The notes below the pieces were generated by a model that had not been told where the DNA came from, did no database searches, and worked only from the letters and a program-made list of their open reading frames with translations. A stretch of DNA of 61,255 nucleotides. Origin: Gemmatimonadaceae bacterium (GTDB taxonomy: Bacteria; Gemmatimonadota; Gemmatimonadetes; Gemmatimonadales; Gemmatimonadaceae). Every line of letters begins with the position of its first letter. Position 1 is the first letter of the stretch. Position numbers and translations under genes: made by a program. Location of the stretch: assembly GCA_035533755.1 (NCBI GenBank), contig DATLTC010000024.1, positions 1-61,255 of the forward strand. The letters are read 5' to 3'. Positions 1 through 61,255 of the stretch are shown in pieces.

Positions 1-272
1 AGCCCCAGATCCCAGGCGTCCTCGTCGGCGAGCGCGATGTCCACCAACTCGGCGCTTCCCGTACGCAGCACGCGGTCACTCGCTTCGGCGGCGCGCGCAT
101 CCAGGCACCCGCCGATCGTCACCGCGCCCACGATCTCGCCGGCCTCGCCCACGAACGTCTTGGCGCCCACGATGCTCGACGTGGAGCCCGTGGCCGACAC
201 CAGGGTGGCCATGGCCACCCGGTGCTCGCGGTCGCGGAAGGCGCGGAACTGCGAGAGCGAATCGTTGCTCAT
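1..272 (-). CDS. XdhC/CoxI-family protein, N-terminal part (runs off the left edge)
   Basis: Only the first 90 residues are in the window; the gene continues past base 1. The reading begins at an ATG (272-270) and shows SATGSTS near residue 26 and a V-TIGGCLDA stretch near residue 52, which match the N-terminal domain of XdhC/CoxI proteins. Family members help insert the sulfurated molybdenum cofactor into xanthine dehydrogenase-type enzymes. The start codon overlaps the stop of the upstream SGNH gene as ATGA, so the two are probably translationally coupled. No molybdenum hydroxylase gene is visible on this side, so the partner must lie outside. Family call is confident; the exact role is inferred. 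Confidence 0.8.
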   Translation of the reverse strand, partial: MSNDSLSQFRAFRDREHRVAMATLVSATGSTSSIVGAKTFVGEAGEIVGAVTIGGCLDARAAEASDRVLRTGSAELVDIALADEDAWDLG

Positions 273-1030
273 GCGTCGCCCGCGTTGACCGCGTTCAGCC
301 AGACGCGGCGCACTTCGCTGGCGCCCGCCGCGTTGGGATCGAGGGGCGAACGCCGCCAGTACCAGCGGTCCGCCTCGGCGCCGCGCACGCCGTGCCCGAG
401 AAAGTGCGCGTGCAGGTCGGCCAGCTTCACCGCCGGCGTGCCCCCGGCGATCCGTCGAATGCGGTCATTGACCCGGTCCAGCGCATCCAGCGGCACCGGT
501 TTCGTCTCCTCGTCCACGCCGGGCAGCAGCGCGCTCCCGTCGGAGGGATCGCACACCGTGGCCACGATCAGCGTGCCGTTGGGGCGGGCGCGGCGGATCG
601 CGTCGATCAGGAATTCCAACGCCTCGCCGATGTCCACGGCCGCCTGGCGGACGATGACCGGCGCGGGACGGCGCACGAGCAGGCTGGTCACCTCGATGCC
701 GCCGATGGTGAGCGTGACGAGCGTGCGGGCATCGCTCTCGCCGAGCGTCGCGAGTTGCTCGCCGAACACGTCGCCGATGGTGGCGCCGTCCTCGGCCAGA
801 TCGCGGAACGTGATGGCGGGATGCCGCGTGACGAGGTCGAAGCCGGCAAACTCGGGCCAGCGCGCGTCGTCGTTCCGATGGAACAGCGACGCCGCGCCCA
901 GCGGCGCGAGCGTTCCGGCCCGCGGCGTGCGTTCGAGCGCCACGGCCACGCTCGTGGCCCCGGCATCGAGCGCCGGATAGAGATCGGTGGAGAAGGAATC
1001 GCCGAGGGCGATGTACTGTTCGAAGTTCAC
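269..1030 (-). CDS. SGNH/GDSL-hydrolase-like protein with degenerate active site
   Basis: A 253-residue protein starting at GTG. It carries the block I nucleophile motif GDSFS (Ser12) and a block II-like DLAEDGAT around residues 78-84, so the SGNH fold is likely. Block III, normally GGxN, reads IGGIE (residues 109-113), and block V, normally DxxHPN, reads SPLDPNAAG (228-236), so the catalytic Asp and His are both replaced. There is no signal peptide, so it is probably cytoplasmic. It overlaps the next gene (XdhC-like) by 4 bp. Either it uses a different catalytic set or it has lost esterase activity. Function of the pair is unknown. Confidence 0.75.
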   Translation of the reverse strand: MNFEQYIALGDSFSTDLYPALDAGATSVAVALERTPRAGTLAPLGAASLFHRNDDARWPEFAGFDLVTRHPAITFRDLAEDGATIGDVFGEQLATLGESDARTLVTLTIGGIEVTSLLVRRPAPVIVRQAAVDIGEALEFLIDAIRRARPNGTLIVATVCDPSDGSALLPGVDEETKPVPLDALDRVNDRIRRIAGGTPAVKLADLHAHFLGHGVRGAEADRWYWRRSPLDPNAAGASEVRRVWLNAVNAGDA

Positions 1031-1070
1031 ACGCCGACCTTCGGGCCCGCGGTTCGAGCCCGGGATGGAA

Positions 1071-2279
1071 TCAGACGTCGGCGGTGAGGCCGCGCGTTTC
1101 CAGAATGCGCGCCACCGTCTCGCCGATCTTGTTGTTGGGAGTGCTCGCGCCGGCCGTGATGCCGATGCGCACCGGTCCGGCGGGAAGCCAGCCGGCCCGG
1201 TCGGCCTCGTGATTGTGGATCCCCGCCGGCCGGTAGTGGATGGTCCCCGCTTGGGGGTCGATCCCCGTGGCCGTATCGATGTGATACGTGGGCACCCGCT
1301 CGGCGCACAGGGCGGCGAGCGAGATCGTGTTGCTCGAGTTGAATCCGCCGATCACGACCATCACGTCGAGCGGGTGCTGCAGCAGATCGAGCACCGCGTC
1401 CTGCCGCTCCTGCGTGGCGCTGCAGATCGTGTCGAAGGTCCGGAAATCCCGGGCCCGCGCCTCGGGCCCGCGGGCGTGCGCGATGGCCTCGCCGATGGCT
1501 TCGCCGATGGCCAGCGATTCGCGGGCGAGCATCGTGGTCTGGTTGGCCACCCCGATGCGCTGGAGGTGCCGCGCCGGGTCGAACCCCGGCGAGACCGACT
1601 CCTTGAAGTGCGCCAGGATCGTCGCGCTGTCCACCGTGCCCTCGATGTACCCGCACACCAGCCGGGCGTCGTCCATGTGGCGCACCACCAGATACTGGCC
1701 GTCGGGGTACTTGCGCACCTGCGACGCGGTGGCGCGCGTTTCCTCGTGGTAGTACTTGCCGTGGATGACCGCCGTGAAGCCGTCGCGGGCGTAGCTCTCC
1801 ACGCGCTTCCACACGTTGAGCACGGAGCCGCACGTGGTGTCCACGAGCACGCAGCCGATGGCGCGCAGCGCCTCGAAATCGGCGATCGTGACGCCGAACG
1901 CCGGCATGATCACCACGTCGTCCGGCGCCACGCCGGCGAAGTCGAACCCCCGCGGCCCCGGATGCAGGATCTCGATCCCCATCTCGCGCAGCTTGGCGTT
2001 GACGTGCGGATTGTGGATGATCTCGCCGACGAGGAAGATCCGCTTGTCGGGAAACTTGCGCCGCGTCTGGTACGCGTACTCCACCGCCCGCTCCACGCCG
2101 TAGCAGAAGCCGAACTCGTGGGCCAGCCGGATCGTGACGTCGCCCACCGTGAGCGTGTACTCGTGGGCGCGCAGGTAGTCCACCAGCCGTCCGTCGTAGT
2201 CGGAGGCCAGGTCGCCCTGGACCTCGGTCTTGAGACCGAATCCCTTGCGGAAGTAGCTCGACTCCGGGTGCGCCGTCAT
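1071..2279 (-). CDS. ispH: 4-hydroxy-3-methylbut-2-enyl diphosphate reductase, long form
   Basis: IspH catalyses the last step of the MEP isoprenoid pathway, reducing HMBPP to IPP and DMAPP with a 4Fe-4S cluster. The three cluster cysteines are visible: Cys59 in EFGFCYGVERA, Cys150 in DTTCGSV and Cys286 in TICSATQER. At 402 residues it is about 80-90 residues longer than the E. coli enzyme. The N-terminal extension with YFRKGFGLK and the internal insertion match the long form known from cyanobacteria, chloroplasts and some other phyla. ATG start at 2279; the divergent neighbour sthA starts about 86 bp away, so the two promoters share a short intergenic gap. Confidence 0.97.
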   Translation of the reverse strand: MTAHPESSYFRKGFGLKTEVQGDLASDYDGRLVDYLRAHEYTLTVGDVTIRLAHEFGFCYGVERAVEYAYQTRRKFPDKRIFLVGEIIHNPHVNAKLREMGIEILHPGPRGFDFAGVAPDDVVIMPAFGVTIADFEALRAIGCVLVDTTCGSVLNVWKRVESYARDGFTAVIHGKYYHEETRATASQVRKYPDGQYLVVRHMDDARLVCGYIEGTVDSATILAHFKESVSPGFDPARHLQRIGVANQTTMLARESLAIGEAIGEAIAHARGPEARARDFRTFDTICSATQERQDAVLDLLQHPLDVMVVIGGFNSSNTISLAALCAERVPTYHIDTATGIDPQAGTIHYRPAGIHNHEADRAGWLPAGPVRIGITAGASTPNNKIGETVARILETRGLTADV

Positions 2280-2365
2280 GAAGGGAAATCTAGCGCCGCC
2301 GTGGCGATGGGGCCTATCTTCTCCCGACCCCGGGACGCCCCGCGGCTCCCCTCAGTCGGTACCGC

Positions 2366-3820
2366 ATGAGCGAACACTACGACCTCGTCGTGATCGGCGC
2401 CGGCCCGGCCGGCGAAAAGGGCGCCGCCCAGGCGGCGTATTTCGGCAAGCGCGTGTGCGTCATCGAGCGCGCGCCCAAGCCCGGCGGGGCCGCGGTGAAC
2501 ACCGGCACCATTCCGTCCAAGACCCTGCGCGAGACGGCGCTCTACTTCAGCGGCCTGCGCCAGCGCGGCCTCTATGCCGTGGACCTCCGCGTCAAGCACG
2601 ACATCACGATCGGCGATTTCATGCAGCGCGAGCGGTCGGTGGTGGAGACCGAATGGAGCCTCATCGACGACAATCTCAGGCGCCACGACATCACCTCAAT
2701 CCAGGGCGCCGCCCGATTGGCCGACGGACGGACGATCGACATCGAACGGTACGGGGAACCCACGCGCCGGATCACGGGCGACGTGGTGCTCATCGCCACC
2801 GGGTCGCACCCGCAGCGGCCCGAGGGCTTCGAGGTGGACGGCGCCGTGGTCGTGGACAGCGACTCGCTGCTCACCCTGGAGCGCATCCCCGCCCGCATGA
2901 TCGTCATCGGCGGCGGCGTGATCGGCTGCGAATACGCGTGCACGTTCGCCGCCCTCGGCGTGCGCGTCACGATCGTCAACAACCGCGCCCGCCTGCTCGC
3001 CCATCTCGACGCCGAGGTCAGCGAGGCGCTGCGCCAACAGATGACGGCGCGACTCGGCATCGCCGTGCACCTCGACAGCGACGTGGCCCGGGTGGCCATG
3101 CAGGGCGACTACGCGGACGTCACCCTCACCGACGGCACCACGCTCTCCGCCGACTGCGTGCTGTACAGCGCCGGCCGCAACGGCAACACCGACGGGCTCG
3201 GACTCGAGGCCCTCGGCGTGAAGACCAACGCCCGCGGCTACGTCCAGGTGGACGATCACTTCCATACCGGGGTCGCCCAACTGTACGCGGCCGGCGACGT
3301 GATCGGGTTCCCCGCCCTCGCCTCCACGTCCATGGAGCAGGCCCGCGTCGCCGTCTGCCACGCGTTCGACCTCAAGTACAAGCAGCGCGTGGCCTCGCTG
3401 CTGCCGTACGGCGTGTGGACGCTTCCCGAGATCGCCACGGTGGGCGAGAGCGAGGATTCACTCAAGCTGCGCGAGGTGCCCTACGAGATCGGACGCGCCT
3501 CGTTCCGGCTCAATCCGCGCGGCCAGATCATCGGCGACCTGGACGGATTCGTGAAGCTGCTGTTCCACCTCGACGACCAGCGCGTGCTCGGCATCTCGAT
3601 CGTCGGCGAGGGCGCGTGCGAACTCATCCACGTGGGCATGGCCTGCATGAGCTTCGGCGGCACGCTCGACTTCTTCATCCAGAGCGTGTTCAACTATCCG
3701 TCGCTCGCCGACGCCTACAAGTACGCGGCATACGACGGGCTCCAGGCCCTGGCCCGCCGCTATGCGCGCAACGCCGGTCTCCCCACCAGCGGCTCGCACC
3801 CGGCCATCACCGAGAGCTGA
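2366..3820 (+). CDS. sthA: soluble (Si-specific) NAD(P)+ transhydrogenase
   Basis: A 484-residue cytoplasmic flavoprotein of the disulfide-reductase fold. It has an N-terminal FAD site GAGPAGEKG (residues 11-19), a second dinucleotide site IGGGVIGCEYA near residue 188 and a C-terminal dimerisation domain. The position of the redox-active CxxxxC of lipoamide or glutathione reductases is here G-A-A-V-N-T-GTIPSK (to residue 52), with no cysteines. That pattern is diagnostic of SthA, which equilibrates NADPH and NAD+ without a disulfide. Length matches the family. It converges on yjjX with a small hairpin between them. Divergent from ispH. Confidence 0.93.
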   Translation: MSEHYDLVVIGAGPAGEKGAAQAAYFGKRVCVIERAPKPGGAAVNTGTIPSKTLRETALYFSGLRQRGLYAVDLRVKHDITIGDFMQRERSVVETEWSLIDDNLRRHDITSIQGAARLADGRTIDIERYGEPTRRITGDVVLIATGSHPQRPEGFEVDGAVVVDSDSLLTLERIPARMIVIGGGVIGCEYACTFAALGVRVTIVNNRARLLAHLDAEVSEALRQQMTARLGIAVHLDSDVARVAMQGDYADVTLTDGTTLSADCVLYSAGRNGNTDGLGLEALGVKTNARGYVQVDDHFHTGVAQLYAAGDVIGFPALASTSMEQARVAVCHAFDLKYKQRVASLLPYGVWTLPEIATVGESEDSLKLREVPYEIGRASFRLNPRGQIIGDLDGFVKLLFHLDDQRVLGISIVGEGACELIHVGMACMSFGGTLDFFIQSVFNYPSLADAYKYAAYDGLQALARRYARNAGLPTSGSHPAITES

Positions 3821-3826
3821 CGCCGC

Positions 3827-3842
3827 GCCGGCGCGAGCCGGC
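3827..3842. terminator. small hairpin between convergent sthA and yjjX
   Basis: Two GCCGGC arms flank a GCGA tetraloop in the 27-bp gap between convergent stop codons. There is no T-tract on either side, so it is at best a weak or Rho-assisted bidirectional terminator. Confidence 0.35.
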
Positions 3843-3847
3843 CGCGG

Positions 3848-4396
3848 TCACCAGTATTCGGGCGTGAGAAAGGGCGCCAGCGCGTACGCCACCAACGCCT
3901 CGTACGCCTGCTGCCGGTCCACCAGGCCCGCGGTGAGGATCCCCACCGCGCCGGCGCCGCGCTTGGTGTCGTGCGCTCCCGTCAACCGATCCATCGCATG
4001 GCCCAACTCCAGCCCGCCGCGCACCGCGTCGGCCACGGCCGGCGGCAGCGGCATCGCCAGCGACCCGCCCACCCCCGTGCGCCCGTCGGGCGTCGCCACG
4101 GCCGCCCACGCGCAGGTGCGCATGCCACCCGCCTCGTGCACCACGCCGCCTTCGATCCCCACCCCGAGGTCGGCCCCGCCCAGCGTGAGCACGCCGCGCG
4201 CCCGCGCCAGGGCGCCGCGAATCGTCTCCTCGTCGCCCACCGGCTGATCGGGCACCGACGACGTCACGGCAACGCCATCCACCTCGGCGTCGGGCGCTAC
4301 GCGCGCGAGCACGGCGCGCACGGCGCCGATCTTCACGGGATTGGTGGAGCCCACGAGCACGCGACGGACGGCGGCGAGTGGATGGCGATCGGTCAT
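3848..4396 (-). CDS. yjjX: non-canonical purine NTP phosphatase (YjjX family)
   Basis: A 182-residue homologue of the YjjX/DUF84 inosine-xanthosine triphosphatases, which hydrolyse ITP and XTP and keep damaged purines out of nucleic acids. Visible signatures are the N-terminal VGSTNPVKIGAV (residues 15-26), the QPVGDEETIRGA stretch near residue 51 and the acidic GVGIEGGVV near residue 77. These line the nucleotide pocket in the family. ATG start at 4396, with a divergent CGNR gene beginning about 170 bp away. Length is normal for the family and no defect is visible. Confidence 0.9.
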   Translation of the reverse strand: MTDRHPLAAVRRVLVGSTNPVKIGAVRAVLARVAPDAEVDGVAVTSSVPDQPVGDEETIRGALARARGVLTLGGADLGVGIEGGVVHEAGGMRTCAWAAVATPDGRTGVGGSLAMPLPPAVADAVRGGLELGHAMDRLTGAHDTKRGAGAVGILTAGLVDRQQAYEALVAYALAPFLTPEYW

Positions 4397-4563
4397 CGAC
4401 GAAGATCCGGAGGCGGCAGCCCGAGGACGCGGCGAATTCCGCTCCCGGTGCCGTCAATCTGCAGCCCGGTGCCGGCGGGCTTCAAGCCGCGGTCGCGCGC
4501 CGCTGCCCGCCCCACGTCCCGTCGCTTGCCGCTCCCCGCCCGTCCGGTCATGTTAGTCGCGGC

Positions 4564-5220
4564 ATGTCCCCTCCGTCTTCCCCACCCACGATCGAGCAAT
4601 CGGCCGCTCCCGCCGCGCCGGCCCTCCGCGACGCGTTCGCATTCGTGGGCGAACGCCTCTGGCTCGACTTCGTGAACTCCGACGCCGACGCCTCGGCCAC
4701 CGACGCCCTGCTCGACTTCGCGACGATGGTCCGCTGGCTCGACGCGGCGCAGGTGATCGACGCCGAGCGCGCCGCCGGGATGACGCGCCGCGCGCAGCAG
4801 CAGCCGGCCGGCGCCAGCGCCGCGCTGGTCGACGCGCGCCGGGTGCGCGCCGCGCTCCGCGCCCTCGCCGAGAGTGCCGGCACCCACCGCGAGTCGCGCC
4901 TGAACGCCGTGGCCGAGATCAATCGCATCCTCGGGCGCAGCGCCGGCACCCGGCGCCTCGAAATGCGCGCCGACGGCGCGTTCGTGCGCGCCTTCGTGCC
5001 GGGCGGCGACGCCTTTGCCGGTTTGATGATCCCGCTCGTCGAGTCGGCGGCCGATGCCCTCATCCTGGGCGAGTTGCCGCGCGTGCGCCGCTGCGCCAAC
5101 CCGCGCTGCCACCGGGTGTTCTACGACGCCACCAAGAACGGCGGCCGCCGGTGGTGCGACATGGCCACGTGCGGCAATCGCGCCAAGGCGGCGCGCCACC
5201 GGGCCCGCGGCAGGGGCTGA
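4564..5220 (+). CDS. ABATE/CGNR zinc-finger domain protein
   Basis: The ATG at 4564 gives 218 residues and places the conserved GERLWLDFVNS block near the N terminus; the frame stays open upstream but that part looks non-coding. Residues about 20-160 form the helical ABATE-type domain. The last 40 residues carry the CGNR zinc finger, with Cys-x4-Cys-H followed by RWCD and CGNRAKAARHR. Proteins of this family are thought to be DNA-binding regulators, often of stress or detoxification genes, but targets are rarely known. It stands alone, divergent from yjjX and convergent with the DEAH helicase. Family call is confident; function is not. Confidence 0.9.
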   Translation: MSPPSSPPTIEQSAAPAAPALRDAFAFVGERLWLDFVNSDADASATDALLDFATMVRWLDAAQVIDAERAAGMTRRAQQQPAGASAALVDARRVRAALRALAESAGTHRESRLNAVAEINRILGRSAGTRRLEMRADGAFVRAFVPGGDAFAGLMIPLVESAADALILGELPRVRRCANPRCHRVFYDATKNGGRRWCDMATCGNRAKAARHRARGRG

Positions 5221-5226
5221 GCCGGC

Positions 5227-5241
5227 CGCGCCCTCGGCGCG
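5227..5241. terminator. short hairpin between convergent CGNR and helicase genes
   Basis: CGCGCC and GGCGCG arms around a 3-nt loop fill the 21-bp gap between the two stop codons. It lacks a T-tract; assigned by position only. Confidence 0.3.
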
Positions 5242-7905
5242 TCACCGCCCGCGGCGCCCGCCCCTGCCACCCTTGCCGCCGCGGCCCCCCGGAGGGCCCG
5301 AGCCTCTCGAACGCCCTTCGTCGCGCCGGCCACCGCTTCGCCGCCCGCGCTCGCTCCGCCGGTCGGACGTCGGCTCCTCGGGACTGTACGGCAGATCGAG
5401 CAAGGCCTGCAGTTCATCCAGCGATGCCGCGCGCACCGCCCCCCGCTTTCCGCGCGTGACGATGAACCGCAGCGGACGATCCAGCGCCGGCAGCTCCTCA
5501 AGCACCAGCGTGCGGGCCAGCTTCTCCGGCAACCGGAGCCGGGCCACGCCCCGCGGGCCCTCGGGCGCGTCCTCCACGTCGTAGTGGATCTCCACCGCCT
5601 GCCCCCGGATCTCCACGCGCGACGGCAGCTGCGCCAACCGGGCGCGTTCCTCCGGCGCGACGAACGCGTCGGCGTCGAACCGCAGCGCCGCCCGGTGGAA
5701 GTCGCGCATCGAACCCACCCCGTCGAGCAGCCGCGCATAGAATGCCGCCAGCTCGGCCTGGCCCAGCCGCGCCGTGCGGCCCGCCGAGCGGCGCCACGCC
5801 TCGCGCACGTGCTCCACGGCGGGCTGGTTGCGCCGCGCCGCGGGGTGCCGCGATTCGCCGCGCGCCAGCGCGTCGGCAAGCAGGGCCCGCGCCTGCGCCG
5901 CCAGCTCCGCCGGGAATTCGTCGATCTCCTCGACGTCGCGTTCGAGTTCGAAGCCGAAGAAATCCACGCGCCGCACCATGACCAGCGTGCCCCGGCCGCG
6001 CCGCGCGTCGTACGCCAGCTCGGGCGGCCGGCGCGTGGCGTGTTCGCGGATCAGGTCGGCGGGGATCTGCGTGCCTTCGATGCCGGCGCGGGGCACGCCG
6101 AACTTGTCGGCGAAGTAGCGCAGTTCGCCGGCGATCGCGCCCCAGCTGCCGCACACGCTGGTCTTCGACACCCGCGCGTCGTCGCCGGTGGCGGTGCGTT
6201 CGTCGATCACCAGCGTGAACGGCATGTAGCGGGCCAGCAGTTGCTGGAACCGCCGCAGCATCTCGTCGCCGGCGCGCGGCATCCGGTCGGGCAGCGGCGC
6301 GCCCACCGCGCGGTACACGCTGGCCATGCCCAGCGCCGCGTCCTCGATCGCCTTGACCAGCACGCCGCGGCGATCGGCCCACGTCTCGCTGCTCCGCTCG
6401 TCGAACAGGTGCCGCGGCAGGCCGTACACCTCGCCCACGTACCCGGCCCGCGTGTACGCCTCGGCGTACACGTTGTAGGCCGTGAGATGATCGCTGCCCG
6501 GCACCACCAGGCCCGTGAGGTCGCGCTCGTCGCGCGTCATGCGGTGGAGCGACTCCACGGAACTCATCACGGCCAGGAACGGCAGCATGTCGTCGCCGGC
6601 ATTGACCACCAACTCGGCCCACACCCGCTCCACGGGCATCGCTTCGACGGCGCGGCCGTACGTGGTCAGCCGCCCCTGCTCCACGATGCCGCGCCGCTCC
6701 AGCAGCGCCACCGCGTCGCGGTAGGCCACCCGGTCGAGGGGCACCGGCAGATCGAGTTCGTCGGCCCGCACGCCCAACGCCGCGCACGTGATCGCCACGC
6801 GCTCCGAATCGCCGGCCAGCTGGAACTGCGGCTCGGTGGGCCGCAGCGTGGCGAAGTCGATCTCGCGGTCGGAGAGGATGTAGACGCGGCCGCCCGCCAC
6901 CCGCCCGTGCACGCGCCCCGCCATCTGGAGGATCTCGTTGGCGCCCAGGTGGAGTTGCGTGAGCACGTTGCGGCCGCGGTCGATCAGATTCGCGAACCGC
7001 ACGTCGTCGATGATCACCGTGTCGAGCCCGTGGACGTTGAGCGCGCTCTGGCCCGCCGCCGTCATCGCCAGGAAGAACGGCTTGCGCTCGCTCCCGTCGA
7101 GGAACGGGCGGATCACGCGGATCGGCTCGCCGCCATGATAGAACGCCACGTTCATGCGCGGCATCCGCTCCTGCACCAGCCCCGCCGCCTCCTCCACGCC
7201 GCGCCGCGTGGGCACGAACAGGGCCACCCCGCGCCGCTGCTTCTGGAACTGCTGCAGCAGGCGATCGTCCAGGAAATCACGCGCCTTGCGGTTGAGCACG
7301 CGCACGTCGGCCGCGCGGTCGGGATCGAACGCGTACACCTCGAGCACGTCGGCGCTGTTCAGGTAGCGCGCGTAGAACGCGGGATCCACCGTGGCCGACA
7401 GCCAGACGAACCGGCACCCGGCGCGCTTGCCGAGCGCCAGACACAACTCCAGCTCGGCCGACGTCTGGTGGATCTCGTCCACGATCAGGGTGTCGCTGCC
7501 CAGGATGTCGCCGTCCTCGAACCACCGGCGCGCGATCCCCGTGGTCACGATCACCACGTTCCAACTCGGCGTCTCGGGCGTGGCCTCGCGTTCGCGGTTC
7601 ACCACTCCCACCCGCAGTTCGGTGGTGCCGAGCAGCTCTTCGGCGATCGGGCGGATGGCCAGCGTCTTGCCGGTGCCGGTGCCGGCCACGATTCCGAACC
7701 CGCGGCGCGAGCGCGCGAGTTCGCGCACCCGCTCGCCGTGGTGCGATTCCAGGAAGGTCTCGAGGTGCAGGCCCACCGCGATCTCGATCGTCTCGCACGC
7801 GGCGCGCGTGGGCGCGATGACGATCACCCGTCCGGTGGGCGGATCGCCGCGAACGAATGCTTCGTGGTCGGGAGGGAGCGATCTGTCGCGAACCGAACGT
7901 GTCAC
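5242..7905 (-). CDS. DEAH-box (HrpA/HrpB-like) ATP-dependent helicase with RG-rich tail
   Basis: An 887-residue superfamily 2 helicase from a GTG start. Motif I is AGTGTGKT (around residue 74), motif II is DEIH (a DEAH variant), motif III is SAT in WLSATVDP, and motif VI is QMAGRVHGR. About 70 residues with VIVIAPTRAACE precede motif I. The C-terminal half is HrpA/HrpB-like and probably contains winged-helix and ratchet regions. The last 45 or so residues are almost only Arg, Gly, Ser and Lys, a likely RNA-binding tail. It probably remodels RNA or RNP. It follows a small secreted-protein gene on the same strand with a 46-bp gap. Confidence 0.88.
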   Translation of the reverse strand: MTRSVRDRSLPPDHEAFVRGDPPTGRVIVIAPTRAACETIEIAVGLHLETFLESHHGERVRELARSRRGFGIVAGTGTGKTLAIRPIAEELLGTTELRVGVVNREREATPETPSWNVVIVTTGIARRWFEDGDILGSDTLIVDEIHQTSAELELCLALGKRAGCRFVWLSATVDPAFYARYLNSADVLEVYAFDPDRAADVRVLNRKARDFLDDRLLQQFQKQRRGVALFVPTRRGVEEAAGLVQERMPRMNVAFYHGGEPIRVIRPFLDGSERKPFFLAMTAAGQSALNVHGLDTVIIDDVRFANLIDRGRNVLTQLHLGANEILQMAGRVHGRVAGGRVYILSDREIDFATLRPTEPQFQLAGDSERVAITCAALGVRADELDLPVPLDRVAYRDAVALLERRGIVEQGRLTTYGRAVEAMPVERVWAELVVNAGDDMLPFLAVMSSVESLHRMTRDERDLTGLVVPGSDHLTAYNVYAEAYTRAGYVGEVYGLPRHLFDERSSETWADRRGVLVKAIEDAALGMASVYRAVGAPLPDRMPRAGDEMLRRFQQLLARYMPFTLVIDERTATGDDARVSKTSVCGSWGAIAGELRYFADKFGVPRAGIEGTQIPADLIREHATRRPPELAYDARRGRGTLVMVRRVDFFGFELERDVEEIDEFPAELAAQARALLADALARGESRHPAARRNQPAVEHVREAWRRSAGRTARLGQAELAAFYARLLDGVGSMRDFHRAALRFDADAFVAPEERARLAQLPSRVEIRGQAVEIHYDVEDAPEGPRGVARLRLPEKLARTLVLEELPALDRPLRFIVTRGKRGAVRAASLDELQALLDLPYSPEEPTSDRRSERGRRSGGRRDEGRSRGSGPPGGRGGKGGRGGRRGR

Positions 7906-7951
7906 GGTGCCGGAAGCTGCACTCGTGCACCCCCGGCCGGAACCCCGTCGC

Positions 7952-8452
7952 CTACGAAAGAATCGGCTTCAGGATCGAAGCCGGCGACCCCTGGTCTAGC
8001 GCGGGAAGCGGCCGGGCCTGCGTGGAATCGGGCTTCTTGCCGTCCGGATTCCTGGCCTCGCCCTTCTTCTTGTTGGCGTCGTCGGGCTTCTTCACGAGCG
8101 GCCGGGTGTCGGCCGGCTTCTGGTCCAGCCCCCGGGGCATCGGGGCGAGCCCCTTCAACGGCGATCCGGCACTCCGATCGTCCGACGAATGGTCGGCGGA
8201 ACGAGGCGCCGCGAAGTCGTCCCCGAAGATCACCCGTCCCTTGGGCGGCCGGTTCCGGAGCGCCGACGCGCAGTCGGTGGGCGCCGGCTGCCGGCCCGGC
8301 GGCACGCCGTCCACCCACACGCGGCACATGCCGGCGGGCGGACGGAGATCCGGAGGCACCGCTTGGCTGGCCGACTTCGGCCGCTGGGCCTGGGCCAGCG
8401 ACGCGGCCATCAGGCCGCAAGCGATCGCAAGGAGTTGGTGGGATGACTTCAT
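7952..8452 (-). CDS. secreted protein of unknown function with CRxW motif
   Basis: I prefer the ATG at 8452, which gives 166 residues beginning with a clear signal peptide (SHQLLAIACGLMAASLAQAQ, cleavage after AQA); a longer start at 8518 would bury it. The mature part holds a compact block, PPAGMCRVWVDGVPPGRQPA, followed by a second cysteine and a GRVIFGDD segment, then a Pro/Lys/Asp-rich tail without obvious fold. The two cysteines could form a disulfide in the periplasm. I do not recognise a function. It sits between pfkA and the DEAH helicase on the same strand, with no metabolic link visible. Confidence 0.7.
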   Translation of the reverse strand: MKSSHQLLAIACGLMAASLAQAQRPKSASQAVPPDLRPPAGMCRVWVDGVPPGRQPAPTDCASALRNRPPKGRVIFGDDFAAPRSADHSSDDRSAGSPLKGLAPMPRGLDQKPADTRPLVKKPDDANKKKGEARNPDGKKPDSTQARPLPALDQGSPASILKPILS

Positions 8453-8595
8453 GGCAGCGGGGGACAGCGAAATCAGGAATGCGGCACCTGCAAGACGATC
8501 CGCGATATGGCACGTCATACACGCGCCGGTCCCGCAGGTTCACACCAAGATCGGGTGAAGGCAATCGCCCCCGCAAACCACGCCGAATGCGGTGT

Positions 8596-9678
8596 TTATG
8601 CGTCGCCGAAGCTTATGCCGGTGGATCGCGCGGTCTGGACCACGTCGTGATCGGGCTCCACCCGCTTGGACTGGCGCAGGGCGTCGGCTATGGGAATCGT
8701 GATGATGTGCGGTGATTGCAGGGCTACCATGTGTCCCCACCGCTCGTTGGCCACCGCCACCACCGCGGCGCCCCCGAACCGGGTGGCGAGCAGACGGTCG
8801 TAGCCGGTGGGCTGGCCGCCGCGCTGGAGGTGCCCGAGCACCAGCGTCCGCGTCTCCTTGCCCGTCCGCTCCTCGATGGCGCGGCCCACCACTTCGGCCA
8901 CGCCGCCCAGCCGCGCCTCGCCGCCCGGAACGGCCCGCTCCACCGTATACGGAACGCCGCCGCGCGGGAACGCGCCCTCGGCCACCACCACGATCGAAAA
9001 GTGGCGGCCCGAGCGGTCGCGCGTGCGGATCTTGTCGCACACGCGCTCGATGTCGTACGGGATCTCGGGAATCAGGATCACGTCGGCGGTGCCGGCGAGC
9101 CCGGCGTGGAGGGCGATGAACCCGGCGTGGCGCCCCATCACCTCCATCACGATCACGCGATCATGGCTCTCCGCCGTGGTATGCAGCCGGTCGATCGCTT
9201 CGAGCGCCGTGTTGACCGCCGTGTCGAAACCGAACGTGCTGATCGTGGCGCTCACGTCGTTGTCGATCGTCTTCGGCACGCCCACCACGTGCAGGCCCTT
9301 GGCGTGGAGCTGCTGGGCCAGGTGCAGCGACCCGTCGCCGCCGATCGAGATCAGGGCGTCGATGCCGAGTTGGCGCGCATTCTCGATCAACTCATCGGAG
9401 CGGTCCACCTCGATCACCGTCCCGCCGGGCTGCTGCACCGGCCAGCGGAACGGATTGCCGCGGTTGGTGGTGCGGAGGATGGTGCCGCCCAGATGCGCGA
9501 TCCCGCGCACCGAGTCGGCGTTGAGCGTCATGACCTCGTCCTCGCCCAGCAGGCCGAAGTAGCCACGCTTGATGCCCAGCACCTCCCAGCCGCGCTGGGC
9601 CGCCGAGAGCACGGCGGCGTGGATGACGGCGTTGAGTCCGGGGGCGTCGCCGCCGCCCGTGGAGATGGCGATGCGCAT
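8596..9678 (-). CDS. pfkA: 6-phosphofructokinase (group III type)
   Basis: PfkA phosphorylates fructose 6-phosphate in glycolysis. The 360-residue protein has the N-terminal STGGGDAPGLNAV loop, GGDGS at residues 113-117, PKTIDNDV from residue 135 and the substrate loop MEVMGRHAGFIAL. Gly in GGDGS is the ATP-type residue, whereas Lys in PKTIDND is the residue seen in pyrophosphate-dependent enzymes, where classical ATP enzymes have Gly. This mix is known from actinobacterial group III enzymes, which mostly use ATP. Phosphoryl donor therefore cannot be fixed from sequence. A small lipoprotein gene lies 285 bp upstream on the same strand's 5' side, ending 13 bp from the pfkA start. Confidence 0.95.
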   Translation of the reverse strand: MRIAISTGGGDAPGLNAVIHAAVLSAAQRGWEVLGIKRGYFGLLGEDEVMTLNADSVRGIAHLGGTILRTTNRGNPFRWPVQQPGGTVIEVDRSDELIENARQLGIDALISIGGDGSLHLAQQLHAKGLHVVGVPKTIDNDVSATISTFGFDTAVNTALEAIDRLHTTAESHDRVIVMEVMGRHAGFIALHAGLAGTADVILIPEIPYDIERVCDKIRTRDRSGRHFSIVVVAEGAFPRGGVPYTVERAVPGGEARLGGVAEVVGRAIEERTGKETRTLVLGHLQRGGQPTGYDRLLATRFGGAAVVAVANERWGHMVALQSPHIITIPIADALRQSKRVEPDHDVVQTARSTGISFGDA

Positions 9679-9691
9679 GCTGGAACGGAAG

Positions 9692-9943
9692 CTAGTCCCG
9701 GGGGGGCGGCCACGGTACGTGCGTGAGCGTGGCCAGCCGCTCGATGAGCGTGTCCTGGTGCGCCACCACGGCGCGGAGCGAATCCACCGTGCCCTTGAGG
9801 TCCTGCACGTCCTGCTGCATGCCGGTCACGGCGTTGCTCATGTCCATGACGGCCTGCGCGGTGCTGGCCTGGGCGCGCGGGTCCACGCAGCTCCCGAGGG
9901 CGACCACGACCGCCAGCGGTCCGAGGAGACGAATGATGCGCAT
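9692..9943 (-). CDS. small coiled-coil lipoprotein (Lpp-like)
   Basis: An 83-residue protein with a type II signal: positively charged MRII, a hydrophobic run and the lipobox ALGSC, giving Cys19 as the lipidated residue. The mature 64 residues are a heptad-like helix (MDMSNAVTGMQQDVQDLKG onward) ending in PWPPPRD. This resembles murein-lipoprotein-type trimeric coiled coils, although it ends in Asp rather than the Lys that links Lpp to peptidoglycan. A run of seven G bases on the + strand (about 9700-9706) codes the Pro tail. It lies directly upstream of pfkA (13-bp gap), so the two may be cotranscribed. Confidence 0.75.
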   Translation of the reverse strand: MRIIRLLGPLAVVVALGSCVDPRAQASTAQAVMDMSNAVTGMQQDVQDLKGTVDSLRAVVAHQDTLIERLATLTHVPWPPPRD

Positions 9944-10080
9944 GTGGGGGATGGGCTGGGGTATTCGGGGAAGATGGACGGGCGCGCGCGGGGCGTCGAG
10001 GGTGGGCGCGCGGCGGCGGAGCGATGCGCCCGGCGCGAAGATGGTGCGCCCGCAAGGCCCCGCGCCCGCCAGGTTGGCAC

Positions 10081-10506
10081 ATGCGTCCCGCCCGCGCCAA
10101 CACCCTCCCCGAACTCCTCATCGCGCTCACGCTCGTCGCCGTGATCATGGCCCTGGCGGTGCCCCACATGGCTGCGTCGCTCGACCGGGCTGCGGCGCAT
10201 TCCGCGTCCCAGGAAATCGAATCCATTTTCGCGGCCGCCCGCTCCGAGGCGCTCGCCCGGCACTGCACGGTGTGGGTGGTGATCGACAGCGCGGGGGCCG
10301 CGATCCACCTCCGGGTGCCGGGCCGCGGAACCCGCACCCGGCTCCTGGGGTCTGTGTATGGAGTCGTGCTGTCCGCCACCCGCGATTCCATGAGTTACGA
10401 TGGGCGCGGACTGGGCCGGGGAGCGGCAAATCTGACGGTGATCGTCGCGCGGGGCCTGGTCCGGGACACCGTCGTGGTGTCGCGGCTGGGCCGAGTGCGG
10501 CGGTAG
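10081..10506 (+). CDS. GspH/FimT-like minor pseudopilin
   Basis: I prefer the ATG at 10081 (141 residues). It places a type IV prepilin signal at the N terminus: a short basic leader, then TLPELLIALTLVAVIMALAV, with the conserved Glu at +5 of the mature helix. The residue before cleavage appears to be Ala instead of the usual Gly. The remainder is a small beta-rich domain as in FimT/GspH minor pilins, which prime pilus or type II secretion pseudopilus assembly. No other pilus genes are adjacent, so it is an orphan. Divergent from the lipoprotein gene. Confidence 0.75.
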   Translation: MRPARANTLPELLIALTLVAVIMALAVPHMAASLDRAAAHSASQEIESIFAAARSEALARHCTVWVVIDSAGAAIHLRVPGRGTRTRLLGSVYGVVLSATRDSMSYDGRGLGRGAANLTVIVARGLVRDTVVVSRLGRVRR

Positions 10507-10628
10507 CGGACCCGCTCGGCGCGTAGCCGGAGGGGGTCGCCGGCCCTCGGCGGAGCTCGGCCACCCCCCTCCACCGTGCCGCGCTAGATTCCAAAAAGTT
10601 CGCGTGCAGGTCACGGATTGGTCTCTCC

Positions 10629-10644
10629 CGTGATCCACATCACG
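10629..10644. promoter_or_regulatory. CRP/FNR-type palindrome upstream of the sigma/CBM48 operon
   Basis: The sequence CGTGATCCACATCACG is a perfect 6+4+6 inverted repeat whose core GTGA-N6-TCAC equals the consensus half-sites of CRP-family regulators. It lies 46 bp before the sigma factor ATG, a place suited to activation or repression. No regulator gene is in the window; the assignment rests on sequence symmetry alone. Confidence 0.45.
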
Positions 10645-10690
10645 CAGGAATGTGACGCTGCGCCGTTGGGGGTGGGTTATTCCTCATGAG

Positions 10691-11233
10691 ATGAGCGACG
10701 ACGCTGCCGACGTCCGACGTGTGCTCAGCGGTGACGTTGACGCATACGCGGCGCTGGTGGATCGGTACTACGACCAGTGCGCCCGGTACGCCGTCCGGAT
10801 GCTGGGCAACCGGGACGACGCCGAAGATGCCCTGCAGGCCACGTTCCTGCGGGCCTATCGGGCGCTGGCCAAGTACCAGGAACGGGACAAGTTCAGCGCG
10901 TGGCTGTACCGCATTCTGGTGAACCAGTGCCGGAGTCTGGCGGCTCGGCGGACGCAGCGGGAGCGGGTCTTCGTTCGCGAGGAGGCGTTGCTGCTCAATG
11001 CGCCGGACGACGCGGCGTCGGGGTGGTCGGGTGAGGATGAGGAGTTCGTACAGCGGGTGTTGAGCGAGCTGGACCCGTTGCTGCGTGAGGCGTTTCTCCT
11101 CAAGTACATCGAGGAATTGAGCTACGAGGAGATGGCCGCGCTCACCGGCGTCGGCGTCTCCGCGCTGAAGATGCGGGTGAAACGCGCATGTGACCGTCTG
11201 CGCGAGAGATGGGAGCGCATTAAGCATGACTGA
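10691..11233 (+). CDS. ECF-type RNA polymerase sigma factor
   Basis: The 180-residue reading from ATG 10691 gives a compact two-domain sigma factor; an in-frame ATG at 10652 would add 13 atypical residues. Region 2 is seen in RYYDQCARYAVRML and DAEDALQATFLRAYRAL, with the core-binding FSAWLYRILVNQCRS after it. Region 4 is the helix-turn-helix ELSYEEMAALTGVGVSALKM. It should direct RNA polymerase to a small regulon. Its stop lies inside the start of the next gene (8-bp overlap), which takes the usual anti-sigma position. The next three genes appear to belong to the same transcript. A CRP-like palindrome lies upstream. Confidence 0.92.
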   Translation: MSDDAADVRRVLSGDVDAYAALVDRYYDQCARYAVRMLGNRDDAEDALQATFLRAYRALAKYQERDKFSAWLYRILVNQCRSLAARRTQRERVFVREEALLLNAPDDAASGWSGEDEEFVQRVLSELDPLLREAFLLKYIEELSYEEMAALTGVGVSALKMRVKRACDRLRERWERIKHD

Positions 11234-11834
11234 ATCCAACCAGGATCCGTACGTCGAGTGGATCGCAGCGGAGGCGCGGCGGCCAGTGCAACTGGCGGCC
11301 GACGCCCGCGTGCGCATCATGGACGCGGTCCGTGCCACCCCGCTGCCGGCGCGCCCTCGCCGCGGCAGCCGGTGGCTCACGGCACCGCGGACGCTCGCGC
11401 TGTCTCCCCTGGCGAGTGCGGTTCTGGCCGCCGGCCTGGTGGGCATCGGGGTCCTCGTTGGAATCTCCACCACAAGCCGGGACGGCCGCCAGCAGGCCGA
11501 GCAGCCCACCGCTGTCGCTGCGAATGCGCAGCTCCCGGTCCACGATTCACTGCAGGTCCACCGCTTCGAGTTGCGCGATCCGCTGGCGTCCAACGTCTCC
11601 CTCGTCGGTGATTTCAACGAGTGGAGCGCGTCGGCCACGCCCATGGAGCGCACGGCTGACGGCAAGTGGACGGTGACGGTCCACCTTCCGCCGGGCCGGC
11701 ACGTGTACGCGTTCATCGTGGACGGCGCCAAGGGCTCCACCTGGATGCCCGATCCGGCGGCGCTCCGTGCTCCGGACGACGGGTACGGGGCCCCCAATTC
11801 GGTCGTGCTCGTGGGCCAGGGATCGGCCACATGA
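11226..11834 (+). CDS. single-pass membrane protein with C-terminal CBM48 (AMPK glycogen-binding) domain; possible anti-sigma factor
   Basis: 202 residues. An N-terminal cytoplasmic part (about 1-58, Arg-rich) is followed by one membrane segment (about 62-81) and a Gln/Ala-rich linker. A periplasmic CBM48/AMPK-beta-like domain follows (about 112-200), with VSLVGDFNEWS at 124-134 and the PGRHVYAFIVDG strand. In the AMPK family this fold binds alpha-glucans. The position immediately after an ECF sigma gene, overlapping it, suggests an anti-sigma role, but I see no zinc-binding HxxxCxxC. The start ATG 11226 is fixed by the overlap. It also overlaps the next gene as ATGA. Role as glucan sensor is inference. 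Confidence 0.85.
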   Translation: MTESNQDPYVEWIAAEARRPVQLAADARVRIMDAVRATPLPARPRRGSRWLTAPRTLALSPLASAVLAAGLVGIGVLVGISTTSRDGRQQAEQPTAVAANAQLPVHDSLQVHRFELRDPLASNVSLVGDFNEWSASATPMERTADGKWTVTVHLPPGRHVYAFIVDGAKGSTWMPDPAALRAPDDGYGAPNSVVLVGQGSAT

Positions 11835-12454
11835 ACCGGCGCAACGTTCGGTGCGCGCTCTCGGCGCTGCTCGCGGTGGCCATGGCCGCTCCGTCGCTCC
11901 TTGCCCAGGGCCCCGACCCGCTGGCCAAGCTCGACACGGCCAGTCGCCGCATGGTCCAGTCGCTCATCGATTCGGCGCGTGCCGAGGGGCTTCCCACGCA
12001 GCCGGTGATCTCGAAGGCGCAGGAAGGGGTGAGCAAGCATGTGAGCGGCCCCGTCATCGCCCGCGTGGTGCGGACGGTGTTCCTCTCGCTCCGCCAGGCG
12101 CGGGCCACCCTGGGATCGGGCGCCAATCGCGATGAACTGACTGCCGGAGCGGCGGCGCTGCAGGCCGGAATCCCGGCCGCGGCCCTCATCGACCTGCGCC
12201 ACGCCGGCCGCGGAAAATCGATCACCGTGCCCCTGGTGGTGCTCGCCGACCTCGTCACCCGCGGCGTCCCGCGCGACACGGCATCCCGCGCGATCCTCCA
12301 GCTCTGGCAGGGGGGGGCCGGCGATGCCGATCTTCTGGGCTTGCCGCGGGCGGTGGAACAAGACATAGTATCGGGAGCCGCACCGGGTGACGCGCTCCTC
12401 AATAGAGCGCGTACCATCCCGATTCGGCTGCCGCCTGCCAAGGTCCCCGAGTAG
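11831..12454 (+). CDS. periplasmic helical protein of unknown function in the sigma/CBM48 operon
   Basis: 207 residues starting at ATG 11831 within the ATGA overlap. A signal peptide (RRNVRCALSALLAVAMAAPS, cleavage near LLAQ) predicts export. The mature protein is Ala/Leu-rich and mostly helical, with no cysteine and no motif I recognise. A run of eight G bases (12310-12317) lies in frame in the last third. It is sandwiched between two CBM48 proteins, so it is probably part of the same envelope complex or pathway. No function can be assigned. Confidence 0.8.
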   Translation: MNRRNVRCALSALLAVAMAAPSLLAQGPDPLAKLDTASRRMVQSLIDSARAEGLPTQPVISKAQEGVSKHVSGPVIARVVRTVFLSLRQARATLGSGANRDELTAGAAALQAGIPAAALIDLRHAGRGKSITVPLVVLADLVTRGVPRDTASRAILQLWQGGAGDADLLGLPRAVEQDIVSGAAPGDALLNRARTIPIRLPPAKVPE

Positions 12455-12472
12455 CGGCTCGCGGTTACCCGA

Positions 12473-13693
12473 ATGCCGAGCTCGTATCGAATGTTCGAGC
12501 TGAAGCCCAGCACCGCAGTCCTCGCCATCGGCCTCGTCCTGCTCATTCCGCAGCACGAGGCCTCGGCGCAGATCGTCTCGCGGCTCGAGGCGGGCGGGCT
12601 GATGAGCTCCACCCCGGGCTTTCTCCCGGCCAGCGCCATCAGCCTCACCCCGGACGTGCGCTACGACGGGCAGGTGCTCAAGGTCAGCGCCCGCGGCTCG
12701 GCCTGGATCAACGGGCAGTCGTGGCAGTTGGCCGACGGACAGGTCTCGGCCTCGGTCACCACGCCCACCCGGCATCACCTGAGCGCCCAGCTCATCGGCA
12801 ACGCGAGCCGGGCGTATTACGACGAACTCAACCAGAACGAACAGATCGACGCCGAAGCACGGGTCCATCTGGTGTTCTCGCAGAAGGGTGGGCTGTGGCT
12901 GGAGACCGGCGTGGCGCGTCCCTGGCGCGTGGCCGTGGTATCGGCCGTGGACGTGGCGGGCGCCGGCGCCTGGACCCAGTTGGGCGGGGCCACGCTCACG
13001 GGCACCTACACCAACTTCGCGTTCACCAAGATCGCGAGTTCCAAGGATTCCACCGGCGCCGCGCAGGCGTGCAGCACGCAGACGGACAACAACAGCTGCC
13101 TGCGCCAGTCGCATTTCAGCGACGTGCAGGGCACGGTCCACTGGGAGAAATCGTTCTTCGAGATCAACGCGCAGACCGGCTATCGGTTTGGTGACAACAA
13201 CGACGTCACCCCCGATTCGCGCCGGTGGGCGTCGGCGAGCGCCGTCGTCTGGCTCTCGTCCGACATGGCGGTGGTCGTGGGCGGCGGGCGGCAGCCGGCC
13301 AATCCGGCCCGCGGGCTGCCGGCCCGCAATTATGCCAACCTTGGCGTGATGCTTGCCGCATGGCCGGCGATGACCGAGGGCGCCGTGCCCATCGAAGCCC
13401 GCGCCAGCGCGATCAGCAAGTTCGATATCAGTTCGGCCGGCACGTCCCTGGAGCGCGTGCAGGTGCACATCGCGGGCGTGCAGTCGGTGGACGTCATGGG
13501 CGACTTCACCGATTGGGAGCCGGTGGCGATGGTCCAGCGCGGCCGCGACCTCTGGGAAGCCCTGGTGCCCATCGGCGCCGGCGTGCACCAGCTCAACGTG
13601 CGCGTGGACGGCGGCAAGTGGCAGCCGCCCCCGGGCGCGCCCACGATGCGCGACGGATTCAACGGCGAAGTGGGCGTGCTGGTGATCCGGTAG
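12473..13693 (+). CDS. outer-membrane-barrel-like protein with C-terminal CBM48 domain
   Basis: 406 residues. A signal peptide ends near residue 33 (HEASAQ). Residues about 35-320 alternate polar and hydrophobic strands with aromatic ends (for example TVHWEKSFFEINAQTGYRF), as in outer-membrane beta-barrels. The C-terminal 80 residues are a second CBM48/AMPK-type domain with VDVMGDFTDWEPV and PIGAGVHQLNVRVDGG. It follows the periplasmic gene by 18 bp and ends 7 bp from the convergent helicase. The natural reading is an outer-membrane protein presenting a glucan-binding domain, with its partner in the inner membrane. Barrel prediction is by eye; CBM48 is clear. Confidence 0.8.
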   Translation: MPSSYRMFELKPSTAVLAIGLVLLIPQHEASAQIVSRLEAGGLMSSTPGFLPASAISLTPDVRYDGQVLKVSARGSAWINGQSWQLADGQVSASVTTPTRHHLSAQLIGNASRAYYDELNQNEQIDAEARVHLVFSQKGGLWLETGVARPWRVAVVSAVDVAGAGAWTQLGGATLTGTYTNFAFTKIASSKDSTGAAQACSTQTDNNSCLRQSHFSDVQGTVHWEKSFFEINAQTGYRFGDNNDVTPDSRRWASASAVVWLSSDMAVVVGGGRQPANPARGLPARNYANLGVMLAAWPAMTEGAVPIEARASAISKFDISSAGTSLERVQVHIAGVQSVDVMGDFTDWEPVAMVQRGRDLWEALVPIGAGVHQLNVRVDGGKWQPPPGAPTMRDGFNGEVGVLVIR

Positions 13694-13700
13694 CGCGGCC

Positions 13701-14909
13701 TCAGTCGGCGGCGACCGTGCCGAAATCGAACCCCGGCACGGAAATGCGCGCGATCGGCGCGCCGATCATGCGCTCGATGGTGCGGACCATCGCGATCTCG
13801 TTGGGCGCCATGAACGTGAAGGCATCCCCCGTGGCGTCGGCGCGGCCGGTGCGCCCGATGCGGTGGACGTAGTCCTCGGGCTGCTGCGGCACGTCATAGT
13901 TGATCACGTGCGAGATCCCGGAGATGTCGAGGCCGCGCTGGGCGATGTCGGTGGCCACGAGCACGCGGATCTTGCCGTCCTTGAAGTCGGCCAGGGCCTT
14001 GGTGCGCTGGGCCTGCGTCTTGTCGGCGTGCATGGCGGTGGCGCTGATGCCCTCGTGCTCCAGATCCCGCACCACGCGATCAGAGCCGTGCTTGGTGCGG
14101 CTGAACACGAGCACGGAGTCCATCCCGCTCTCCTTGAGCAGTTGCGCCAGCAGCGCCGTCTTCCGCTCCTGCGGCACCGGGTACACGGCGTGCGTCACCG
14201 TGCTCGCCGCGGAGGAACGAATGCCGATCTGCACGACGATCGGCTTGCGGAGGTACTTGCGCGCCAGGGCCTCGACTTCGGGCGGCATCGTGGCGCTGAA
14301 CAGGAGCGTCTGCCGGTAGCGCGGAATCTCGGCCACGATCCGGTTGATCTGCGGCGCGAACCCCATGTCGAGCATGCGATCCGCCTCGTCGAGCACCAGC
14401 ACTTCGAGGTCGTCGAACACCACGTTCTGCCGCTCGAGGTGGTCGATCATCCGGCCCGGCGTGGCGACCACGACATCGACGCCGGCCCGCAGCTTCTTCT
14501 GCTGGGGGTCGAGCGGTACCCCGCCGTACACCGGCGCCACGTCGAGGTCCGCGTACTTGGCGTACTTCTGCACGCTCTCTTCCACCTGCACGCACAGCTC
14601 GCGCGTGGGCGTGAGGATGAGGGCTCGCGTGCGGCGCGGCCCGCCCGTGAGCCGGTCCACGATCGGCAGCGTGAACGCCGCCGTCTTGCCGGTGCCGGTC
14701 TGCGCCAACCCCATGATGTCGCGGCCCTTGAGAACGAGCGGAATGGCCTGCAACTGGATGGGCGTCGGCTCGCGATATCCGGCATCCGCCACGGCGTGCA
14801 ACACCGGTTCGGAGAGCCCCAGACCGGCGAACGTCGCCGACGGCTCGGATGACTCAGGGGACTGGGACGGCTCGGATGGCTCCGATTTCGGTTTCTTCTG
14901 TCTTGGCAT
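13701..14909 (-). CDS. DEAD-box RNA helicase (RhlE-like)
   Basis: 402 residues with the full DEAD-box set: Q motif (PTPIQLQAIP), motif I AQTGTGKT, Ia PTRELC, II DEAD, III SAT, V ATDIAQRGLD and VI HRIGRTGR. The core is followed by a short tail only, unlike CsdA/DeaD with long RNA-binding C-termini, which suggests an RhlE-type enzyme acting in ribosome assembly or RNA decay. The first 25 residues are a repetitive Ser-Pro-Glu stretch (PSEPSQSPESSEPS). It is last of three same-strand genes (hypothetical, hydrolase, helicase), 35 bp after the hydrolase. Confidence 0.93.
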   Translation of the reverse strand: MPRQKKPKSEPSEPSQSPESSEPSATFAGLGLSEPVLHAVADAGYREPTPIQLQAIPLVLKGRDIMGLAQTGTGKTAAFTLPIVDRLTGGPRRTRALILTPTRELCVQVEESVQKYAKYADLDVAPVYGGVPLDPQQKKLRAGVDVVVATPGRMIDHLERQNVVFDDLEVLVLDEADRMLDMGFAPQINRIVAEIPRYRQTLLFSATMPPEVEALARKYLRKPIVVQIGIRSSAASTVTHAVYPVPQERKTALLAQLLKESGMDSVLVFSRTKHGSDRVVRDLEHEGISATAMHADKTQAQRTKALADFKDGKIRVLVATDIAQRGLDISGISHVINYDVPQQPEDYVHRIGRTGRADATGDAFTFMAPNEIAMVRTIERMIGAPIARISVPGFDFGTVAAD

Positions 14910-14944
14910 CGTTCGTGAACGCTAACGCCGCTCACGGCCGGTCG

Positions 14945-15937
14945 CTACTCGCGCGCGAACGCGACCAACGCCGCGTTCACGTCGGCCGGGCACTCCTCGT
15001 TCACGGCGTGCCCCCCCGCCACGCGCACCGTACGCAGCCCGGGAACCGCCCCAGCGGCGGTCTCGCCGGCCGCGATCAGGTGATCGTGGGTGCCGAGCAC
15101 GAGCAGCACCGGACAGCTGATGCCGGCGAGTGCCGCCGCCGGATACGGCTCCCACGAGAATCGATGCAGACATGCCACCACGGCCGCCGCATATCCCGGC
15201 TGGCGCGACGTGGCCCAGTACTCGTCCACGACGCGCGCGGTCACGCGCGATGAATCCCAGTAGGCCAGGTGCAGGAACAGGTCCACGAGCGGGCGGGACA
15301 CGATGTACGGGGCCAGGTCGCGTAGCCCCAGCGGCGTGACCGCCTTCGCGATCGCCATGAACCGCACGTTCCCGAGCCCCGCCGGATTGATGGGCGCGAT
15401 GGCGCCCACGCGCGGATGGCGCTCGATGGCCAGCCCGAGGGCGATCGCGCCTCCCATGCTCACGCCCACCACGCATGCGTCGCGCACGTCGAGCGCGTCG
15501 AGCAGCGCGCCCACGGCGGCGGTCATCGCGGGGCGCGAGTACGCGTCCAGGGCCGACGGCTTGTCGCTCAGGCCGTGCCCGGGCAGGTCGAGCGCGATGG
15601 CGCGGAATCCCGCCGCGGCCAGCGCCGGCAGCGCGTCGCGATACGAGTATGCCGATGCGCCCCAGCCGTGCACGAGGACCATGGGCCTGCCAGCGGGCGA
15701 TCCCGCTTCGAGCACCCGCAGGCGGACGCCGTCGTGCACCGGTACATACCGCACCGTGATCCCCGCGACGTGCGCGGGAAAGATCTCCTCCGGGAGCAGA
15801 TGCGCGGATCCGCCGCCGGGCCGTGGCGCCGCGCCATCGCGAGGCGTGCCGCCCCCCGCCGCCGGCGTCAGATGACTTCGATCGACCGACCCGCCAGGCG
15901 CGCGATGAGCCCCAATCGGAAGGTCACGTCGGTCCAC
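14945..15937 (-). CDS. alpha/beta-fold hydrolase
   Basis: Serine hydrolase of the alpha/beta fold. The oxyanion motif HGWGAS, nucleophile elbow GVSMGG, acid in LGTHDHL and final His in AGGHAVNEE are all present. The start is uncertain. A GTG at 15937 gives 330 residues and overlaps the upstream gene by 70 bp; a GTG at 15754 gives 269 residues and begins right at the catalytic domain. I list the longer one because the PEEIFPAHV segment between them looks like a conserved lead-in. Substrate is unknown. It is probably cotranscribed with the flanking genes on the same strand. Confidence 0.85.
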   Translation of the reverse strand: MDRRDLPIGAHRAPGGSVDRSHLTPAAGGGTPRDGAAPRPGGGSAHLLPEEIFPAHVAGITVRYVPVHDGVRLRVLEAGSPAGRPMVLVHGWGASAYSYRDALPALAAAGFRAIALDLPGHGLSDKPSALDAYSRPAMTAAVGALLDALDVRDACVVGVSMGGAIALGLAIERHPRVGAIAPINPAGLGNVRFMAIAKAVTPLGLRDLAPYIVSRPLVDLFLHLAYWDSSRVTARVVDEYWATSRQPGYAAAVVACLHRFSWEPYPAAALAGISCPVLLVLGTHDHLIAAGETAAGAVPGLRTVRVAGGHAVNEECPADVNAALVAFARE

Positions 15938-17037
15938 CGTTCTTCGCCGGCCAGATCCGCCTCGAGCGGGTACATGGGCCACACGAACGGGTTCGTGCTC
16001 CGCACCGCCTGCAACCCCTTGTGCGGGTGCCACACCCCATCCGCGTCGCGGTCATCCAGGAACCGGTCGAACAGCTTCGACCAATTGTCGTTCAGCCTGA
16101 GAAACCCGAGCCGCGCCATCAACTCGAGCCAGGAGAGGGCGCTCACGACGTCGGCATCGGCGGCGTTGCGGTGCGGCAGATGGTCGCCCAACACCAGGTG
16201 ATGCTGCGCGGCCACGCGCCGACCCAGCAGCTGCACGATCTCCTGGCGCGGCAGGGGCTGCGTGATGAACGCGTAGATCCGGTCCATCACCTCGGCGTGC
16301 TCGGTGCAGAACAGCGGCATGTGCGCCAGCATGTTGAGCGCGTAGATCGACGGCGGCGCGGCGTCCGGCGCCAGCACGTGCCGGTTGCCCACGCGCATCC
16401 ACGGCTTGGCGGCCAGCGGCGAGCGCAGGAAGGTGTTGATGCGGTCGAGGATCCGCCGCGCCGCGCCGCGCAGCCGCGGATCACCCCCGTAGCCGGCCTG
16501 GGCGAGCGCCGCCGCTGCCGCCTCGCGGAGGATGCCGCGCCCCCGATGCACCATGTCTTCGTCCGGCGCCGCACGGCCGCCGAACTCGTAGAGGAATTCC
16601 GGATCATCGTCCTCGGCCAGCAGCCGGAAGAGCACGCGCCGCGCCTGGAGCAGCGGCGGGGAGTCTTTGTCCCACCCGTACTCCAGCAGGCGCCGCACGG
16701 CGGTGATCGTGCCCACGCCTTCGAAGTGCGTAGCGCGAGCCGAGGGCACGGTGAGCATCGTATGGGACCACGTGCCGTCGGCACTCTGCAGCAACGCCAA
16801 CAGCAGCGCGGGCCGGTACGTATAGGGGAGAGAGCCGGCGCGGTCCTCCGGCGACATATCCGGCTGGGCGACATCGACCAGGGCCCGGTACTTGATCGCG
16901 GCCGAGGCGTGTTCGAGGAGCCACCCCAGCGGGAACCGCACGGGGGGGGCGACCGGAGGGGTAGGCAAGGGCACCGGCAACCCGGAAACGTCGGGTGCCG
17001 GCGGGGACTGGATGCTTGATGTAGGAGGCAGGGTCAC
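15868..17037 (-). CDS. conserved-looking protein of unknown function (all-helical)
   Basis: 389 residues from a GTG at 17037. After a Pro-rich N terminus (residues 10-35), the protein is a string of amphipathic helices. It contains the aromatic-rich segment DRDADGVWHPHKG near residue 340 and NPFVWPMYPLE soon after, which look like a functional surface. The helix-pair pattern recalls alpha/alpha-toroid proteins such as prenyltransferase/squalene-cyclase-like folds, but I cannot confirm this. A run of eight C residues on its coding strand (16942-16949) encodes part of the N-terminal prolines. Coding potential is supported by length and by the downstream hydrolase that overlaps it. Confidence 0.7.
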   Translation of the reverse strand: MTLPPTSSIQSPPAPDVSGLPVPLPTPPVAPPVRFPLGWLLEHASAAIKYRALVDVAQPDMSPEDRAGSLPYTYRPALLLALLQSADGTWSHTMLTVPSARATHFEGVGTITAVRRLLEYGWDKDSPPLLQARRVLFRLLAEDDDPEFLYEFGGRAAPDEDMVHRGRGILREAAAAALAQAGYGGDPRLRGAARRILDRINTFLRSPLAAKPWMRVGNRHVLAPDAAPPSIYALNMLAHMPLFCTEHAEVMDRIYAFITQPLPRQEIVQLLGRRVAAQHHLVLGDHLPHRNAADADVVSALSWLELMARLGFLRLNDNWSKLFDRFLDDRDADGVWHPHKGLQAVRSTNPFVWPMYPLEADLAGEERWTDVTFRLGLIARLAGRSIEVI

Positions 17038-17195
17038 GGCGTCGCTGGAAACGGGTGGTGAGGCGATGTCGTACCGCCCCCAACTGCGGGGCGCGTAAGC
17101 ATAGCCTTTTTCGGGTGATGCGCTAGAGGGGAAACACTAAGTCCCACTCGTGCAATCACTTGTGTGCAGGGATCCCATTCTTTCAGGAGCGTTTC

Positions 17196-17585
17196 ATGCG
17201 GAAGCTGGCAATGGTGGCACTCGCAGTGATGTGCATGGGTGGCAGCGCGTCTGTGGCGTCGGCCCAGGGCGGCATGGGTGGTGGGCGCGGACGTGGTCCG
17301 ATGATCGATCGCTGGATTGCGCAGCCCACGGCCATCACGCTCACGGCCGACCAGCAGAAGAAGTTCGACAGCCTGAAGACCGCGATGACGGGCGAGCAGC
17401 AGAAGGCGCGCGACGACGCGGGTGACGATCGGCAGGCGATGATGGGCAAGATGATGGAAATCAACAAGAAGTACCAGGAGGCCGTGCGTGGGATCCTCAC
17501 GCCGGACCAGCAGAAGACGTTCGACGAGAACGTGGCCGCCATGGGCCGCGGTCGCCGCGGCGGCGGGGGTGGCGGCGGGCGCTAG
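17196..17585 (+). CDS. Spy/CpxP-like periplasmic protein
   Basis: The AGGAG at about 17185-17189, seven bases before ATG 17196, fixes the start and gives 129 residues. The signal peptide is RKLAMVALAVMCMGGSASVA with cleavage near SAQ. The mature helical part has two LTxxQ-type repeats, LTADQQKKFDSL and LTPDQQKTFDEN, the hallmark of the Spy/CpxP/LTXXQ family of periplasmic chaperones and envelope-stress modulators. The ends are Gly/Arg-rich (GRGRRGGGGGGGR at the C terminus), which is unusual. It stands alone behind its own promoter region and ahead of a strong hairpin. Confidence 0.85.
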   Translation: MRKLAMVALAVMCMGGSASVASAQGGMGGGRGRGPMIDRWIAQPTAITLTADQQKKFDSLKTAMTGEQQKARDDAGDDRQAMMGKMMEINKKYQEAVRGILTPDQQKTFDENVAAMGRGRRGGGGGGGR

Positions 17586-17610
17586 TCGCACACGCCACGC
17601 GCGTCGCACA

Positions 17611-17638
17611 GCGGGCCGCTCCGACCGGAGCGGCCCGC
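17611..17638. terminator. 12-bp perfect hairpin after the Spy-like gene
   Basis: Arms GCGGGCCGCTCC and GGAGCGGCCCGC surround a GACC loop, 25 bp after the stop codon. The 3' side has no T-run, so it is terminator-like rather than a textbook intrinsic terminator. Confidence 0.6.
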
Positions 17639-17730
17639 CTGCGTTGGAGGTGGCCGAACGCGCGGCGCCGGGCGATCTTCTCCGGCGATGCCGCCTCCCC
17701 CCACTCGCCCCACCCCGTCACGGGTCCGCC

Positions 17731-18552
17731 ATGCGCGGTGAATTCGTGGACGTCGGTGGCGTGCGACTCTACTACTACGCGGCCGGCACGCGCGGGGCTG
17801 GCGAGCCGGTGGTGCTGATCCACGGATTCCCGGCGTCCGGGCATCTGTGGAACGATGTCGTCCCGCTGCTGCCTCCCGGGCATCGCATCGTCGTGCTCGA
17901 CCTGCTGGGGTACGGCCGGAGTGATCCGCCGGCCGCCGACGATCTGAGCGTGCACGGACACGCCGACCGCGTGCTCGCGCTGCTCGACGCGCTGGGCATT
18001 CGCGATGCGCTGTTGGTGGGCCATGGGCTGGGCGGCGGCATCGCGCAGTCGCTGGCGGTGCGGTTTCCGGCGCGCGTGTCCCGGCTGTGCCTCGTGAATT
18101 CGGTGGCGTTCGACGCCTGGCCCACGCGCACGGCGCGGATGTGGCGGCGACTGCACGCCCTGATCAGCCTGGCGCCGCCGTCGTGGGCGCAGTCCGTGCT
18201 CCGGACCACGCTCCAACGCGGCTATGCGCACGCCGAGCGCGGCGTGCATTCGCTGGAACATTACGCCCGCGCGTTCGCCGGCCCCGACGGCCGGGCCACG
18301 CTCGTGCGGCACCTGCGCGCGATGGACGCCGAGCAGACCATGGCGCTGGCGCCGCGGCTGGGATCGATCGCCGCCCCGACCGCCGTGGTCTGGGGACGCG
18401 GCGATCCGTTCTTCCCGGTGGCGGTGGGCGAGCGGCTGCGCGATGCGATTCCCGGCGCGACCCTGGACGTGTTGGCGAGCGCCGGTCACTTCCTGCCCGA
18501 AGACACGCCGGCCGCGCTGGGTGCGGTGATCAGCGGCCTGCTCGCGCGCTGA
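17731..18552 (+). CDS. alpha/beta-hydrolase-fold protein lacking the catalytic nucleophile
   Basis: 273 residues from ATG 17731. The fold is clear: HGFPASG oxyanion segment, DLLGYGRSD strand, acid in WGRGDPFFP and His in SAGHFLPED. The nucleophile elbow reads VGHGLGGG, so Gly (codon GGG near 18035) sits where Ser, Asp or Cys should be. All else in the active site seems intact. It could be a pseudoenzyme that binds a ligand, or an enzyme using another chemistry such as lyase or cofactor-free reactions known for some fold members. No signal peptide. Converges on the kinase operon. Confidence 0.85.
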   Translation: MRGEFVDVGGVRLYYYAAGTRGAGEPVVLIHGFPASGHLWNDVVPLLPPGHRIVVLDLLGYGRSDPPAADDLSVHGHADRVLALLDALGIRDALLVGHGLGGGIAQSLAVRFPARVSRLCLVNSVAFDAWPTRTARMWRRLHALISLAPPSWAQSVLRTTLQRGYAHAERGVHSLEHYARAFAGPDGRATLVRHLRAMDAEQTMALAPRLGSIAAPTAVVWGRGDPFFPVAVGERLRDAIPGATLDVLASAGHFLPEDTPAALGAVISGLLAR

Positions 18553-18571
18553 TCGGACGCGGCGGGCGCGC

Positions 18572-20524
18572 TCAGAGGTCGCGCACCTCGTCCGCCGCCT
18601 CGAGCACGTGGCCGATCTCCCGCGAGATCGTGCGCGCCTCCTGCGTGGCGCTCGTCACCACGCCGAGCGCGGCATCGATGCCCGCGGATCGCAGCTTGAG
18701 CAGGTCGAGCTTCAAGTTCTGCAGCGCCATGCAGGCGCTCTCGAACTGCGGCAGCAGCCGTCCGCGCCGGGTGAGCAGATCGTGCACCGTGCTGCGCTGG
18801 CGCTCGAGCAGCGCCAGCCGGCGTTCGCCCTCGGCGGTCTGCGTCTCGCGTTTCAGATCGGCGATGCGCTGGTCGAGGGCCCCGAGGTTGGCGCCGGAGG
18901 CGTCGGCATCGAGACTGTGCAGCGTGCTGGCCAGCGCGGCGATGCGGTCGCCGAGCGCGTTCACGGTGGGCTCGATGTCGGGCAGCATCTGCCGCTCGGT
19001 GGGCGTGAGCTTGGCCAGCACTTCGCGGATGACGATGCGATCGCCCATGGCGCGCCGCACCGCGGCGCCGTGGGGACCGGCAAGGACGGCATCGCTCACC
19101 AGGGCCGGCTCGGGCGGCGGCGGCGCCGCCGTCAGCCCGACGGACGCGGGGCGCTGGTGGCGCGCGAGTTGGGCCGGGGAGCCCGCCGGGGGCGGTGTGG
19201 GCTGGGCGCGCGAGAACAGTTGCTTGAGCGTGGCGCCGTCGGCCCACAGGTTGCCCCAGCGGCGCACGACGCCGACGCCGATCGCGAGCGCTGGGAACAG
19301 CCACCACCAGAACTCGGGGGACGTGAGCATGTTGATGCCGAACAGCAGCACGAGCGTGGACATGTTGCCCACGAGTTGCCGGCGGAAGGCGGCGATGCGC
19401 TCGTCGAGCGGCCGCGCGGGATCGTCGTGGCGCAGGTGGCGAAGTTCGCGGCTCCTCTCGCGCCGCTCACGGCGCGAGAGGGGAACGGGGCCGCGGTAGT
19501 CGTCGGCGCGGGCCCTGACTTCGTCCTTCCAGTCACGCCAGGCGTCGCGGCCGTACCCGATGGGCAGCGGCGGCAAGATGAAGCCGGGCGTGGGCTCCGG
19601 CGGCGCGGGGGGCATGGCCGGCGACTGCATGAAGCCGGTGGACGACAGCTGCGCAACGCGCGGGATGGAGGGGGCGGTGGCCGGCGTGTCGGCGCGGATG
19701 GCGTCGCGGAACGCGCCACCGTTGGGCCACCGGGCCGCGGGATCCTTGGCCAGCGCGGTCTCCACCGCGCGCACGATGGGATCCGGCGCGTCGGGCCGCT
19801 GTTCGCGGATCGGCCGCGGCGTCTCGGACACGTGCTTGACGAGCATCGCCGGCGTGTTCGACGCCTTGAACGGCTGCTCGCCGGTGAGCATCTGGTACGC
19901 CACCACGCCCAGCGAGTAGATGTCGCTGCGTCCATCCACGTCGCGTTCGCCCAGGGCCTGCTCGGGCGACATGTAGGCGGGCGTGCCCACGGCGACGCCG
20001 GTCACGGTGAGCCGCGAGTCGCCGGCCGCGGCGCGCGCGATCCCGAAGTCGGTGACCACGGTCCGCCCGCTGGCCCGGTCGAGCATGATGTTGTCGGGCT
20101 TGATGTCGCGGTGCACCACGCCCTTCCTGTGCGCGTAATCCAGGGCGTCGGCCACGTCGCCGATCACGCGCCGCACCTCTTCGAAGCTCGACCGCGGCGC
20201 TTCGTGCAGGTGCTGGGCGAGGGTGATGCCTTCCACCAGCGCCATCACGAAGTACACAACGCCGTCGCGCTCGTCCACCGAGTAGATGGGCACGATGTTC
20301 GGGTGGTTGAGCTGCGCCGCCATCTGTGCCTCGCGCAGGAACCGCGTCTTGACGTCGGCGTTGAACGCGAGGTCGGGCGGCAGCAGCTTGATGGCCACGT
20401 GGCGGTTGAGCCGCAGGTCGAGCGCCCGGTACACGGCCGCCATGCCGCCGCGGCCGATTTCCTCTTCGATCAGATAGTGGTCACCGACCGCCGCGACGAG
20501 CCGATCCTGCAGGTAGTCGCTCAC
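18572..20524 (-). CDS. Ser/Thr protein kinase with 2TM segment and C-terminal coiled coil (second of a tandem pair)
   Basis: 650 residues, GTG start overlapping the stop of the upstream kinase (GTGA). The kinase domain (about 17-275) has the P-loop GRGGMAAVY, Lys46 in VAIKLLPP, HRDIKPDN near 143, DFG in VTDFGIARA and the GTPAYMSPEQ activation segment, so it should be active. A Pro-rich linker leads to two adjacent membrane helices (about 395-435), then about 180 residues of charged helix. Architecture and order match the neighbour, so the pair arose by duplication. The C-terminal part lacks PASTA, TPR or WD repeats, so the sensed signal is unknown. Confidence 0.93.
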   Translation of the reverse strand: MSDYLQDRLVAAVGDHYLIEEEIGRGGMAAVYRALDLRLNRHVAIKLLPPDLAFNADVKTRFLREAQMAAQLNHPNIVPIYSVDERDGVVYFVMALVEGITLAQHLHEAPRSSFEEVRRVIGDVADALDYAHRKGVVHRDIKPDNIMLDRASGRTVVTDFGIARAAAGDSRLTVTGVAVGTPAYMSPEQALGERDVDGRSDIYSLGVVAYQMLTGEQPFKASNTPAMLVKHVSETPRPIREQRPDAPDPIVRAVETALAKDPAARWPNGGAFRDAIRADTPATAPSIPRVAQLSSTGFMQSPAMPPAPPEPTPGFILPPLPIGYGRDAWRDWKDEVRARADDYRGPVPLSRRERRERSRELRHLRHDDPARPLDERIAAFRRQLVGNMSTLVLLFGINMLTSPEFWWWLFPALAIGVGVVRRWGNLWADGATLKQLFSRAQPTPPPAGSPAQLARHQRPASVGLTAAPPPPEPALVSDAVLAGPHGAAVRRAMGDRIVIREVLAKLTPTERQMLPDIEPTVNALGDRIAALASTLHSLDADASGANLGALDQRIADLKRETQTAEGERRLALLERQRSTVHDLLTRRGRLLPQFESACMALQNLKLDLLKLRSAGIDAALGVVTSATQEARTISREIGHVLEAADEVRDL

Positions 20525-22500
20525 CGCTTCTCGACGGTCGAGCGGGCGGCCCCTGGGCGTGCGGTGGCTTGCCCCAGCGCGTCGGCCACATAGACCGCGC
20601 TGTCCACGCTGTCGGCGAGCGACAGCGCGTTCATGGCGAGCGAGGTGATGTGCTGGTGGGTCTGCATGCCGGCGCGCAGCCGCAGCACGTCGAGCTTCAT
20701 GTTGCGCAGGGCCAGGGCGCAGGTTTCCAGGCGGGCGGCCACGGCGGCCCGCTTCTGTTCGAGGTCGGCGATGGCGCGCCGCTGCCGTTTGAGAAAGGCC
20801 AGCCGGTGCACGCGTTCCTCGCTGGCGCGGTGATCGAGCGGATTGGCGGCGCCCTCCAGCCGGACGATCTCCGCTTCGTACGCCGCGATGCCGCCGGGCA
20901 CGGTGTTGTGCTCGACGTCGGCGAGCGTGATCGCCAGTCCCTGCACCTTCTCGTACAGGGCGAGCGCCGAGCGTTCCACATCGGGCACGCGCGCGCGGTC
21001 GGCGGCGGGCATCGACTGGATGAGGCGGAGGATCTCGTCGCGATCGCCGATCGCCTGGCGCACGGTATCGGCGTACGGACCAGCGGCCTGGGCGAGGGTG
21101 CCGTCATTCAGGCGCGGACCGCCGATCGCGCCCGCGTCCGGGGCGCCGGCGGAGCGCCGGGCCAGCCGCCGCTGGCGCCGCGCATCGAGCAGCGCGCGCC
21201 GCTTCTTGGAACTGGCCAGCGCCCGCACGTGCTCCATGAAATCGTCGAACACCTCCATCAGCTCGCGGTCGCGCGGCTGCTGGAACACGTCGCGCCAGTC
21301 GTAGCCGTCGCTCCAGAGCTTGGCGTACTTGAAGGCGAGGACGATGCTCCAGATCACGGTCACGAACGTGAAGCTCGTGCTGGTGAAGATCGACATCACC
21401 ACGATGACGCCGTTCACGTACAGGTACGGCCACACCCGTTTGCGGAACGCCTTCACCTGCGGCGCGTCCCAGCGGCGCAGATCGTCGGCCGTGGGCACAT
21501 AGTTGCCGCCGTCGTATGCGCCGTCGACGGCAGACGGCGGGGTGCCGCCGATGCCCGTGGTCAGGGCCGCCCCGGCGGCGGCCGACGGCAGCCCCACCAC
21601 GCCCGGGGCGAGGCTGGACGTCGGCATGGGGATCACGCCGCCGTCGAGCGCCTTGATCAGGTCGCCGGCCGAGGGGAAGCGGTTGGCCGGGTCCTTCTCG
21701 AGCATCACCATCACGGCGCGCGCGAGGTCGTCGGGCACGTCGGCGCGGCGCTGCGCGATGGGCACCGGCATCTCGGAGATGTGCTTGACCAGCATGGCCG
21801 GCGTGCTGCCCGCGGAGAACGGCGGCTCGCCGGCCAGCATCTGGTAGGCCACGATCCCGAGCGCGTAGATGTCGCTGCGGCCGTCGATCACGCGCTCGCC
21901 CGCCGCCTGTTCGGGGGACATGTACGCCGGCGTCCCGATGGCCATCCCGGTGGCGGTGAGCCGCGAATCGCCGTCGCTCACGGCGCGCGCGATGCCGAAG
22001 TCGGTCACCATCGGGCGGCCGCTGTCGGCGTCGAGGAGGATGTTGTCGGGCTTGATGTCGCGGTGCACGACGCCCCGCTCGTGGGCATAGGCAAGCGCGT
22101 CGGCCACGTCGCGGAGAATGCGCCGCACCTCCTCCACGGGAAGCACGCCGCGGTCGTGCAGCCGCTTGGCCAGATTCTCCCCGCTCACGTAGGCCATCTC
22201 GAAGAAGACGAGGCCCTGCGCCTCGTCCACCGTGTAGATGGGGACGATGTTGGGGTGGTTGAGCTGGGCCGCGGTTTCGGCCTCGCGCAGGAACCGGGTC
22301 TTGATGTCGCTGCGGAAGGCCAGCTCCGGCGGGAGCACCTTGATCGCCACCACGCGCTTGAGCCGCCGGTCGCGCGCGCGGTAGACGATGCCCATGCCAC
22401 CGCGTCCGATCTCGGCGTCCAGCTCGTAGTGCGCACCGAGGGCGCGCTCTACGAGCGCGCGCATCTCGGAGTCCGCAGGCGGGACGACGGGGTCAGACAC
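20521..22500 (-). CDS. Ser/Thr protein kinase with 2TM segment and C-terminal coiled coil (first of a tandem pair)
   Basis: 659 residues from a GTG at 22500. The kinase core (about 25-285) carries GRGGMGIVY, the ATP-binding Lys in VAIKVLPP, HRDIKPDN, TDFGIARAV and GTPAYMSPEQ. A linker rich in Ala/Gly/Pro leads to the double membrane segment around residues 375-412 (YVNGVIVVMSIF and FVTVIWSIVLAFKY). Residues after that form a long helical region with strongly charged heptads. Both termini would face the cytoplasm. A sigma70-like promoter is visible 30-60 bp upstream. Paralogous to the following gene along the whole length. Confidence 0.93.
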   Translation of the reverse strand: MSDPVVPPADSEMRALVERALGAHYELDAEIGRGGMGIVYRARDRRLKRVVAIKVLPPELAFRSDIKTRFLREAETAAQLNHPNIVPIYTVDEAQGLVFFEMAYVSGENLAKRLHDRGVLPVEEVRRILRDVADALAYAHERGVVHRDIKPDNILLDADSGRPMVTDFGIARAVSDGDSRLTATGMAIGTPAYMSPEQAAGERVIDGRSDIYALGIVAYQMLAGEPPFSAGSTPAMLVKHISEMPVPIAQRRADVPDDLARAVMVMLEKDPANRFPSAGDLIKALDGGVIPMPTSSLAPGVVGLPSAAAGAALTTGIGGTPPSAVDGAYDGGNYVPTADDLRRWDAPQVKAFRKRVWPYLYVNGVIVVMSIFTSTSFTFVTVIWSIVLAFKYAKLWSDGYDWRDVFQQPRDRELMEVFDDFMEHVRALASSKKRRALLDARRQRRLARRSAGAPDAGAIGGPRLNDGTLAQAAGPYADTVRQAIGDRDEILRLIQSMPAADRARVPDVERSALALYEKVQGLAITLADVEHNTVPGGIAAYEAEIVRLEGAANPLDHRASEERVHRLAFLKRQRRAIADLEQKRAAVAARLETCALALRNMKLDVLRLRAGMQTHQHITSLAMNALSLADSVDSAVYVADALGQATARPGAARSTVEKR

Positions 22501-22803
22501 TCGGCGAGCTCGTTTTTAGGGCGGAATACGGCATTCTAGCACGACACCAAACTTCTGGAAAGGACGCGCCGGTTCGGCAGTGTCACTACGTCAGACTAGC
22601 GGGCCGAAGTTGCAAATCCCGCCATGGTGTCGTAAGTCGTGCGGGTAGGCGGACGCCTTCGGCGGCAACCGAGCGGGGCTCCGGAGCAACTAAGTATATG
22701 CGTGCTCTCACTTACCTCACAGGTCGAGCCGGCTGGAACGGAGTGTGCATAGCCTCTTGGGCATGGTAGTCGGCAGTCCCTTATTCCGGAGCATGTGACC
22801 CGT
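22501..22803. other. divergent intergenic region between the kinase pair and lon
   Basis: 303 bp that drive transcription both ways. The left end holds the kinase promoter listed separately. Toward lon, a TTGCAA at about 22611 and an AT-rich ACTAAGTATATG at 22689-22700 are possible promoter elements, neither convincing. No CIRCE or other heat-shock operator inverted repeat is visible. No coding potential seen. Confidence 0.6.
22533..22561 (-). promoter_or_regulatory. candidate sigma70-type promoter of the tandem kinase operon
   Basis: On the minus strand, TTTCCA (22561-22556), a 17-bp spacer and TAGAAT (22538-22533) make a reasonable -35/-10 pair (4/6 and 5/6 to consensus), 32 bp before the GTG of the first kinase. 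Confidence 0.45.
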
Positions 22804-25392
22804 ATGGCCCAGCGACACACTCTCCCAGTGCTTCCGCTTCGAGGCACGGTGGTCTTCCCGGGGCTCACCGCCCCGATCGCCGCCGGGCGTCCCGGCACGT
22901 TGCGGGCGATCGAAGCCGCGCTGAAGGCCGACCGGTTGGTGTTCGCCGTGGCGCAGCGCGACAATACCGACGAGCCCGCCCCGGAGATCCTCTACTCGAT
23001 GGGCGTGGTGGCCCGGATCGGCCAGATCCAGCGCGGCCTGGGCGGCGTGCAGCTGCTGCTCAACGGCGAGCAGCGCGCCACGGCGCTCCAGTACAGCACG
23101 AACGAGGGCTATCTCAGCGCCGTCGTCGTGGACGTGGAGGAGATGAAGCCGGTGAGCGAGGAGGACCCGGCGTTCGTGGCGCTCTACAAGGAGATTCGCG
23201 AGCGCGCCGGCGAACTGGGCGAGCGTCGTGGGCTGCCCGAAGAGGTGGTGCACCAGGTGCTCGACGCGGTCACCGACCCGGGCCGGTTCGCCGACCTCGT
23301 GGCCGGCTACATCGACCTCCCCACGCCCGAGAAGCAGGGGTTGCTGGAGATCCTGAGCGTCGAGGAGCGCCTGCGCCGCGTGCTCGTGCACGTGCAGAAG
23401 CAGATCGGGATGATCGAGATGCAGGACGAGATCAAGTCGCAGGTGCAGGAGGAGCTGGGGGAGCGGCAGCGCGAGATGTTCCTTCGCGAGCAGATGAAGG
23501 CCATCCAGAAGGAGCTCGGCGACGACGATTCGTCCAAGGAGATCGAGGAGCTCCGCGAGAAGCTGAGCAAGCTGGAGCTCCCCAAGGACGCGCGCGCCGA
23601 AGTGGAGCGCGAACTCGGCCGCCTGGAGCGGTCGGGCCGCGAGTCCATGGAGGCCCAGGTCATCCGCACCTATCTGGAGTGGATCGCCGAGCTGCCATGG
23701 AACGCCCGCTCCGACGACGACCTCGACCTCAACCACGCTTCCACGATCCTCGACGAGGACCACTACGGTCTGCCCGACGTGAAGGACCGCGTGCTCGAGT
23801 TCCTGGCCGTGCGCCAGCTGCGCGCGCAGCAGATGGCCGACGAGCTGCGCCGGACTGGCGAGATGCCGATCGTGAAGCTGCAGGCCACCAAGGAGGACGC
23901 CACGCCGTCGCTCGCCAAGGGCGACGACGATCGGACGATCACCGACGCAAAGGAAGCCAAGGCGCGGGCCATGGCCAAGGGGCCGATCCTGCTGTTCGTG
24001 GGCCCGCCGGGCGTGGGCAAGACGTCCATCGCCAAGTCGATCGCCCGGGCGCTGGGCCGCAAGTACGTGCGGGCCGCGCTGGGCGGCGCGCGCGACGAGG
24101 CCGACATCCGCGGCCATCGGCGAACGTACGTGGGCGCCATGCCGGGCCGCATCATCCAGGGCATGAAGCAGGCCGGCACCAAGAACCCCGTCTTCCTGCT
24201 CGACGAGGTGGACAAGCTGGGCGTGAGCTTCCAGGGCGATCCGGCCAGTGCCCTGCTCGAGGTGCTCGATCCGGCCCAGAACGACACGTTCACGGACCAC
24301 TACCTCGGCGTGCCGTTCGACCTCAGCGAAGTGCTGTTCGTGGCCACCGCCAATTTCATCCAGAACATCCCCGGCCCGCTGCTCGACCGCATGGAAGTGG
24401 TGGACTTTGCGGGATACACGGAGCGCGAGAAGGCCGAGATCGCCAAGAAGTACCTGATTCCCCGGCAGCTCGAGGAGAACGGGCTGGGCGACAAGAAGAT
24501 CACGTTCACCGACGACGCCGTGATGGCCGTGGTGAGCAAGTACACCCGCGAGAGCGGCGTGCGTCAACTCGAGCGGCAGATCGGCGCCGTGACGCGCAAG
24601 GTGGCGCGCCGCCTGGCGTCCGGCGACACTAAGGTGGTCGACGACAAGGTCATCGGCGCCGACGAGGTGCGCGAACTGCTCGGCCGCCCGCGCGTGCATC
24701 CGGAGCGCGCCGCCGAGGAGAGCGAGGTGGGCGTGGCCACGGGCATGTACTACACGCCCGCCGGCGGCGACATCATGTTCGTCGAAGCCGCGATCCGCCG
24801 GATGTTCGCGCCCGGACCGGCACAGCCCGAGGACGCCAAGGTGCAGGTGAGCGGATGGGGCAGCCTGTCGCTCATCCTCACGGGCCAACTCGGCGACGTG
24901 ATGAAGGAGAGCGCCCGGGCGGCGCTCACCTATGCGGCCACGCACGCCGACACGCTGCACATCCCGGCCGACAAGCTGGGCTCGATCGAGGTGCACATCC
25001 ACGTGCCGGCCGGGGCCATCCCCAAGGACGGGCCGTCAGCCGGCGTGACGATGGCCACGGCGCTCGTGAGCGCGATGTCCAACCGGCCGGTGCGCAAGGA
25101 CGTGGCGATGACCGGCGAGACGTCGCTGCGCGGGCGGGTGCTGCCGATCGGCGGCCTCAAGGAGAAGGTGCTTGGCGCCCATCGGGCCGGCATCACCCAC
25201 ATCGTGCTGCCCAAGGACAACGAGGCGGATCTCGAGGACATCCCGGCCGACGTGCGCGACGTGATGACCTTTCACCCGGTGATGACGCTCGACGAAGTGT
25301 TCGCCATCGCGCTGCTCCCGGCGGGGGGCGGCGCCGAGGCCGCGCACGCCGCGGAAGACCTCGAGGACGCGTTGGCGGGCGCCGGGCGCTGA
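22804..25392 (+). CDS. lon: ATP-dependent protease Lon
   Basis: Lon unfolds and degrades damaged and regulatory proteins in the cytoplasm. The 862-residue chain shows the LAN substrate-binding domain (LPVLPLRGTVVFPG at the start), AAA+ motifs GPPGVGKT and LLDEVDKLG, and the protease dyad with Ser in KDGPSAG and Lys in GGLKEKVLGA. Two starts are possible; I chose ATG 22804 over GTG 22795 because GGAG at 22788-22791 is only 3 bp from the latter. Compared with E. coli Lon, about 45 extra residues, charged and probably flexible, sit just before Walker A. C-terminal tail is short. Confidence 0.97.
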   Translation: MAQRHTLPVLPLRGTVVFPGLTAPIAAGRPGTLRAIEAALKADRLVFAVAQRDNTDEPAPEILYSMGVVARIGQIQRGLGGVQLLLNGEQRATALQYSTNEGYLSAVVVDVEEMKPVSEEDPAFVALYKEIRERAGELGERRGLPEEVVHQVLDAVTDPGRFADLVAGYIDLPTPEKQGLLEILSVEERLRRVLVHVQKQIGMIEMQDEIKSQVQEELGERQREMFLREQMKAIQKELGDDDSSKEIEELREKLSKLELPKDARAEVERELGRLERSGRESMEAQVIRTYLEWIAELPWNARSDDDLDLNHASTILDEDHYGLPDVKDRVLEFLAVRQLRAQQMADELRRTGEMPIVKLQATKEDATPSLAKGDDDRTITDAKEAKARAMAKGPILLFVGPPGVGKTSIAKSIARALGRKYVRAALGGARDEADIRGHRRTYVGAMPGRIIQGMKQAGTKNPVFLLDEVDKLGVSFQGDPASALLEVLDPAQNDTFTDHYLGVPFDLSEVLFVATANFIQNIPGPLLDRMEVVDFAGYTEREKAEIAKKYLIPRQLEENGLGDKKITFTDDAVMAVVSKYTRESGVRQLERQIGAVTRKVARRLASGDTKVVDDKVIGADEVRELLGRPRVHPERAAEESEVGVATGMYYTPAGGDIMFVEAAIRRMFAPGPAQPEDAKVQVSGWGSLSLILTGQLGDVMKESARAALTYAATHADTLHIPADKLGSIEVHIHVPAGAIPKDGPSAGVTMATALVSAMSNRPVRKDVAMTGETSLRGRVLPIGGLKEKVLGAHRAGITHIVLPKDNEADLEDIPADVRDVMTFHPVMTLDEVFAIALLPAGGGAEAAHAAEDLEDALAGAGR

Positions 25393-25394
25393 AC

Positions 25395-25411
25395 GCGCCG
25401 GCGCTCGGCGC
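25395..25411. terminator. hairpin between convergent lon and PBP genes
   Basis: GCGCCG and CGGCGC arms with a 5-nt loop occupy the 28-bp gap between the two stops. No T-tract; possible bidirectional terminator. Confidence 0.3.
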
Positions 25412-25420
25412 GGCGGCGCC

Positions 25421-27490
25421 TCAGTGGATGAGCAGGGCGCCCCACTGCGCCACGCGCCAGGGATCGGCCCGCGTGGCCAGCGGGCCGGTGCCCGGCACGA
25501 AGAACTCCATGTAGCGCTGGTCGTCGGGCGTGTCGGCGGTGGCCGGCTGTCCGGTGGCGCGGTCGTACTCCGCGGCCACGATGTTGCCGACGGGCGGGAA
25601 CTGGCCGGCGCCGCGTGAGGCGTAGTACCGCGCCATCATCTCGCCCCAGACCGGAGCGGCCAGCGAGCCGCCGGCCACGCCGAGCGCGATCGGCTTGTTC
25701 TGATCGAAGCCCAGCCACACGCCGGCCACGAGGCGCGGCGTCATGCCCACGAACCACACATCCACGTTGTCGTTGGTGGTGCCGGTCTTGCCGGCCACCG
25801 GCACCGATGCCGGCACCATCTGGCGGGCCACCTGCCCCGTGCCGCGATCGGCCACGTCCTTCATCATGTCGCGCACGATGTACGCCACGGCGGGATCGAG
25901 CACGCGCTTGGGCGTGCTGTCGGGCGCCGTGTACACCACGCGTCCGTAGCGGTCCTCGATGCGCGTGACGAGGCGCGGCGTGACGGCCAGCCCATTGGTG
26001 GCGAAGGCGGAGTACGCGGTGACGAAATCCAGGGGGCGCACCGCGGACGCGCCGATCGCGCTCGACGGCACGATCGCGATCGGCGTGTCGATGCCCATGC
26101 GCAGGGCGAGCGCCGCCACCGAGTCCATGCCGACCGTCTGCCCGAGCTGGATGGCCACCGCATTGCGCGAATGGATGAGGGCTTCGCGGATCGTCATCGG
26201 ACCCAGAAACTTGCCGTCGTCGTCGCGCGGCTCGTACACGTCGCCGTTGGGGAGCGTGATGTGGAGCGCGGTGTCGGGGACGATGGCGGTGGCCGTGATG
26301 CTGTCCTCGAGGGCCTTGGCGTACACGAACGGCTTGAACGACGATCCGGGCTGTCGCAGGGCGTTCACGGCGCGGTCGTACGGCGACGCGGCGTAATCGC
26401 GCCCGCCCACGAGCGCCTCGACGTCGCCGGTGAACGGATCCACGGCCACCACCATGCCCTGCAGATAGTCGGTCTGCGACGGGCGGGCGGGGTCGAACCT
26501 GGGGTGATCGTAGCGCGGGCGCTGCTCGACCTTGGCCACGCCGTCGCGGAGCGCCTGGTCGGCGGCCCGCTGCAGCGCCGGGTTGTCGGTGGTGAAGATG
26601 CGGAACCCGCCGGCCGCGATCGGCACGCCCGCGCCCTCCGCGGCCTTCCGCACGGCGTCCACGAAATACGGCGCGCGCACGGCAAATCCGGCGTCCGGAA
26701 CGGTGACCAGCGGAGAGGCCTGGGCCTGCTGGGCGGCGCTCCGCGTGATGTACCCCTGATCGGCCATCAGGCCGAGGATCAGGTTGCGGCGCTCCTTGTT
26801 GCGATCCGGATGACGCGCCGGATCGTAGCCGGCCGGCGACTTGGGGAGCGCGGCGAGCGACGCGGCCTCGGCCAGGGTGAGCTGCGAGGCCGGCTTGCCG
26901 AAGTAGTGGCGCGCCGCCTCCTCGATGCCGCACCAGCGGTGCCCGAAGTTGATGCTGTTGAGAAACGCCTCGAGGATCTGCGCCTTGTTGTAGTGCTTCT
27001 CCATCTCGCGTGCCGCGGACTGCTCGCGGAGCTTGCGCGCGATGCTGCGGTCGCGCCGGTCGATGAGGTCGGGGTGGAGGTTGCCCACCACCAATTGGGT
27101 GATCGTGCTGGCGCCGCGCACGTCGCCGGTGACGGCGTCCTTGAGCGCGCCGGCGATGCCCACGAGGTCCACGCCGTCGTGCTGGTAGAACCGCTTGTCC
27201 TCCACGGCGATGAACGCCTGCGGCACGTACCTGGGGAGGGCCGAGAGCGCGACGTTGGTGCGCCAGTCGGTGCCGATCTCGCCGATCAGCGAGCCGTCGC
27301 GGGCGAACACGAGCGACGATTGCGGCAGGGGGACGATCTGCCAGGCTTCGGTGGGCGTGGGCCCCAGGCGCGGCGCGCACGCGATCTGTTGCGGCTGCTG
27401 CGCCCGTACCGCGGACGCGAAGAGCACGCTACCGGCCAGCGCCAGTGCTCGGCTGGCCGTCATGCCAGCAAGGAATCCCGGTCTCGACAT
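25421..27490 (-). CDS. class A penicillin-binding protein (PBP1A type): transglycosylase/transpeptidase
   Basis: Polymerises and cross-links peptidoglycan. From ATG 27490 it has 689 residues; a longer frame to 27541 adds only 17. The GT51 domain (about 70-240) has VEDKRFYQHDGVD, GASTITQQ-like GASTITQLV and the AKxPS-like ALPKSP. The transpeptidase has the SxxK tetrad SSFKPF, the SxN SRN and KTGT in AGKTGTT, all complete. The N terminus (SRALALAGSVLFASAVRAQQ) looks like a cleavable signal peptide instead of the usual uncleaved anchor. It is divergent from nadE with a 74-bp gap. Confidence 0.92.
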   Translation of the reverse strand: MSRPGFLAGMTASRALALAGSVLFASAVRAQQPQQIACAPRLGPTPTEAWQIVPLPQSSLVFARDGSLIGEIGTDWRTNVALSALPRYVPQAFIAVEDKRFYQHDGVDLVGIAGALKDAVTGDVRGASTITQLVVGNLHPDLIDRRDRSIARKLREQSAAREMEKHYNKAQILEAFLNSINFGHRWCGIEEAARHYFGKPASQLTLAEAASLAALPKSPAGYDPARHPDRNKERRNLILGLMADQGYITRSAAQQAQASPLVTVPDAGFAVRAPYFVDAVRKAAEGAGVPIAAGGFRIFTTDNPALQRAADQALRDGVAKVEQRPRYDHPRFDPARPSQTDYLQGMVVAVDPFTGDVEALVGGRDYAASPYDRAVNALRQPGSSFKPFVYAKALEDSITATAIVPDTALHITLPNGDVYEPRDDDGKFLGPMTIREALIHSRNAVAIQLGQTVGMDSVAALALRMGIDTPIAIVPSSAIGASAVRPLDFVTAYSAFATNGLAVTPRLVTRIEDRYGRVVYTAPDSTPKRVLDPAVAYIVRDMMKDVADRGTGQVARQMVPASVPVAGKTGTTNDNVDVWFVGMTPRLVAGVWLGFDQNKPIALGVAGGSLAAPVWGEMMARYYASRGAGQFPPVGNIVAAEYDRATGQPATADTPDDQRYMEFFVPGTGPLATRADPWRVAQWGALLIH

Positions 27491-27564
27491 TCGTACTTGT
27501 AAGATACCCAATCCAGGGGCCATGGTTGCCCGCCGACCCACGCCCCGCGAAGCTTATACCCCAT

Positions 27565-29400
27565 ATGGCACCACTCGTGCATCTCGCCGTTGCCCAATTC
27601 CACCCGCGGAAGGGCGACTACGCCGGCAACCTGGCGCGCCTGGGTACGCTCATGGCGCAGGTGGACGCGCGGGACCCTCGCCCCGACGTGCTCTGCCTGC
27701 CGGAGTCGGCGCTCACCGGCTATTTCCTCGAGGGCGGGGTGCGCGAGCACGCCGTCACCGCCGGCACCCTGGCTCGCGATCTGCAGGCCGCGTACCGCGC
27801 CGCGGTGCCGGGGGCGAGCGTGCTCGACGTCATGACCGGGTTCTACGAGCAGTGGAACGGCCAGCTCTACAACAGCGCCATGTACGTCACGCTGGGCGGC
27901 GCCGACCCGGTGGTGCGGCACGTGCACCGCAAGATGTTCCTGCCCACGTACGGGCTGTTCGACGAGGAACGGTTCGTGGAGCGGGGGCGGGAGATCCGCG
28001 CCTTCGATACGCCGTGGGGGCGGGCGGCGATGCTGGTCTGCGAGGACGCCTGGCACAGCCTCACGGCCACCGTGGCTGCGCTGGACGGCGCCCAGGTGCT
28101 GTTCGTGCCCACCGCGCCGCCGGCGCGCGGGCCCTGGCGCGACGCCGACGGCAGCGGGCTGCCGACGAGCGTGAGCCGCTGGGAGCGGCTGGCGCGCGAC
28201 ATGGCCGACGAGCACGGCGCGTTCGTGGTGCTGGCCAATCTTGCCGGAAGCGAGGGTGGGCGCACCTTTCCCGGCGCGGCGATGATCGCCGGCCCCAAAG
28301 GCGAGCTGCGCGTGCGCGGCCCGCTGTGGACCGAAGCGCTGGTGGTCCACACGATCGACTTTGCCGACGTGGCGCGGGCGCGCGCCGATCAGCCGCTGCT
28401 GGCCGACCTCGAGGTGATGGCGCCGCACCTGCGCGCGTCGATGGAGCGCGTGGAGCGCCACCAACCGTCGGTGTTGGTGTTCGATCCGGCGGCGCCCCCC
28501 ACCGTTCCGGCGAGTGCTCCCGCGCCCGCGGCCGCGGTGTCGGGCACGGAGTTGCCCGTGGTGAACGGGGATGCGGCCCAGGGGCCACCCGTGCCGCTGG
28601 AGATCGACCCCGCGCTCACCGAGCGGTGGCTGGTGGCGTTCATCCGCGACGAGCTCCGCCAGCGGGGCTACACCAAGGCCATCGTCGGCGTGTCGGGGGG
28701 CGTGGACTCCGCGGTGACCGCGTACCTGGCCCAGCGCGCCCTCGGCGCCGAGCACGTGATCGGCGTGCGGATGCCGTACCGCACGTCGAGCGCCGCGAGC
28801 AGCGCGCACGGGCAGTTGGTGATCGACGCGCTCGGCATCGAGGGTCGCACGCTGGACATCAGCGGCGCCGTGGACGGCTATCTGGAGCAGGAGCCCGACG
28901 CCGACGCCGCGCGCCGCGGCAACGTGATGGCGCGCATGCGCATGATCGCGCTGTTCGACCTCTCGGCCAAGCACCACGCCATTCCGCTGGGCACCGGCAA
29001 CAAGACCGAGCGGCTGTTCGGCTACTTCACCTGGCACGCCGACGATGCGCCGCCCGTGAATCCGCTGGGCGATCTGTTCAAGACGCAGGTGTGGGCGCTG
29101 GCCCGCCACCTGGGCGTGCCCGACGTGATCGTGAGCAAGCCGCCGACCGCGGACCTCGTGGTGGGACAGACCGACGAGGGCGACTTCGGGATCAGCTACG
29201 CGAAAGCCGACGAGATCCTGAACTGGATGCTGTGCGGCTACAGCGACGCCGATCTCGCGGCGCGCGGCTACGATCACGCCGAAGTGGCGCTGGTGGCCAA
29301 GCGCGTGGCGCGGACCCATTGGAAGCGGAAGCTCCCCACCGTGGCGATGCTGTCGCCGACGGCGATCGGGGAGAGCTATCTGCGGCCCGTCGACTACTGA
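27565..29400 (+). CDS. nadE: glutamine-dependent NAD+ synthetase
   Basis: Final step of NAD biosynthesis: amidation of deamido-NAD using glutamine and ATP. The 611-residue protein is the two-domain form. The N-terminal nitrilase-like glutaminase has its Glu-Lys-Cys triad at Glu47 (LCLPESALTG), Lys123 (HRKMFLP) and Cys159 (LVCEDAWHS). The C-terminal synthetase has the PP-loop SGGVDSA near residue 375 and the GTGNKTE motif. An Ala/Pro-rich linker joins the two around residues 310-340. Start ATG 27565. The gene converges on the HNH nuclease with a 20-bp gap. Confidence 0.96.
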   Translation: MAPLVHLAVAQFHPRKGDYAGNLARLGTLMAQVDARDPRPDVLCLPESALTGYFLEGGVREHAVTAGTLARDLQAAYRAAVPGASVLDVMTGFYEQWNGQLYNSAMYVTLGGADPVVRHVHRKMFLPTYGLFDEERFVERGREIRAFDTPWGRAAMLVCEDAWHSLTATVAALDGAQVLFVPTAPPARGPWRDADGSGLPTSVSRWERLARDMADEHGAFVVLANLAGSEGGRTFPGAAMIAGPKGELRVRGPLWTEALVVHTIDFADVARARADQPLLADLEVMAPHLRASMERVERHQPSVLVFDPAAPPTVPASAPAPAAAVSGTELPVVNGDAAQGPPVPLEIDPALTERWLVAFIRDELRQRGYTKAIVGVSGGVDSAVTAYLAQRALGAEHVIGVRMPYRTSSAASSAHGQLVIDALGIEGRTLDISGAVDGYLEQEPDADAARRGNVMARMRMIALFDLSAKHHAIPLGTGNKTERLFGYFTWHADDAPPVNPLGDLFKTQVWALARHLGVPDVIVSKPPTADLVVGQTDEGDFGISYAKADEILNWMLCGYSDADLAARGYDHAEVALVAKRVARTHWKRKLPTVAMLSPTAIGESYLRPVDY

Positions 29401-29420
29401 ACCTCCGCGCGCCAGTCGGG

Positions 29421-29825
29421 TTACGCCGCCTCCGCGTAGGCCAGGCTCACCGCACGCCGCGCGCAGCGCTTGAGCGCGCGGTGCACCGCCCGGGCGTAGT
29501 GGATGAAGTTGACCCCCGCCCACGGAAAGCGGGCGAAGAAATCATACGGCAGCAGGTCGCTTTTCAGGCGGTTGCAGCGGGAACAGGCGAGGACGAGGTT
29601 CCCGGAATTGTGGGGGCCACCTTTGGCGAGCGGATACACGTGGTCCAGCGTCGCGTTCTCGAGATCGAGGTACGTGCCGCAGTACACGCAGCGGCGGCCA
29701 CAGTCGCGCATGGCCGCGCGCTTGAGGGCGCGCTTCTGGTGGGCAGGGTGGGTCCGGCGGGCGCGGCGGGGCGCTCGCGGAACGCGGGGGAGGGAGACGT
29801 GGTGATAGTGCCGACGGCCGGACAT
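29421..29825 (-). CDS. HNH endonuclease domain protein
   Basis: 134 residues from ATG 29825; a longer open frame continues upstream but has no coding character. The N terminus is basic (RRHYHHVSLPRVPRAPRRAR). The HNH core has CVYCG, then LDHVYPLAKGG with the catalytic His, NSGNLVLACSRCN and KS; the two Cys pairs bind structural zinc. The family includes restriction, McrA-like and homing nucleases as well as free-standing genes of unknown role. No methyltransferase or phage gene is nearby. A strong hairpin followed by a short T-run lies in its leader (separate entry), suggesting attenuated expression. Confidence 0.88.
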   Translation of the reverse strand: MSGRRHYHHVSLPRVPRAPRRARRTHPAHQKRALKRAAMRDCGRRCVYCGTYLDLENATLDHVYPLAKGGPHNSGNLVLACSRCNRLKSDLLPYDFFARFPWAGVNFIHYARAVHRALKRCARRAVSLAYAEAA

Positions 29826-30230
29826 TTCACCTCGCGGGAAAAGGCGACACCCCGCGACGGGACAGGAGTCCCATCGCGGGGTGTCACGCCGACTCTGGAT
29901 GGACGGCTTCGGAGGACGGAGCACATGCGGCGCTGGCGCGCACGCACGGGACAGACGGATTGTCGCTGTCGGACCGGTGTGGTCATTCGCCTCCGGTGGG
30001 CGGACGGCGGGCCCAGTGCCCGTCGGACCCATGAATGTGAGATCGGGTGGTTCCGCGCAAGAGTTTTTTTCACGAATCCATGCAACGCGGCGATCACGGA
30101 CCGGCGGCGCGTGGGGGAACTGCCCCGGCTCCCCCGCGCCGGCACCGGCGACTACCTTTAGCGAGCAAGCCGATCGGCGCGGGTGATGGACTCTCATCCG
30201 CGCAACGTCCGCCCTCGAACGGATTTGACC
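29826..30230. other. 405-bp divergent intergenic region (HNH nuclease / E1 dehydrogenase)
   Basis: The only long non-coding gap of the window. It contains the strong HNH leader hairpin, and a run of seven T at about 30064-30070 of unknown meaning. I see no second coding gene on either strand. The E1 gene's promoter must be in its right half, but I cannot pick a convincing -10. Confidence 0.6.
29846..29885 (-). terminator. long leader hairpin with short T-run upstream of the HNH gene (attenuator-like)
   Basis: Outer arms of 12 bp (GACACCCCGCGA with its exact complement) enclose, after one C/A mismatch, a second 5-bp stem GGGAC/GTCCC with an AGGA loop. On the minus strand the structure is followed 2 bases later by CTTTTCC, 20 bases before the HNH start codon. 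It would act as a terminator in the leader, or as an RNA processing site. Confidence 0.5.
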
Positions 30231-32342
30231 ATGGCCACTTCGACCAAGACGGAGCGCCGCGGCACGCAGGACCTGTCGCGCAGCCAGCTCCTTGCCGCGT
30301 ACAAGACGATGCTCCTGTCCCGCAAACTCGACGACAAGGAGATCCAACTCAAGCGCCAGAACAAGATCTTCTTCCAGATCTCCGGCGCGGGCCACGAAGC
30401 GGTGCTCACGGCGGCGGGCATGGTGCTGCGGCCGGCGCACGACTGGTTCTTCCTGTACTACCGCGACCGGGCCCTGTGCCTCGAACTGGGCCTCACGGCC
30501 GCCGAGATGCTCTATTCCGCGGTCGGCGCGGCCAAGGATCCCAACTCCGGCGGCCGCCAGATGCCGAGCCACTGGGGCAAGAAGGAGGCGAACATCGTCT
30601 CGGTGTCCTCGCCCACGGGCACGCAGTTCCTGCAGGCCGTGGGCGCCGCCGAGGCCACCCTGCGCGCCAAGCTCCTCGACCTCACCGACGGGTTCGAGAA
30701 GGACGAAGTGGTGCTCGTCACGACCGGCGACGGCACGACCAGCGAGGGCGAGTTCTGGGAGTCGCTGAATACGGCCACCAACCTCAAGCTGCCCATCGTC
30801 TACCTGGTGGAGGACAACGGGTACGCGATCTCGGTGCCCGTGGAAGTGAACACGGCCGGCGGCAGCATCTCCAAGGTCGTGTCCGGGTTCCCGGGCCTCT
30901 ACGTGCAGGAAGTGGACGGCTGCGACCTGCTCGCGTCGCATGCCGCCATGCAGAAGGCGGTGGATCACGCCCGCAAGCGCAAGGGACCGGCGCTCGTGCA
31001 CGCGCACGTGATCCGCCCGTACTCGCACTCGCTGTCGGACGACGAGGTGATGTACCGTCCGCCGGCCGAGCGTGACGCCGACGCGGCGCGCGACCCGGTG
31101 ACGCAGTTCCCCAAGTGGCTCGTGGCCCAGGGCCACGCCACCGCGCAGGAGATTGCCAAGATCCAGGAGGCGGTGGATGCCGAGGTGCTGGCCGCCACCG
31201 ACGACGCCCTCTCGCAGCCGCAGCCGGGCGCCGACACCATCTATCAGCACGTCTATTCCGAAGACGTGGATCCGACCTCGGAGCAGTTCGACACCGAGGA
31301 CGACCCGCAGTTCTCGGGCAATGAGACGACGATGGTGGACCTGCTCAACGCGTGCATGAAGGACGAGATGCGTCGCAACCCCAAGATGCTCGTGTTCGGG
31401 GAAGACGTGGCCGACGTATCGCGCGAGGAGTACCTGGGCAAGGTCAAGGGCAAGGGCGGGGTGTTCAAGGTCACGTGGGGCCTCCAGAAGGAGTTCGGCG
31501 GCGACCGCGTGTACAACTCGCCCCTCGCCGAAGCGAACATCATCGGGCGCGCCATCGGACTGTCGCTGCGCGGATTCAAGCCGGTGGTGGAGATCCAGTT
31601 CTTCGACTACATCTGGCCGGCGTACATGCAGATCCGCAACGAGCTGGCCACCATGCGCTGGCGCTCCAACGGATTGTTCACGTCACCGGTCGTGGTGCGC
31701 ACGACGTACGGCGGGTACATCCGCGGCGCGATCTACCACTCGCAGACCGGTGCGTCGCTGTTCACGCACACCCCGGGCCTGCGCGTGGTGTGCCCGGCCA
31801 CGGCGCTCGACGCCAACGGCCTGCTCCGCACCGCCATCCGTTGCGACGACCCGGTGCTGTTCCTCGAACACAAGCACCTGTACCGCCAGACGTACAACAA
31901 GGCGGCCTATCCGGGCCCGAACTTCATGATCCCGTTCGGCAAGGCCAAGATCGTGCGCGAGGGCACCGACGTCACCGTGGTGACCTACGGCGCCACGGTG
32001 CATCGCGCGTTCACGGCGGCCAACCAGATGGCCGAGGAGACCGGGCTGAACGTGGAGGTGATCGACCTCCGGACGCTCTCGCCCTGGGACCGCGAGACCG
32101 TGTTCGCGAGCGTCAGGAAGACGTCGCGGGTGTTGGTGGCATACGAGGATTCACTCTCCTGGGGGTACGGCGCGGAGATCGCGGCGGCCATCGCCGACGA
32201 GTGTTTCGCGTGGCTCGATGCCCCGGTCAAGCGACTGGCCAGCGCCGACACGTTCGTGGGGTACGCGCCGCAGCTCGAAGACGCGATTCTCCCCCAGGTA
32301 GAGGGATTCAAGGCGGCGTTCCAGGAGTTGGCCCGGTTCTGA
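30231..32342 (+). CDS. fused alpha-beta 2-oxo acid dehydrogenase E1 (branched-chain/pyruvate type)
   Basis: 703 residues from ATG 30231. The alpha half (about 25-335) carries the thiamine diphosphate site in [13 protein letters not shown] and [11 protein letters not shown]. The beta half (about 360-703) has [24 protein letters not shown], and a C-terminal transketolase-type domain ([11 protein letters not shown]). The single chain therefore holds both E1 subunits that are separate in many bacteria. It decarboxylates a 2-oxo acid such as a branched-chain keto acid and transfers the acyl group to an E2 lipoyl domain; the E2 and E3 genes are not adjacent. A perfect 17-bp hairpin follows. Substrate is unresolved. 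Confidence 0.92.
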
Positions 32343-32366
32343 CGGCCGGCCGGCGCCCGATCCGCA

Positions 32367-32405
32367 CCGAACGAGGGCCGGCTCACCGCCGGCCCTCGTT
32401 CGGTG
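32367..32405. terminator. perfect 17-bp hairpin after the E1 gene
   Basis: Arms ACCGAACGAGGGCCGGC (32367-32383) and its exact complement (32389-32405) flank a 5-nt TCACC loop, 24 bp after the stop codon. The 3' side lacks a T-tract. It may stop transcription with Rho or stabilise the mRNA 3' end. Confidence 0.65.
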
Positions 32406-32469
32406 AATGGCGCCCCGCACCCTGTCGGCCGGCGGATTTTGGTGCTTTCTTGGTGTGTGATGTGCGTTC

Positions 32470-32496
32470 TTGACACCCGACCGAATGGTGTAAGAC
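32470..32496 (+). promoter_or_regulatory. candidate promoter of the large Ig-repeat protein
   Basis: A consensus TTGACA at 32470-32475 is followed, 15 bp on, by TAAGAC in an AT-richer patch, about 80-100 bp before the start codon. The -35 is perfect but the -10 is weak and the spacing short. Confidence 0.35.
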
Positions 32497-32573
32497 GTTA
32501 TCGCACTCTGGCTTCGCGTACGATGGCTGCCCCATTTCCCTGCGGGGCGCCGATCCTCCGACGTTCAGGCTGA

Positions 32574-35500
32574 ATGCGCACCTCCATCCGATTCACCGCC
32601 TTCGCACTCCTGGTCCTGATCGGTGTCACGTGCACCGATGGTCCGACCTCGCCCAACGGCAAGGGCGGGCCAGCGTTCATCAATATCGTCCCGTCCTTCT
32701 CGGTGCAGGCTGCGTCCACGCTGCGCGATCTGAGCAGCTTCGGCCTCGCCGTGGACAACATCCATATCCACATCGATCATCCGCCGGCGGAGCCATTCGA
32801 CACGATGATCGTCGTGCCCGCCGGCGCGGATTCGCTGGTGCTCAACCTGCCGGTCATCCTGAATTCGCCCACGGAACAGCTCAACGTGCACATCGAGCTG
32901 CGGCATGGCGACCAGGTGCTCTACAGCGGCACGCAGACCGTGACCGCCACGGTCGGGGCCACGACGTCGTCGGGCGCCGCCATCGTGCCCATCTCGTACG
33001 TCGGGCCGGGCGCCAACCTCGCCCATTTCGGGATCGCGCCCAGGGACACCGCCATCCTGATCAGCGGCATCGTGCCCTACCGCATCACGGCCACCGACGC
33101 GAGCGGGGGCGCCGTGGCCGGCGTGACCGTGCATTGGACGCTGGCCAACGCGTCGCTCGGCGCGATCTCGGCGTCGGGCGTGTTCACGCCCAGCGGGACG
33201 CCAGGCAAGACGCTGGTCACGGCGTCCACGCCCAACGGCCTGCGCGATTCCACCTCGCTCACCGTCTCGGCGCCGCCGGCCAGGCTCGCCCTGGTGAGCG
33301 GCGGCGATCAGAGCAGCGCGGCGGGAACCGCGCTGGCCAGTCCCGTGGTGGTGCAGGTGCAGGCGGCATCCGGCGCCGGCGTGCCCGGCATCACGGTGTC
33401 GTTTGCCGGAAAGTCGGGCGGCGCCACGGTCAGCCCCGCCAGCGGCGTCACCGACTCCTCGGGCAATGCCCGGACGACCGTGACGCTGGGTCACGCGGCG
33501 GGCGCGCAGAGCATCGTCGCGTCGTCGAGCGGCGTGCCGGATCTCGCCATCAACGAGACCGCCACCGCCGCGGCCGCCGCGCAACTGGCCAAGGTGTCGG
33601 GCGACGCGCAGGTGGACACGATCGGCGCCAAGCTGCCGCAGCCGTTCGTGGTGAAGGTGACCGACAGTTTCGGCAATGCCGTGGCCGGCGCGACCGTGGC
33701 ATGGACCAACGTGGGCGGCGACGGCGCGCTTGCCGCCGCCTCCACGACCACAGACACGAGCGGGCTCGCGAGCATGACGTTCACGCTCGGCCCCACGGTG
33801 CGCACCGACAGCGTGTCGGCATCGCTGAGCGACGTGAGCGGCGCGACGGTGCTGTTCACGGCCACCGCGGCCCCACGTGTGGCCACGAAGATCGCCATCG
33901 TGTCCGGTGATGCGCAGGCGGGGCTGGTGGGCTCCACGCTCCCGGCGCCGCTGGTCGTGCGCGTCACCGATGCCGGCAACATCCCCATCCGGGGCGCTTC
34001 CGTCACGTGGGCGGTGCTCACCGGCGACGGGACGGTGAACCCTTCGGTCTCGACCAGCGACTCGCTCGGTCTGGCGTCCACCGTGTTGACGTTGGCGCAC
34101 ACGCCCGGCCTGAACATGGTGTCGGCGACGCTCCCGAATCACGCGAGCGTCACGTTCACCGACACGAGCTCCGTGGGCAGCGCGACGAGCGTGCGGTTCG
34201 TCACGCAGCCGTCCAACGTCGTGTCGGCCACGTACATCGTGCCCAATATCCAGGTGGAGATTCTCGACGCGAGCGGGCACCGCGACACGGTGGGCGCGGG
34301 CTCGACGCTGCAAGTGACGCTGAGCGTGCTCCACGGCCCGCCGGGCGGCACGGTGCGCGACTCCGTGGGACCGGCGGCGGCCACGGTCAGCGCGGTCGCG
34401 GGACTCGCCACGTTCCACGTGGGCAACGACCTCATCGGCACGTACAAGCTGCGCGCCAGTTCACCGGGCCTGGTATCCGACAGCAGCGTGGCGTACACCG
34501 TCTCGCTGGGCCCTGCGCGGCACGTGCAGTACGTGGCCGGCGCCGGGCAGACCGGCGCGCCCGGCGACACGACGATCGTCCGGCCGCAGGTGCTGGTGAT
34601 GGACGGCGGCGGGAATCCCGTGCCCGGCGGGTCGGTCACGTGGCGGGTGGATTCGGGCGGCGGCACGCTGGTGAACCCGGCCAGCCCCACGACGCCGGCA
34701 TCCAGCGTCGTGGCGGCGGCCGACGGCACCGGTCACTCGGCCGTGCTGTGGACGCTCGGGACCGCGGGGGCGCAGCAGATCCGCGCGTTCACGACCACGT
34801 CGAGCAAGGACACCGTACCGTTCACCGCGCTCCTGCATCTGGTGGGCACGCAGCTCGTGTTCACCAACGTGTTCGACACGACGTACGCGAGCGGAACGCA
34901 CCTGCCGCTCGTGGTGCAGGTGGAGGATGCGAACGGCCATCCCGTGCCGCAGGCGGGAGTGCCGGTGGAGATCTACATCTCCGGATTGTGCGAGGGCGTG
35001 TGCGACCGCGCGCCGGCAGGATCGCGGGCGGCGGCGATGCGGGGGGCGCGGCCTGTTCGCGCGCCGCGCCTGAGCCTGGCTCCGCCGCGGATGCCGGCGC
35101 CCGGCGTCTCGCCGCGGGGCGTGATCACGTTCAACCGCGGGCCCGCGCCCGCGTTGGCGCCGATGGCGGCGCGCGCGCGGGGCATGTCCGGACCGTCGCG
35201 CTCGGTATCGCGCGACGCCGTGGCGTTCGGCAGCGGCGTGTTCCCGACGCTGCCGGTGGTGCCCTATCCGACGCTGATCGGTGACACCGTCGTGATGACC
35301 GATTCCACCGGCCGCGCGGTGTTCGCGAACCTGGAGGCGGCCGGCATGGCCGGCCCGTACAATTCGTTCTACATCCAGGCGTACAACACGTTGTCCACCA
35401 CGACGTTGAACTACGCGTGGAGCCCGTACTTCTATCTGACGCCGGGCGCGCCGTACAAGGTGTTCGTAACGTACGACAGCGTGCATCAGGCCGCCGGAAA

Positions 35501-37493
35501 CGCCATGGTCGACATTCCCGAAGCCGCGGTGCTGGACAGCGTGGGCAACGGCGTGCCGGGCGTGACGATGACGTTCAGTGTCGTGTCCGGCGGCGGCTCG
35601 CTGGACTCGACCCACGCGGTCACCGATCTGAACGGCGCCGCCGCGGCCCCCGGATGGCAGTTGGGCGCGGCGTCGGGCGTGAACACGGTGCACGCGTCAG
35701 CGGCGGTGAGCGGCACGCCGAGCGGCGTGGATCTCACGGCCATCGGACACCAGCCGGCCGCGCTGCGCATGACGACCGACCTCACGGGGTCGCTACTGGA
35801 CAGCACGACCATCACGCCCACACTCGCCGTGGCGGTGACCGACAGCACGAAGACGTGGGATCTGAACGCTGGCGGGATCGCGATCACGCCGGCGGCGGTC
35901 CTCGTTCCGTTCCAGGACGCGATGTCGCCCACGCTCATCGGCAACACGAGCGCGGTGACGACCTCGCCGAGCGGCGGGGCGAGCTTCATCGGCCTGGGGC
36001 TCTATGGGCAGGTGGGCACCACCGTCGCCGTGGTCTTCTCGGCTTCCAGCCTGAGCGCCGACACCAGCGCCGTCGTCTCGATCGCCACCGGGCCGGCCGC
36101 GAACATCGCCCCCGTGCCCGGTGAACAGCTCGACTCCACGCACACCGTGGGCGCCGCCACGCGCGAGGTGCAGGTGCTGGTGACGGACGCGGCGGGATAC
36201 CGCGTGACCGGCGTTCCGGTGACGTTCACGATCCAGAATTCCTCGGCCAACCTGTGCACGCTGCCGAACCTGGGCACCGTGTACACCATGCCGACCGCGG
36301 CCAACGGCATCGCCGCCGTGCAGGTGACGTTGCCGGCGGGCGCGGCCTCGTGCGTGATCCAGGCAACGGCGTACGCCCCGAGCTTGGCGCTCCTGTCGGG
36401 CGCGCCCGTCACCTTCCAGGAGGTGGTCGCGCCGCCGTCGTACGACGTCTGGACCGGCGCGTCCGACACCACGTGGACCAACCCGGGCAACTGGTCGTCC
36501 GGCGCGGTGCCCACGCAGACCACATCGGTGTTCATTCCGTACGCGGCCACGGCCGGCGGGCACTATCCGGCGCTGGCCGCCGCGGCGAGCGTGAACTCGC
36601 TGGCCGTGGAGAACGGCACGCGATTCGAGTTGCACAACAACCCGATCTACGTGTACGGCAATCTCGACGGCTCGGCGCTTGTGCCCGATGCCTGGAGTTC
36701 CCTGGGCGGCGGCAGCGGATACGTGGAGATGATGACGGCGGGCACGACGATCGCGCAATCGTTCCCGTACAAGCTGGCGATCGGCGACGCGACGATGTCG
36801 TGCGCGGGCTGGGCCACGGCGCCGGTCACGGTGGTGGGGCTCGACAGCGCGGCGGCGGTGGATGTGAACTGTCCACTGATGTTCGCCACGATCGGCAACA
36901 ACTGGCTGACGTCCCTGGGCGACGTGAACGTGCAGCACCACGGCACGCTCGTGATGCCCGCGGGGAGCGAGTGGCTGTACGTGAAGGGCAATCTCAACAT
37001 CACGTCCGACCAGTCGTCCAACGGCCTCCTCACCGGCGGCTCGATCCAGGTGTACGGCAACTTCGTGGAAGACACCGTGGCCGGCGCGGCGGCTTCGGCC
37101 ACCAACTTCTACTCCACCGGCACGTCGATGCGGATGCAGAGCTCGCCGTATGGCCCGGGCACGCCGCAGACCATCCGGTTCGCTTCGGCGCAGGCGCAGT
37201 TGTGGGATCTGTACGCGGCGAATCCGAGTTCGTCGGTGGCCCTCGACGCCACGGCGTCCGCCTCGTACACGATCGTGGGCGGGTTCAGCATCGGGACCGG
37301 GACCGGGAACGTGGCGTTCACCATCCCCACCGGGATCACGTTGAACGTGGGCTCGCTGACCCTGGGGTCCACCGGGCACCTGTACGTGAACGGCACGTTC
37401 CACTCGGGCGCGGATTGCAGCTCGCTGACACTGCCGTTCATCACCCGGGGCGCGAACGGCGCGATCACGCCCGCATCCTGCTACGTGCCCTGA
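32574..37493 (+). CDS. giant exported lipoprotein-like protein with Ig-like (Big) repeats
   Basis: 1639 residues. The signal sequence is RTSIRFTAFALLVLIGVTC, whose Cys suggests a lipoprotein though the lipobox is weak. Residues about 143-800 are successive invasin/Big-type Ig-like domains, each opening with a phrase such as KVSGDAQ or IVSGDAQ and closing with a D-S-x-G-x-A turn and Ser/Thr-rich strands. Residues about 804-895 are an Arg/Pro-rich insert with two cysteines that interrupts one domain. After more repeats, residues from about 1288 begin a different module (WTGASDTTWTNPGNW) and run to the end as Gly/Ser-rich strands. Likely adhesin or surface scaffold; ligand unknown. Confidence 0.85.
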   Translation: MRTSIRFTAFALLVLIGVTCTDGPTSPNGKGGPAFINIVPSFSVQAASTLRDLSSFGLAVDNIHIHIDHPPAEPFDTMIVVPAGADSLVLNLPVILNSPTEQLNVHIELRHGDQVLYSGTQTVTATVGATTSSGAAIVPISYVGPGANLAHFGIAPRDTAILISGIVPYRITATDASGGAVAGVTVHWTLANASLGAISASGVFTPSGTPGKTLVTASTPNGLRDSTSLTVSAPPARLALVSGGDQSSAAGTALASPVVVQVQAASGAGVPGITVSFAGKSGGATVSPASGVTDSSGNARTTVTLGHAAGAQSIVASSSGVPDLAINETATAAAAAQLAKVSGDAQVDTIGAKLPQPFVVKVTDSFGNAVAGATVAWTNVGGDGALAAASTTTDTSGLASMTFTLGPTVRTDSVSASLSDVSGATVLFTATAAPRVATKIAIVSGDAQAGLVGSTLPAPLVVRVTDAGNIPIRGASVTWAVLTGDGTVNPSVSTSDSLGLASTVLTLAHTPGLNMVSATLPNHASVTFTDTSSVGSATSVRFVTQPSNVVSATYIVPNIQVEILDASGHRDTVGAGSTLQVTLSVLHGPPGGTVRDSVGPAAATVSAVAGLATFHVGNDLIGTYKLRASSPGLVSDSSVAYTVSLGPARHVQYVAGAGQTGAPGDTTIVRPQVLVMDGGGNPVPGGSVTWRVDSGGGTLVNPASPTTPASSVVAAADGTGHSAVLWTLGTAGAQQIRAFTTTSSKDTVPFTALLHLVGTQLVFTNVFDTTYASGTHLPLVVQVEDANGHPVPQAGVPVEIYISGLCEGVCDRAPAGSRAAAMRGARPVRAPRLSLAPPRMPAPGVSPRGVITFNRGPAPALAPMAARARGMSGPSRSVSRDAVAFGSGVFPTLPVVPYPTLIGDTVVMTDSTGRAVFANLEAAGMAGPYNSFYIQAYNTLSTTTLNYAWSPYFYLTPGAPYKVFVTYDSVHQAAGNAMVDIPEAAVLDSVGNGVPGVTMTFSVVSGGGSLDSTHAVTDLNGAAAAPGWQLGAASGVNTVHASAAVSGTPSGVDLTAIGHQPAALRMTTDLTGSLLDSTTITPTLAVAVTDSTKTWDLNAGGIAITPAAVLVPFQDAMSPTLIGNTSAVTTSPSGGASFIGLGLYGQVGTTVAVVFSASSLSADTSAVVSIATGPAANIAPVPGEQLDSTHTVGAATREVQVLVTDAAGYRVTGVPVTFTIQNSSANLCTLPNLGTVYTMPTAANGIAAVQVTLPAGAASCVIQATAYAPSLALLSGAPVTFQEVVAPPSYDVWTGASDTTWTNPGNWSSGAVPTQTTSVFIPYAATAGGHYPALAAAASVNSLAVENGTRFELHNNPIYVYGNLDGSALVPDAWSSLGGGSGYVEMMTAGTTIAQSFPYKLAIGDATMSCAGWATAPVTVVGLDSAAAVDVNCPLMFATIGNNWLTSLGDVNVQHHGTLVMPAGSEWLYVKGNLNITSDQSSNGLLTGGSIQVYGNFVEDTVAGAAASATNFYSTGTSMRMQSSPYGPGTPQTIRFASAQAQLWDLYAANPSSSVALDATASASYTIVGGFSIGTGTGNVAFTIPTGITLNVGSLTLGSTGHLYVNGTFHSGADCSSLTLPFITRGANGAITPASCYVP

Positions 37494-37517
37494 GGCCGGA
37501 ATCGGGCCTCGGGGCAG

Positions 37518-37546
37518 CGCGCGCGTCCACCCGGACGCGCGCGTTT
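37518..37546. terminator. intrinsic terminator after the Ig-repeat gene
   Basis: Stem arms CGCGCGCGTCC and GGACGCGCGCG with an ACCC loop, followed by TTTCATTT, start 25 bp after the stop. It also lies 11 bp beyond the end of the convergent amidohydrolase fragment, so it may serve both. Confidence 0.75.
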
Positions 37547-37556
37547 CATTTGCATC

Positions 37557-37784
37557 TCAGGCGTAGCGCGGCAGGTCCTCGGGCGCGAGCTCGGCGCCGA
37601 GGGCGTCCACCACGCGCACGCCGGCGGGCGCGAGCTTGCGGATCTCGGCGCTGCCGCCCAGGTGCGCCACGCGCGCGCCCGCCAGCGCCGCCGCGTCGGC
37701 CCATGGCCGGCGCGGATCGCCCGTGCGGATGCGGGCATTCACGACGAGGAGCGTGATGACGGAGCGGGGCGCGGATTCGGGCAC
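37557..37784 (-). pseudogene. N-terminal fragment of an amidohydrolase (YtcJ/imidazolonepropionase-like)
   Basis: The 75-residue reading from GTG 37784 (98 residues from ATG 37853) contains LLVVNARIRTGDPRRPWADA, and then ARVAHLGGSAEI and VVDALGAEL. This is the start of the composite-domain barrel seen in metal-dependent amidohydrolases, but it ends right where the first metal-binding HxH strand would follow (LVLPGFIDxHxH). A whole family member has 450 or more residues. It is therefore either a decayed gene or a small protein that kept only the beta-sandwich strands. It converges on the Ig-repeat gene and its start region abuts terC. Confidence 0.5.
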
Positions 37785-37864
37785 GGGGCAGCCTGGGGAG
37801 GCGGTGGCGGTGGGTGTGGACGTTAGCTTTCCGGTTCGCCCATGACCAGCCACCGCCCCGCCCC

Positions 37865-38800
37865 GTGACCATCGCCACCAGCATCTGGTTCTGGGTGGGC
37901 TTCATCGCGTTCGTGCTCGCGATGCTCGCCCTCGACCTAGGCGTCTTCCACCGCGACGGCCACGAGGTGCGCCCGCGCGAGGCGGCCCTGTGGACGGTGC
38001 TCTGGGTGATCCTGGCCCTGCTGTTCGCGCTCCTGCTGCGCGTGTTCGAGCAGCCGGGCACGGCGATCACCTTCCTCACGGGCTACGTGCTCGAGGAGTC
38101 GCTGAGCGCCGACAACATCTTCGTGATCGCGCTCATCTTCGCCTATTTCGGCGTGCCCAAGCGCGCACATCATCGCGTGCTGTTCTACGGCATCCTGGGA
38201 GCGCTGGTGCTGCGCGGGCTGTTCATCTGGGTGGGCGCGCTGCTGCTCGCCCGCTTCGAATGGATTCTCTACGTGTTCGGCGCGCTGCTCGTGTTCACGG
38301 GCGCCCGCATGGCCTTTCACGACGACTCGGCGGAGTTCGACGGCGAGAAGAACTTCGTGGTCCGCCTCACCCGCCGCCTGGTGCCGCTCAGCCCCCACTA
38401 CGACGGCACGCGATTCTTCACGCGCGAGGGCGTGCGCCGCGTGGCCACCCCGCTGCTGCTCGTCCTGGTGCTCGTGGAGATCACCGACCTGGCGTTCGCC
38501 ATCGATTCGATCCCGGCCATCTTCGGCGTCACGCGCGACCCGTTCCTGGTCTTCACGTCGAACATCTTCGCGGTGCTGGGGCTGCGCTCGCTCTTCTTCC
38601 TGCTGGTGAGCGTGATCGACCGCTTCCACCTGCTCAAATACGGGCTGGCGCTGATCCTCACCTTCATCGGCGTGAAGATGCTCGCCGACCACTGGGTGAC
38701 GGTGCCCACGGGCGTGTCGCTGTCGGTGATCCTGGCGGTGCTGGCGGTGTCCGTGGGGGCGTCGCTGCTCTGGCCCAGAAAGCACCCGGCCGCCGAATGA
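37865..38800 (+). CDS. TerC-family integral membrane protein
   Basis: 311 residues from GTG 37865, giving a first membrane helix at WFWVGFIAFVLAMLALDLGV; the frame is open upstream to 37814 but that would add unlikely residues. The family signatures are ESLSADNIFVIALIFAYF and DSIPAIFGVTRDPFLVF, both with conserved Asp residues likely to contact metal ions. About eight to nine membrane segments are visible. TerC/Alx proteins are linked to tellurite resistance and to manganese export or metal loading of exported proteins. I see no yybP-ykoY riboswitch upstream. A bidirectional hairpin follows. Confidence 0.93.
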   Translation: MTIATSIWFWVGFIAFVLAMLALDLGVFHRDGHEVRPREAALWTVLWVILALLFALLLRVFEQPGTAITFLTGYVLEESLSADNIFVIALIFAYFGVPKRAHHRVLFYGILGALVLRGLFIWVGALLLARFEWILYVFGALLVFTGARMAFHDDSAEFDGEKNFVVRLTRRLVPLSPHYDGTRFFTREGVRRVATPLLLVLVLVEITDLAFAIDSIPAIFGVTRDPFLVFTSNIFAVLGLRSLFFLLVSVIDRFHLLKYGLALILTFIGVKMLADHWVTVPTGVSLSVILAVLAVSVGASLLWPRKHPAAE

Positions 38801-38808
38801 CGGGGGTC

Positions 38809-38832
38809 GCCGGCGGCGAGTCGGCCGCCGGC
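38809..38832. terminator. 9-bp hairpin between terC and the convergent small gene
   Basis: Arms GCCGGCGGC and GCCGCCGGC around a GAGTCG loop, 8 bp after the TerC stop. No T-run. Position between convergent genes supports a bidirectional terminator. Confidence 0.5.
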
Positions 38833-38841
38833 CGCCGACCG

Positions 38842-39162
38842 TTACCGCCGCTCGATCGCGTCGCGGATATCGAGCAGGATCTCCAGATAGAGCTGCTCGC
38901 GGCGGTACGCGAAATCGAGCGTCGTCATCTGCGAGGCGTCGTCGGAGACCTTGGCACGCTCGAACGCCTCACGGTACATGTCGTCCAGGTTGTTCAGGAT
39001 GCGATCGCGGGAACGGGACATACGGATCTTCTCGAGGGCGCTGAGGGTCAGTCGGGGAATGTCGTCGTCAGGATCGCGGCGATGATCGGCGCCGCTCGTG
39101 GCCAGAAGCCGCTTGGCGGCTCCCATCAACATGCGGCGGGACTGCATAGGTTTGTCAGGCAT
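38842..39162 (-). CDS. small conserved-looking cytoplasmic protein, function unknown
   Basis: 106 residues from ATG 39162; an extra 16 residues from 39210 are possible. It is strongly charged and helical: a basic N terminus (QSRRMLMGAAKRLL), then IPRLTLSALEKIRMSRSRD and a C-terminal helix LDFAYRREQLYLEILLDI. No cysteine, no membrane segment. It could be a small dimeric adaptor, but I do not recognise a family. It is the last gene of a loose same-strand set of three (ferredoxin-like, 89-residue protein, this gene). Confidence 0.6.
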   Translation of the reverse strand: MPDKPMQSRRMLMGAAKRLLATSGADHRRDPDDDIPRLTLSALEKIRMSRSRDRILNNLDDMYREAFERAKVSDDASQMTTLDFAYRREQLYLEILLDIRDAIERR

Positions 39163-39315
39163 CTCAACGGAGCAAGGGCCAGCCTGCGGGCAACTTAGCC
39201 GTCCGGCCACGGGGGAGCAATCGGCGGGCGGAGGCGCCCCTGCGGACGGACCTCTCCCCCCTGCCCCCGGCCACGGCGCCGGCTGCCCGCGTTCCGGCCC
39301 GGCGGATGCCGGCGC

Positions 39316-39585
39316 TCAGCGCAACTGCTTCTCGCGCATCAACTGCGCGATGATCCGGTCGTCGCGCGCCGAGGGTTCGAGCAGCGCCAGGACCTCGGCC
39401 TCGCTGGAGCCCTCGCAGTGCATGAGCGGGGGCGCCGTGCCGCCCTCCTTCTCGCGCGGCGTGCCGGCGCGGCGGTCCACTTCGAGCACCGCCGTCACGG
39501 GCGACGCGCCCGCCTCGCTGGTGCGCCGGATGCGGACGGCCGGGCCGTGCGACAGAAAACGCTGGTAGAGAATCTCGTCGGACAT
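39316..39585 (-). CDS. 89-residue protein of unknown function
   Basis: From ATG 39585 the reading is short: N-terminal MSDEILYQRFLSHGPAVRIR, a middle with TAVLEVDRRAGTPRE and one Cys in PPLMHCEGSS, and a helical end VLALLEPSARDDRIIAQLMR. It has one predicted beta-hairpin and a helix, with no known motif. Same-strand neighbours lie 67 bp upstream (ferredoxin-like) and 153 bp downstream. Codon usage resembles the neighbours, so I think it is real, but the evidence is modest. Confidence 0.55.
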   Translation of the reverse strand: MSDEILYQRFLSHGPAVRIRRTSEAGASPVTAVLEVDRRAGTPREKEGGTAPPLMHCEGSSEAEVLALLEPSARDDRIIAQLMREKQLR

Positions 39586-39652
39586 GGCCGGGGACACCGA
39601 AGCTGGGGTGGAGAAGGTGCGGTTGCGACCGGGAACTCGCAAGCGACTGCAG

Positions 39653-40012
39653 TCAGGGCCCGGCGGGCGGGCTGCCGAGCCGGTGGAACACGGCGTCCTC
39701 CACCACGCGGCCATCGCGGAGGTGTTCGACCACGATGCGTTCGAGCAGCGCCGGCGTGACCCCGGCGTACCAAACGCCTTCGGGATACACGACGACGATC
39801 GGGCCGCCGGCGCAGACGCCCAGGCACGGGGTCTCGCCGCGCTTCACGCGGCGCGGCCCATACAGCAGCCCCTCGCGCTGGAGCAGGTCGGAGAGCAGGC
39901 GATACAGGGCCAGCCCCCGGCGGTCGGGGGAGCAGTATGCCCCCGTGCAAACGAGCACGTGGCGGGCATACGGGTCCATGAGCGGCGCGAGCTGTTGCGG
40001 CGTGAGCGTCAT
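39653..40012 (-). CDS. thioredoxin-like 2Fe-2S ferredoxin-domain protein
   Basis: From ATG 40012 it has 119 residues. A thioredoxin-fold 2Fe-2S ferredoxin needs four cysteines, and they are here: VCTGAYC (two, 5 apart) near residues 22-28 and CLGVC (two, 4 apart) near residues 63-67. The rest, including LYRLLSDLL and [10 protein letters not shown], matches the small NuoE-like/CooF-like (2Fe-2S) ferredoxins found alone in many genomes. It probably shuttles electrons in an unknown process. It is divergent from csaA with a 65-bp gap. Confidence 0.85.
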
Positions 40013-40077
40013 CGGAGGTGCCGGATAATAGCCGACTCGCGGCTGCCGTCGCCGCCCGTGGCTGCTAGTTTTCGCCC

Positions 40078-40410
40078 ATGGCAACGCCGGACGAATTCCT
40101 CGCCATCGACATGCGCGTGGGCACGGTGCTCGAAGCGGCGCCGTTTCCCGAGGCCCGCAAGCCGGCCATCAAGCTGGTGATCGATTTTGGACCCGAGATC
40201 GGCGTGCGCCGGTCGAGCGCGCAACTCACCGTACATTATGCGCCGGCCGACCTGGTGGGCCGGCAGGTGGTGGCGGCGGTGAACCTCGGCACGCGCCGCA
40301 TTGCCGGGTTCGAGAGCCAGGTGCTCGTGCTCGGCGGCATGCCCACGGCCACGGAGGTCGTGCTACTCAATCTCGACCACCCGGTGGCCAACGGCACGCG
40401 CATCGGCTGA
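40078..40410 (+). CDS. csaA: tRNA-binding protein (CsaA type)
   Basis: 110 residues, length typical for CsaA. The whole protein is one tRNA-binding (EMAP/Trbp111) OB-fold: [20 protein letters not shown], then the strand KLVIDFG, the RRSSAQLT loop and the ending [19 protein letters not shown]. CsaA dimers bind tRNA and have been reported to have secretion-linked chaperone activity. The OsmC gene follows 8 bp later on the same strand, so they may be cotranscribed, though no functional link is known. Confidence 0.92.
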
Positions 40411-40417
40411 GGACCTC

Positions 40418-40876
40418 ATGACGACCCCCACCAAACCCGTGAGCATGATCCGCGCCACCTGGCAGGGCGAGCACCGGTTCGACACCGGGCGCGCGGGCCA
40501 CCCCGTGGCGCGGCTGGACGGCAGCGCCGCCACCGGCCAGAGTCCCACCGACGCGCTGCTGAGCGCGCTCGCCGCGTGCGGCGGGATCGACGTCGTGGAC
40601 ATCCTCGCCAAGCGACGGACGCCGCTGACGGCGCTGGAGATCGAGGTGGTGGGCGAGCGGCGGCCGACGCCGCCGCGGCGGTTCGTCGCCATCGACCTCA
40701 CGTATCACGTCACCGGCGCCGAGGTGGAACGGGTGCACGCCGAGCGCGCGGTGGCGCTGGCCATGGAGCGTTACTGCTCGGTGGCGTCGTCGTTGGCGCC
40801 GGACATCACGATCCGGACGACCGTGGTGCTGAACGGCGAGCGGGGGGAACCGGTTCACGCCACGATCGGCGCCTGA
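40418..40876 (+). CDS. OsmC-family protein
   Basis: 152 residues from ATG 40418, 8 bp after csaA. OsmC/Ohr proteins are thiol peroxidases that remove organic hydroperoxides. The N-terminal sheet (WQGEHRFDTGRAGHP) and the central helix ALLSALAACGGIDVVDIL carry the first cysteine; the second is in MERYCSVASSL near residue 112. Both Cys positions match the family's catalytic pair. The C terminus ends in a beta strand typical of the YhfA-like subgroup. It faces the anti-sigma gene in convergent orientation, which may be meaningful because the next operon is redox-type. Confidence 0.9.
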   Translation: MTTPTKPVSMIRATWQGEHRFDTGRAGHPVARLDGSAATGQSPTDALLSALAACGGIDVVDILAKRRTPLTALEIEVVGERRPTPPRRFVAIDLTYHVTGAEVERVHAERAVALAMERYCSVASSLAPDITIRTTVVLNGERGEPVHATIGA

Positions 40877-40894
40877 ACCGCGGGCCGCGGGCGG

Positions 40895-41161
40895 TCAGCG
40901 GGCGAAGCCTTCCTGGCGCAGCGACTGCAACACCTTCTGCCGCAGATCCGGCGAGGCCCCGGGCCGCCGCTGCAGCGTGCCCACGGCCTCGAGGAAATTC
41001 TCCTGGAACGTCTTGTATTCAAAGCACTGGTGGCAGTCGGCGATGTGCGCACGAAGCCGTTCCGTGGTCTGTTCCGTGAGTCGCTCGTCGAGGTAGTCCC
41101 AGACGTGCTTGAGCACTTCGAGACACTCGGGGGGCAGTGGAGGGATCTGGCCACCGCTCAT
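40895..41161 (-). CDS. zinc-binding anti-sigma factor (ZAS family)
   Basis: 88 residues. The ZAS motif HxxxCxxC is present as HIADCHQC near residue 39, with an earlier ECLEVLKHVWDYLDE helix that matches the first half of the sigma-binding fold. In SigR/RsrA-type pairs, oxidation of these cysteines releases the sigma factor. There is no membrane segment, as in RsrA. Its ATG overlaps the sigma stop by 4 bp, which is the expected arrangement. The family resembles mycothiol-system anti-sigma factors, although whether mycothiol or another thiol is involved is unknown. Confidence 0.9.
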   Translation of the reverse strand: MSGGQIPPLPPECLEVLKHVWDYLDERLTEQTTERLRAHIADCHQCFEYKTFQENFLEAVGTLQRRPGASPDLRQKVLQSLRQEGFAR

Positions 41162-41760
41162 TGGTCCTCCTGGTGCGGGCGTTCACCCTGCGCGAGTCCT
41201 GCATCGCGGGCGTATACGAGCAGCATTTCCTGCAGCAGGCGCCGGCCGCGGAACAGCCGCGACCGGATGGTGCCGATGGGCACGCCGAGGATCTCCGCCG
41301 CGGCTTCGTACGGCTGGTCCTCCACGTCCACGATCACGATCGCGGTCCGGAAGGGCTCCGGAATCTGCAGCAGCGCCCGCTCCACGGCGGGCCGGATGTC
41401 GAGCCGCGCGAAGAGCCCCGTGTACCCGTCCTCCAGCGCCGCGGCGTATACCTGCCCCGCCCCGATCACGTCCCGTTCGACGTCCTCGATGTCCACCATG
41501 GGGCGCTCGCGCTCGCGGGATCGGAGAAACGCGTTGCGGCAGATGGTGAACAGCCAGCGGCGGCAGTCGCTGCCGGGCGCGTAGGTATGCCACGACCGAT
41601 ACGCCCGCAGGTAGGTGTCCTGCACGATGTCGTCGGCGTCGCTGGCGTCGCGCGTGAGCGACAACGCAAAGCGATGCACGTCGTCGAGCCAGGGCAGCGC
41701 TTCGCGCTCGAAGGCCGCGTCGCGGCCGGCCGGGGAGTCGGGGGTGAGTGCGGGAATCAT
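41158..41760 (-). CDS. ECF sigma factor (SigR/RpoE-like)
   Basis: 200 residues from ATG 41760. Region 2 contains DASDADDIVQDTYLRAYRSW and CRRWLFTICRNAF; region 4 has IPEPFRTAIVIVDVEDQPYEAAAE and GVPIGTIRSRLFRGRRLL, a clear helix-turn-helix. The sequence matches the SigH/SigR group that pairs with a zinc anti-sigma, and the ZAS gene follows with a 4-bp overlap. The regulon is probably thiol-oxidative stress. It is divergent from the TonB receptor; their 83-bp gap includes an 8-bp hairpin. I could not find its own GGAAT/GTT promoter with confidence. Confidence 0.93.
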   Translation of the reverse strand: MIPALTPDSPAGRDAAFEREALPWLDDVHRFALSLTRDASDADDIVQDTYLRAYRSWHTYAPGSDCRRWLFTICRNAFLRSRERERPMVDIEDVERDVIGAGQVYAAALEDGYTGLFARLDIRPAVERALLQIPEPFRTAIVIVDVEDQPYEAAAEILGVPIGTIRSRLFRGRRLLQEMLLVYARDAGLAQGERPHQEDQ

Positions 41761-41808
41761 GGTTTGACGTCCCAACTTAACGTCGCGATCTTGGCCGCGA
41801 CCAGGGCG

Positions 41809-41828
41809 CCACGCCGGCAGCGGCGTGG
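41809..41828. promoter_or_regulatory. 8-bp hairpin/operator-like palindrome upstream of the TonB receptor
   Basis: CCACGCCG and CGGCGTGG flank a GCAG loop, 15 bp before the first ATG of the receptor gene. It could be a repressor operator or a leader hairpin that covers the ribosome site. Confidence 0.35.
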
Positions 41829-41843
41829 ACAAGGCCTCACCAG

Positions 41844-44015
41844 ATGCAACCCGGGCACACGCGGAACACGTCATATGCAGTGGAATCTCCTGTGCAAGTA
41901 AGCGGAGCGCGGCCCGTGGGGTTCCTGGCGCTGCTCCTGGCGCTGGCCGCGCCGGCGGTGGGCGCCCAGCAGGCGGGGCGGCGCGACTCGACGCGGGCGG
42001 ACTCGCTGGCCGCGGCGCGGCTGGCGCCGATCACCGTGTCGGCCACGCGGTCGGCCATGCCCCGCGACCGCGTGCCCAACGCCACCGCGGAACTGAGCCG
42101 CGGCCAGATCTCGCGCGGGCGCGCCACGCTCGGGCTGGACGAATCGCTGGCCCAGGTGCCCGGCGTGTACGCCCCCGACCGCTACAACTTCTCGCTCGAC
42201 GACCGCATCTCGATCCGCGGATTCGGCGCGCGCTCGGCGTTTGCCATTCGCGGCATCACCGTCCTGCTGGACGGCATCCCGCAGACGCTGCCCGACGGAC
42301 AGGGGCAGCTGAACAACCTCGAACTCGGCGAGACCGATCGCATCGAGGTGCTGCGGGGATCGTCGTCGGCGCTATTCGGCAACGCGGCCGGCGGCGTGAT
42401 CAGCATCTGGAGCGACCCGGTGCCGCCGGCGCGCGCCACCGAGGAGGTGCAGTTCACGGGCGGGAGCAACGGGCCCGGGCTGGGCAACCCGTGGAGCAAG
42501 TGGCGCAGCACGACGCGGCTGGCCGTGGGCCGCGGCGTGGCCCAGGTGACGGCGTCGCGCGTGGCGTACACGGGCGCGCGCCAGCACAGCACGGCGGATC
42601 TGCGAAATCTCAACGCCCGGCTCGGGCTGCCGCTGGCCGACGACTGGACGCTCACGGCGCTGCTCGAAGTCGGCGACGATCCGCGGGCCGACAATCCCGG
42701 CGCGCTCACCGCGGCCGAACTGGCCGCCAATCCCGACTCGGCGGCGGCGATCAATCTCGCCACGCAGGCGGGCAAGTCGGTGACGCAGACGCAGTCGGGC
42801 GTCACGCTGCAGAAGCGATGGGCGGGCGGGGGCCAGGCGGCGATCACGGCGTTCGGGCTCACGCGCGAGCTGCAGAACCCGCAGACCTTCGCGTACATCG
42901 ATCTGCGGCGCCGGGCCTACGGGCTGCGGGGCTCGGCCAGCCGGCCGCTGACCATCGGGGCGCTCCGACAGACCGTGACCGCCGGCGCCGACGTTCAGGA
43001 GCAGCGCGACGACCGCGTGAACTTCGGCAACAGCGGCGGCGCGCCCACCAGCGCGCGCTCGCTGGACCAACTCGAGCACGTCACGTCGTTCGGGCCGTTC
43101 GTGCAGAGCGCCGTGCGGCTCGATCCGCGCACCACGCTCACCGTGGGCGCGCGCTACGATCACCTGCAGTTCCGCGTGCACGACCGCCTGGTCACGGCCA
43201 CCAATCCCGACGACTCCGGCAACCGGCTGATGCGCGCGCTGAGCGGTTCGGCGGGACTCACCGTTCGGGCCAGCGACGCGGCGACCGTGTACGCGAACGT
43301 CGGCACCTCGTTCGAGACGCCCACCACGACCGAGCTGGCCAACCGCCCCGACACGGCTGGCGGATTCAATGCCTCGCTCGATCCGCAGACCGCCACCAAC
43401 TACGAAGTGGGCGTGCGCGGCGCGCTCGCGGCGCGGCTGACGTACTCGGTGGCCGTGTATCAGGCCAACGTGCGCGACGAGCTGACCGCGTTCGAGGAGC
43501 CGGCATCGCCGGGGCGCGCGTTCTACCGCAACGCCGGGCGGTCGCGGCACCGGGGCGTGGAGCTGGGCGCGCAGCTGAGCGTGGTGCCGGGCCTGTCGCT
43601 GGCCGCCGCCTGGACCTACTCCGACTTCCGGTACACGCAGTACACGGCCGCGTCACGGAATCTCGCCGGCCGGTCGCTGCCGGGCATCCCGCCGCAATGG
43701 CTCGACCTCGCGCTGCACCTGCGCCCGGCGCCGGCGCGCGGCGGGTGGGCCGACGTGGAGCTGCAGCACGCGTCGAGCTACTTCGTGGACGACACCCTCG
43801 ACACGCGCACGGCCCCGTGGACCACGGTGGGAGTGCGCGTGGGCTGGGACGGCATGGTGCAGGGTTCGCGCGTGGGCCCGTTCGTGGCCGTGAACAACCT
43901 GTTCGACCAGCGGTACGTGAGCTCGGTGGTGATCAACGCGTCGCGAGGCCGGTACTACGAGCCCGCGCCGGGCCGGAACGTGTACGTGGGCCTCTCGGTG
44001 GGTGTGGGTTCGTAG
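41844..44015 (+). CDS. TonB-dependent receptor (FecA-like)
   Basis: 723 residues from ATG 41844; a GTG at 41892 would give a tighter signal peptide (GFLALLLALAAPAVGAQQ) and may be the true start. The TonB box region (PITVSATRS) is followed by the plug domain with SLAQVPGVYAPD, RISIRGFG and IEVLRGSSSALFGNAAGGVI. The barrel continues to the last strand NVYVGLSVGVGS. It imports siderophores, vitamin complexes or sugars. No TonB, ExbB or binding-protein gene is next to it, so the ligand is unclear; the sugar genes 1 kb downstream make a carbohydrate ligand possible. Confidence 0.93.
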   Translation: MQPGHTRNTSYAVESPVQVSGARPVGFLALLLALAAPAVGAQQAGRRDSTRADSLAAARLAPITVSATRSAMPRDRVPNATAELSRGQISRGRATLGLDESLAQVPGVYAPDRYNFSLDDRISIRGFGARSAFAIRGITVLLDGIPQTLPDGQGQLNNLELGETDRIEVLRGSSSALFGNAAGGVISIWSDPVPPARATEEVQFTGGSNGPGLGNPWSKWRSTTRLAVGRGVAQVTASRVAYTGARQHSTADLRNLNARLGLPLADDWTLTALLEVGDDPRADNPGALTAAELAANPDSAAAINLATQAGKSVTQTQSGVTLQKRWAGGGQAAITAFGLTRELQNPQTFAYIDLRRRAYGLRGSASRPLTIGALRQTVTAGADVQEQRDDRVNFGNSGGAPTSARSLDQLEHVTSFGPFVQSAVRLDPRTTLTVGARYDHLQFRVHDRLVTATNPDDSGNRLMRALSGSAGLTVRASDAATVYANVGTSFETPTTTELANRPDTAGGFNASLDPQTATNYEVGVRGALAARLTYSVAVYQANVRDELTAFEEPASPGRAFYRNAGRSRHRGVELGAQLSVVPGLSLAAAWTYSDFRYTQYTAASRNLAGRSLPGIPPQWLDLALHLRPAPARGGWADVELQHASSYFVDDTLDTRTAPWTTVGVRVGWDGMVQGSRVGPFVAVNNLFDQRYVSSVVINASRGRYYEPAPGRNVYVGLSVGVGS

Positions 44016-44046
44016 CCCCGGCCCCGCCCCGCTAGATTCCCGCGCG

Positions 44047-45000
44047 ATGATCGGCGAGATGACGGGCGACCACGCGCGCGCCCAACGCGCGCGGATCGCG
44101 ATCGCGTTCGCGGCCGTATACCTGCTCTGGGGCTCCACGTTCCTGGCCATGCGGTTCGCCGTGGAGACCATTCCGCCATTCCTCATGGCCGGCGCGCGCC
44201 ACGTCGTGGCGGGCGCGCTGATGATGGCGTGGACCTGGCGCCGCGCCGCCCACCGACCGTCGTGGCGCGAGTGGCGCAGCGCCACCGTGGTCGGCGTACT
44301 GCTGCTGGGAGCCAACGGCGGCGTGGCGTGGGCGGAGCAGCGCGTGCCGTCGGGCACGGCGGCGCTGCTCGTGGCCACGGTGCCGCTGTGGATGGTCCTC
44401 ATCGACTGGTGGCGGCCGCGCGGCACGCACCCCGGCGTCGGTGTCCTGGCGGGGCTGGCCATCGGACTCGCGGGCCTATTGCTGCTCGTGGGTCCGGCCG
44501 AGTTGACCGGACACGGCGGCGTGGATGGGCTCGGCGCGCTGGTGCTCCTGGCCGGATCCGTGAGCTGGGCCGCCGGCTCGATCATCGCGCAGCGAGCGCC
44601 GCACCCGAGCGCGCCGATGCTCACCACGGGGATGCAGCTGCTCACCGGCGGCGCCTCATTGCTCGTGGCCGCGGTGATCGCCGGCGAGCCGGCCCATCTG
44701 TCGCTGGCGCACGTGACCTTCAAGTCGGCGCTCGGATGGGGGTATCTCGTGGTGTTCGGCTCGTTGATCGGATTCACGGCGTACGCCTATCTGCTGCGCA
44801 CGACCACCGCGGCCAAGGTGGCGACCTACGCGTACGTCAACCCGATCGTCGCCGTGTTCCTGGGCTGGGCGATGGCGGGCGAACCGGTCACGGCGCGCAC
44901 CCTCGCCTCGGCGGCGGTGATCGTGGCCGGTGTGGCGACGATCACCGTGGCGCGGCGCGACCAGGCGCCGCCGGTGGCGGAAGAGGCGATCGGCGACTGA
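44047..45000 (+). CDS. EamA/DMT-superfamily transporter
   Basis: 317 residues from ATG 44047. Two EamA repeats, each with five membrane helices, are visible: AFAAVYLLWGSTFLAMRF opens the first and LVLLAGSVSWAAGSIIA the second. The conserved second-repeat GWGYLVVFGSLIGFTAYAYL is present. YedA-like members export amino acids or other metabolites. It lies 31 bp after the TonB receptor and 90 bp before the DUF1080 gene, so it may belong to the same transcript as either. No substrate can be assigned from sequence. Confidence 0.92.
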   Translation: MIGEMTGDHARAQRARIAIAFAAVYLLWGSTFLAMRFAVETIPPFLMAGARHVVAGALMMAWTWRRAAHRPSWREWRSATVVGVLLLGANGGVAWAEQRVPSGTAALLVATVPLWMVLIDWWRPRGTHPGVGVLAGLAIGLAGLLLLVGPAELTGHGGVDGLGALVLLAGSVSWAAGSIIAQRAPHPSAPMLTTGMQLLTGGASLLVAAVIAGEPAHLSLAHVTFKSALGWGYLVVFGSLIGFTAYAYLLRTTTAAKVATYAYVNPIVAVFLGWAMAGEPVTARTLASAAVIVAGVATITVARRDQAPPVAEEAIGD

Positions 45001-45090
45001 GCCCGAGCGGCCGCGGCGGGACGGATTACCGGACGCGCACACGCGATGCATATTGCGCCCGTGATCTTCCGTCCGCATCAGGAGAACTCC

Positions 45091-45891
45091 GTGGGCATGC
45101 GCAGTCGCCGCGCCGCAGCCGGGCGCGTTCCGCTTCTCGTGGCCGGCGCGCTCGTCGCGCTGGCACTCGCCACACCGCCCGCCGGCGCGCAGGTGGACAC
45201 CCGCTGGCCGCAGCATTCCATGGACCGGCCGCAGCCGCCGGTGGTCGATCCCGGCCCGTATGCGGCCGAGCGTGGGCGGCCGGCCGATGCCGTCGTCCTG
45301 TTCGACGGGCACGACCTCTCCCAGTGGCGCGATGACAAGGGAGGCCCGGCAAAGTGGACGCTGGGCAAGGGCTACTTCCAGGTGGCGCCGGGCACGGGCA
45401 CGATGCACACCGCGCAGGCGTTCGGCGACGTGCAGCTGCACATCGAATGGCGCGCGCCCACGCCGGCCCGGGGCGAGGGGCAGGAGCGCGGCAACAGCGG
45501 CGTGTTCCTGCAGGGGCTGTACGAGGTGCAGGTGCTCGACTCGTACCACAGCACGACCTATCCCGACGGGCAGGCGGGGTCGATCTACGGCCAGTTTCCG
45601 CCGCTCGTGAACCCGGCGCGGCCGCCGGGCCAGTGGAACGCGTACGACATCATCTTCCATCGGCCGCGCTTCGATGCCAGCGGCGCGGTCACCGCGCCGG
45701 CGCGGTTCACGGTGTTCATGAACGGCGTCCTGGTGCAGGACAACGTGGTGCTGAGCGGCCCCACGGCCAACAAGGTGCGCCCACCGTACGAGAAGACGCC
45801 GGACCGGCTGCCGCTGGGCTTGCAGGACCACGGCGACCTCGTCCGCTATCGCAACATCTGGATTCGGGAACTCCCCGATCAGGAGCGCTAA
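45091..45891 (+). CDS. DUF1080 (3-keto-disaccharide hydrolase family), exported
   Basis: GGAG at 45081-45084, six bases ahead, points to the GTG at 45091 (266 residues); an ATG six bases on is possible. The signal peptide runs RVPLLVAGALVALALATPPA, with cleavage after AGA. The mature protein is a concanavalin-like sandwich with ADAVVLFDGHDLSQWRDDKG, GNSGVFLQGLYEVQVLD and YDIIFHRPRF, hallmarks of Pfam PF06439. Members cleave glycosidic bonds of 3-keto-disaccharides by elimination. The next three genes are a flavo-oxidoreductase, its small subunit and an Gfo/Idh/MocA enzyme, which fits that chemistry. Confidence 0.92.
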   Translation: MGMRSRRAAAGRVPLLVAGALVALALATPPAGAQVDTRWPQHSMDRPQPPVVDPGPYAAERGRPADAVVLFDGHDLSQWRDDKGGPAKWTLGKGYFQVAPGTGTMHTAQAFGDVQLHIEWRAPTPARGEGQERGNSGVFLQGLYEVQVLDSYHSTTYPDGQAGSIYGQFPPLVNPARPPGQWNAYDIIFHRPRFDASGAVTAPARFTVFMNGVLVQDNVVLSGPTANKVRPPYEKTPDRLPLGLQDHGDLVRYRNIWIRELPDQER

Positions 45892-45893
45892 TC

Positions 45894-47588
45894 ATGCAGG
45901 TCAAGAAACAACGCGCGCCGTACGACGTGTGCATCGTGGGCTCTGGCGCCGGCGGCGGGATGGCGGCGTACATGCTCACCAAGGCCGGGGCCAAGGTGGT
46001 GCTGCTCGAGGCCGGCGCGATGTGGGATCCGGTGAAGGACGGCGCGATGCTCAAGTGGCCGTACGACTCGCCGCGCCGCGGCGCGTCCACCAAGGAGAAG
46101 CCGTTCGGCGAGTTCGACGGCTGCATCGGCGGATGGGACATCGACGGCGAGCCGTACACGCGGGCGCCGGGCACCGAGTTCTCCTGGTGGCGGGCGCGGA
46201 TGCTCGGCGGGCGCACCAACCACTGGGGCCGCATCTCGCTCCGCTTCGGGCCCGACGATTTCAGGCACCGGAGCGTGGACGGCATGGGCGACGACTGGCC
46301 CATCTCGTACGACGACGTGAAGCCGTACTACGACGAGGTGGACAAGCTGATCGGCGTGTTCGGCAGCAACGAGGGGCTGCGCAACGCCCCCGACGGCATC
46401 TTCATGCCGCCGCCCAGGCCGCGATGCCACGAGCTGCTCGTGAAGCGGGCCGCCGACCAGCTGCACGTGACGTGCATTCCGTCCCGCCTCTCGATCATCA
46501 CGCAGCCGCTGAACAACCGCGCCCCCTGCCACTACTGCGGCCAGTGCAACCGGGGCTGCATGACGGCGTCGAACTTCTCGTCCACCAACGTGCTCTTCCC
46601 GCCGGCGCTGGCCACCGGAAACCTGACCCTGATCACCAACGCCATGGGACGGGAGGTCACGGTGGACGAGCGCGGCCTCGCCACCGGCGTCTCGTACATC
46701 GACAAGACCACGGGCCAGGACCGGCACGTGCGGGCGCGCGTCGTCGTGCTCGCCGCCAGCGCGCTCGAGTCGTCGCGGCTGCTGCTCAACAGCAAGTCAA
46801 CGCGGTTCCCGAACGGCCTGGCCAACTCCAGCGGCACCGTGGGCCGGTACATCACCGACACCACGGGCACCGACGTGGGCGGGTTCATCCCGGCGATGAC
46901 CGACCAGGTGCGGCACAACTGCGACGGCGTGGGCGGCATGCACGTGTACATGCCCTGGTGGCTGGACAACAAGACGCTCGATTTCCCGCGCGGCTATCAC
47001 ATCGAGGTGTGGGGCGGGATGTCGATGCCGTCGTACGGGTTCATGGGCGGGGTCCAGCGCTATCCGTCGGGCGGCGGCTACGGCAAGGCGCTCAAGGCGG
47101 ACTATCGCCGCTACTACGGGTCCTCGATCGGCTTCTCGGGGCGCGGCGAGATGATCCCCAACGACGGCACGTATTGCGAGATCGACCCGAACGTCGTGGA
47201 CCGGTACGGCATTCCCGTGCTCCGCTTCCACTGGAAGTGGACCGATCACGAGTACAACCAGGTGAAGCACATGCAGGAGACCTTCCGGGCGCTGATCGCG
47301 CAGATGGGCGGCGTGGTGTCGTCGCCCATGCCCACGCGCGAGCAGGGGTACGGCATCTCGGCGGGCGGCGAGATCATCCACGAAGTGGGCGGGGTGCGCA
47401 TGGGCAGCGATCCGCGCACGTCGGTGGTCAACGCGCACTGCCAGGCGCACGAGGTGAAGAACCTGTTCGTGGCCGACGGCGGGCCCTTCGTCTCGCAGGC
47501 CGACAAGAACCCCACGTGGACGATCCTCGCGCTGTCCATGCGGACCAGCGACTACATCACCGAACTGCGCAAGCAGGGGGCGCTATGA
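45894..47588 (+). CDS. GMC-type flavin oxidoreductase (glucoside 3-dehydrogenase-like)
   Basis: 564 residues. The FAD-binding GSGAGGGMAAYMLTKAG is near the N terminus, followed by GGRTNHWGRISLRFG and the C-terminal NLFVADGGPFVSQADKNPTW block of the GMC fold. A Cys-rich strand, APCHYCGQCNRGC (residues about 210-222), has four cysteines in 11 residues and could hold an Fe-S centre or zinc. There is no signal peptide of its own, so export would have to be via the small subunit. It starts 2 bp after the DUF1080 stop and overlaps the small-subunit gene as ATGA. Enzymes of this class oxidise sugar C3-OH in the periplasm. Confidence 0.9.
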   Translation: MQVKKQRAPYDVCIVGSGAGGGMAAYMLTKAGAKVVLLEAGAMWDPVKDGAMLKWPYDSPRRGASTKEKPFGEFDGCIGGWDIDGEPYTRAPGTEFSWWRARMLGGRTNHWGRISLRFGPDDFRHRSVDGMGDDWPISYDDVKPYYDEVDKLIGVFGSNEGLRNAPDGIFMPPPRPRCHELLVKRAADQLHVTCIPSRLSIITQPLNNRAPCHYCGQCNRGCMTASNFSSTNVLFPPALATGNLTLITNAMGREVTVDERGLATGVSYIDKTTGQDRHVRARVVVLAASALESSRLLLNSKSTRFPNGLANSSGTVGRYITDTTGTDVGGFIPAMTDQVRHNCDGVGGMHVYMPWWLDNKTLDFPRGYHIEVWGGMSMPSYGFMGGVQRYPSGGGYGKALKADYRRYYGSSIGFSGRGEMIPNDGTYCEIDPNVVDRYGIPVLRFHWKWTDHEYNQVKHMQETFRALIAQMGGVVSSPMPTREQGYGISAGGEIIHEVGGVRMGSDPRTSVVNAHCQAHEVKNLFVADGGPFVSQADKNPTWTILALSMRTSDYITELRKQGAL

Positions 47589-48190
47589 GCGACATGACGC
47601 GACGCGAGGCGCTGGGGCTGCTGGCGACATTGCCGCTGGCCGGCGCCATCAACCTCGCCCCACCCGTCCTCGACCGCGCGCTGCGCGCCGCCGAACGGGC
47701 CACGGCCGACGCCGGGACGAGCGGGATTCCCTACAAGCCGAAGTTCTTCACGGCGCACGAGTGGCGCACGGTGCGCGTGCTCGTCGACGACGTCATTCCG
47801 CGCGACGGGCACTCGGGCGCCGCCACCGACGCCGGCGTGCCCGAGTTCATGGACTTCATCATGCTCGACAAGCCGGACAACCAGACGTGGATGCGCGGCG
47901 GGCTGGCCTGGATGGACGCCCAGTGCCAGGACGCGCACGGCGCGGCCTGGGTGGACTGCACGCCCGCGCAACGCGCGGCGCTGCTCGACGCCGTGGCCTG
48001 GCCGCACAAGGCCGCCCCCGCGATGAGTCACGGCGTGGCGTTCTTCAACCGCTTCCGCGACCTCACCTCGTCGGGCTTCTGGTCGAGCAAGCTGGGCATC
48101 GAGGACATCGGCTACATGGGTAACCGGATGCTGCCGGCGTGGAACGGGTGTCCACCGGCGGCGCTGGCCAAGCTCGGCGTGAGCTACTGA
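47585..48190 (+). CDS. gluconate 2-dehydrogenase subunit 3-family small subunit with TAT signal
   Basis: 201 residues in an ATGA overlap with the GMC gene. The twin-arginine motif TRREALGLLATLPLAG at the N terminus predicts folded export. The mature part is all helical, with ARG/ASP-rich VLVDDVIPRDGHSGAATDA and several Trp residues, as in PF13618. In FAD-dependent sugar dehydrogenases this chain binds the catalytic subunit and carries it through the TAT pore (hitch-hiker role). A cytochrome c subunit, usual in these complexes, is not encoded here. It is followed 2 bp later by the Gfo/Idh/MocA gene. Confidence 0.9.
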   Translation: MSDMTRREALGLLATLPLAGAINLAPPVLDRALRAAERATADAGTSGIPYKPKFFTAHEWRTVRVLVDDVIPRDGHSGAATDAGVPEFMDFIMLDKPDNQTWMRGGLAWMDAQCQDAHGAAWVDCTPAQRAALLDAVAWPHKAAPAMSHGVAFFNRFRDLTSSGFWSSKLGIEDIGYMGNRMLPAWNGCPPAALAKLGVSY

Positions 48191-48192
48191 CC

Positions 48193-49434
48193 ATGCGCGG
48201 CAAACCACTCGGCATCGGCATCGTGGGCAGCGGTTTCAACGCCCGCTTCCACCTCCAGGCGTTCACGGCGGTGCGCGACGCGAACATCGTCGGGGTGTGG
48301 AGCCCCAACGCGGCGCGCGCCGCCGACGCGGCCGCCCTGGCGCGCACCCTCGACGTGGGCGACGCCAAGCCCTACCCCTCGATCGCCGCCATGGTGGCCG
48401 ATCCCGACATCGACGCCATCTGGCTGTGCGGGCCCAACCAGGCCCGCATCGAGAACGTCGAGGAGATCGTCCACACCATCGAGCGCGGACGCGGCACGCT
48501 GCGCGGCCTCGCCTGCGAGAAGCCGCTGGCGCGCAACGTCGCCGAAGCCAAGCAGGTGCTGGCCCTCGTCAAGCGCGTGCGACTCAACACCGGCTATCTG
48601 GAGAATCAGCTGTTCGCGCCGCAGGTGGAGCACGGCCGCTCGCTCATCTGGGCCCGCGGCGCCGCGCTCACGGGGCGCCCCTATCTCGCCCGCGCCGCCG
48701 AGGAGCACAGCGGTCCGCACATGCCCTGGTTCTGGCAGGGACGGCTGCAGGGCGGCGGCGTGCTCAACGACATGATGTGCCACTCGGTGGAAGTGGTGCG
48801 GCACCTGCTCACCACGCCCGGCGCGCCGCGCAATTCGCTGCGTCCGGTGCGCGTCACGGGCCACATCGCCAGCCTCAAGTGGTCGCGTCCCGAGTACGCC
48901 AAGCGGCTCAGGAAGGCGATGGGCAGGGCCGTGGATTACGCGCGCCATCCCGCGGAGGACTTCGCGAGCGTGGTCGTGGAATTCCGCACCAAAGACGGCC
49001 TCACCGTGATCGGCGAAGCCACGACGTCCTGGAGCTTCGTCGGCGCCGGACTGCGGCTGTCCGCCGAGCTCCTCGGCCCCGAGTACTCGATGTCGTGGAA
49101 CACGCTCGACAGCGGGCTCAAGCTGTTCTTCAGCCGCGAGGTCAAGGGCAAGGTGGGCGAGGATCTCGTGGAGAAGCAGAACGCCGAGATGGGGCTCATG
49201 CCGGTGGTGGCCAACGAGGCGGCCACGTACGGCTACGAGGCCGAGGACCGCCACATGGTGCAATGCTTCCGACGGGGGACGAAGCCGTCGCTCACCTTCA
49301 CCGACGGCGTGGAGACGGTGAAGTTGCTGATGACGGCGTACCAGAGCGCCGAACAGGGGCGCACCCTGCCCTTCCCGGCGCGCGGCCTCGACACGTTCGT
49401 GCCCAAGGTGGCCAGAGGAACTTGGAAGCCGTAG
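48193..49434 (+). CDS. Gfo/Idh/MocA-family oxidoreductase
   Basis: 413 residues from ATG 48193. The N-terminal Rossmann has GIGIVGSGFNARFHLQAF, and CEKPLARN gives the conserved EKP motif near residue 114. The C-terminal alpha/beta domain includes the substrate face GPHMPWFWQGRLQGGG and MMCHSVE. NAD(P) is the expected cofactor. There is no signal peptide, so unlike its operon partners it acts in the cytoplasm. It could reduce imported 3-keto-sugar to glucose or oxidise another sugar. It ends the four-gene operon with 18 bp to the serine hydrolase. Confidence 0.92.
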   Translation: MRGKPLGIGIVGSGFNARFHLQAFTAVRDANIVGVWSPNAARAADAAALARTLDVGDAKPYPSIAAMVADPDIDAIWLCGPNQARIENVEEIVHTIERGRGTLRGLACEKPLARNVAEAKQVLALVKRVRLNTGYLENQLFAPQVEHGRSLIWARGAALTGRPYLARAAEEHSGPHMPWFWQGRLQGGGVLNDMMCHSVEVVRHLLTTPGAPRNSLRPVRVTGHIASLKWSRPEYAKRLRKAMGRAVDYARHPAEDFASVVVEFRTKDGLTVIGEATTSWSFVGAGLRLSAELLGPEYSMSWNTLDSGLKLFFSREVKGKVGEDLVEKQNAEMGLMPVVANEAATYGYEAEDRHMVQCFRRGTKPSLTFTDGVETVKLLMTAYQSAEQGRTLPFPARGLDTFVPKVARGTWKP

Positions 49435-49453
49435 CGCGCCGAGTGCCCGCGGA

Positions 49454-50557
49454 ATGATGGGATCGGACCTCGGCGCGATCGTCGATCGCGCCGCGACGAC
49501 GATTCGACACGCGCGTCCCGGAGTCGGTGGAATCGTCGCCGCGATCTCCGGCGCGGACGTGTGCCTGCGCCCGTTCGGCACCCTCGGCACCTTCGATCGC
49601 CGGGCCGTGTGCGAGACCACCGTGTTCGAGATCGGCTCGGTGACCAAGCTGTTCACCGCCGCGCTCCTTGCCGCAACCGTTCTCGACGGGCGCGCAGCGT
49701 TGAACGAGCCGGTCGCCGAGTTGCTCCCCGAACTGCGCGGCCTGGCGGACGACATCACGCTCGTGAGATTGGCCACGCACACGGCCGGGTTGCCACGCCT
49801 GCCGCGAAACCTGATCGGGCGGTCGTGGATCCGGCACCCGTTGAACCCCTACGCGGGATACACGGAGCGCGCGCTCGTCGATGCGCTCCGCCGGCATCGC
49901 CCGGCGCGCCGCCTCCCGCCCATCCACCGGACCCCCGTGCGCTATTCGAATCTCGGCGCCGGGCTGCTCGGGGCCGCCCTCGCCCGGCGGCTGAACCTCT
50001 CGTACGAGGCGGCCGTGGTCGCGTACGTCTGCGCGCCGCTCGGCATGAACGACACGCGCATCGCGCTCACCCGGGATCAGGGCGAGCGGTTCGCCGCGCC
50101 GCACGGGGTGTTCGGGCTGCCCGCGGCGCGCTGGGAATTCGGCGCCCTCCAAGGCGCCGGCGCCTTGCGGTCAACGCCCGCCGATCTGATTCGCTTCGCG
50201 CGGGCCAGCGCCGGCGCCGCGCCGGAACCGCTGCGGAGCGCGCTGCTCGACGCGCAGCACCTCCGGGTGGAGACCCGCGACGCGGACGGCCGCCTGTCGG
50301 CGGGCCTCGGCCTCGCGTGGCACGCCTTCGAGACCGTCGGCGCCAGACGGCTCGTGCTCTGGCACAACGGGTCCACAGGTGGCTATCGGAGCTTCCTGGC
50401 CCTCGTGCCCGCGTTGCGACTGGGCGTCGTCGCGCTCGCCAACCGCGCACCGGGCCTGGAGGATCGCCTCCGCCCGGCAACGGCCCTGGACCGGATCGCG
50501 CTGACCGCCCTCCGCGATCTGCTCCGGCTCGACGCGAGCGATTCGCGGCCCGCCTAG
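49454..50557 (+). CDS. serine hydrolase (class C beta-lactamase/DD-peptidase family)
   Basis: 367 residues. The SxxK motif is SVTK (Ser62, Lys65), the YxN motif is YSN near residue 158 and the KTG-like element is HNGSTGG near the end. All three are intact, so an active acyl-serine enzyme is expected. I see no signal peptide, which is unusual for a beta-lactamase and hints at a cytoplasmic esterase or amidase role. The stop TAG overlaps the convergent amidohydrolase stop as CTAG (50554-50557). It may be the last gene of the sugar operon or independent. Confidence 0.9.
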   Translation: MMGSDLGAIVDRAATTIRHARPGVGGIVAAISGADVCLRPFGTLGTFDRRAVCETTVFEIGSVTKLFTAALLAATVLDGRAALNEPVAELLPELRGLADDITLVRLATHTAGLPRLPRNLIGRSWIRHPLNPYAGYTERALVDALRRHRPARRLPPIHRTPVRYSNLGAGLLGAALARRLNLSYEAAVVAYVCAPLGMNDTRIALTRDQGERFAAPHGVFGLPAARWEFGALQGAGALRSTPADLIRFARASAGAAPEPLRSALLDAQHLRVETRDADGRLSAGLGLAWHAFETVGARRLVLWHNGSTGGYRSFLALVPALRLGVVALANRAPGLEDRLRPATALDRIALTALRDLLRLDASDSRPA

Positions 50558-51534
50558 CCCAACCGGAGCAGCACCGCCGCGTTGCCGCCCATGATCGCGG
50601 CGCGCTCGGCGTCGGACACGGGCAACGCCCGCAGGCTCTCGAGCATCTTCGGGATGCTGCCGATCTGGTGCGGGTAATCGCTGCCGGCTAGCAGGTGCGC
50701 GGGCCCGGCGAACGCCAGCGCGAGCTTCATGGCGTCGGGATCGAAGTTCACCGTGTCGTAGTAGAACCGGCGCAGGTACTCGCTGGGCGGCCGGTCGATG
50801 TGGGCCCGGCAATCGGGGAACGCGTGGAACCCGCGGTCCAACCGCTCGGCCAGATAGGGAATGGCACCCCCCATGTGCGTGAGCACCCAGCGGATGTTCG
50901 GGAACCGCTCCACCACGCCGCTGAATACGAGCTTCGCGGCCGCCAGCGTGGTATCGAACGGGAACCCGACGAGCGGCATCAGCCAGTAGTCCGTCATCGC
51001 TTCCACGCCCACCGGATCGGTGGGGTGGATGTAGAGCACGGCGTTGAGCCGGTTGGCCTCTTCGTACAGGGGCCAGAACCGCTCGTCGGCCAGGGCCACG
51101 CCGTTCACGTTGCTGAACAGCATCGCGCCCGGCAAGTGCAGTTGGGTCATCGCCCGGCGCAACTCGGCCACCGACGCCGAGGGATCGTTGAGCGGCAGCG
51201 TGGCCAGCGCCGTGAAGTGCGCGCCGCGCTCCTGGATGACGCGCGCGAAGGCGTCGTTCACCAGGCGCGCGAACTTCACGGCCGTGGCCGGCGTCTCCAC
51301 GTGCGTGCCCGGCGTGGTGAGCGTGATCACCTGCTTGCTCACCCCCGCCGCGTCGAGCACGTCCTGGCGATAGGCGATGTCGCGGTGCCCGCGCACCGCC
51401 ACGTTGAAGTCGCCGGGATAGTGGATGCAGGGGTTCCCGTCGGCGTCGTCGGTCACGCGCACGGCACTGTCGCCGGTGCGCAGGGCGTCGAGGTATTCGG
51501 GCGGGTAGAAGTGATTGTGGAAGTCGATGATCAT
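50554..51534 (-). CDS. amidohydrolase (ACMSD-like) metal-dependent hydrolase or decarboxylase
   Basis: 326 residues from ATG 51534. The TIM-barrel amidohydrolase signatures are present: DFHNHFYPPE at the N terminus (metal ligands in HxH), HPTDP near residue 178, HMGG near residue 230 and AGSDYPHQIG near residue 285 with the final Asp. This set is typical of the aminocarboxymuconate-semialdehyde decarboxylase/2-hydroxy-acid group (PF04909). Substrate is unknown; 2-pyrone, hydroxybenzoate or amidase chemistry are all possible. It lies 18 bp after the MFS permease on the same strand, which suggests import plus degradation of one compound. Confidence 0.88.
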   Translation of the reverse strand: MIIDFHNHFYPPEYLDALRTGDSAVRVTDDADGNPCIHYPGDFNVAVRGHRDIAYRQDVLDAAGVSKQVITLTTPGTHVETPATAVKFARLVNDAFARVIQERGAHFTALATLPLNDPSASVAELRRAMTQLHLPGAMLFSNVNGVALADERFWPLYEEANRLNAVLYIHPTDPVGVEAMTDYWLMPLVGFPFDTTLAAAKLVFSGVVERFPNIRWVLTHMGGAIPYLAERLDRGFHAFPDCRAHIDRPPSEYLRRFYYDTVNFDPDAMKLALAFAGPAHLLAGSDYPHQIGSIPKMLESLRALPVSDAERAAIMGGNAAVLLRLG

Positions 51535-51552
51535 GACGGTGCCAGGCGGCGG

Positions 51553-52806
51553 TCAGGCCGCGGCCGTGGGTGGCGGCGCCACGCGCGGCCGGAAGAGGAC
51601 GGCGAACACGATGCCGATGGCGAGGGCGCCCACCGACGGCACGAGCCAGATGCGGTGCCAGTCGTGCACCACCGCCGTGCACTGCTGCGCGGCGGCGGCC
51701 GCGGCCGTGCAGGCCGGATTCACGGTGGCGTAGCGATTGGTCACCGCGCCCGAGACGAAGGCGCCGATGAAGTACCCCACGCCGTTGGTCACGAAGTTGA
51801 TGAAGCCCTGCGCGGCGGCGCGGATCTTCGGCCCCGCCTTCTCGTCGGTGTAGATCTGGCCGGCCACGAAGAAGAAATCGTAGCACACGCCGTGGATCAC
51901 GATGCCCAGATAGATCAGCCACATCCCCGAGCCCGCGTTGCCGTTGGCGAACGCGAAGTAGCGCAGCGCCCAGGCGAGCATGCCGCCCACCATGATCGCC
52001 TTGATGCCGAACCGGCGCAGCACGAACGGGAGCATGAGCAGGAACGGCACCTCGAAGAACTGGCCGAACGTCTGGATGAACGCCGGCTCGGGCGCGCGGA
52101 TCTCGTTGAGGAAGGGATTGGCGAACGTGTAGTAGAACTGCAGCGGAATGCAGAGCAGGAACGAGCCGAGCACGAAGATCAGGAAGTCGCGGTCCCTGAG
52201 CAGCTCCAGCGCGTCGAGCCCGAGCGCATCGCGCGCGCTGAACGGCGCGCCGGCGGCCCGCGGCGGCGTGTGCGGCAGCGTCAGCGAGAACAGGCCCATC
52301 ACCACCGATGCCCCCGCCGCCACGCGCATCGGCAGGGCCAGCGCGTCGGCGTGCAACCACTTGCCGATCACGATGCCGGCGGCGATCCACCCCACCGTGC
52401 CCAGCACGCGGATGTACGGAAAGTCGCGCGCCGGATCCTGCACGTGGTGGAACGAGATCGAGTTGGTGAGCGAGAGCGTCGGCATGAAGCACAACGCGTA
52501 GACGATCAGCAGCGGATAGAAATGGCCGAACGTGGTCTGGGTCGAGACCTCCCACATGACCACGGCACCCACTAGGTGCAGAACGGCCAACAGCTTCTCG
52601 GTGGCGAAGAACCGGTCGGCCACCATTCCCACGAAGAACGGGGACACGATGGCCGCGATGGCCGTGGCCCCGTAGGCCAGCCCGATTTGCGAATCGGTGA
52701 ACTTGAGCGTCGTACCGAGGTAGGTCCCCATGGTGACGAACCAGGCTCCCCAGATGAAATACTGGAGGAACATCATCACCGAGAGCTTCGTGCGGGCGGT
52801 GTTCAC
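51553..52806 (-). CDS. MFS permease, nucleoside/sugar:H+ symporter type
   Basis: 417 residues from GTG 52806. About twelve membrane helices begin with [19 protein letters not shown], a signature of PF03825 (NupG/XapB). The mid-loop [14 protein letters not shown] and the later [17 protein letters not shown] also fit the family. The relatives in Bacteroidetes and Planctomycetes usually neighbour sugar epimerases and Gfo/Idh enzymes and are thought to take up sugars or sugar derivatives. Here the same kinds of genes lie within 5 kb. It is divergent from cutC with a 158-bp gap. Confidence 0.9.
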
Positions 52807-52964
52807 GGGATTTGCTTCCTCCGGACGGGGCGGGGCGCGGGTGGCCCCATGCTCGGGGCCGCATGCACGACGTCGGACTGGCGGGCCGGGCTAAATTAAG
52901 GCGCGGTTGGAGTTTCGCTACCCATACCTTGCGTTAACGCGATCAAAGAGGAAGTCTTAGGTCC

Positions 52965-53780
52965 GTGTCCGTCACCCCCATCTCGAACCCGACCATAGCC
53001 TCCGGCGTGCTGGTGGAAGCCTGCGTGGACTCGGTGGAGTCCGCCCTCGCGGCGGAAGCCGGGGGCGCGTCGCGCATCGAGCTCAGCGAGAACCTGTACG
53101 AAGGCGGCACCACCCCGAGCGCCGGGCTCATCGCCCTCGCCCGCGAACGCGTGCGGATTCCGATCCACGTGCTCATTCGCCCGCGCGGCGGCGATTTCCT
53201 CTATGACGAGGACGAGGTGCGGGTGATGCTGGGCGACATCGCGCTCGCCAAGGAGATCGGCGTCGACGGGATCGTGCTCGGCGCGCTCTTCCCCGACGGA
53301 TCGGTGGACGATCGATGCACGCGCCTGCTCGTCGAGGCCTCGCGCCCGCTGTCCACCACGTTCCACCGCGCCTTCGACCTCGTGCGCGACCCGTTCGAGG
53401 CGCTCGACACCCTCGTCGCGCTGGGCGTGGACCGCGTGCTCACCTCCGGCGGCGCCCCCACGGCGGCCGAAGGGCTGGAGACGCTGGCCGCCCTCGCCTG
53501 GCGCTCCGAGGGCCGGGGCACGATCACCGCCGCCGGCGGGATCAGCGACCACAACGTGGCCCGCATCGTGACCGAGGCCGGCGTGTCCGAGGTGCACGTG
53601 CGCGCCAGCCGGCGCCGCGACAGCCTGATGCGCTTCCGCCGCGAGAGCGTCACGCTGGGCAAGCCGTACGTGCCCGACGAGTACGCGCGCGTCGTGACCA
53701 CGGCCGACCTCGTCCGGCAGGTGGTGTCGGCCTGCGCCGAAGCGAGCGCGCCGCCCACCACCGAGACCGCCGCCGACTGA
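52965..53780 (+). CDS. cutC: copper homeostasis protein CutC
   Basis: 271 residues, GTG start. A TIM-barrel protein with the family's strands: VLVEACVDSVESALAAEAGG at the N terminus, IELSENLYEGGTTPS, IPIHVLIRPRGGDFLY, and FHRAFDLVRDP. CutC was linked to copper tolerance in E. coli but its biochemical role is still uncertain; it may be a sugar-phosphate- or metal-binding enzyme. The 5' gap of 158 bp holds its promoter. It is the only + strand gene in a block where neighbours on both sides are on the minus strand. Confidence 0.94.
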   Translation: MSVTPISNPTIASGVLVEACVDSVESALAAEAGGASRIELSENLYEGGTTPSAGLIALARERVRIPIHVLIRPRGGDFLYDEDEVRVMLGDIALAKEIGVDGIVLGALFPDGSVDDRCTRLLVEASRPLSTTFHRAFDLVRDPFEALDTLVALGVDRVLTSGGAPTAAEGLETLAALAWRSEGRGTITAAGGISDHNVARIVTEAGVSEVHVRASRRRDSLMRFRRESVTLGKPYVPDEYARVVTTADLVRQVVSACAEASAPPTTETAAD

Positions 53781-53810
53781 CGCGCCGGGCGCGCGCCACG
53801 CCGCCCCGAG

Positions 53811-54650
53811 TCAGAAGGTCAGCCGGTCCAGATACGCGAAGCTCGCCCGCGCCGACGCCATGGGTTGCGGCGCGTCGTCGCGCTCCACGAAGCAGTGCGT
53901 GAGCCCGGCGCGCTCGAACGCGCCGAGGATCTTCGGGAAGTCGATCCGACCCGCGCCCACGTCCGCCATCTTGCCGTCGGCGGTGCGGTCCTTGGCGTGC
54001 ACCATCGGGAACCGGCTCGGATCCCGCGCCAGATACGCGAGCGGATCCTGTCCGCCGTTCACCATCCAGTAGATGTCGATCTCCATCTTCACCAGCGAAC
54101 GGTCGCACTCGGCCAGCAGCAGGTCGTAGGGCAACCGGCCGTCCACGGGCGTGAACTCGAAATCGTGGTTGTGGTACGCGAACTGGAGACCGGCCTGCTT
54201 GGCCGCCGCGCCCGCGGCGTTGAACCGCGCCGCCACGCGCTTGAGGCCGTCGGTCGTGCGGTCCTTCTCGTCGATCCACGGGCACACGATGTACGACTGG
54301 CCGAGCACCAGCGCGTCGTCGAGGTCGCGCTTCCACTCGTCCATCGCCGCCGGCACGGCCACGTGCGACGACGGAGCTACGAGCCCATGGCGGCCGAGCA
54401 TCGCGCGCACGTCCCTGGGCGACCGGCCGAAGAGGCCGGCGAACTCCACTTCGCGATAGCCGATCGCCGCCACGGCGGCGAGGGTGCCCTCGACGTCCGC
54501 GGCCATCGCGGTGCGCACCGTGTAGAGCTGGAGCCCGATCGCGCGCAGCCTGTCCGCGCGCCCGCGCCACTCCGCCGCCGCCAACCCCGGCAGCAGCGCG
54601 CCGCCGGCCACCGCGCCCAGCGCGGTGCGAATGAAATCCCGCCGTTCCAT
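53811..54650 (-). CDS. TAT-exported sugar phosphate isomerase/epimerase-like TIM barrel
   Basis: 279 residues from ATG 54650. The N terminus has a TAT signal (ERRDFIRTALGAVAGG), with cleavage near LAAA. The TIM barrel is of the AP endonuclease 2/xylose isomerase-like type (PF01261): IGLQLYTVR, EVEFAGLFG, YHNHDFEF, the metal Glu in KMEIDIYWM, HAKDRT and the last Glu in FVERDD. An exported epimerase acting on non-phosphorylated keto-sugars is typical beside DUF1080 genes. It follows the M61 gene with only 5 bp, so the two form an operon. Confidence 0.9.
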   Translation of the reverse strand: MERRDFIRTALGAVAGGALLPGLAAAEWRGRADRLRAIGLQLYTVRTAMAADVEGTLAAVAAIGYREVEFAGLFGRSPRDVRAMLGRHGLVAPSSHVAVPAAMDEWKRDLDDALVLGQSYIVCPWIDEKDRTTDGLKRVAARFNAAGAAAKQAGLQFAYHNHDFEFTPVDGRLPYDLLLAECDRSLVKMEIDIYWMVNGGQDPLAYLARDPSRFPMVHAKDRTADGKMADVGAGRIDFPKILGAFERAGLTHCFVERDDAPQPMASARASFAYLDRLTF

Positions 54651-54655
54651 GCGAT

Positions 54656-56257
54656 CTACCCCTTGTTGCCGGTGAGCCATCCCTGGCGAATTCTGAGCTG
54701 CTCCGGCGTCGGATCGGGCACGAGCTCGATCGTCCACCGCGCGCCGGCGCGATCCAGCCTGAGCCCGGCGCCGGCCAGCACGCTGTCGAAATCGACGTCG
54801 TCGGTGCCGCCCACGTGCCGGTCGAACCAGTCGTGCATGTTCACGCCGGCGGCCTCGCTCACGGCGCGCTCCACGTCGTCCTCGGTGTACCCGCGTCCCT
54901 GCAGGTAGTACGACGCGTTGGGCTGGTCCCAGGAACGCTTGCGCAGGTTGTCGAACGCGTCGCCGAGCGTGCGCCGATCGTGGGTCCGCTCGCGGATGAA
55001 CAGGTCCAGGTAGAGCGCGCGGCCCGCGCCCTGGGTGTAGTACGTGAGGAACACCTGCTGGCGATTGTTCGGCTGCGTGGTGGCCGCGCCGTCCCAGAAC
55101 GGCGCCTCGAACGACGCCATGCGCGGCGACACTTCCTTGCGGCCGGGCGCCGTGAGGTTCTGCTGGATGATGCCCGCCGCCGCGTCGAGCATCTCCGCCT
55201 GATCGGTGATGCCGGCGCGGTGCAGCGCCATCTGCCCGTAGTACTGCGTCCACCCCTCGGCCACCCAGAGGCTCGGTTCGTAGCGCTCGCGCGTGTAGTC
55301 GAACGGCCCGAGCAGCATCGGCCGCACCCGCTTCACGTTCCACACGTGGAAATACTCGTGCGCCGCCGTGCCCACGCCGGACAGCACCGTGGCCGTGTCC
55401 ACCCAGGGACGGCGGTCGGCGATCTGCGTGGAGAAGAGATGCTCCATGCCGTCGCCGCCCGGGAAGCCAATGTGGAACAGGAACGTGTACATGCGGATGG
55501 GCGGCGGGCCGAACACCGAGTTCTCATAGGTCACGATCTTCTTCACGTCGCCCACGAACCGCGCCCGCTCGTCGGGCGTGGTGGGGCCGTTGTGATGGAC
55601 CATCGTGCGGTACAGCACGCCGTCCACCCGGAAGCTGTCCACCATGAACGTGGGCGACACCTCGGTGGGCGTGTCGACCAGCCGGTCGTAGTTCTCGAAC
55701 CGGTAGTCCACCTGATCGTTCACCGCCGCGTCGCCGTTGATGATGTGCCAGCCGGCGGGCAGCACCACGTGCAGCGACACGGGGTCGGGCTTGTGGTGCT
55801 CCACGTACATGAACAGCGACGGGCCGTTCCAGGTGGCGTGGATGGTGTCGAGCACGCTGAACGTGCCCGACATGGGCGCGTCGGCGTACGAGCGGTAGCG
55901 CACGCGCACGGCGGACAGCCCCTTCACGGACAGGCGCCAGCGCGAGCCATCGGTGCGTTCCCACCGCACGGGCTGCCCCGACGGCGTCGTGACGGTGAAG
56001 TCCTGCACGTTCTTGGCAAAGAACATCGGCGCGTACCGGCCGGGCGACCACACGGGCATCTGCAGCGCGAGCGTGTCGGCGGCCAGCCCGCCAACGTCGA
56101 TCTGGATGTCGAACAAATGCGACGCCGGAACGGGCATCGCGATCCGGTAGGCGATGGAATAGGCGCCGGGCCGCTGCGCCGCGGCGCGGGACGCGACGGC
56201 GGCAACCAGCAGGGCGGCGAGCGCGGCCAAGCCGCGCGCGGGACGGAACAGTGACAC
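54656..56257 (-). CDS. M61-family metallopeptidase without PDZ domain
   Basis: 533 residues from GTG 56257, which gives a good signal peptide (SLFRPARGLAALAALLVAA; cleavage near RAAA); a TTG at 56290 would lengthen it. The N-terminal domain leads to the zinc site HEYFH near residue 318 with the downstream Glu in EGWTQYYG. Glycyl aminopeptidase-type M61 enzymes usually end with a PDZ domain after this catalytic unit; here the chain ends some 30 residues later (QLRIRQGWLTGNKG), so PDZ is missing. Presumably a periplasmic peptidase. It precedes the epimerase with a 5-bp gap. Confidence 0.9.
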   Translation of the reverse strand: MSLFRPARGLAALAALLVAAVASRAAAQRPGAYSIAYRIAMPVPASHLFDIQIDVGGLAADTLALQMPVWSPGRYAPMFFAKNVQDFTVTTPSGQPVRWERTDGSRWRLSVKGLSAVRVRYRSYADAPMSGTFSVLDTIHATWNGPSLFMYVEHHKPDPVSLHVVLPAGWHIINGDAAVNDQVDYRFENYDRLVDTPTEVSPTFMVDSFRVDGVLYRTMVHHNGPTTPDERARFVGDVKKIVTYENSVFGPPPIRMYTFLFHIGFPGGDGMEHLFSTQIADRRPWVDTATVLSGVGTAAHEYFHVWNVKRVRPMLLGPFDYTRERYEPSLWVAEGWTQYYGQMALHRAGITDQAEMLDAAAGIIQQNLTAPGRKEVSPRMASFEAPFWDGAATTQPNNRQQVFLTYYTQGAGRALYLDLFIRERTHDRRTLGDAFDNLRKRSWDQPNASYYLQGRGYTEDDVERAVSEAAGVNMHDWFDRHVGGTDDVDFDSVLAGAGLRLDRAGARWTIELVPDPTPEQLRIRQGWLTGNKG

Positions 56258-56325
56258 GAGACGATCTCCGATCGGGGTAGGGCCGACCAAGCATGTCGCG
56301 GCGCCCGCCCCGGGTCAATCGCCGC

Positions 56326-57189
56326 CTACAGGTGCTGCCGGCCCCGCGGATCGGATCGCCGCTCCACCACGCGCACCGCCAGCAGCCGGTGATCGGCGCG
56401 GTCGATCATGCGCGTGAGCGATTCATTGGGCCGGCGCGCCGCCCAGCCCAGCGAGAACGGCACCGGCGCCGACCGCTCTCCCGACTGCCGCAGCCGCTCC
56501 ACCACGCCGTCGGCCTGGCTCTCGTCGGCGTCCACCAGAATGACCACGAATTCATCGCCGCCCACGCGCACCACGGCCTCCTCGGCCCGCACGTGCCGCA
56601 TGAGGAACCGCGCCATGCGCACCAGGATCCGGTCCCCCGCCTGATGGCCGAACTCGTCGTTGTACTGCTTGAAATGGTCGATGTCCACGAAGATGCAGCC
56701 CCACCGTCCCGCGGGATCGCGCTTGAACTGGTCGTCCAGTTGGTCGAGGTACCGGCGGTTGAGCGCCCCGGTGAGGGCGTCGTGCGTGCTCATCTCCACC
56801 AGCTCGGCTTCGAGTTGCTTGCGCGCCGTGATGTCGATGAGCACGCCGTGGTAGTACATCTGCCCCGATTCCGGATCCCGCACCACGTAGCTCGTGTCGA
56901 GCACGGTGCGCACCTGGCCGTCGGGCCGGCGGAGGTCGAACTCGAAGTTCCTTACCATGCCGTCGCGGGCCAACATCTCGCGCTGCATCTCGCGCCGCCT
57001 CGGGTCCACCAGAAGGTCGGCCGCGCGATACGGCGCCAATTCGTCCAGCGATTGGACGCCGAGCATCGACAGGAAGGCCGGATTCGCGTCCAGGATCTGC
57101 CCGTCCATGGACGTGATGTAGAGCCCTTCGCCAAGGTTGCGGGCGAACTGGAGCAGGGCCTCCGGATCGGACAGCGAGCTGTACCGCAT
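56326..57189 (-). CDS. PAS-GGDEF diguanylate cyclase
   Basis: 287 residues, cytoplasmic. A PAS domain occupies about 10-125 (MDGQILDANPAFLSMLG, with the exit helix DITARKQLEAEL), then a coiled connector and a GGDEF domain from about 135. The signature GGDEF is exact at residues 210-214, and DIDHFKQYNDEFGHQAGD gives the Mg and GTP contacts, so it should make c-di-GMP. The product-inhibition site RxxD is replaced by RAEE nine residues upstream of GGDEF, so feedback could be weak. No EAL domain is present. It is divergent from bactofilin with a 144-bp gap. Confidence 0.93.
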   Translation of the reverse strand: MRYSSLSDPEALLQFARNLGEGLYITSMDGQILDANPAFLSMLGVQSLDELAPYRAADLLVDPRRREMQREMLARDGMVRNFEFDLRRPDGQVRTVLDTSYVVRDPESGQMYYHGVLIDITARKQLEAELVEMSTHDALTGALNRRYLDQLDDQFKRDPAGRWGCIFVDIDHFKQYNDEFGHQAGDRILVRMARFLMRHVRAEEAVVRVGGDEFVVILVDADESQADGVVERLRQSGERSAPVPFSLGWAARRPNESLTRMIDRADHRLLAVRVVERRSDPRGRQHL

Positions 57190-57333
57190 GCCAAGGAACT
57201 TCCCTACGGCATGGTTGGGGCGCTACTTCGGAATTTGTTCGGTTGGCAGCGGTGGCCGGCGTCACCGACTTCGTGCTGGCGAATCCCCCATCCTGGCGCG
57301 AAGTTGGGTCCTCCACCCGCACCCTCCAACCCC

Positions 57334-57780
57334 ATGAGCCTCTTTCAGAAGCGCCACGGGCCGACCAGCGAACCGGCGGCCACCGGCTACTCGATCTTCG
57401 ACGCCCAGATGCGAGTCCGGGGCGACGTGGAGACCGACGGCACGCTGCGCGTGGACGGCCGCCTCGAGGGGAACATCCGGGGCGCCGACGTGGTGGTGGT
57501 GGCCACCGGAGCGTCGATCGTGGGCGATGTGTCGGCGCGCGAGGTGATCATCGGCGGGACGGTCACGGGCAACGTGACCGCCGTCCAGCGCGTGGAATTG
57601 CAGGCGAGCGGCGCCGTGGCCGGCGATGTCGAGGCCGCGGCGATCATGATCCAGGAGGGAGGCCGCGTGGAGGGACGGATGTCCATCCATCCCGTGGCGG
57701 CCAACGGACGCCAGGGAGCCAGCGCGTCGCCGGCTCCCGCCCCGCACCTCCGGACCGCCTACAACGGCGACGCCGGCTGA
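57334..57780 (+). CDS. bactofilin (polymer-forming cytoskeletal protein)
   Basis: 148 residues from ATG 57334. The right-handed beta-helix core is repeated in short strands: MRVRGDVETDGTLRVDGRLE, then VVVVATGASIVGDVSAREVI and VTGNVTAVQRVELQASG. N and C termini are disordered (start MSLFQKRHGPTSEP, end Ala/Pro-rich). Bactofilins polymerise without nucleotide and scaffold cell-wall enzymes. The next gene, an M23 peptidase 9 bp later, is the classic partner: similar bactofilin/M23 pairs control cell shape in Helicobacter, Hyphomonas and others. Confidence 0.95.
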   Translation: MSLFQKRHGPTSEPAATGYSIFDAQMRVRGDVETDGTLRVDGRLEGNIRGADVVVVATGASIVGDVSAREVIIGGTVTGNVTAVQRVELQASGAVAGDVEAAAIMIQEGGRVEGRMSIHPVAANGRQGASASPAPAPHLRTAYNGDAG

Positions 57781-57789
57781 CCCGTTCCC

Positions 57790-58626
57790 GTGGCCACCCA
57801 CTCCACCCCCGACAGCCGCGGCCGCGGCTGGACGATCATCCTCGTCCCTCCCCATCCCACGGGGAAGACGCGGAGCGTGCGCGTGCACATGCGGCAGGTG
57901 CGCACGCTGGTGGCCACCGCGATGCTGGCGTTCGTGGGCTACGCCGGGTGGTCCATGATCGAGGCCCTGCAGGTGAACGCCACCGCGGAGCAGTTGGCCC
58001 AGGTGCAGCGGCTGGCCGTCACGCTGAGCGACAGCCTGCAGGCGTCGCAGTCGCGCGCCGACTCGGCGTTGCGGCTGGCGGCCGTGACGGCCAACGTGGC
58101 CCACGGCCCCAAGCTGGTGACGCGCCTGGTGAACCGCGTCGGGCGCGCCAACACGGCGTCGGTGGGCGAACCGGCGGCGGGCGTGATCCTGCCGGTGATC
58201 GGACGGATCACGAGCAAGTTCGCGGAGTCACGCTGGCATCCGATTCTCAATCTGTTCCGCCCGCACGAGGGGGTGGACATCTCGGCGCCACGGGGCACGA
58301 ACATCACGGCGCCTGCCGACGGGCGGGTGACGTTCGTGGGGCACCGGCTGGGCGATGGGCTCCTGGTGGAACTCGACCACGGCGGCGGCGTGATCACCCT
58401 GTACGCCCACTGCCAGCGGGTGCTGGTGGGGGAAGGCGAGTACGTGGCCGCCGGCGCGGTGATCGCCACGGTGGGTTCCAGCGGGCTGGCCACCGGCCCC
58501 CACGTACACTTCGAGGTGATGGTCAACGGCCGGCACGTGGATCCGCTCAAGTACCTGCTGGAGCCGCGTGACTCGACCCCCGCCTTTGCCGCCGGCGACC
58601 ACCCGGACGAGCAGCAACCGCGCTAA
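57790..58626 (+). CDS. M23 family peptidoglycan endopeptidase, membrane anchored
   Basis: 278 residues from GTG 57790, 9 bp after bactofilin. A basic cytoplasmic N-terminal part (PPHPTGKTRSVRVHMRQVRT) leads to one membrane helix (LVATAMLAFVGYAGWSMI), a short coiled coil and the LytM/M23 domain (about 130-255). Zinc ligands are in HEGVD and HVHFEV, with the catalytic LYAHC site. All required residues are present, so an active endopeptidase acting on peptide cross-links is expected. The neighbour order with bactofilin suggests the tail in the cytoplasm binds bactofilin and positions the enzyme. Confidence 0.94.
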   Translation: MATHSTPDSRGRGWTIILVPPHPTGKTRSVRVHMRQVRTLVATAMLAFVGYAGWSMIEALQVNATAEQLAQVQRLAVTLSDSLQASQSRADSALRLAAVTANVAHGPKLVTRLVNRVGRANTASVGEPAAGVILPVIGRITSKFAESRWHPILNLFRPHEGVDISAPRGTNITAPADGRVTFVGHRLGDGLLVELDHGGGVITLYAHCQRVLVGEGEYVAAGAVIATVGSSGLATGPHVHFEVMVNGRHVDPLKYLLEPRDSTPAFAAGDHPDEQQPR

Positions 58627-58692
58627 CCGGCTGTTTAGCTGAAGAATCCGCTAAGTCCGCCCACGGCGCACCGTGCACGCCGTTCGCTGGTC

Positions 58693-58701
58693 TGATATGT
58701 T
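58693..58701 (+). promoter_or_regulatory. extended -10 promoter element for tatA
   Basis: TGATATGTT (TGn plus TATGTT) lies about 90 bp before the tatA start. A matching -35 cannot be seen, as expected for an extended -10 promoter. Confidence 0.35.
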
Positions 58702-58787
58702 ACAGCACGCGGCGAGCACTGAGCGTCCCGGCGAAGCGATGCCGGGCCTGCGTCGCCCCATTCGCGCGCACGCGCGGCGGAGGAGAG

Positions 58788-59060
58788 ATGTTCGAAGGTT
58801 TTGGGCCAGAAAAACTGATCATGGTTCTGCTGATCGTGCTCGTGCTGTTCGGCGGCAAGCGCATTCCCGAGATCGGCGCGTCGCTGGGCAAGGGCATTCG
58901 CGAGTTCAAGCGCGGAATCAAGGAAGTGGGCGACTCGGTCAACGCCGACGAGGTGTCGCCGATCCACCCCGCAGCGTCGCTGCCGGCAGGCTCGGCGCCG
59001 GCTACTTCGGTGGTGTACGACGACAACCGCGGCGCCCCCAAGCGCCTGCTCGACAGCTGA
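58788..59060 (+). CDS. tatA: Sec-independent translocase subunit TatA/E
   Basis: 90 residues; start fixed by AGGAGAG immediately before ATG 58788. It has the usual short periplasmic end and one membrane helix (FGPEKLIMVLLIVLVLFGGK), followed by the amphipathic helix RIPEIGASLGKGIREFKRG and a flexible acidic tail. TatA forms the pore that exports folded twin-arginine proteins. TatB and TatC are not nearby. In this window at least three proteins carry TAT signals (47585, 53811, 60291), so the pathway is relevant here. A bidirectional hairpin separates it from dinB. Confidence 0.96.
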   Translation: MFEGFGPEKLIMVLLIVLVLFGGKRIPEIGASLGKGIREFKRGIKEVGDSVNADEVSPIHPAASLPAGSAPATSVVYDDNRGAPKRLLDS

Positions 59061-59069
59061 CCCGCAGCG

Positions 59070-59091
59070 CCCGGCGCTAACGACCGCCGGG
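59070..59091. terminator. hairpin between convergent tatA and dinB
   Basis: CCCGGCG and CGCCGGG arms with an 8-nt loop that contains the dinB stop codon. No T-tract. Could terminate both genes. Confidence 0.4.
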
Positions 59092-60294
59092 TACGATGCC
59101 ATCGGGACCGAACCGGGCGCGCACCTGATCCACGGCGCGCGCCACGGCGCGGTCCCGATCCGTCTCCATGGCCGGTTCCCGCTGCAGGTCGAACAGGGTG
59201 AGCTGATCGCTGGCGTCGTCCTCGGCCAGCGACGACAGCGCCACCCCCAGCAGCCGCGCCGGCACCCGCCGCGCCGAGCTTAGCCGCGACAGCAGCGGCC
59301 GGGCCAACGCCAGGATCACGCGGTCGCTCATGACGCCCAGCTCCACCGTGCGGCTGGCCGAGCGCGTGCGGAAATCGTGGTCCCGGATCTTCACCGTGAT
59401 CGTGCGCGCGAGCAGTCCCTCGGCGCGCAGATCGGCGGCGGCGCGAGTGACGAGCGCCAGCAACTCGCGACCCAGGGCCGTCTCGTCGGTGAGGTCGCCC
59501 GGGAAGGTCTCGTCGCGACTGATGCTCTTGGCGCCGAGCCGCGGCGCCACGTCGCGCTGGTCGATGCCCCGCACACGGTCGAACAGCCACTGCCCTTCAC
59601 GATCGCCCAGCCAGCCGGCCAGCGTCTGCACGTCGTACGGCAGCACGTCGGGCACGGTGCGCATGCCGAACCTGGCCAGCCGCTCCTGGAATCGCGGGCC
59701 GATCATCGGGATCTCGGCCAGCGCCACGTGGCGGAGGAAGTCTGCTTCGCCGCCGGGCGCCACGACGTGGACGCCGGTGGCTTGGTTGTGCGGCTTGGGC
59801 TTGGCGTGCTCCACCGCCAGCTTGGCCACGAGCTTGGACGTGCCGCCGCCGAACGACACGCCGAGCCCGGTCTCGCGGAGGATCGTGTCGCGCATGCGCT
59901 GCGCCGTCGTGGCCAACGGCTCGTGGCGGTACAGCCCCTCGGTGCCGGCGAGGTCCAGATACCACTCGTCGATGCTCGCCGCTTCGACCACGGGCGCGAA
60001 GCGGTCGAGCACCTGGCGGATCTCTCGGCTCTTCTCGGCGCACGCCGCGCGCGGCACCGGCACGCACACGGCGTCGGGGCACAGACGGAGCGCGCGGGCG
60101 ATCGGCATGGCCGACCGCACGCCGAACGCGCGCGTCTCGTACGACGCCGAGCACACCACGCCGCGGCTGGCGCGGGTGCCGCCCACGATGAGCAGCGGTT
60201 CCCTGCCCGCGCCCTCCGGATCGACCATGCGCGCCACGGCGACGAAGAACGCGTCGGCGTCGGCCAGGAGGATCCGGCGCGGCGGCGCGTTCAC
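59077..60294 (-). CDS. dinB: DNA polymerase IV (Y-family, DinB-like)
   Basis: 405 residues from GTG 60294. The catalytic acid motifs are DADAFFVAV near the N terminus and SIDEWYLDL near residue 103, and the palm/finger segment SYETRAFGVRSAMP matches DinB. The helix-hairpin-helix region (IPMIGPRFQERL) and the little-finger domain follow. The C terminus carries FDLQREP rather than an obvious QLxLF clamp-binding end, though QLTLFDL just before it matches a beta-clamp motif. It performs lesion bypass. The start overlaps the preceding gene's stop by 4 bp (GTGA), an odd partner for a polymerase. Confidence 0.92.
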   Translation of the reverse strand: MNAPPRRILLADADAFFVAVARMVDPEGAGREPLLIVGGTRASRGVVCSASYETRAFGVRSAMPIARALRLCPDAVCVPVPRAACAEKSREIRQVLDRFAPVVEAASIDEWYLDLAGTEGLYRHEPLATTAQRMRDTILRETGLGVSFGGGTSKLVAKLAVEHAKPKPHNQATGVHVVAPGGEADFLRHVALAEIPMIGPRFQERLARFGMRTVPDVLPYDVQTLAGWLGDREGQWLFDRVRGIDQRDVAPRLGAKSISRDETFPGDLTDETALGRELLALVTRAAADLRAEGLLARTITVKIRDHDFRTRSASRTVELGVMSDRVILALARPLLSRLSSARRVPARLLGVALSSLAEDDASDQLTLFDLQREPAMETDRDRAVARAVDQVRARFGPDGIVPGGR

Positions 60295-60962
60295 CCCACG
60301 TACACGTAGCTGAGGCCGCGCTCCTGGGCGCGGTTCACGGCGATCACGCCGGCCACCACTTCCACGGCGCCCGGCACCAGATTGGCCCGGAAATCGGCCA
60401 GCACCGTGGCGGCGTCGGCCCCTGCCCTGCGCGCCGCTTCCCCGGAGAAGAACCCCATCGCCATGCCGCACACGGTGAACACGGCGCCGCGGGAATGGAG
60501 CGCGGCCAGGCTGGCGCTGTTCTTGCGCGTGTCATCGGCCGAACCGGACGACGTGTTGCGCACCGCCGGCGCCTTGGTGTTCGGATCGTCGTAGCCCACG
60601 ACCGCGCCCAGCGCGTACTTGTTCCACATGGCGTCGTTGAGCCCCATGGCGAATGCTCGGTGCCGGAATGAGACCACCACGTTGACGTCGGCGTCGGCCA
60701 GTCCGTAGCCGTCGTTGTTGGCGTTGAGAAAGTTGCGGGCGAACGCGGCGCCGTCTCCCGCCTTCTCCGGCGAGAGGACGTCGTAGATCTGGCGGTGCTT
60801 GCCCTTGAGCGCATCGAGCCAGGCGTCGGGGTCGGCGGACGGCGCGCGGAGGAGTCGCTCGGCCCGAGCCACCGAGGGCAGCGCGGCGCTGGTGAGCAGG
60901 GCGGCGGCGGCGCCCAGGCGCCCCAGGAAGCCGCGGCGCGGGATGTTGGTGGATGGCGTCAT
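60291..60962 (-). CDS. TAT-exported protein of unknown function (DsrE-like C-terminal part)
   Basis: 223 residues from ATG 60962. A TAT signal is evident: PRRGFLGRLGAAAALLTSAA, cleavage near VARA. The mature part includes NVVVSFRHRAFAMGLNDAMW and a C-terminal strand-helix pair ending in GAVEVVAGVIAVNRAQE. The latter recalls DsrE/DsrF-type domains that relay sulfur, but only one Cys (VCGMAMG) is present and the match is weak. It overlaps the upstream gene as ATGA and the downstream dinB as GTGA, so the three are coupled. Confidence 0.75.
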   Translation of the reverse strand: MTPSTNIPRRGFLGRLGAAAALLTSAALPSVARAERLLRAPSADPDAWLDALKGKHRQIYDVLSPEKAGDGAAFARNFLNANNDGYGLADADVNVVVSFRHRAFAMGLNDAMWNKYALGAVVGYDDPNTKAPAVRNTSSGSADDTRKNSASLAALHSRGAVFTVCGMAMGFFSGEAARRAGADAATVLADFRANLVPGAVEVVAGVIAVNRAQERGLSYVYVG

Positions 60963-61255
60963 CGCTTGTCCTCGCGTGGTGGGAGAGTATCGGCAACGGC
61001 CACGGCGGTCACGTGCCGCGCGTTGCCCTGGCGTTCGATGCGCACGGCGTGCGCCGTGACCGTGGCTTGCGCGCTGTCGGCGCGATCGAGCGGCGTGATG
61101 CGCAGCTCGACCCCCGAATCGGCGGCGGTGATCACGGCCGAGCCGTTGCCGGTGTTGACCACGAGATCGGCCGGGGCCGCCAGCACGAGCGAGCTGTCGG
61201 GCCGCATCCCCACGATCATCGAACGGATGCCGAGCTGCAGCGAACCCTTGATGGC
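60959..61255 (-). CDS. C-terminal part of an unknown protein, truncated at the window edge
   Basis: 98 residues of open reading frame end at a TGA overlapping the next gene (60959-60962). The start lies beyond base 61255. The visible segment alternates short hydrophobic strands (SLVLAAPADLVVNTG, VTAHAVRIERQG) and ends in PPREDKR, which looks like a beta-rich domain. No motif is recognisable. Because it overlaps and precedes a TAT protein gene, it may be an envelope component as well, but that is only inference. Confidence 0.6.
   Translation of the reverse strand, partial: AIKGSLQLGIRSMIVGMRPDSSLVLAAPADLVVNTGNGSAVITAADSGVELRITPLDRADSAQATVTAHAVRIERQGNARHVTAVAVADTLPPREDKR

Follow-up and report, generated by a model that had tools for sequence, protein, structure and literature searches.

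A four-gene locus in a Gemmatimonadaceae genome has the appearance of an envelope sensor that regulates itself and has not been described before, in which an ECF sigma factor is encoded together with a presumed anti-sigma factor and two further envelope proteins. The locus (the module) occupies 10507-13693 of the window, the whole 61,255-nucleotide stretch that was analysed, and all four genes are on the + strand. The unusual feature is that an ECF system of a diderm has the CBM48 (glycogen-binding) domain, and has it twice. That carbohydrate-binding modules are absent from sigma regulators does not hold as a general rule: in Clostridium thermocellum, the sensor domain of RsgI anti-sigma factors is a CBM3 or a CBM42 (PMC12203970). 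The first part of the locus (10507-10690) is non-coding and contains the predicted promoter; the features are:

10651..10680, + strand: predicted ECF promoter TGTGAC-N18-GGTTAT (direct reading and motif searches)
10691..11233, + strand: S, ECF (group IV) sigma factor, 180 aa (Sigma70_r2 and Sigma70_r4_2 matches)
11226..11834, + strand: A, presumed anti-sigma factor, 202 aa (CBM_48 and AMPK1_CBM matches, one transmembrane segment)
11831..12454, + strand: H, exported all-helical protein, 207 aa (signal-like N-terminus, AlphaFold2 model)
12473..13693, + strand: B, signal peptide, barrel and CBM48, 406 aa (AlphaFold2 model, AMPK1_CBM match)

The sigma ORF starts at the ATG at 10691; a GTG further upstream, at 10652, falls within the promoter. 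The genes had been described as four tightly overlapping ones, which is correct for S and A (8 nt, 11226-11233) and for A and H (4 nt, 11831-11834), but H and B are separated by a gap of 18 nt.

Our preferred reading, to which we assign about an even chance, is that the module is an autoregulated ECF sigma/anti-sigma envelope sensor. With its short cytoplasmic tail, A would tether the sigma factor to the inner membrane, much as the minimal two-helix CnrY does, and the periplasmic CBM48 of A would act as the sensor, its most likely ligand being a short glucan-like oligosaccharide. B is predicted to be an outer-membrane barrel comparable in size to OmpG and CymA. Its own CBM48 would lie in the same periplasm, where it could capture that sugar, present it or dock with A; H would be a periplasmic helical partner. 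Occupation of the CBM48 of A, or loss of its contact with B or H, would release the sigma factor. The free sigma factor is predicted to act at TGTGAC-N18-GGTTAT and so to increase transcription of all four genes of its operon, S, A, H and B; the output would therefore be mainly the operon's own envelope proteins. A bolder form of this proposal, which we regard as doubtful, is that the CBM48s of the inner-membrane anti-sigma factor and of the outer-membrane barrel come together across the periplasm on a common sugar ligand and so switch an ECF sigma factor with essentially an own-operon regulon, as a widespread and undescribed class of trans-envelope signalling.

Conservation of the locus and its predicted promoter

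Loci were scored by HMM, and 78 Gemmatimonadota loci with an A gene were included; two extra loci in which gene 2 was unscorable (frameshift-like fusion or length cut-off) were left out. The sigma gene is present in 77/78 loci, the helical gene in 74/78 and the barrel-CBM gene in 63/78, with all three together in 61. The association of the four genes is not chance, and the gene set of the proposed operon is strongly conserved in relatives. The commonest gene order is SAHB (42 loci), followed by SABH (11), SAH (11) and BSAH (4), with other orders less frequent. Since no B was found in the 11 S-A-H loci, one of which is the second module copy of the source genome, B is not essential to the module. 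One locus, L078, was considered as a natural S-A fusion and rejected; the end of its sigma region 4 is scrambled and it is therefore an apparent frameshift. Within the source family the module is present in 51/59 sampled genomes (our own tally), often in several copies, and it is found in many genomes across the phylum.

The promoter ends 10 nt ahead of the sigma ATG and may therefore give a transcript with almost no leader. The motif GTGAC occurs in the last 80 upstream nucleotides of 58/91 sigma genes, compared with 7.3 in shuffles and 12 in a control stretch. Close variants of the promoter mark the module in 10/10 genomes searched and gave just two matches elsewhere, both weak strays with 3 mismatches each; the main target of the sigma factor is therefore probably the operon that encodes it. 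This search covered close variants only, and a weaker regulon could escape it. A wider regulon using a GGTNTA variant of the promoter was also considered, and was rejected after a single match in four genomes.

The CBM48 domains and their possible ligands

The presence of CBM48 in both envelope proteins is borne out by profile matches. A scores 39.9 bits against CBM_48 (cut-off 22.4, E 5.4e-10) and 37.8 bits against AMPK1_CBM (cut-off 26.8, E 2.2e-9); both families are matched by 63/63 A homologues, and the A-family profile matches AMPK beta1 at 1.1e-13. For B, the AMPK1_CBM score is just under the cut-off of 26.8 in the protein scan (26.2 bits, E 9.5e-6) and above it in the whole-genome search (29.3 bits), and 13/15 B homologues match this family (best E 5.9e-11).

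The residues expected to contact glucan are kept in part. Both platform tryptophans are present in the source A and B proteins: across 93 A domains and 74 B domains, Trp stands at the position equivalent to W100 in 100% of both sets and at that equivalent to W133 in 80% of A and 91% of B domains. The L146-equivalent is Phe/Tyr in 94% and 88%, respectively. In contrast, K126 is lost in both sets of domains (Ala in the source A, Asn in the source B), and the N150-equivalent, which is Asn in 60% of A domains and in the source A, is lost in B. The plant AKINbeta2 keeps just the Trp pair, without K126 and N150, and yet binds starch (PMC4032982). A and B therefore resemble the CBM48s of AMPK beta-subunits and GlgB-type enzymes in family, by profile, and in the Trp pair, but differ in the loss of K126, in having no attached enzyme or kinase and in their predicted periplasmic location.

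These losses weaken the earlier proposal of alpha-glucan as the ligand, as does the genomic context. No GH13 protein was found in the source genome, which does have a GT5 glycogen-synthase-type gene and a phosphorylase gene side by side, and among the sampled genomes of the family modules are present in 14/17 that lack GH13 and in 37/42 that contain it (our own tally). There is therefore no link to GH13 alpha-glucan metabolism, and this candidate connection was rejected.

Alternatively, the CBM48s may have been reused for protein docking, so that the one in A senses B and/or H; a missing or misassembled barrel would lead to cleavage of A, and the sigma factor would then restore the barrel. Such a homeostatic loop would serve a single outer-membrane protein and would resemble RseA/RseB reduced to one client. 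We consider this possible though rather unlikely. It would fit with the loss of K126 in both domains and of N150 in B, with the lack of any tie to GH13 presence, with a predicted regulon that is the operon itself, B and H included, and with the fact that H and B usually accompany S and A. However, the platform Trp pair is almost invariant in both domains, beyond what docking alone would need, and copies of S-A-H without B exist.

The proteins of the module

B is predicted to consist of a signal peptide, a 14-strand beta-barrel (about 33-296) and a C-terminal CBM48 (about 316-405), consistent with the outer-membrane-like protein with a second glycogen-binding domain that had been proposed. The AlphaFold2 model is of moderate confidence (pLDDT 79.4, pTM 0.62) and has no plug. 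The barrel aligns with those of the 14-strand porins CymA (Z 19.5, rmsd 3.4, 237 aligned) and OmpG (Z 19.0, rmsd 4.0, 229 aligned), sharing with them strand number, shape and, in the model, the periplasmic placement of both ends, but it is only 5-8% identical to them and has the extra C-terminal periplasmic CBM48. Since the number of strands is even, this CBM48 would be periplasmic, and the CBM48s of A and B are thus both predicted to face the periplasm.

CymA is a cyclodextrin porin, and it and OmpG are the top structural neighbours of the barrel. Together with the Trp pair kept in both domains and the binding of beta-cyclodextrin by the AMPK CBM48 (PMC4032982), this could point to an inducible glucan porin, where glucan entering through B frees the sigma factor and more porin is made, a positive feedback with uptake as its output. 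We think this improbable: at such low identity the likeness may be just the common 14-strand shape, the source genome is without a GH13 enzyme, and clustering of the module's neighbours, which was not exhaustive and is coarse because it used mechanical ORFs, many of them antisense, revealed no recurrent enzyme, glycoside hydrolase or sugar transporter.

The helical exported protein is as described, with a signal-like N-terminus and a model that is helical throughout (mean pLDDT 92.6, pTM 0.80). H matched no Pfam family and no PDB fold confidently (best Foldseek E 0.02, best Z 8.7); its best structural matches are designed helical repeats, with scores in the range expected for such repeats. In 30 genomes of the family almost all H homologues adjoin an A gene.

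S matches Sigma70_r2 (1.9e-17), Sigma70_r4_2 (3.8e-13) and Sigma70_ECF, and has the group IV build of sigma regions 2 and 4 alone in about 180 aa; it reached the cut-off of none of the NCBIfam equivalog models. A comprises a cytoplasmic tail (about 1-60), a transmembrane segment (about 62-80), a periplasmic linker and the CBM48 (about 108-196). Its best hydrophobic 19-mer is 62-80 (mean KD 2.41); 5 positively charged residues flank it on the N-terminal side and 2 on the C-terminal side, a positive-inside bias. The cytoplasmic N-terminus, the single transmembrane segment and the overlap with the sigma gene agree with the anti-sigma position first assigned to A, and we infer an anti-sigma role. 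A zinc-finger anti-sigma identity was rejected, as 63 A homologues contain no such domain; at E <= 0.1 they matched no anti-sigma Pfam family (zinc-finger, RskA, RseA or other).

Co-variation between the sigma factor and A (162 pairs, effective 123) places 16 of the top 30 couplings in the cytoplasmic tail of A, against 8.9 expected (p 0.006), a figure confounded by ancestry. This enrichment is mild (p lies between about 0.006 and 0.016 when the top 20-50 couplings are taken and is 0.27, not significant, with the top 100) and weakly favours A helix 2 with sigma2 and helix 1 with sigma4. That A is no anti-sigma factor, with S controlled at the level of its transcription or by a different protein and the other three gene products being simply its targets, would suit the lack of a recognised anti-sigma domain in A and the weak co-variation, but is highly improbable given the overlapping genes, the single transmembrane segment with a conserved tail (R-V/I-M motif, about 76%) and the presence of S in 77/78 loci that carry A.

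Relation to known systems and distribution

The module would be a variant of the carbohydrate-sensing sigma/anti-sigma systems such as SigI/RsgI. In both, the anti-sigma factor (a presumed one in the module) crosses the membrane once and can have a CBM as its C-terminal, extracytoplasmic domain, and in both a genome can contain several paralogous pairs (PMC12203970). The module differs in its ordinary ECF sigma factor, in CBM48 rather than CBM3 or CBM42, in its diderm host and in its two added envelope proteins, one with a second CBM48; furthermore, no Pfam family for the RsgI N-terminal or autocleaving periplasmic domain was matched in A or its 63 homologues. With the CnrYH-type (class II) systems, where anti-sigma helix 1 pairs with sigma4 and helix 2 with sigma2 (PMC7406223), A shares the short cytoplasmic tail ahead of the membrane segment, and the weak co-variation favours this pairing; but its sensor would be a CBM48, and no metal-sensing CnrX-like protein was seen. 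The RseA/RseB sigma-E system likewise combines an inner-membrane anti-sigma factor and a periplasmic partner with outer-membrane proteins as output, whereas the module has a predicted regulon of one operon, a helical-repeat partner (H) and a CBM48 shared by A and B. FecI/FecR/FecA-type signalling was rejected: the A and B homologues contain no FecR domain or TonB-dependent receptor, and the predicted 14-strand barrel is without a plug. Literature searches that combined CBM48 or the glycogen-binding domain with either sigma factors or Gemmatimonadota did not find a description of the module.

Gemmatimonadota are abundant in soil, few genetic tools exist for them and, to our knowledge, the signal of most of their ECF systems is not known. 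The parts of the module are concrete and open to test: the sensor domain has a known fold, and both a promoter and a partner in the outer membrane are predicted. Should the sugar reading be true, carbohydrate sensing by anti-sigma factors would reach beyond the regulation of Gram-positive cellulosomes, into diderm envelopes and to CBM48; should the docking reading be true, a glycogen-binding domain would have become an adaptor in envelope signalling.

The neighbours of the module vary by clade, those in the source clade being a phosphofructokinase, a GspH-like pseudopilin and a DEAD-box helicase. The set is also present on contigs binned to Eisenbacteria, Myxococcales and Balneolota (Aliifodinibius).

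The operon and its products

Four tightly overlapping genes had been predicted at 10507-13693 of the window. The observation of four genes was confirmed as a whole, with the following layout and neighbours:

10651-13693, + strand: predicted promoter with S, A, H and B
10691-11233, + strand: S, ECF sigma factor
11226-11834, + strand: A, one-pass membrane protein with a C-terminal CBM48
11831-12454, + strand: H, exported helical protein
12473-13693, + strand: B, signal peptide, beta-barrel and C-terminal CBM48
8596-9678, - strand: phosphofructokinase-like neighbour
10024-10506, + strand: pseudopilin-like neighbour
13701-14909, - strand: DEAD-box helicase-like neighbour

Overlap is seen between S and A (8 nt) and between A and H (4 nt), but H and B are separated by 18 nt. 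The start at 10507 has to be corrected; it directly abuts the end of the pseudopilin-like ORF, and 10507-10690 holds no coding sequence of the operon. The three neighbours are kept in the window's clade only, and a coarse neighbour comparison showed no recurring enzyme or transporter adjoining the four-gene module. A further sigma-like ORF in the window (41158-41874, - strand) is more distant, at 1e-09 to S.

Sigma regions 2 and 4 are present in S. The CBM48 domain of A was borne out by profile search, scoring 39.9 bits against CBM_48 (cut-off 22.4) and 37.8 bits against AMPK1_CBM (cut-off 26.8); both families are matched by 63/63 A homologues, and a PDB search with the A family profile recovers AMPK beta1 at 1.1e-13. 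The CBM48 of B exceeds the 26.8-bit cut-off in the genome search (29.3 bits) and is matched in 13 of 15 homologues, but falls slightly under it in the protein scan (26.2 bits). In the model of B (pLDDT 79.4, pTM 0.62, from 15 sequences), residues 33-296 form 14 strands and residues 316-405 a sandwich domain, the two being joined by a flexible linker (299-311). The closest structural matches to the barrel are CymA (Z 19.5, rmsd 3.4, 237 aligned) and OmpG (Z 19.0, rmsd 4.0, 229 aligned), but at 5-8% identity, so that the likeness tells of shape and not of function. Since the strand number is even, both barrel ends would be periplasmic, and in this model the CBM48 of B should share the periplasm with that of A. 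No Pfam family was assigned to H by domain scan, and structure comparison gave no convincing fold neighbour for its all-helical model (pLDDT 92.6, pTM 0.80).

Conservation of the gene set and its predicted promoter

The genes are kept together in relatives: among 78 scored loci S is present at 77, H at 74, B at 63 and all three at 61, in the orders SAHB (42), SABH (11), SAH (11), BSAH (4) and others fewer. A is matched in 185 of 297 genomes of the phylum sample and in 54 of 59 family genomes, or 51 by our reading, which discounts G018, G044 and G050, where the match is weak or unrelated. In 30 family genomes, 47 of 49 H matches lie beside an A match by our comparison of coordinates. Outside Gemmatimonadota the complete set occurs on contigs labelled Eisenbacteria (L133), Myxococcales (L164) and Aliifodinibius (L187), and S-A-H without a recognised B at L137, L138 and L196; these contigs are mostly metagenome bins, whose taxon labels are only as reliable as the binning. 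The window's genome (3.25 Mb) carries a second S-A-H copy (contig C1, 17645-17893; locus L116, 4214-5884) that has a TGTGAC promoter of its own and a peptidase-like ORF after it; no B gene was found there.

Several loci vary. A precedes S at L118 and L119 (A-S-H and A-B-S-H), and at Nitrospiraceae-labelled L138 an exported CBM48 protein of small size (4288-4689) is additionally encoded between A and H. Bacteroidota proteins of about 483-493 aa at L156, L158, L166, L178 and L202 have four CBM48 matches each. The joined sigma and CBM48 frames at L078 (4998-6302), where a frameshift garbles the last part of sigma region 4, are an assembly error or a broken gene.

GTGAC lies within the last 80 nt upstream of S at 58 of 91 loci, compared with 7.3 in shuffled sequence and 12 in a control stretch. 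The form of close relatives, TGTGAC-N11-GGGGGTGGGTTAT, was searched with up to three mismatches in ten genomes from four genera; all ten have it at the module, and it recurs elsewhere only twice, with three mismatches each. On these matches, from a search covering close promoter variants, S is predicted to transcribe chiefly its own operon. The G-rich part of the promoter may reflect shared ancestry. A shorter core recovered the module in 8/10 genomes with three other matches, not above chance expectation. One of these, and the sole additional core match in the window's genome (C100, 33640-33669; L211, 1501-1530), is situated upstream of a TPR-like ORF and adjoins the end of an imidazolonepropionase-like gene; it could be chance.

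A as the probable anti-sigma factor

The original prediction that A holds S as its anti-sigma factor is likely, as judged from gene position, the S/A overlap, conservation of the cytoplasmic tail, a single TM that shows positive-inside bias, and the presence of S at 77 of 78 A loci, but none of 63 homologues scanned matched a recognised anti-sigma family. Across 162 S/A pairs (effective 123), co-variation shows a mild enrichment in the A tail, with p-values confounded by ancestry: 11 of the top 20 against 5.9 expected (p 0.016), 16 of 30 against 8.9 (p 0.006), 23 of 50 against 14.9 (p 0.011) and 33 of 100 against 29.7 (p 0.27). Helix 2 of A favours sigma2 and helix 1 sigma4, the pairing described for the two-helix anti-sigma factor CnrY (PMC7406223).

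Carbohydrate sensing through an anti-sigma factor is already known, since RsgI proteins bear CBM3, CBM42 and other sensor domains (PMC12203970). The module differs from RsgI systems in sigma class, CBM family and host envelope, and in having a second CBM48, on a barrel. The papers searched gave no account of it; a group of the ECF reclassification, which lay outside that search, might already cover the module.

Alpha-glucan or docking as the possible signal

Overall, the envelope CBM48 ECF module stands and its original interpretation is supported in part: the anti-sigma role is likely but inferred, and the proposed alpha-glucan ligand lacks a GH13 link. An alignment with AMPK beta1 places Trp at the W100 position in all 93 A and all 74 B domains, and at the W133 position in 80% of A and 91% of B domains; an aromatic residue, Phe or Tyr, stands at the L146 position in 94% of A and 88% of B domains; N150 corresponds to Asn in 60% of A and Val in 66% of B domains, and K126 is absent from both. 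In AMPK, W100, K126, W133 and N150 are reported critical, but AKINbeta2 binds starch while keeping just the two Trp (PMC4032982), which makes carbohydrate binding by A and B plausible from their residues. The main rival is that A docks with B or H instead of a sugar; the two retained Trp favour glucan, and the loss of K126 and the missing GH13 link count against it.

No GH13 protein was found in a search of the window's genome, while 13/14 control genomes have one. By our tally modules occur in 14/17 GH13-less and 37/42 GH13-containing family genomes, and a link to GH13 was therefore rejected. An internal glucan is possible in the window's genome, since contig C54 (80600-83209) has a phosphorylase gene adjacent to a GT5 gene of the glycogen-synthase type.
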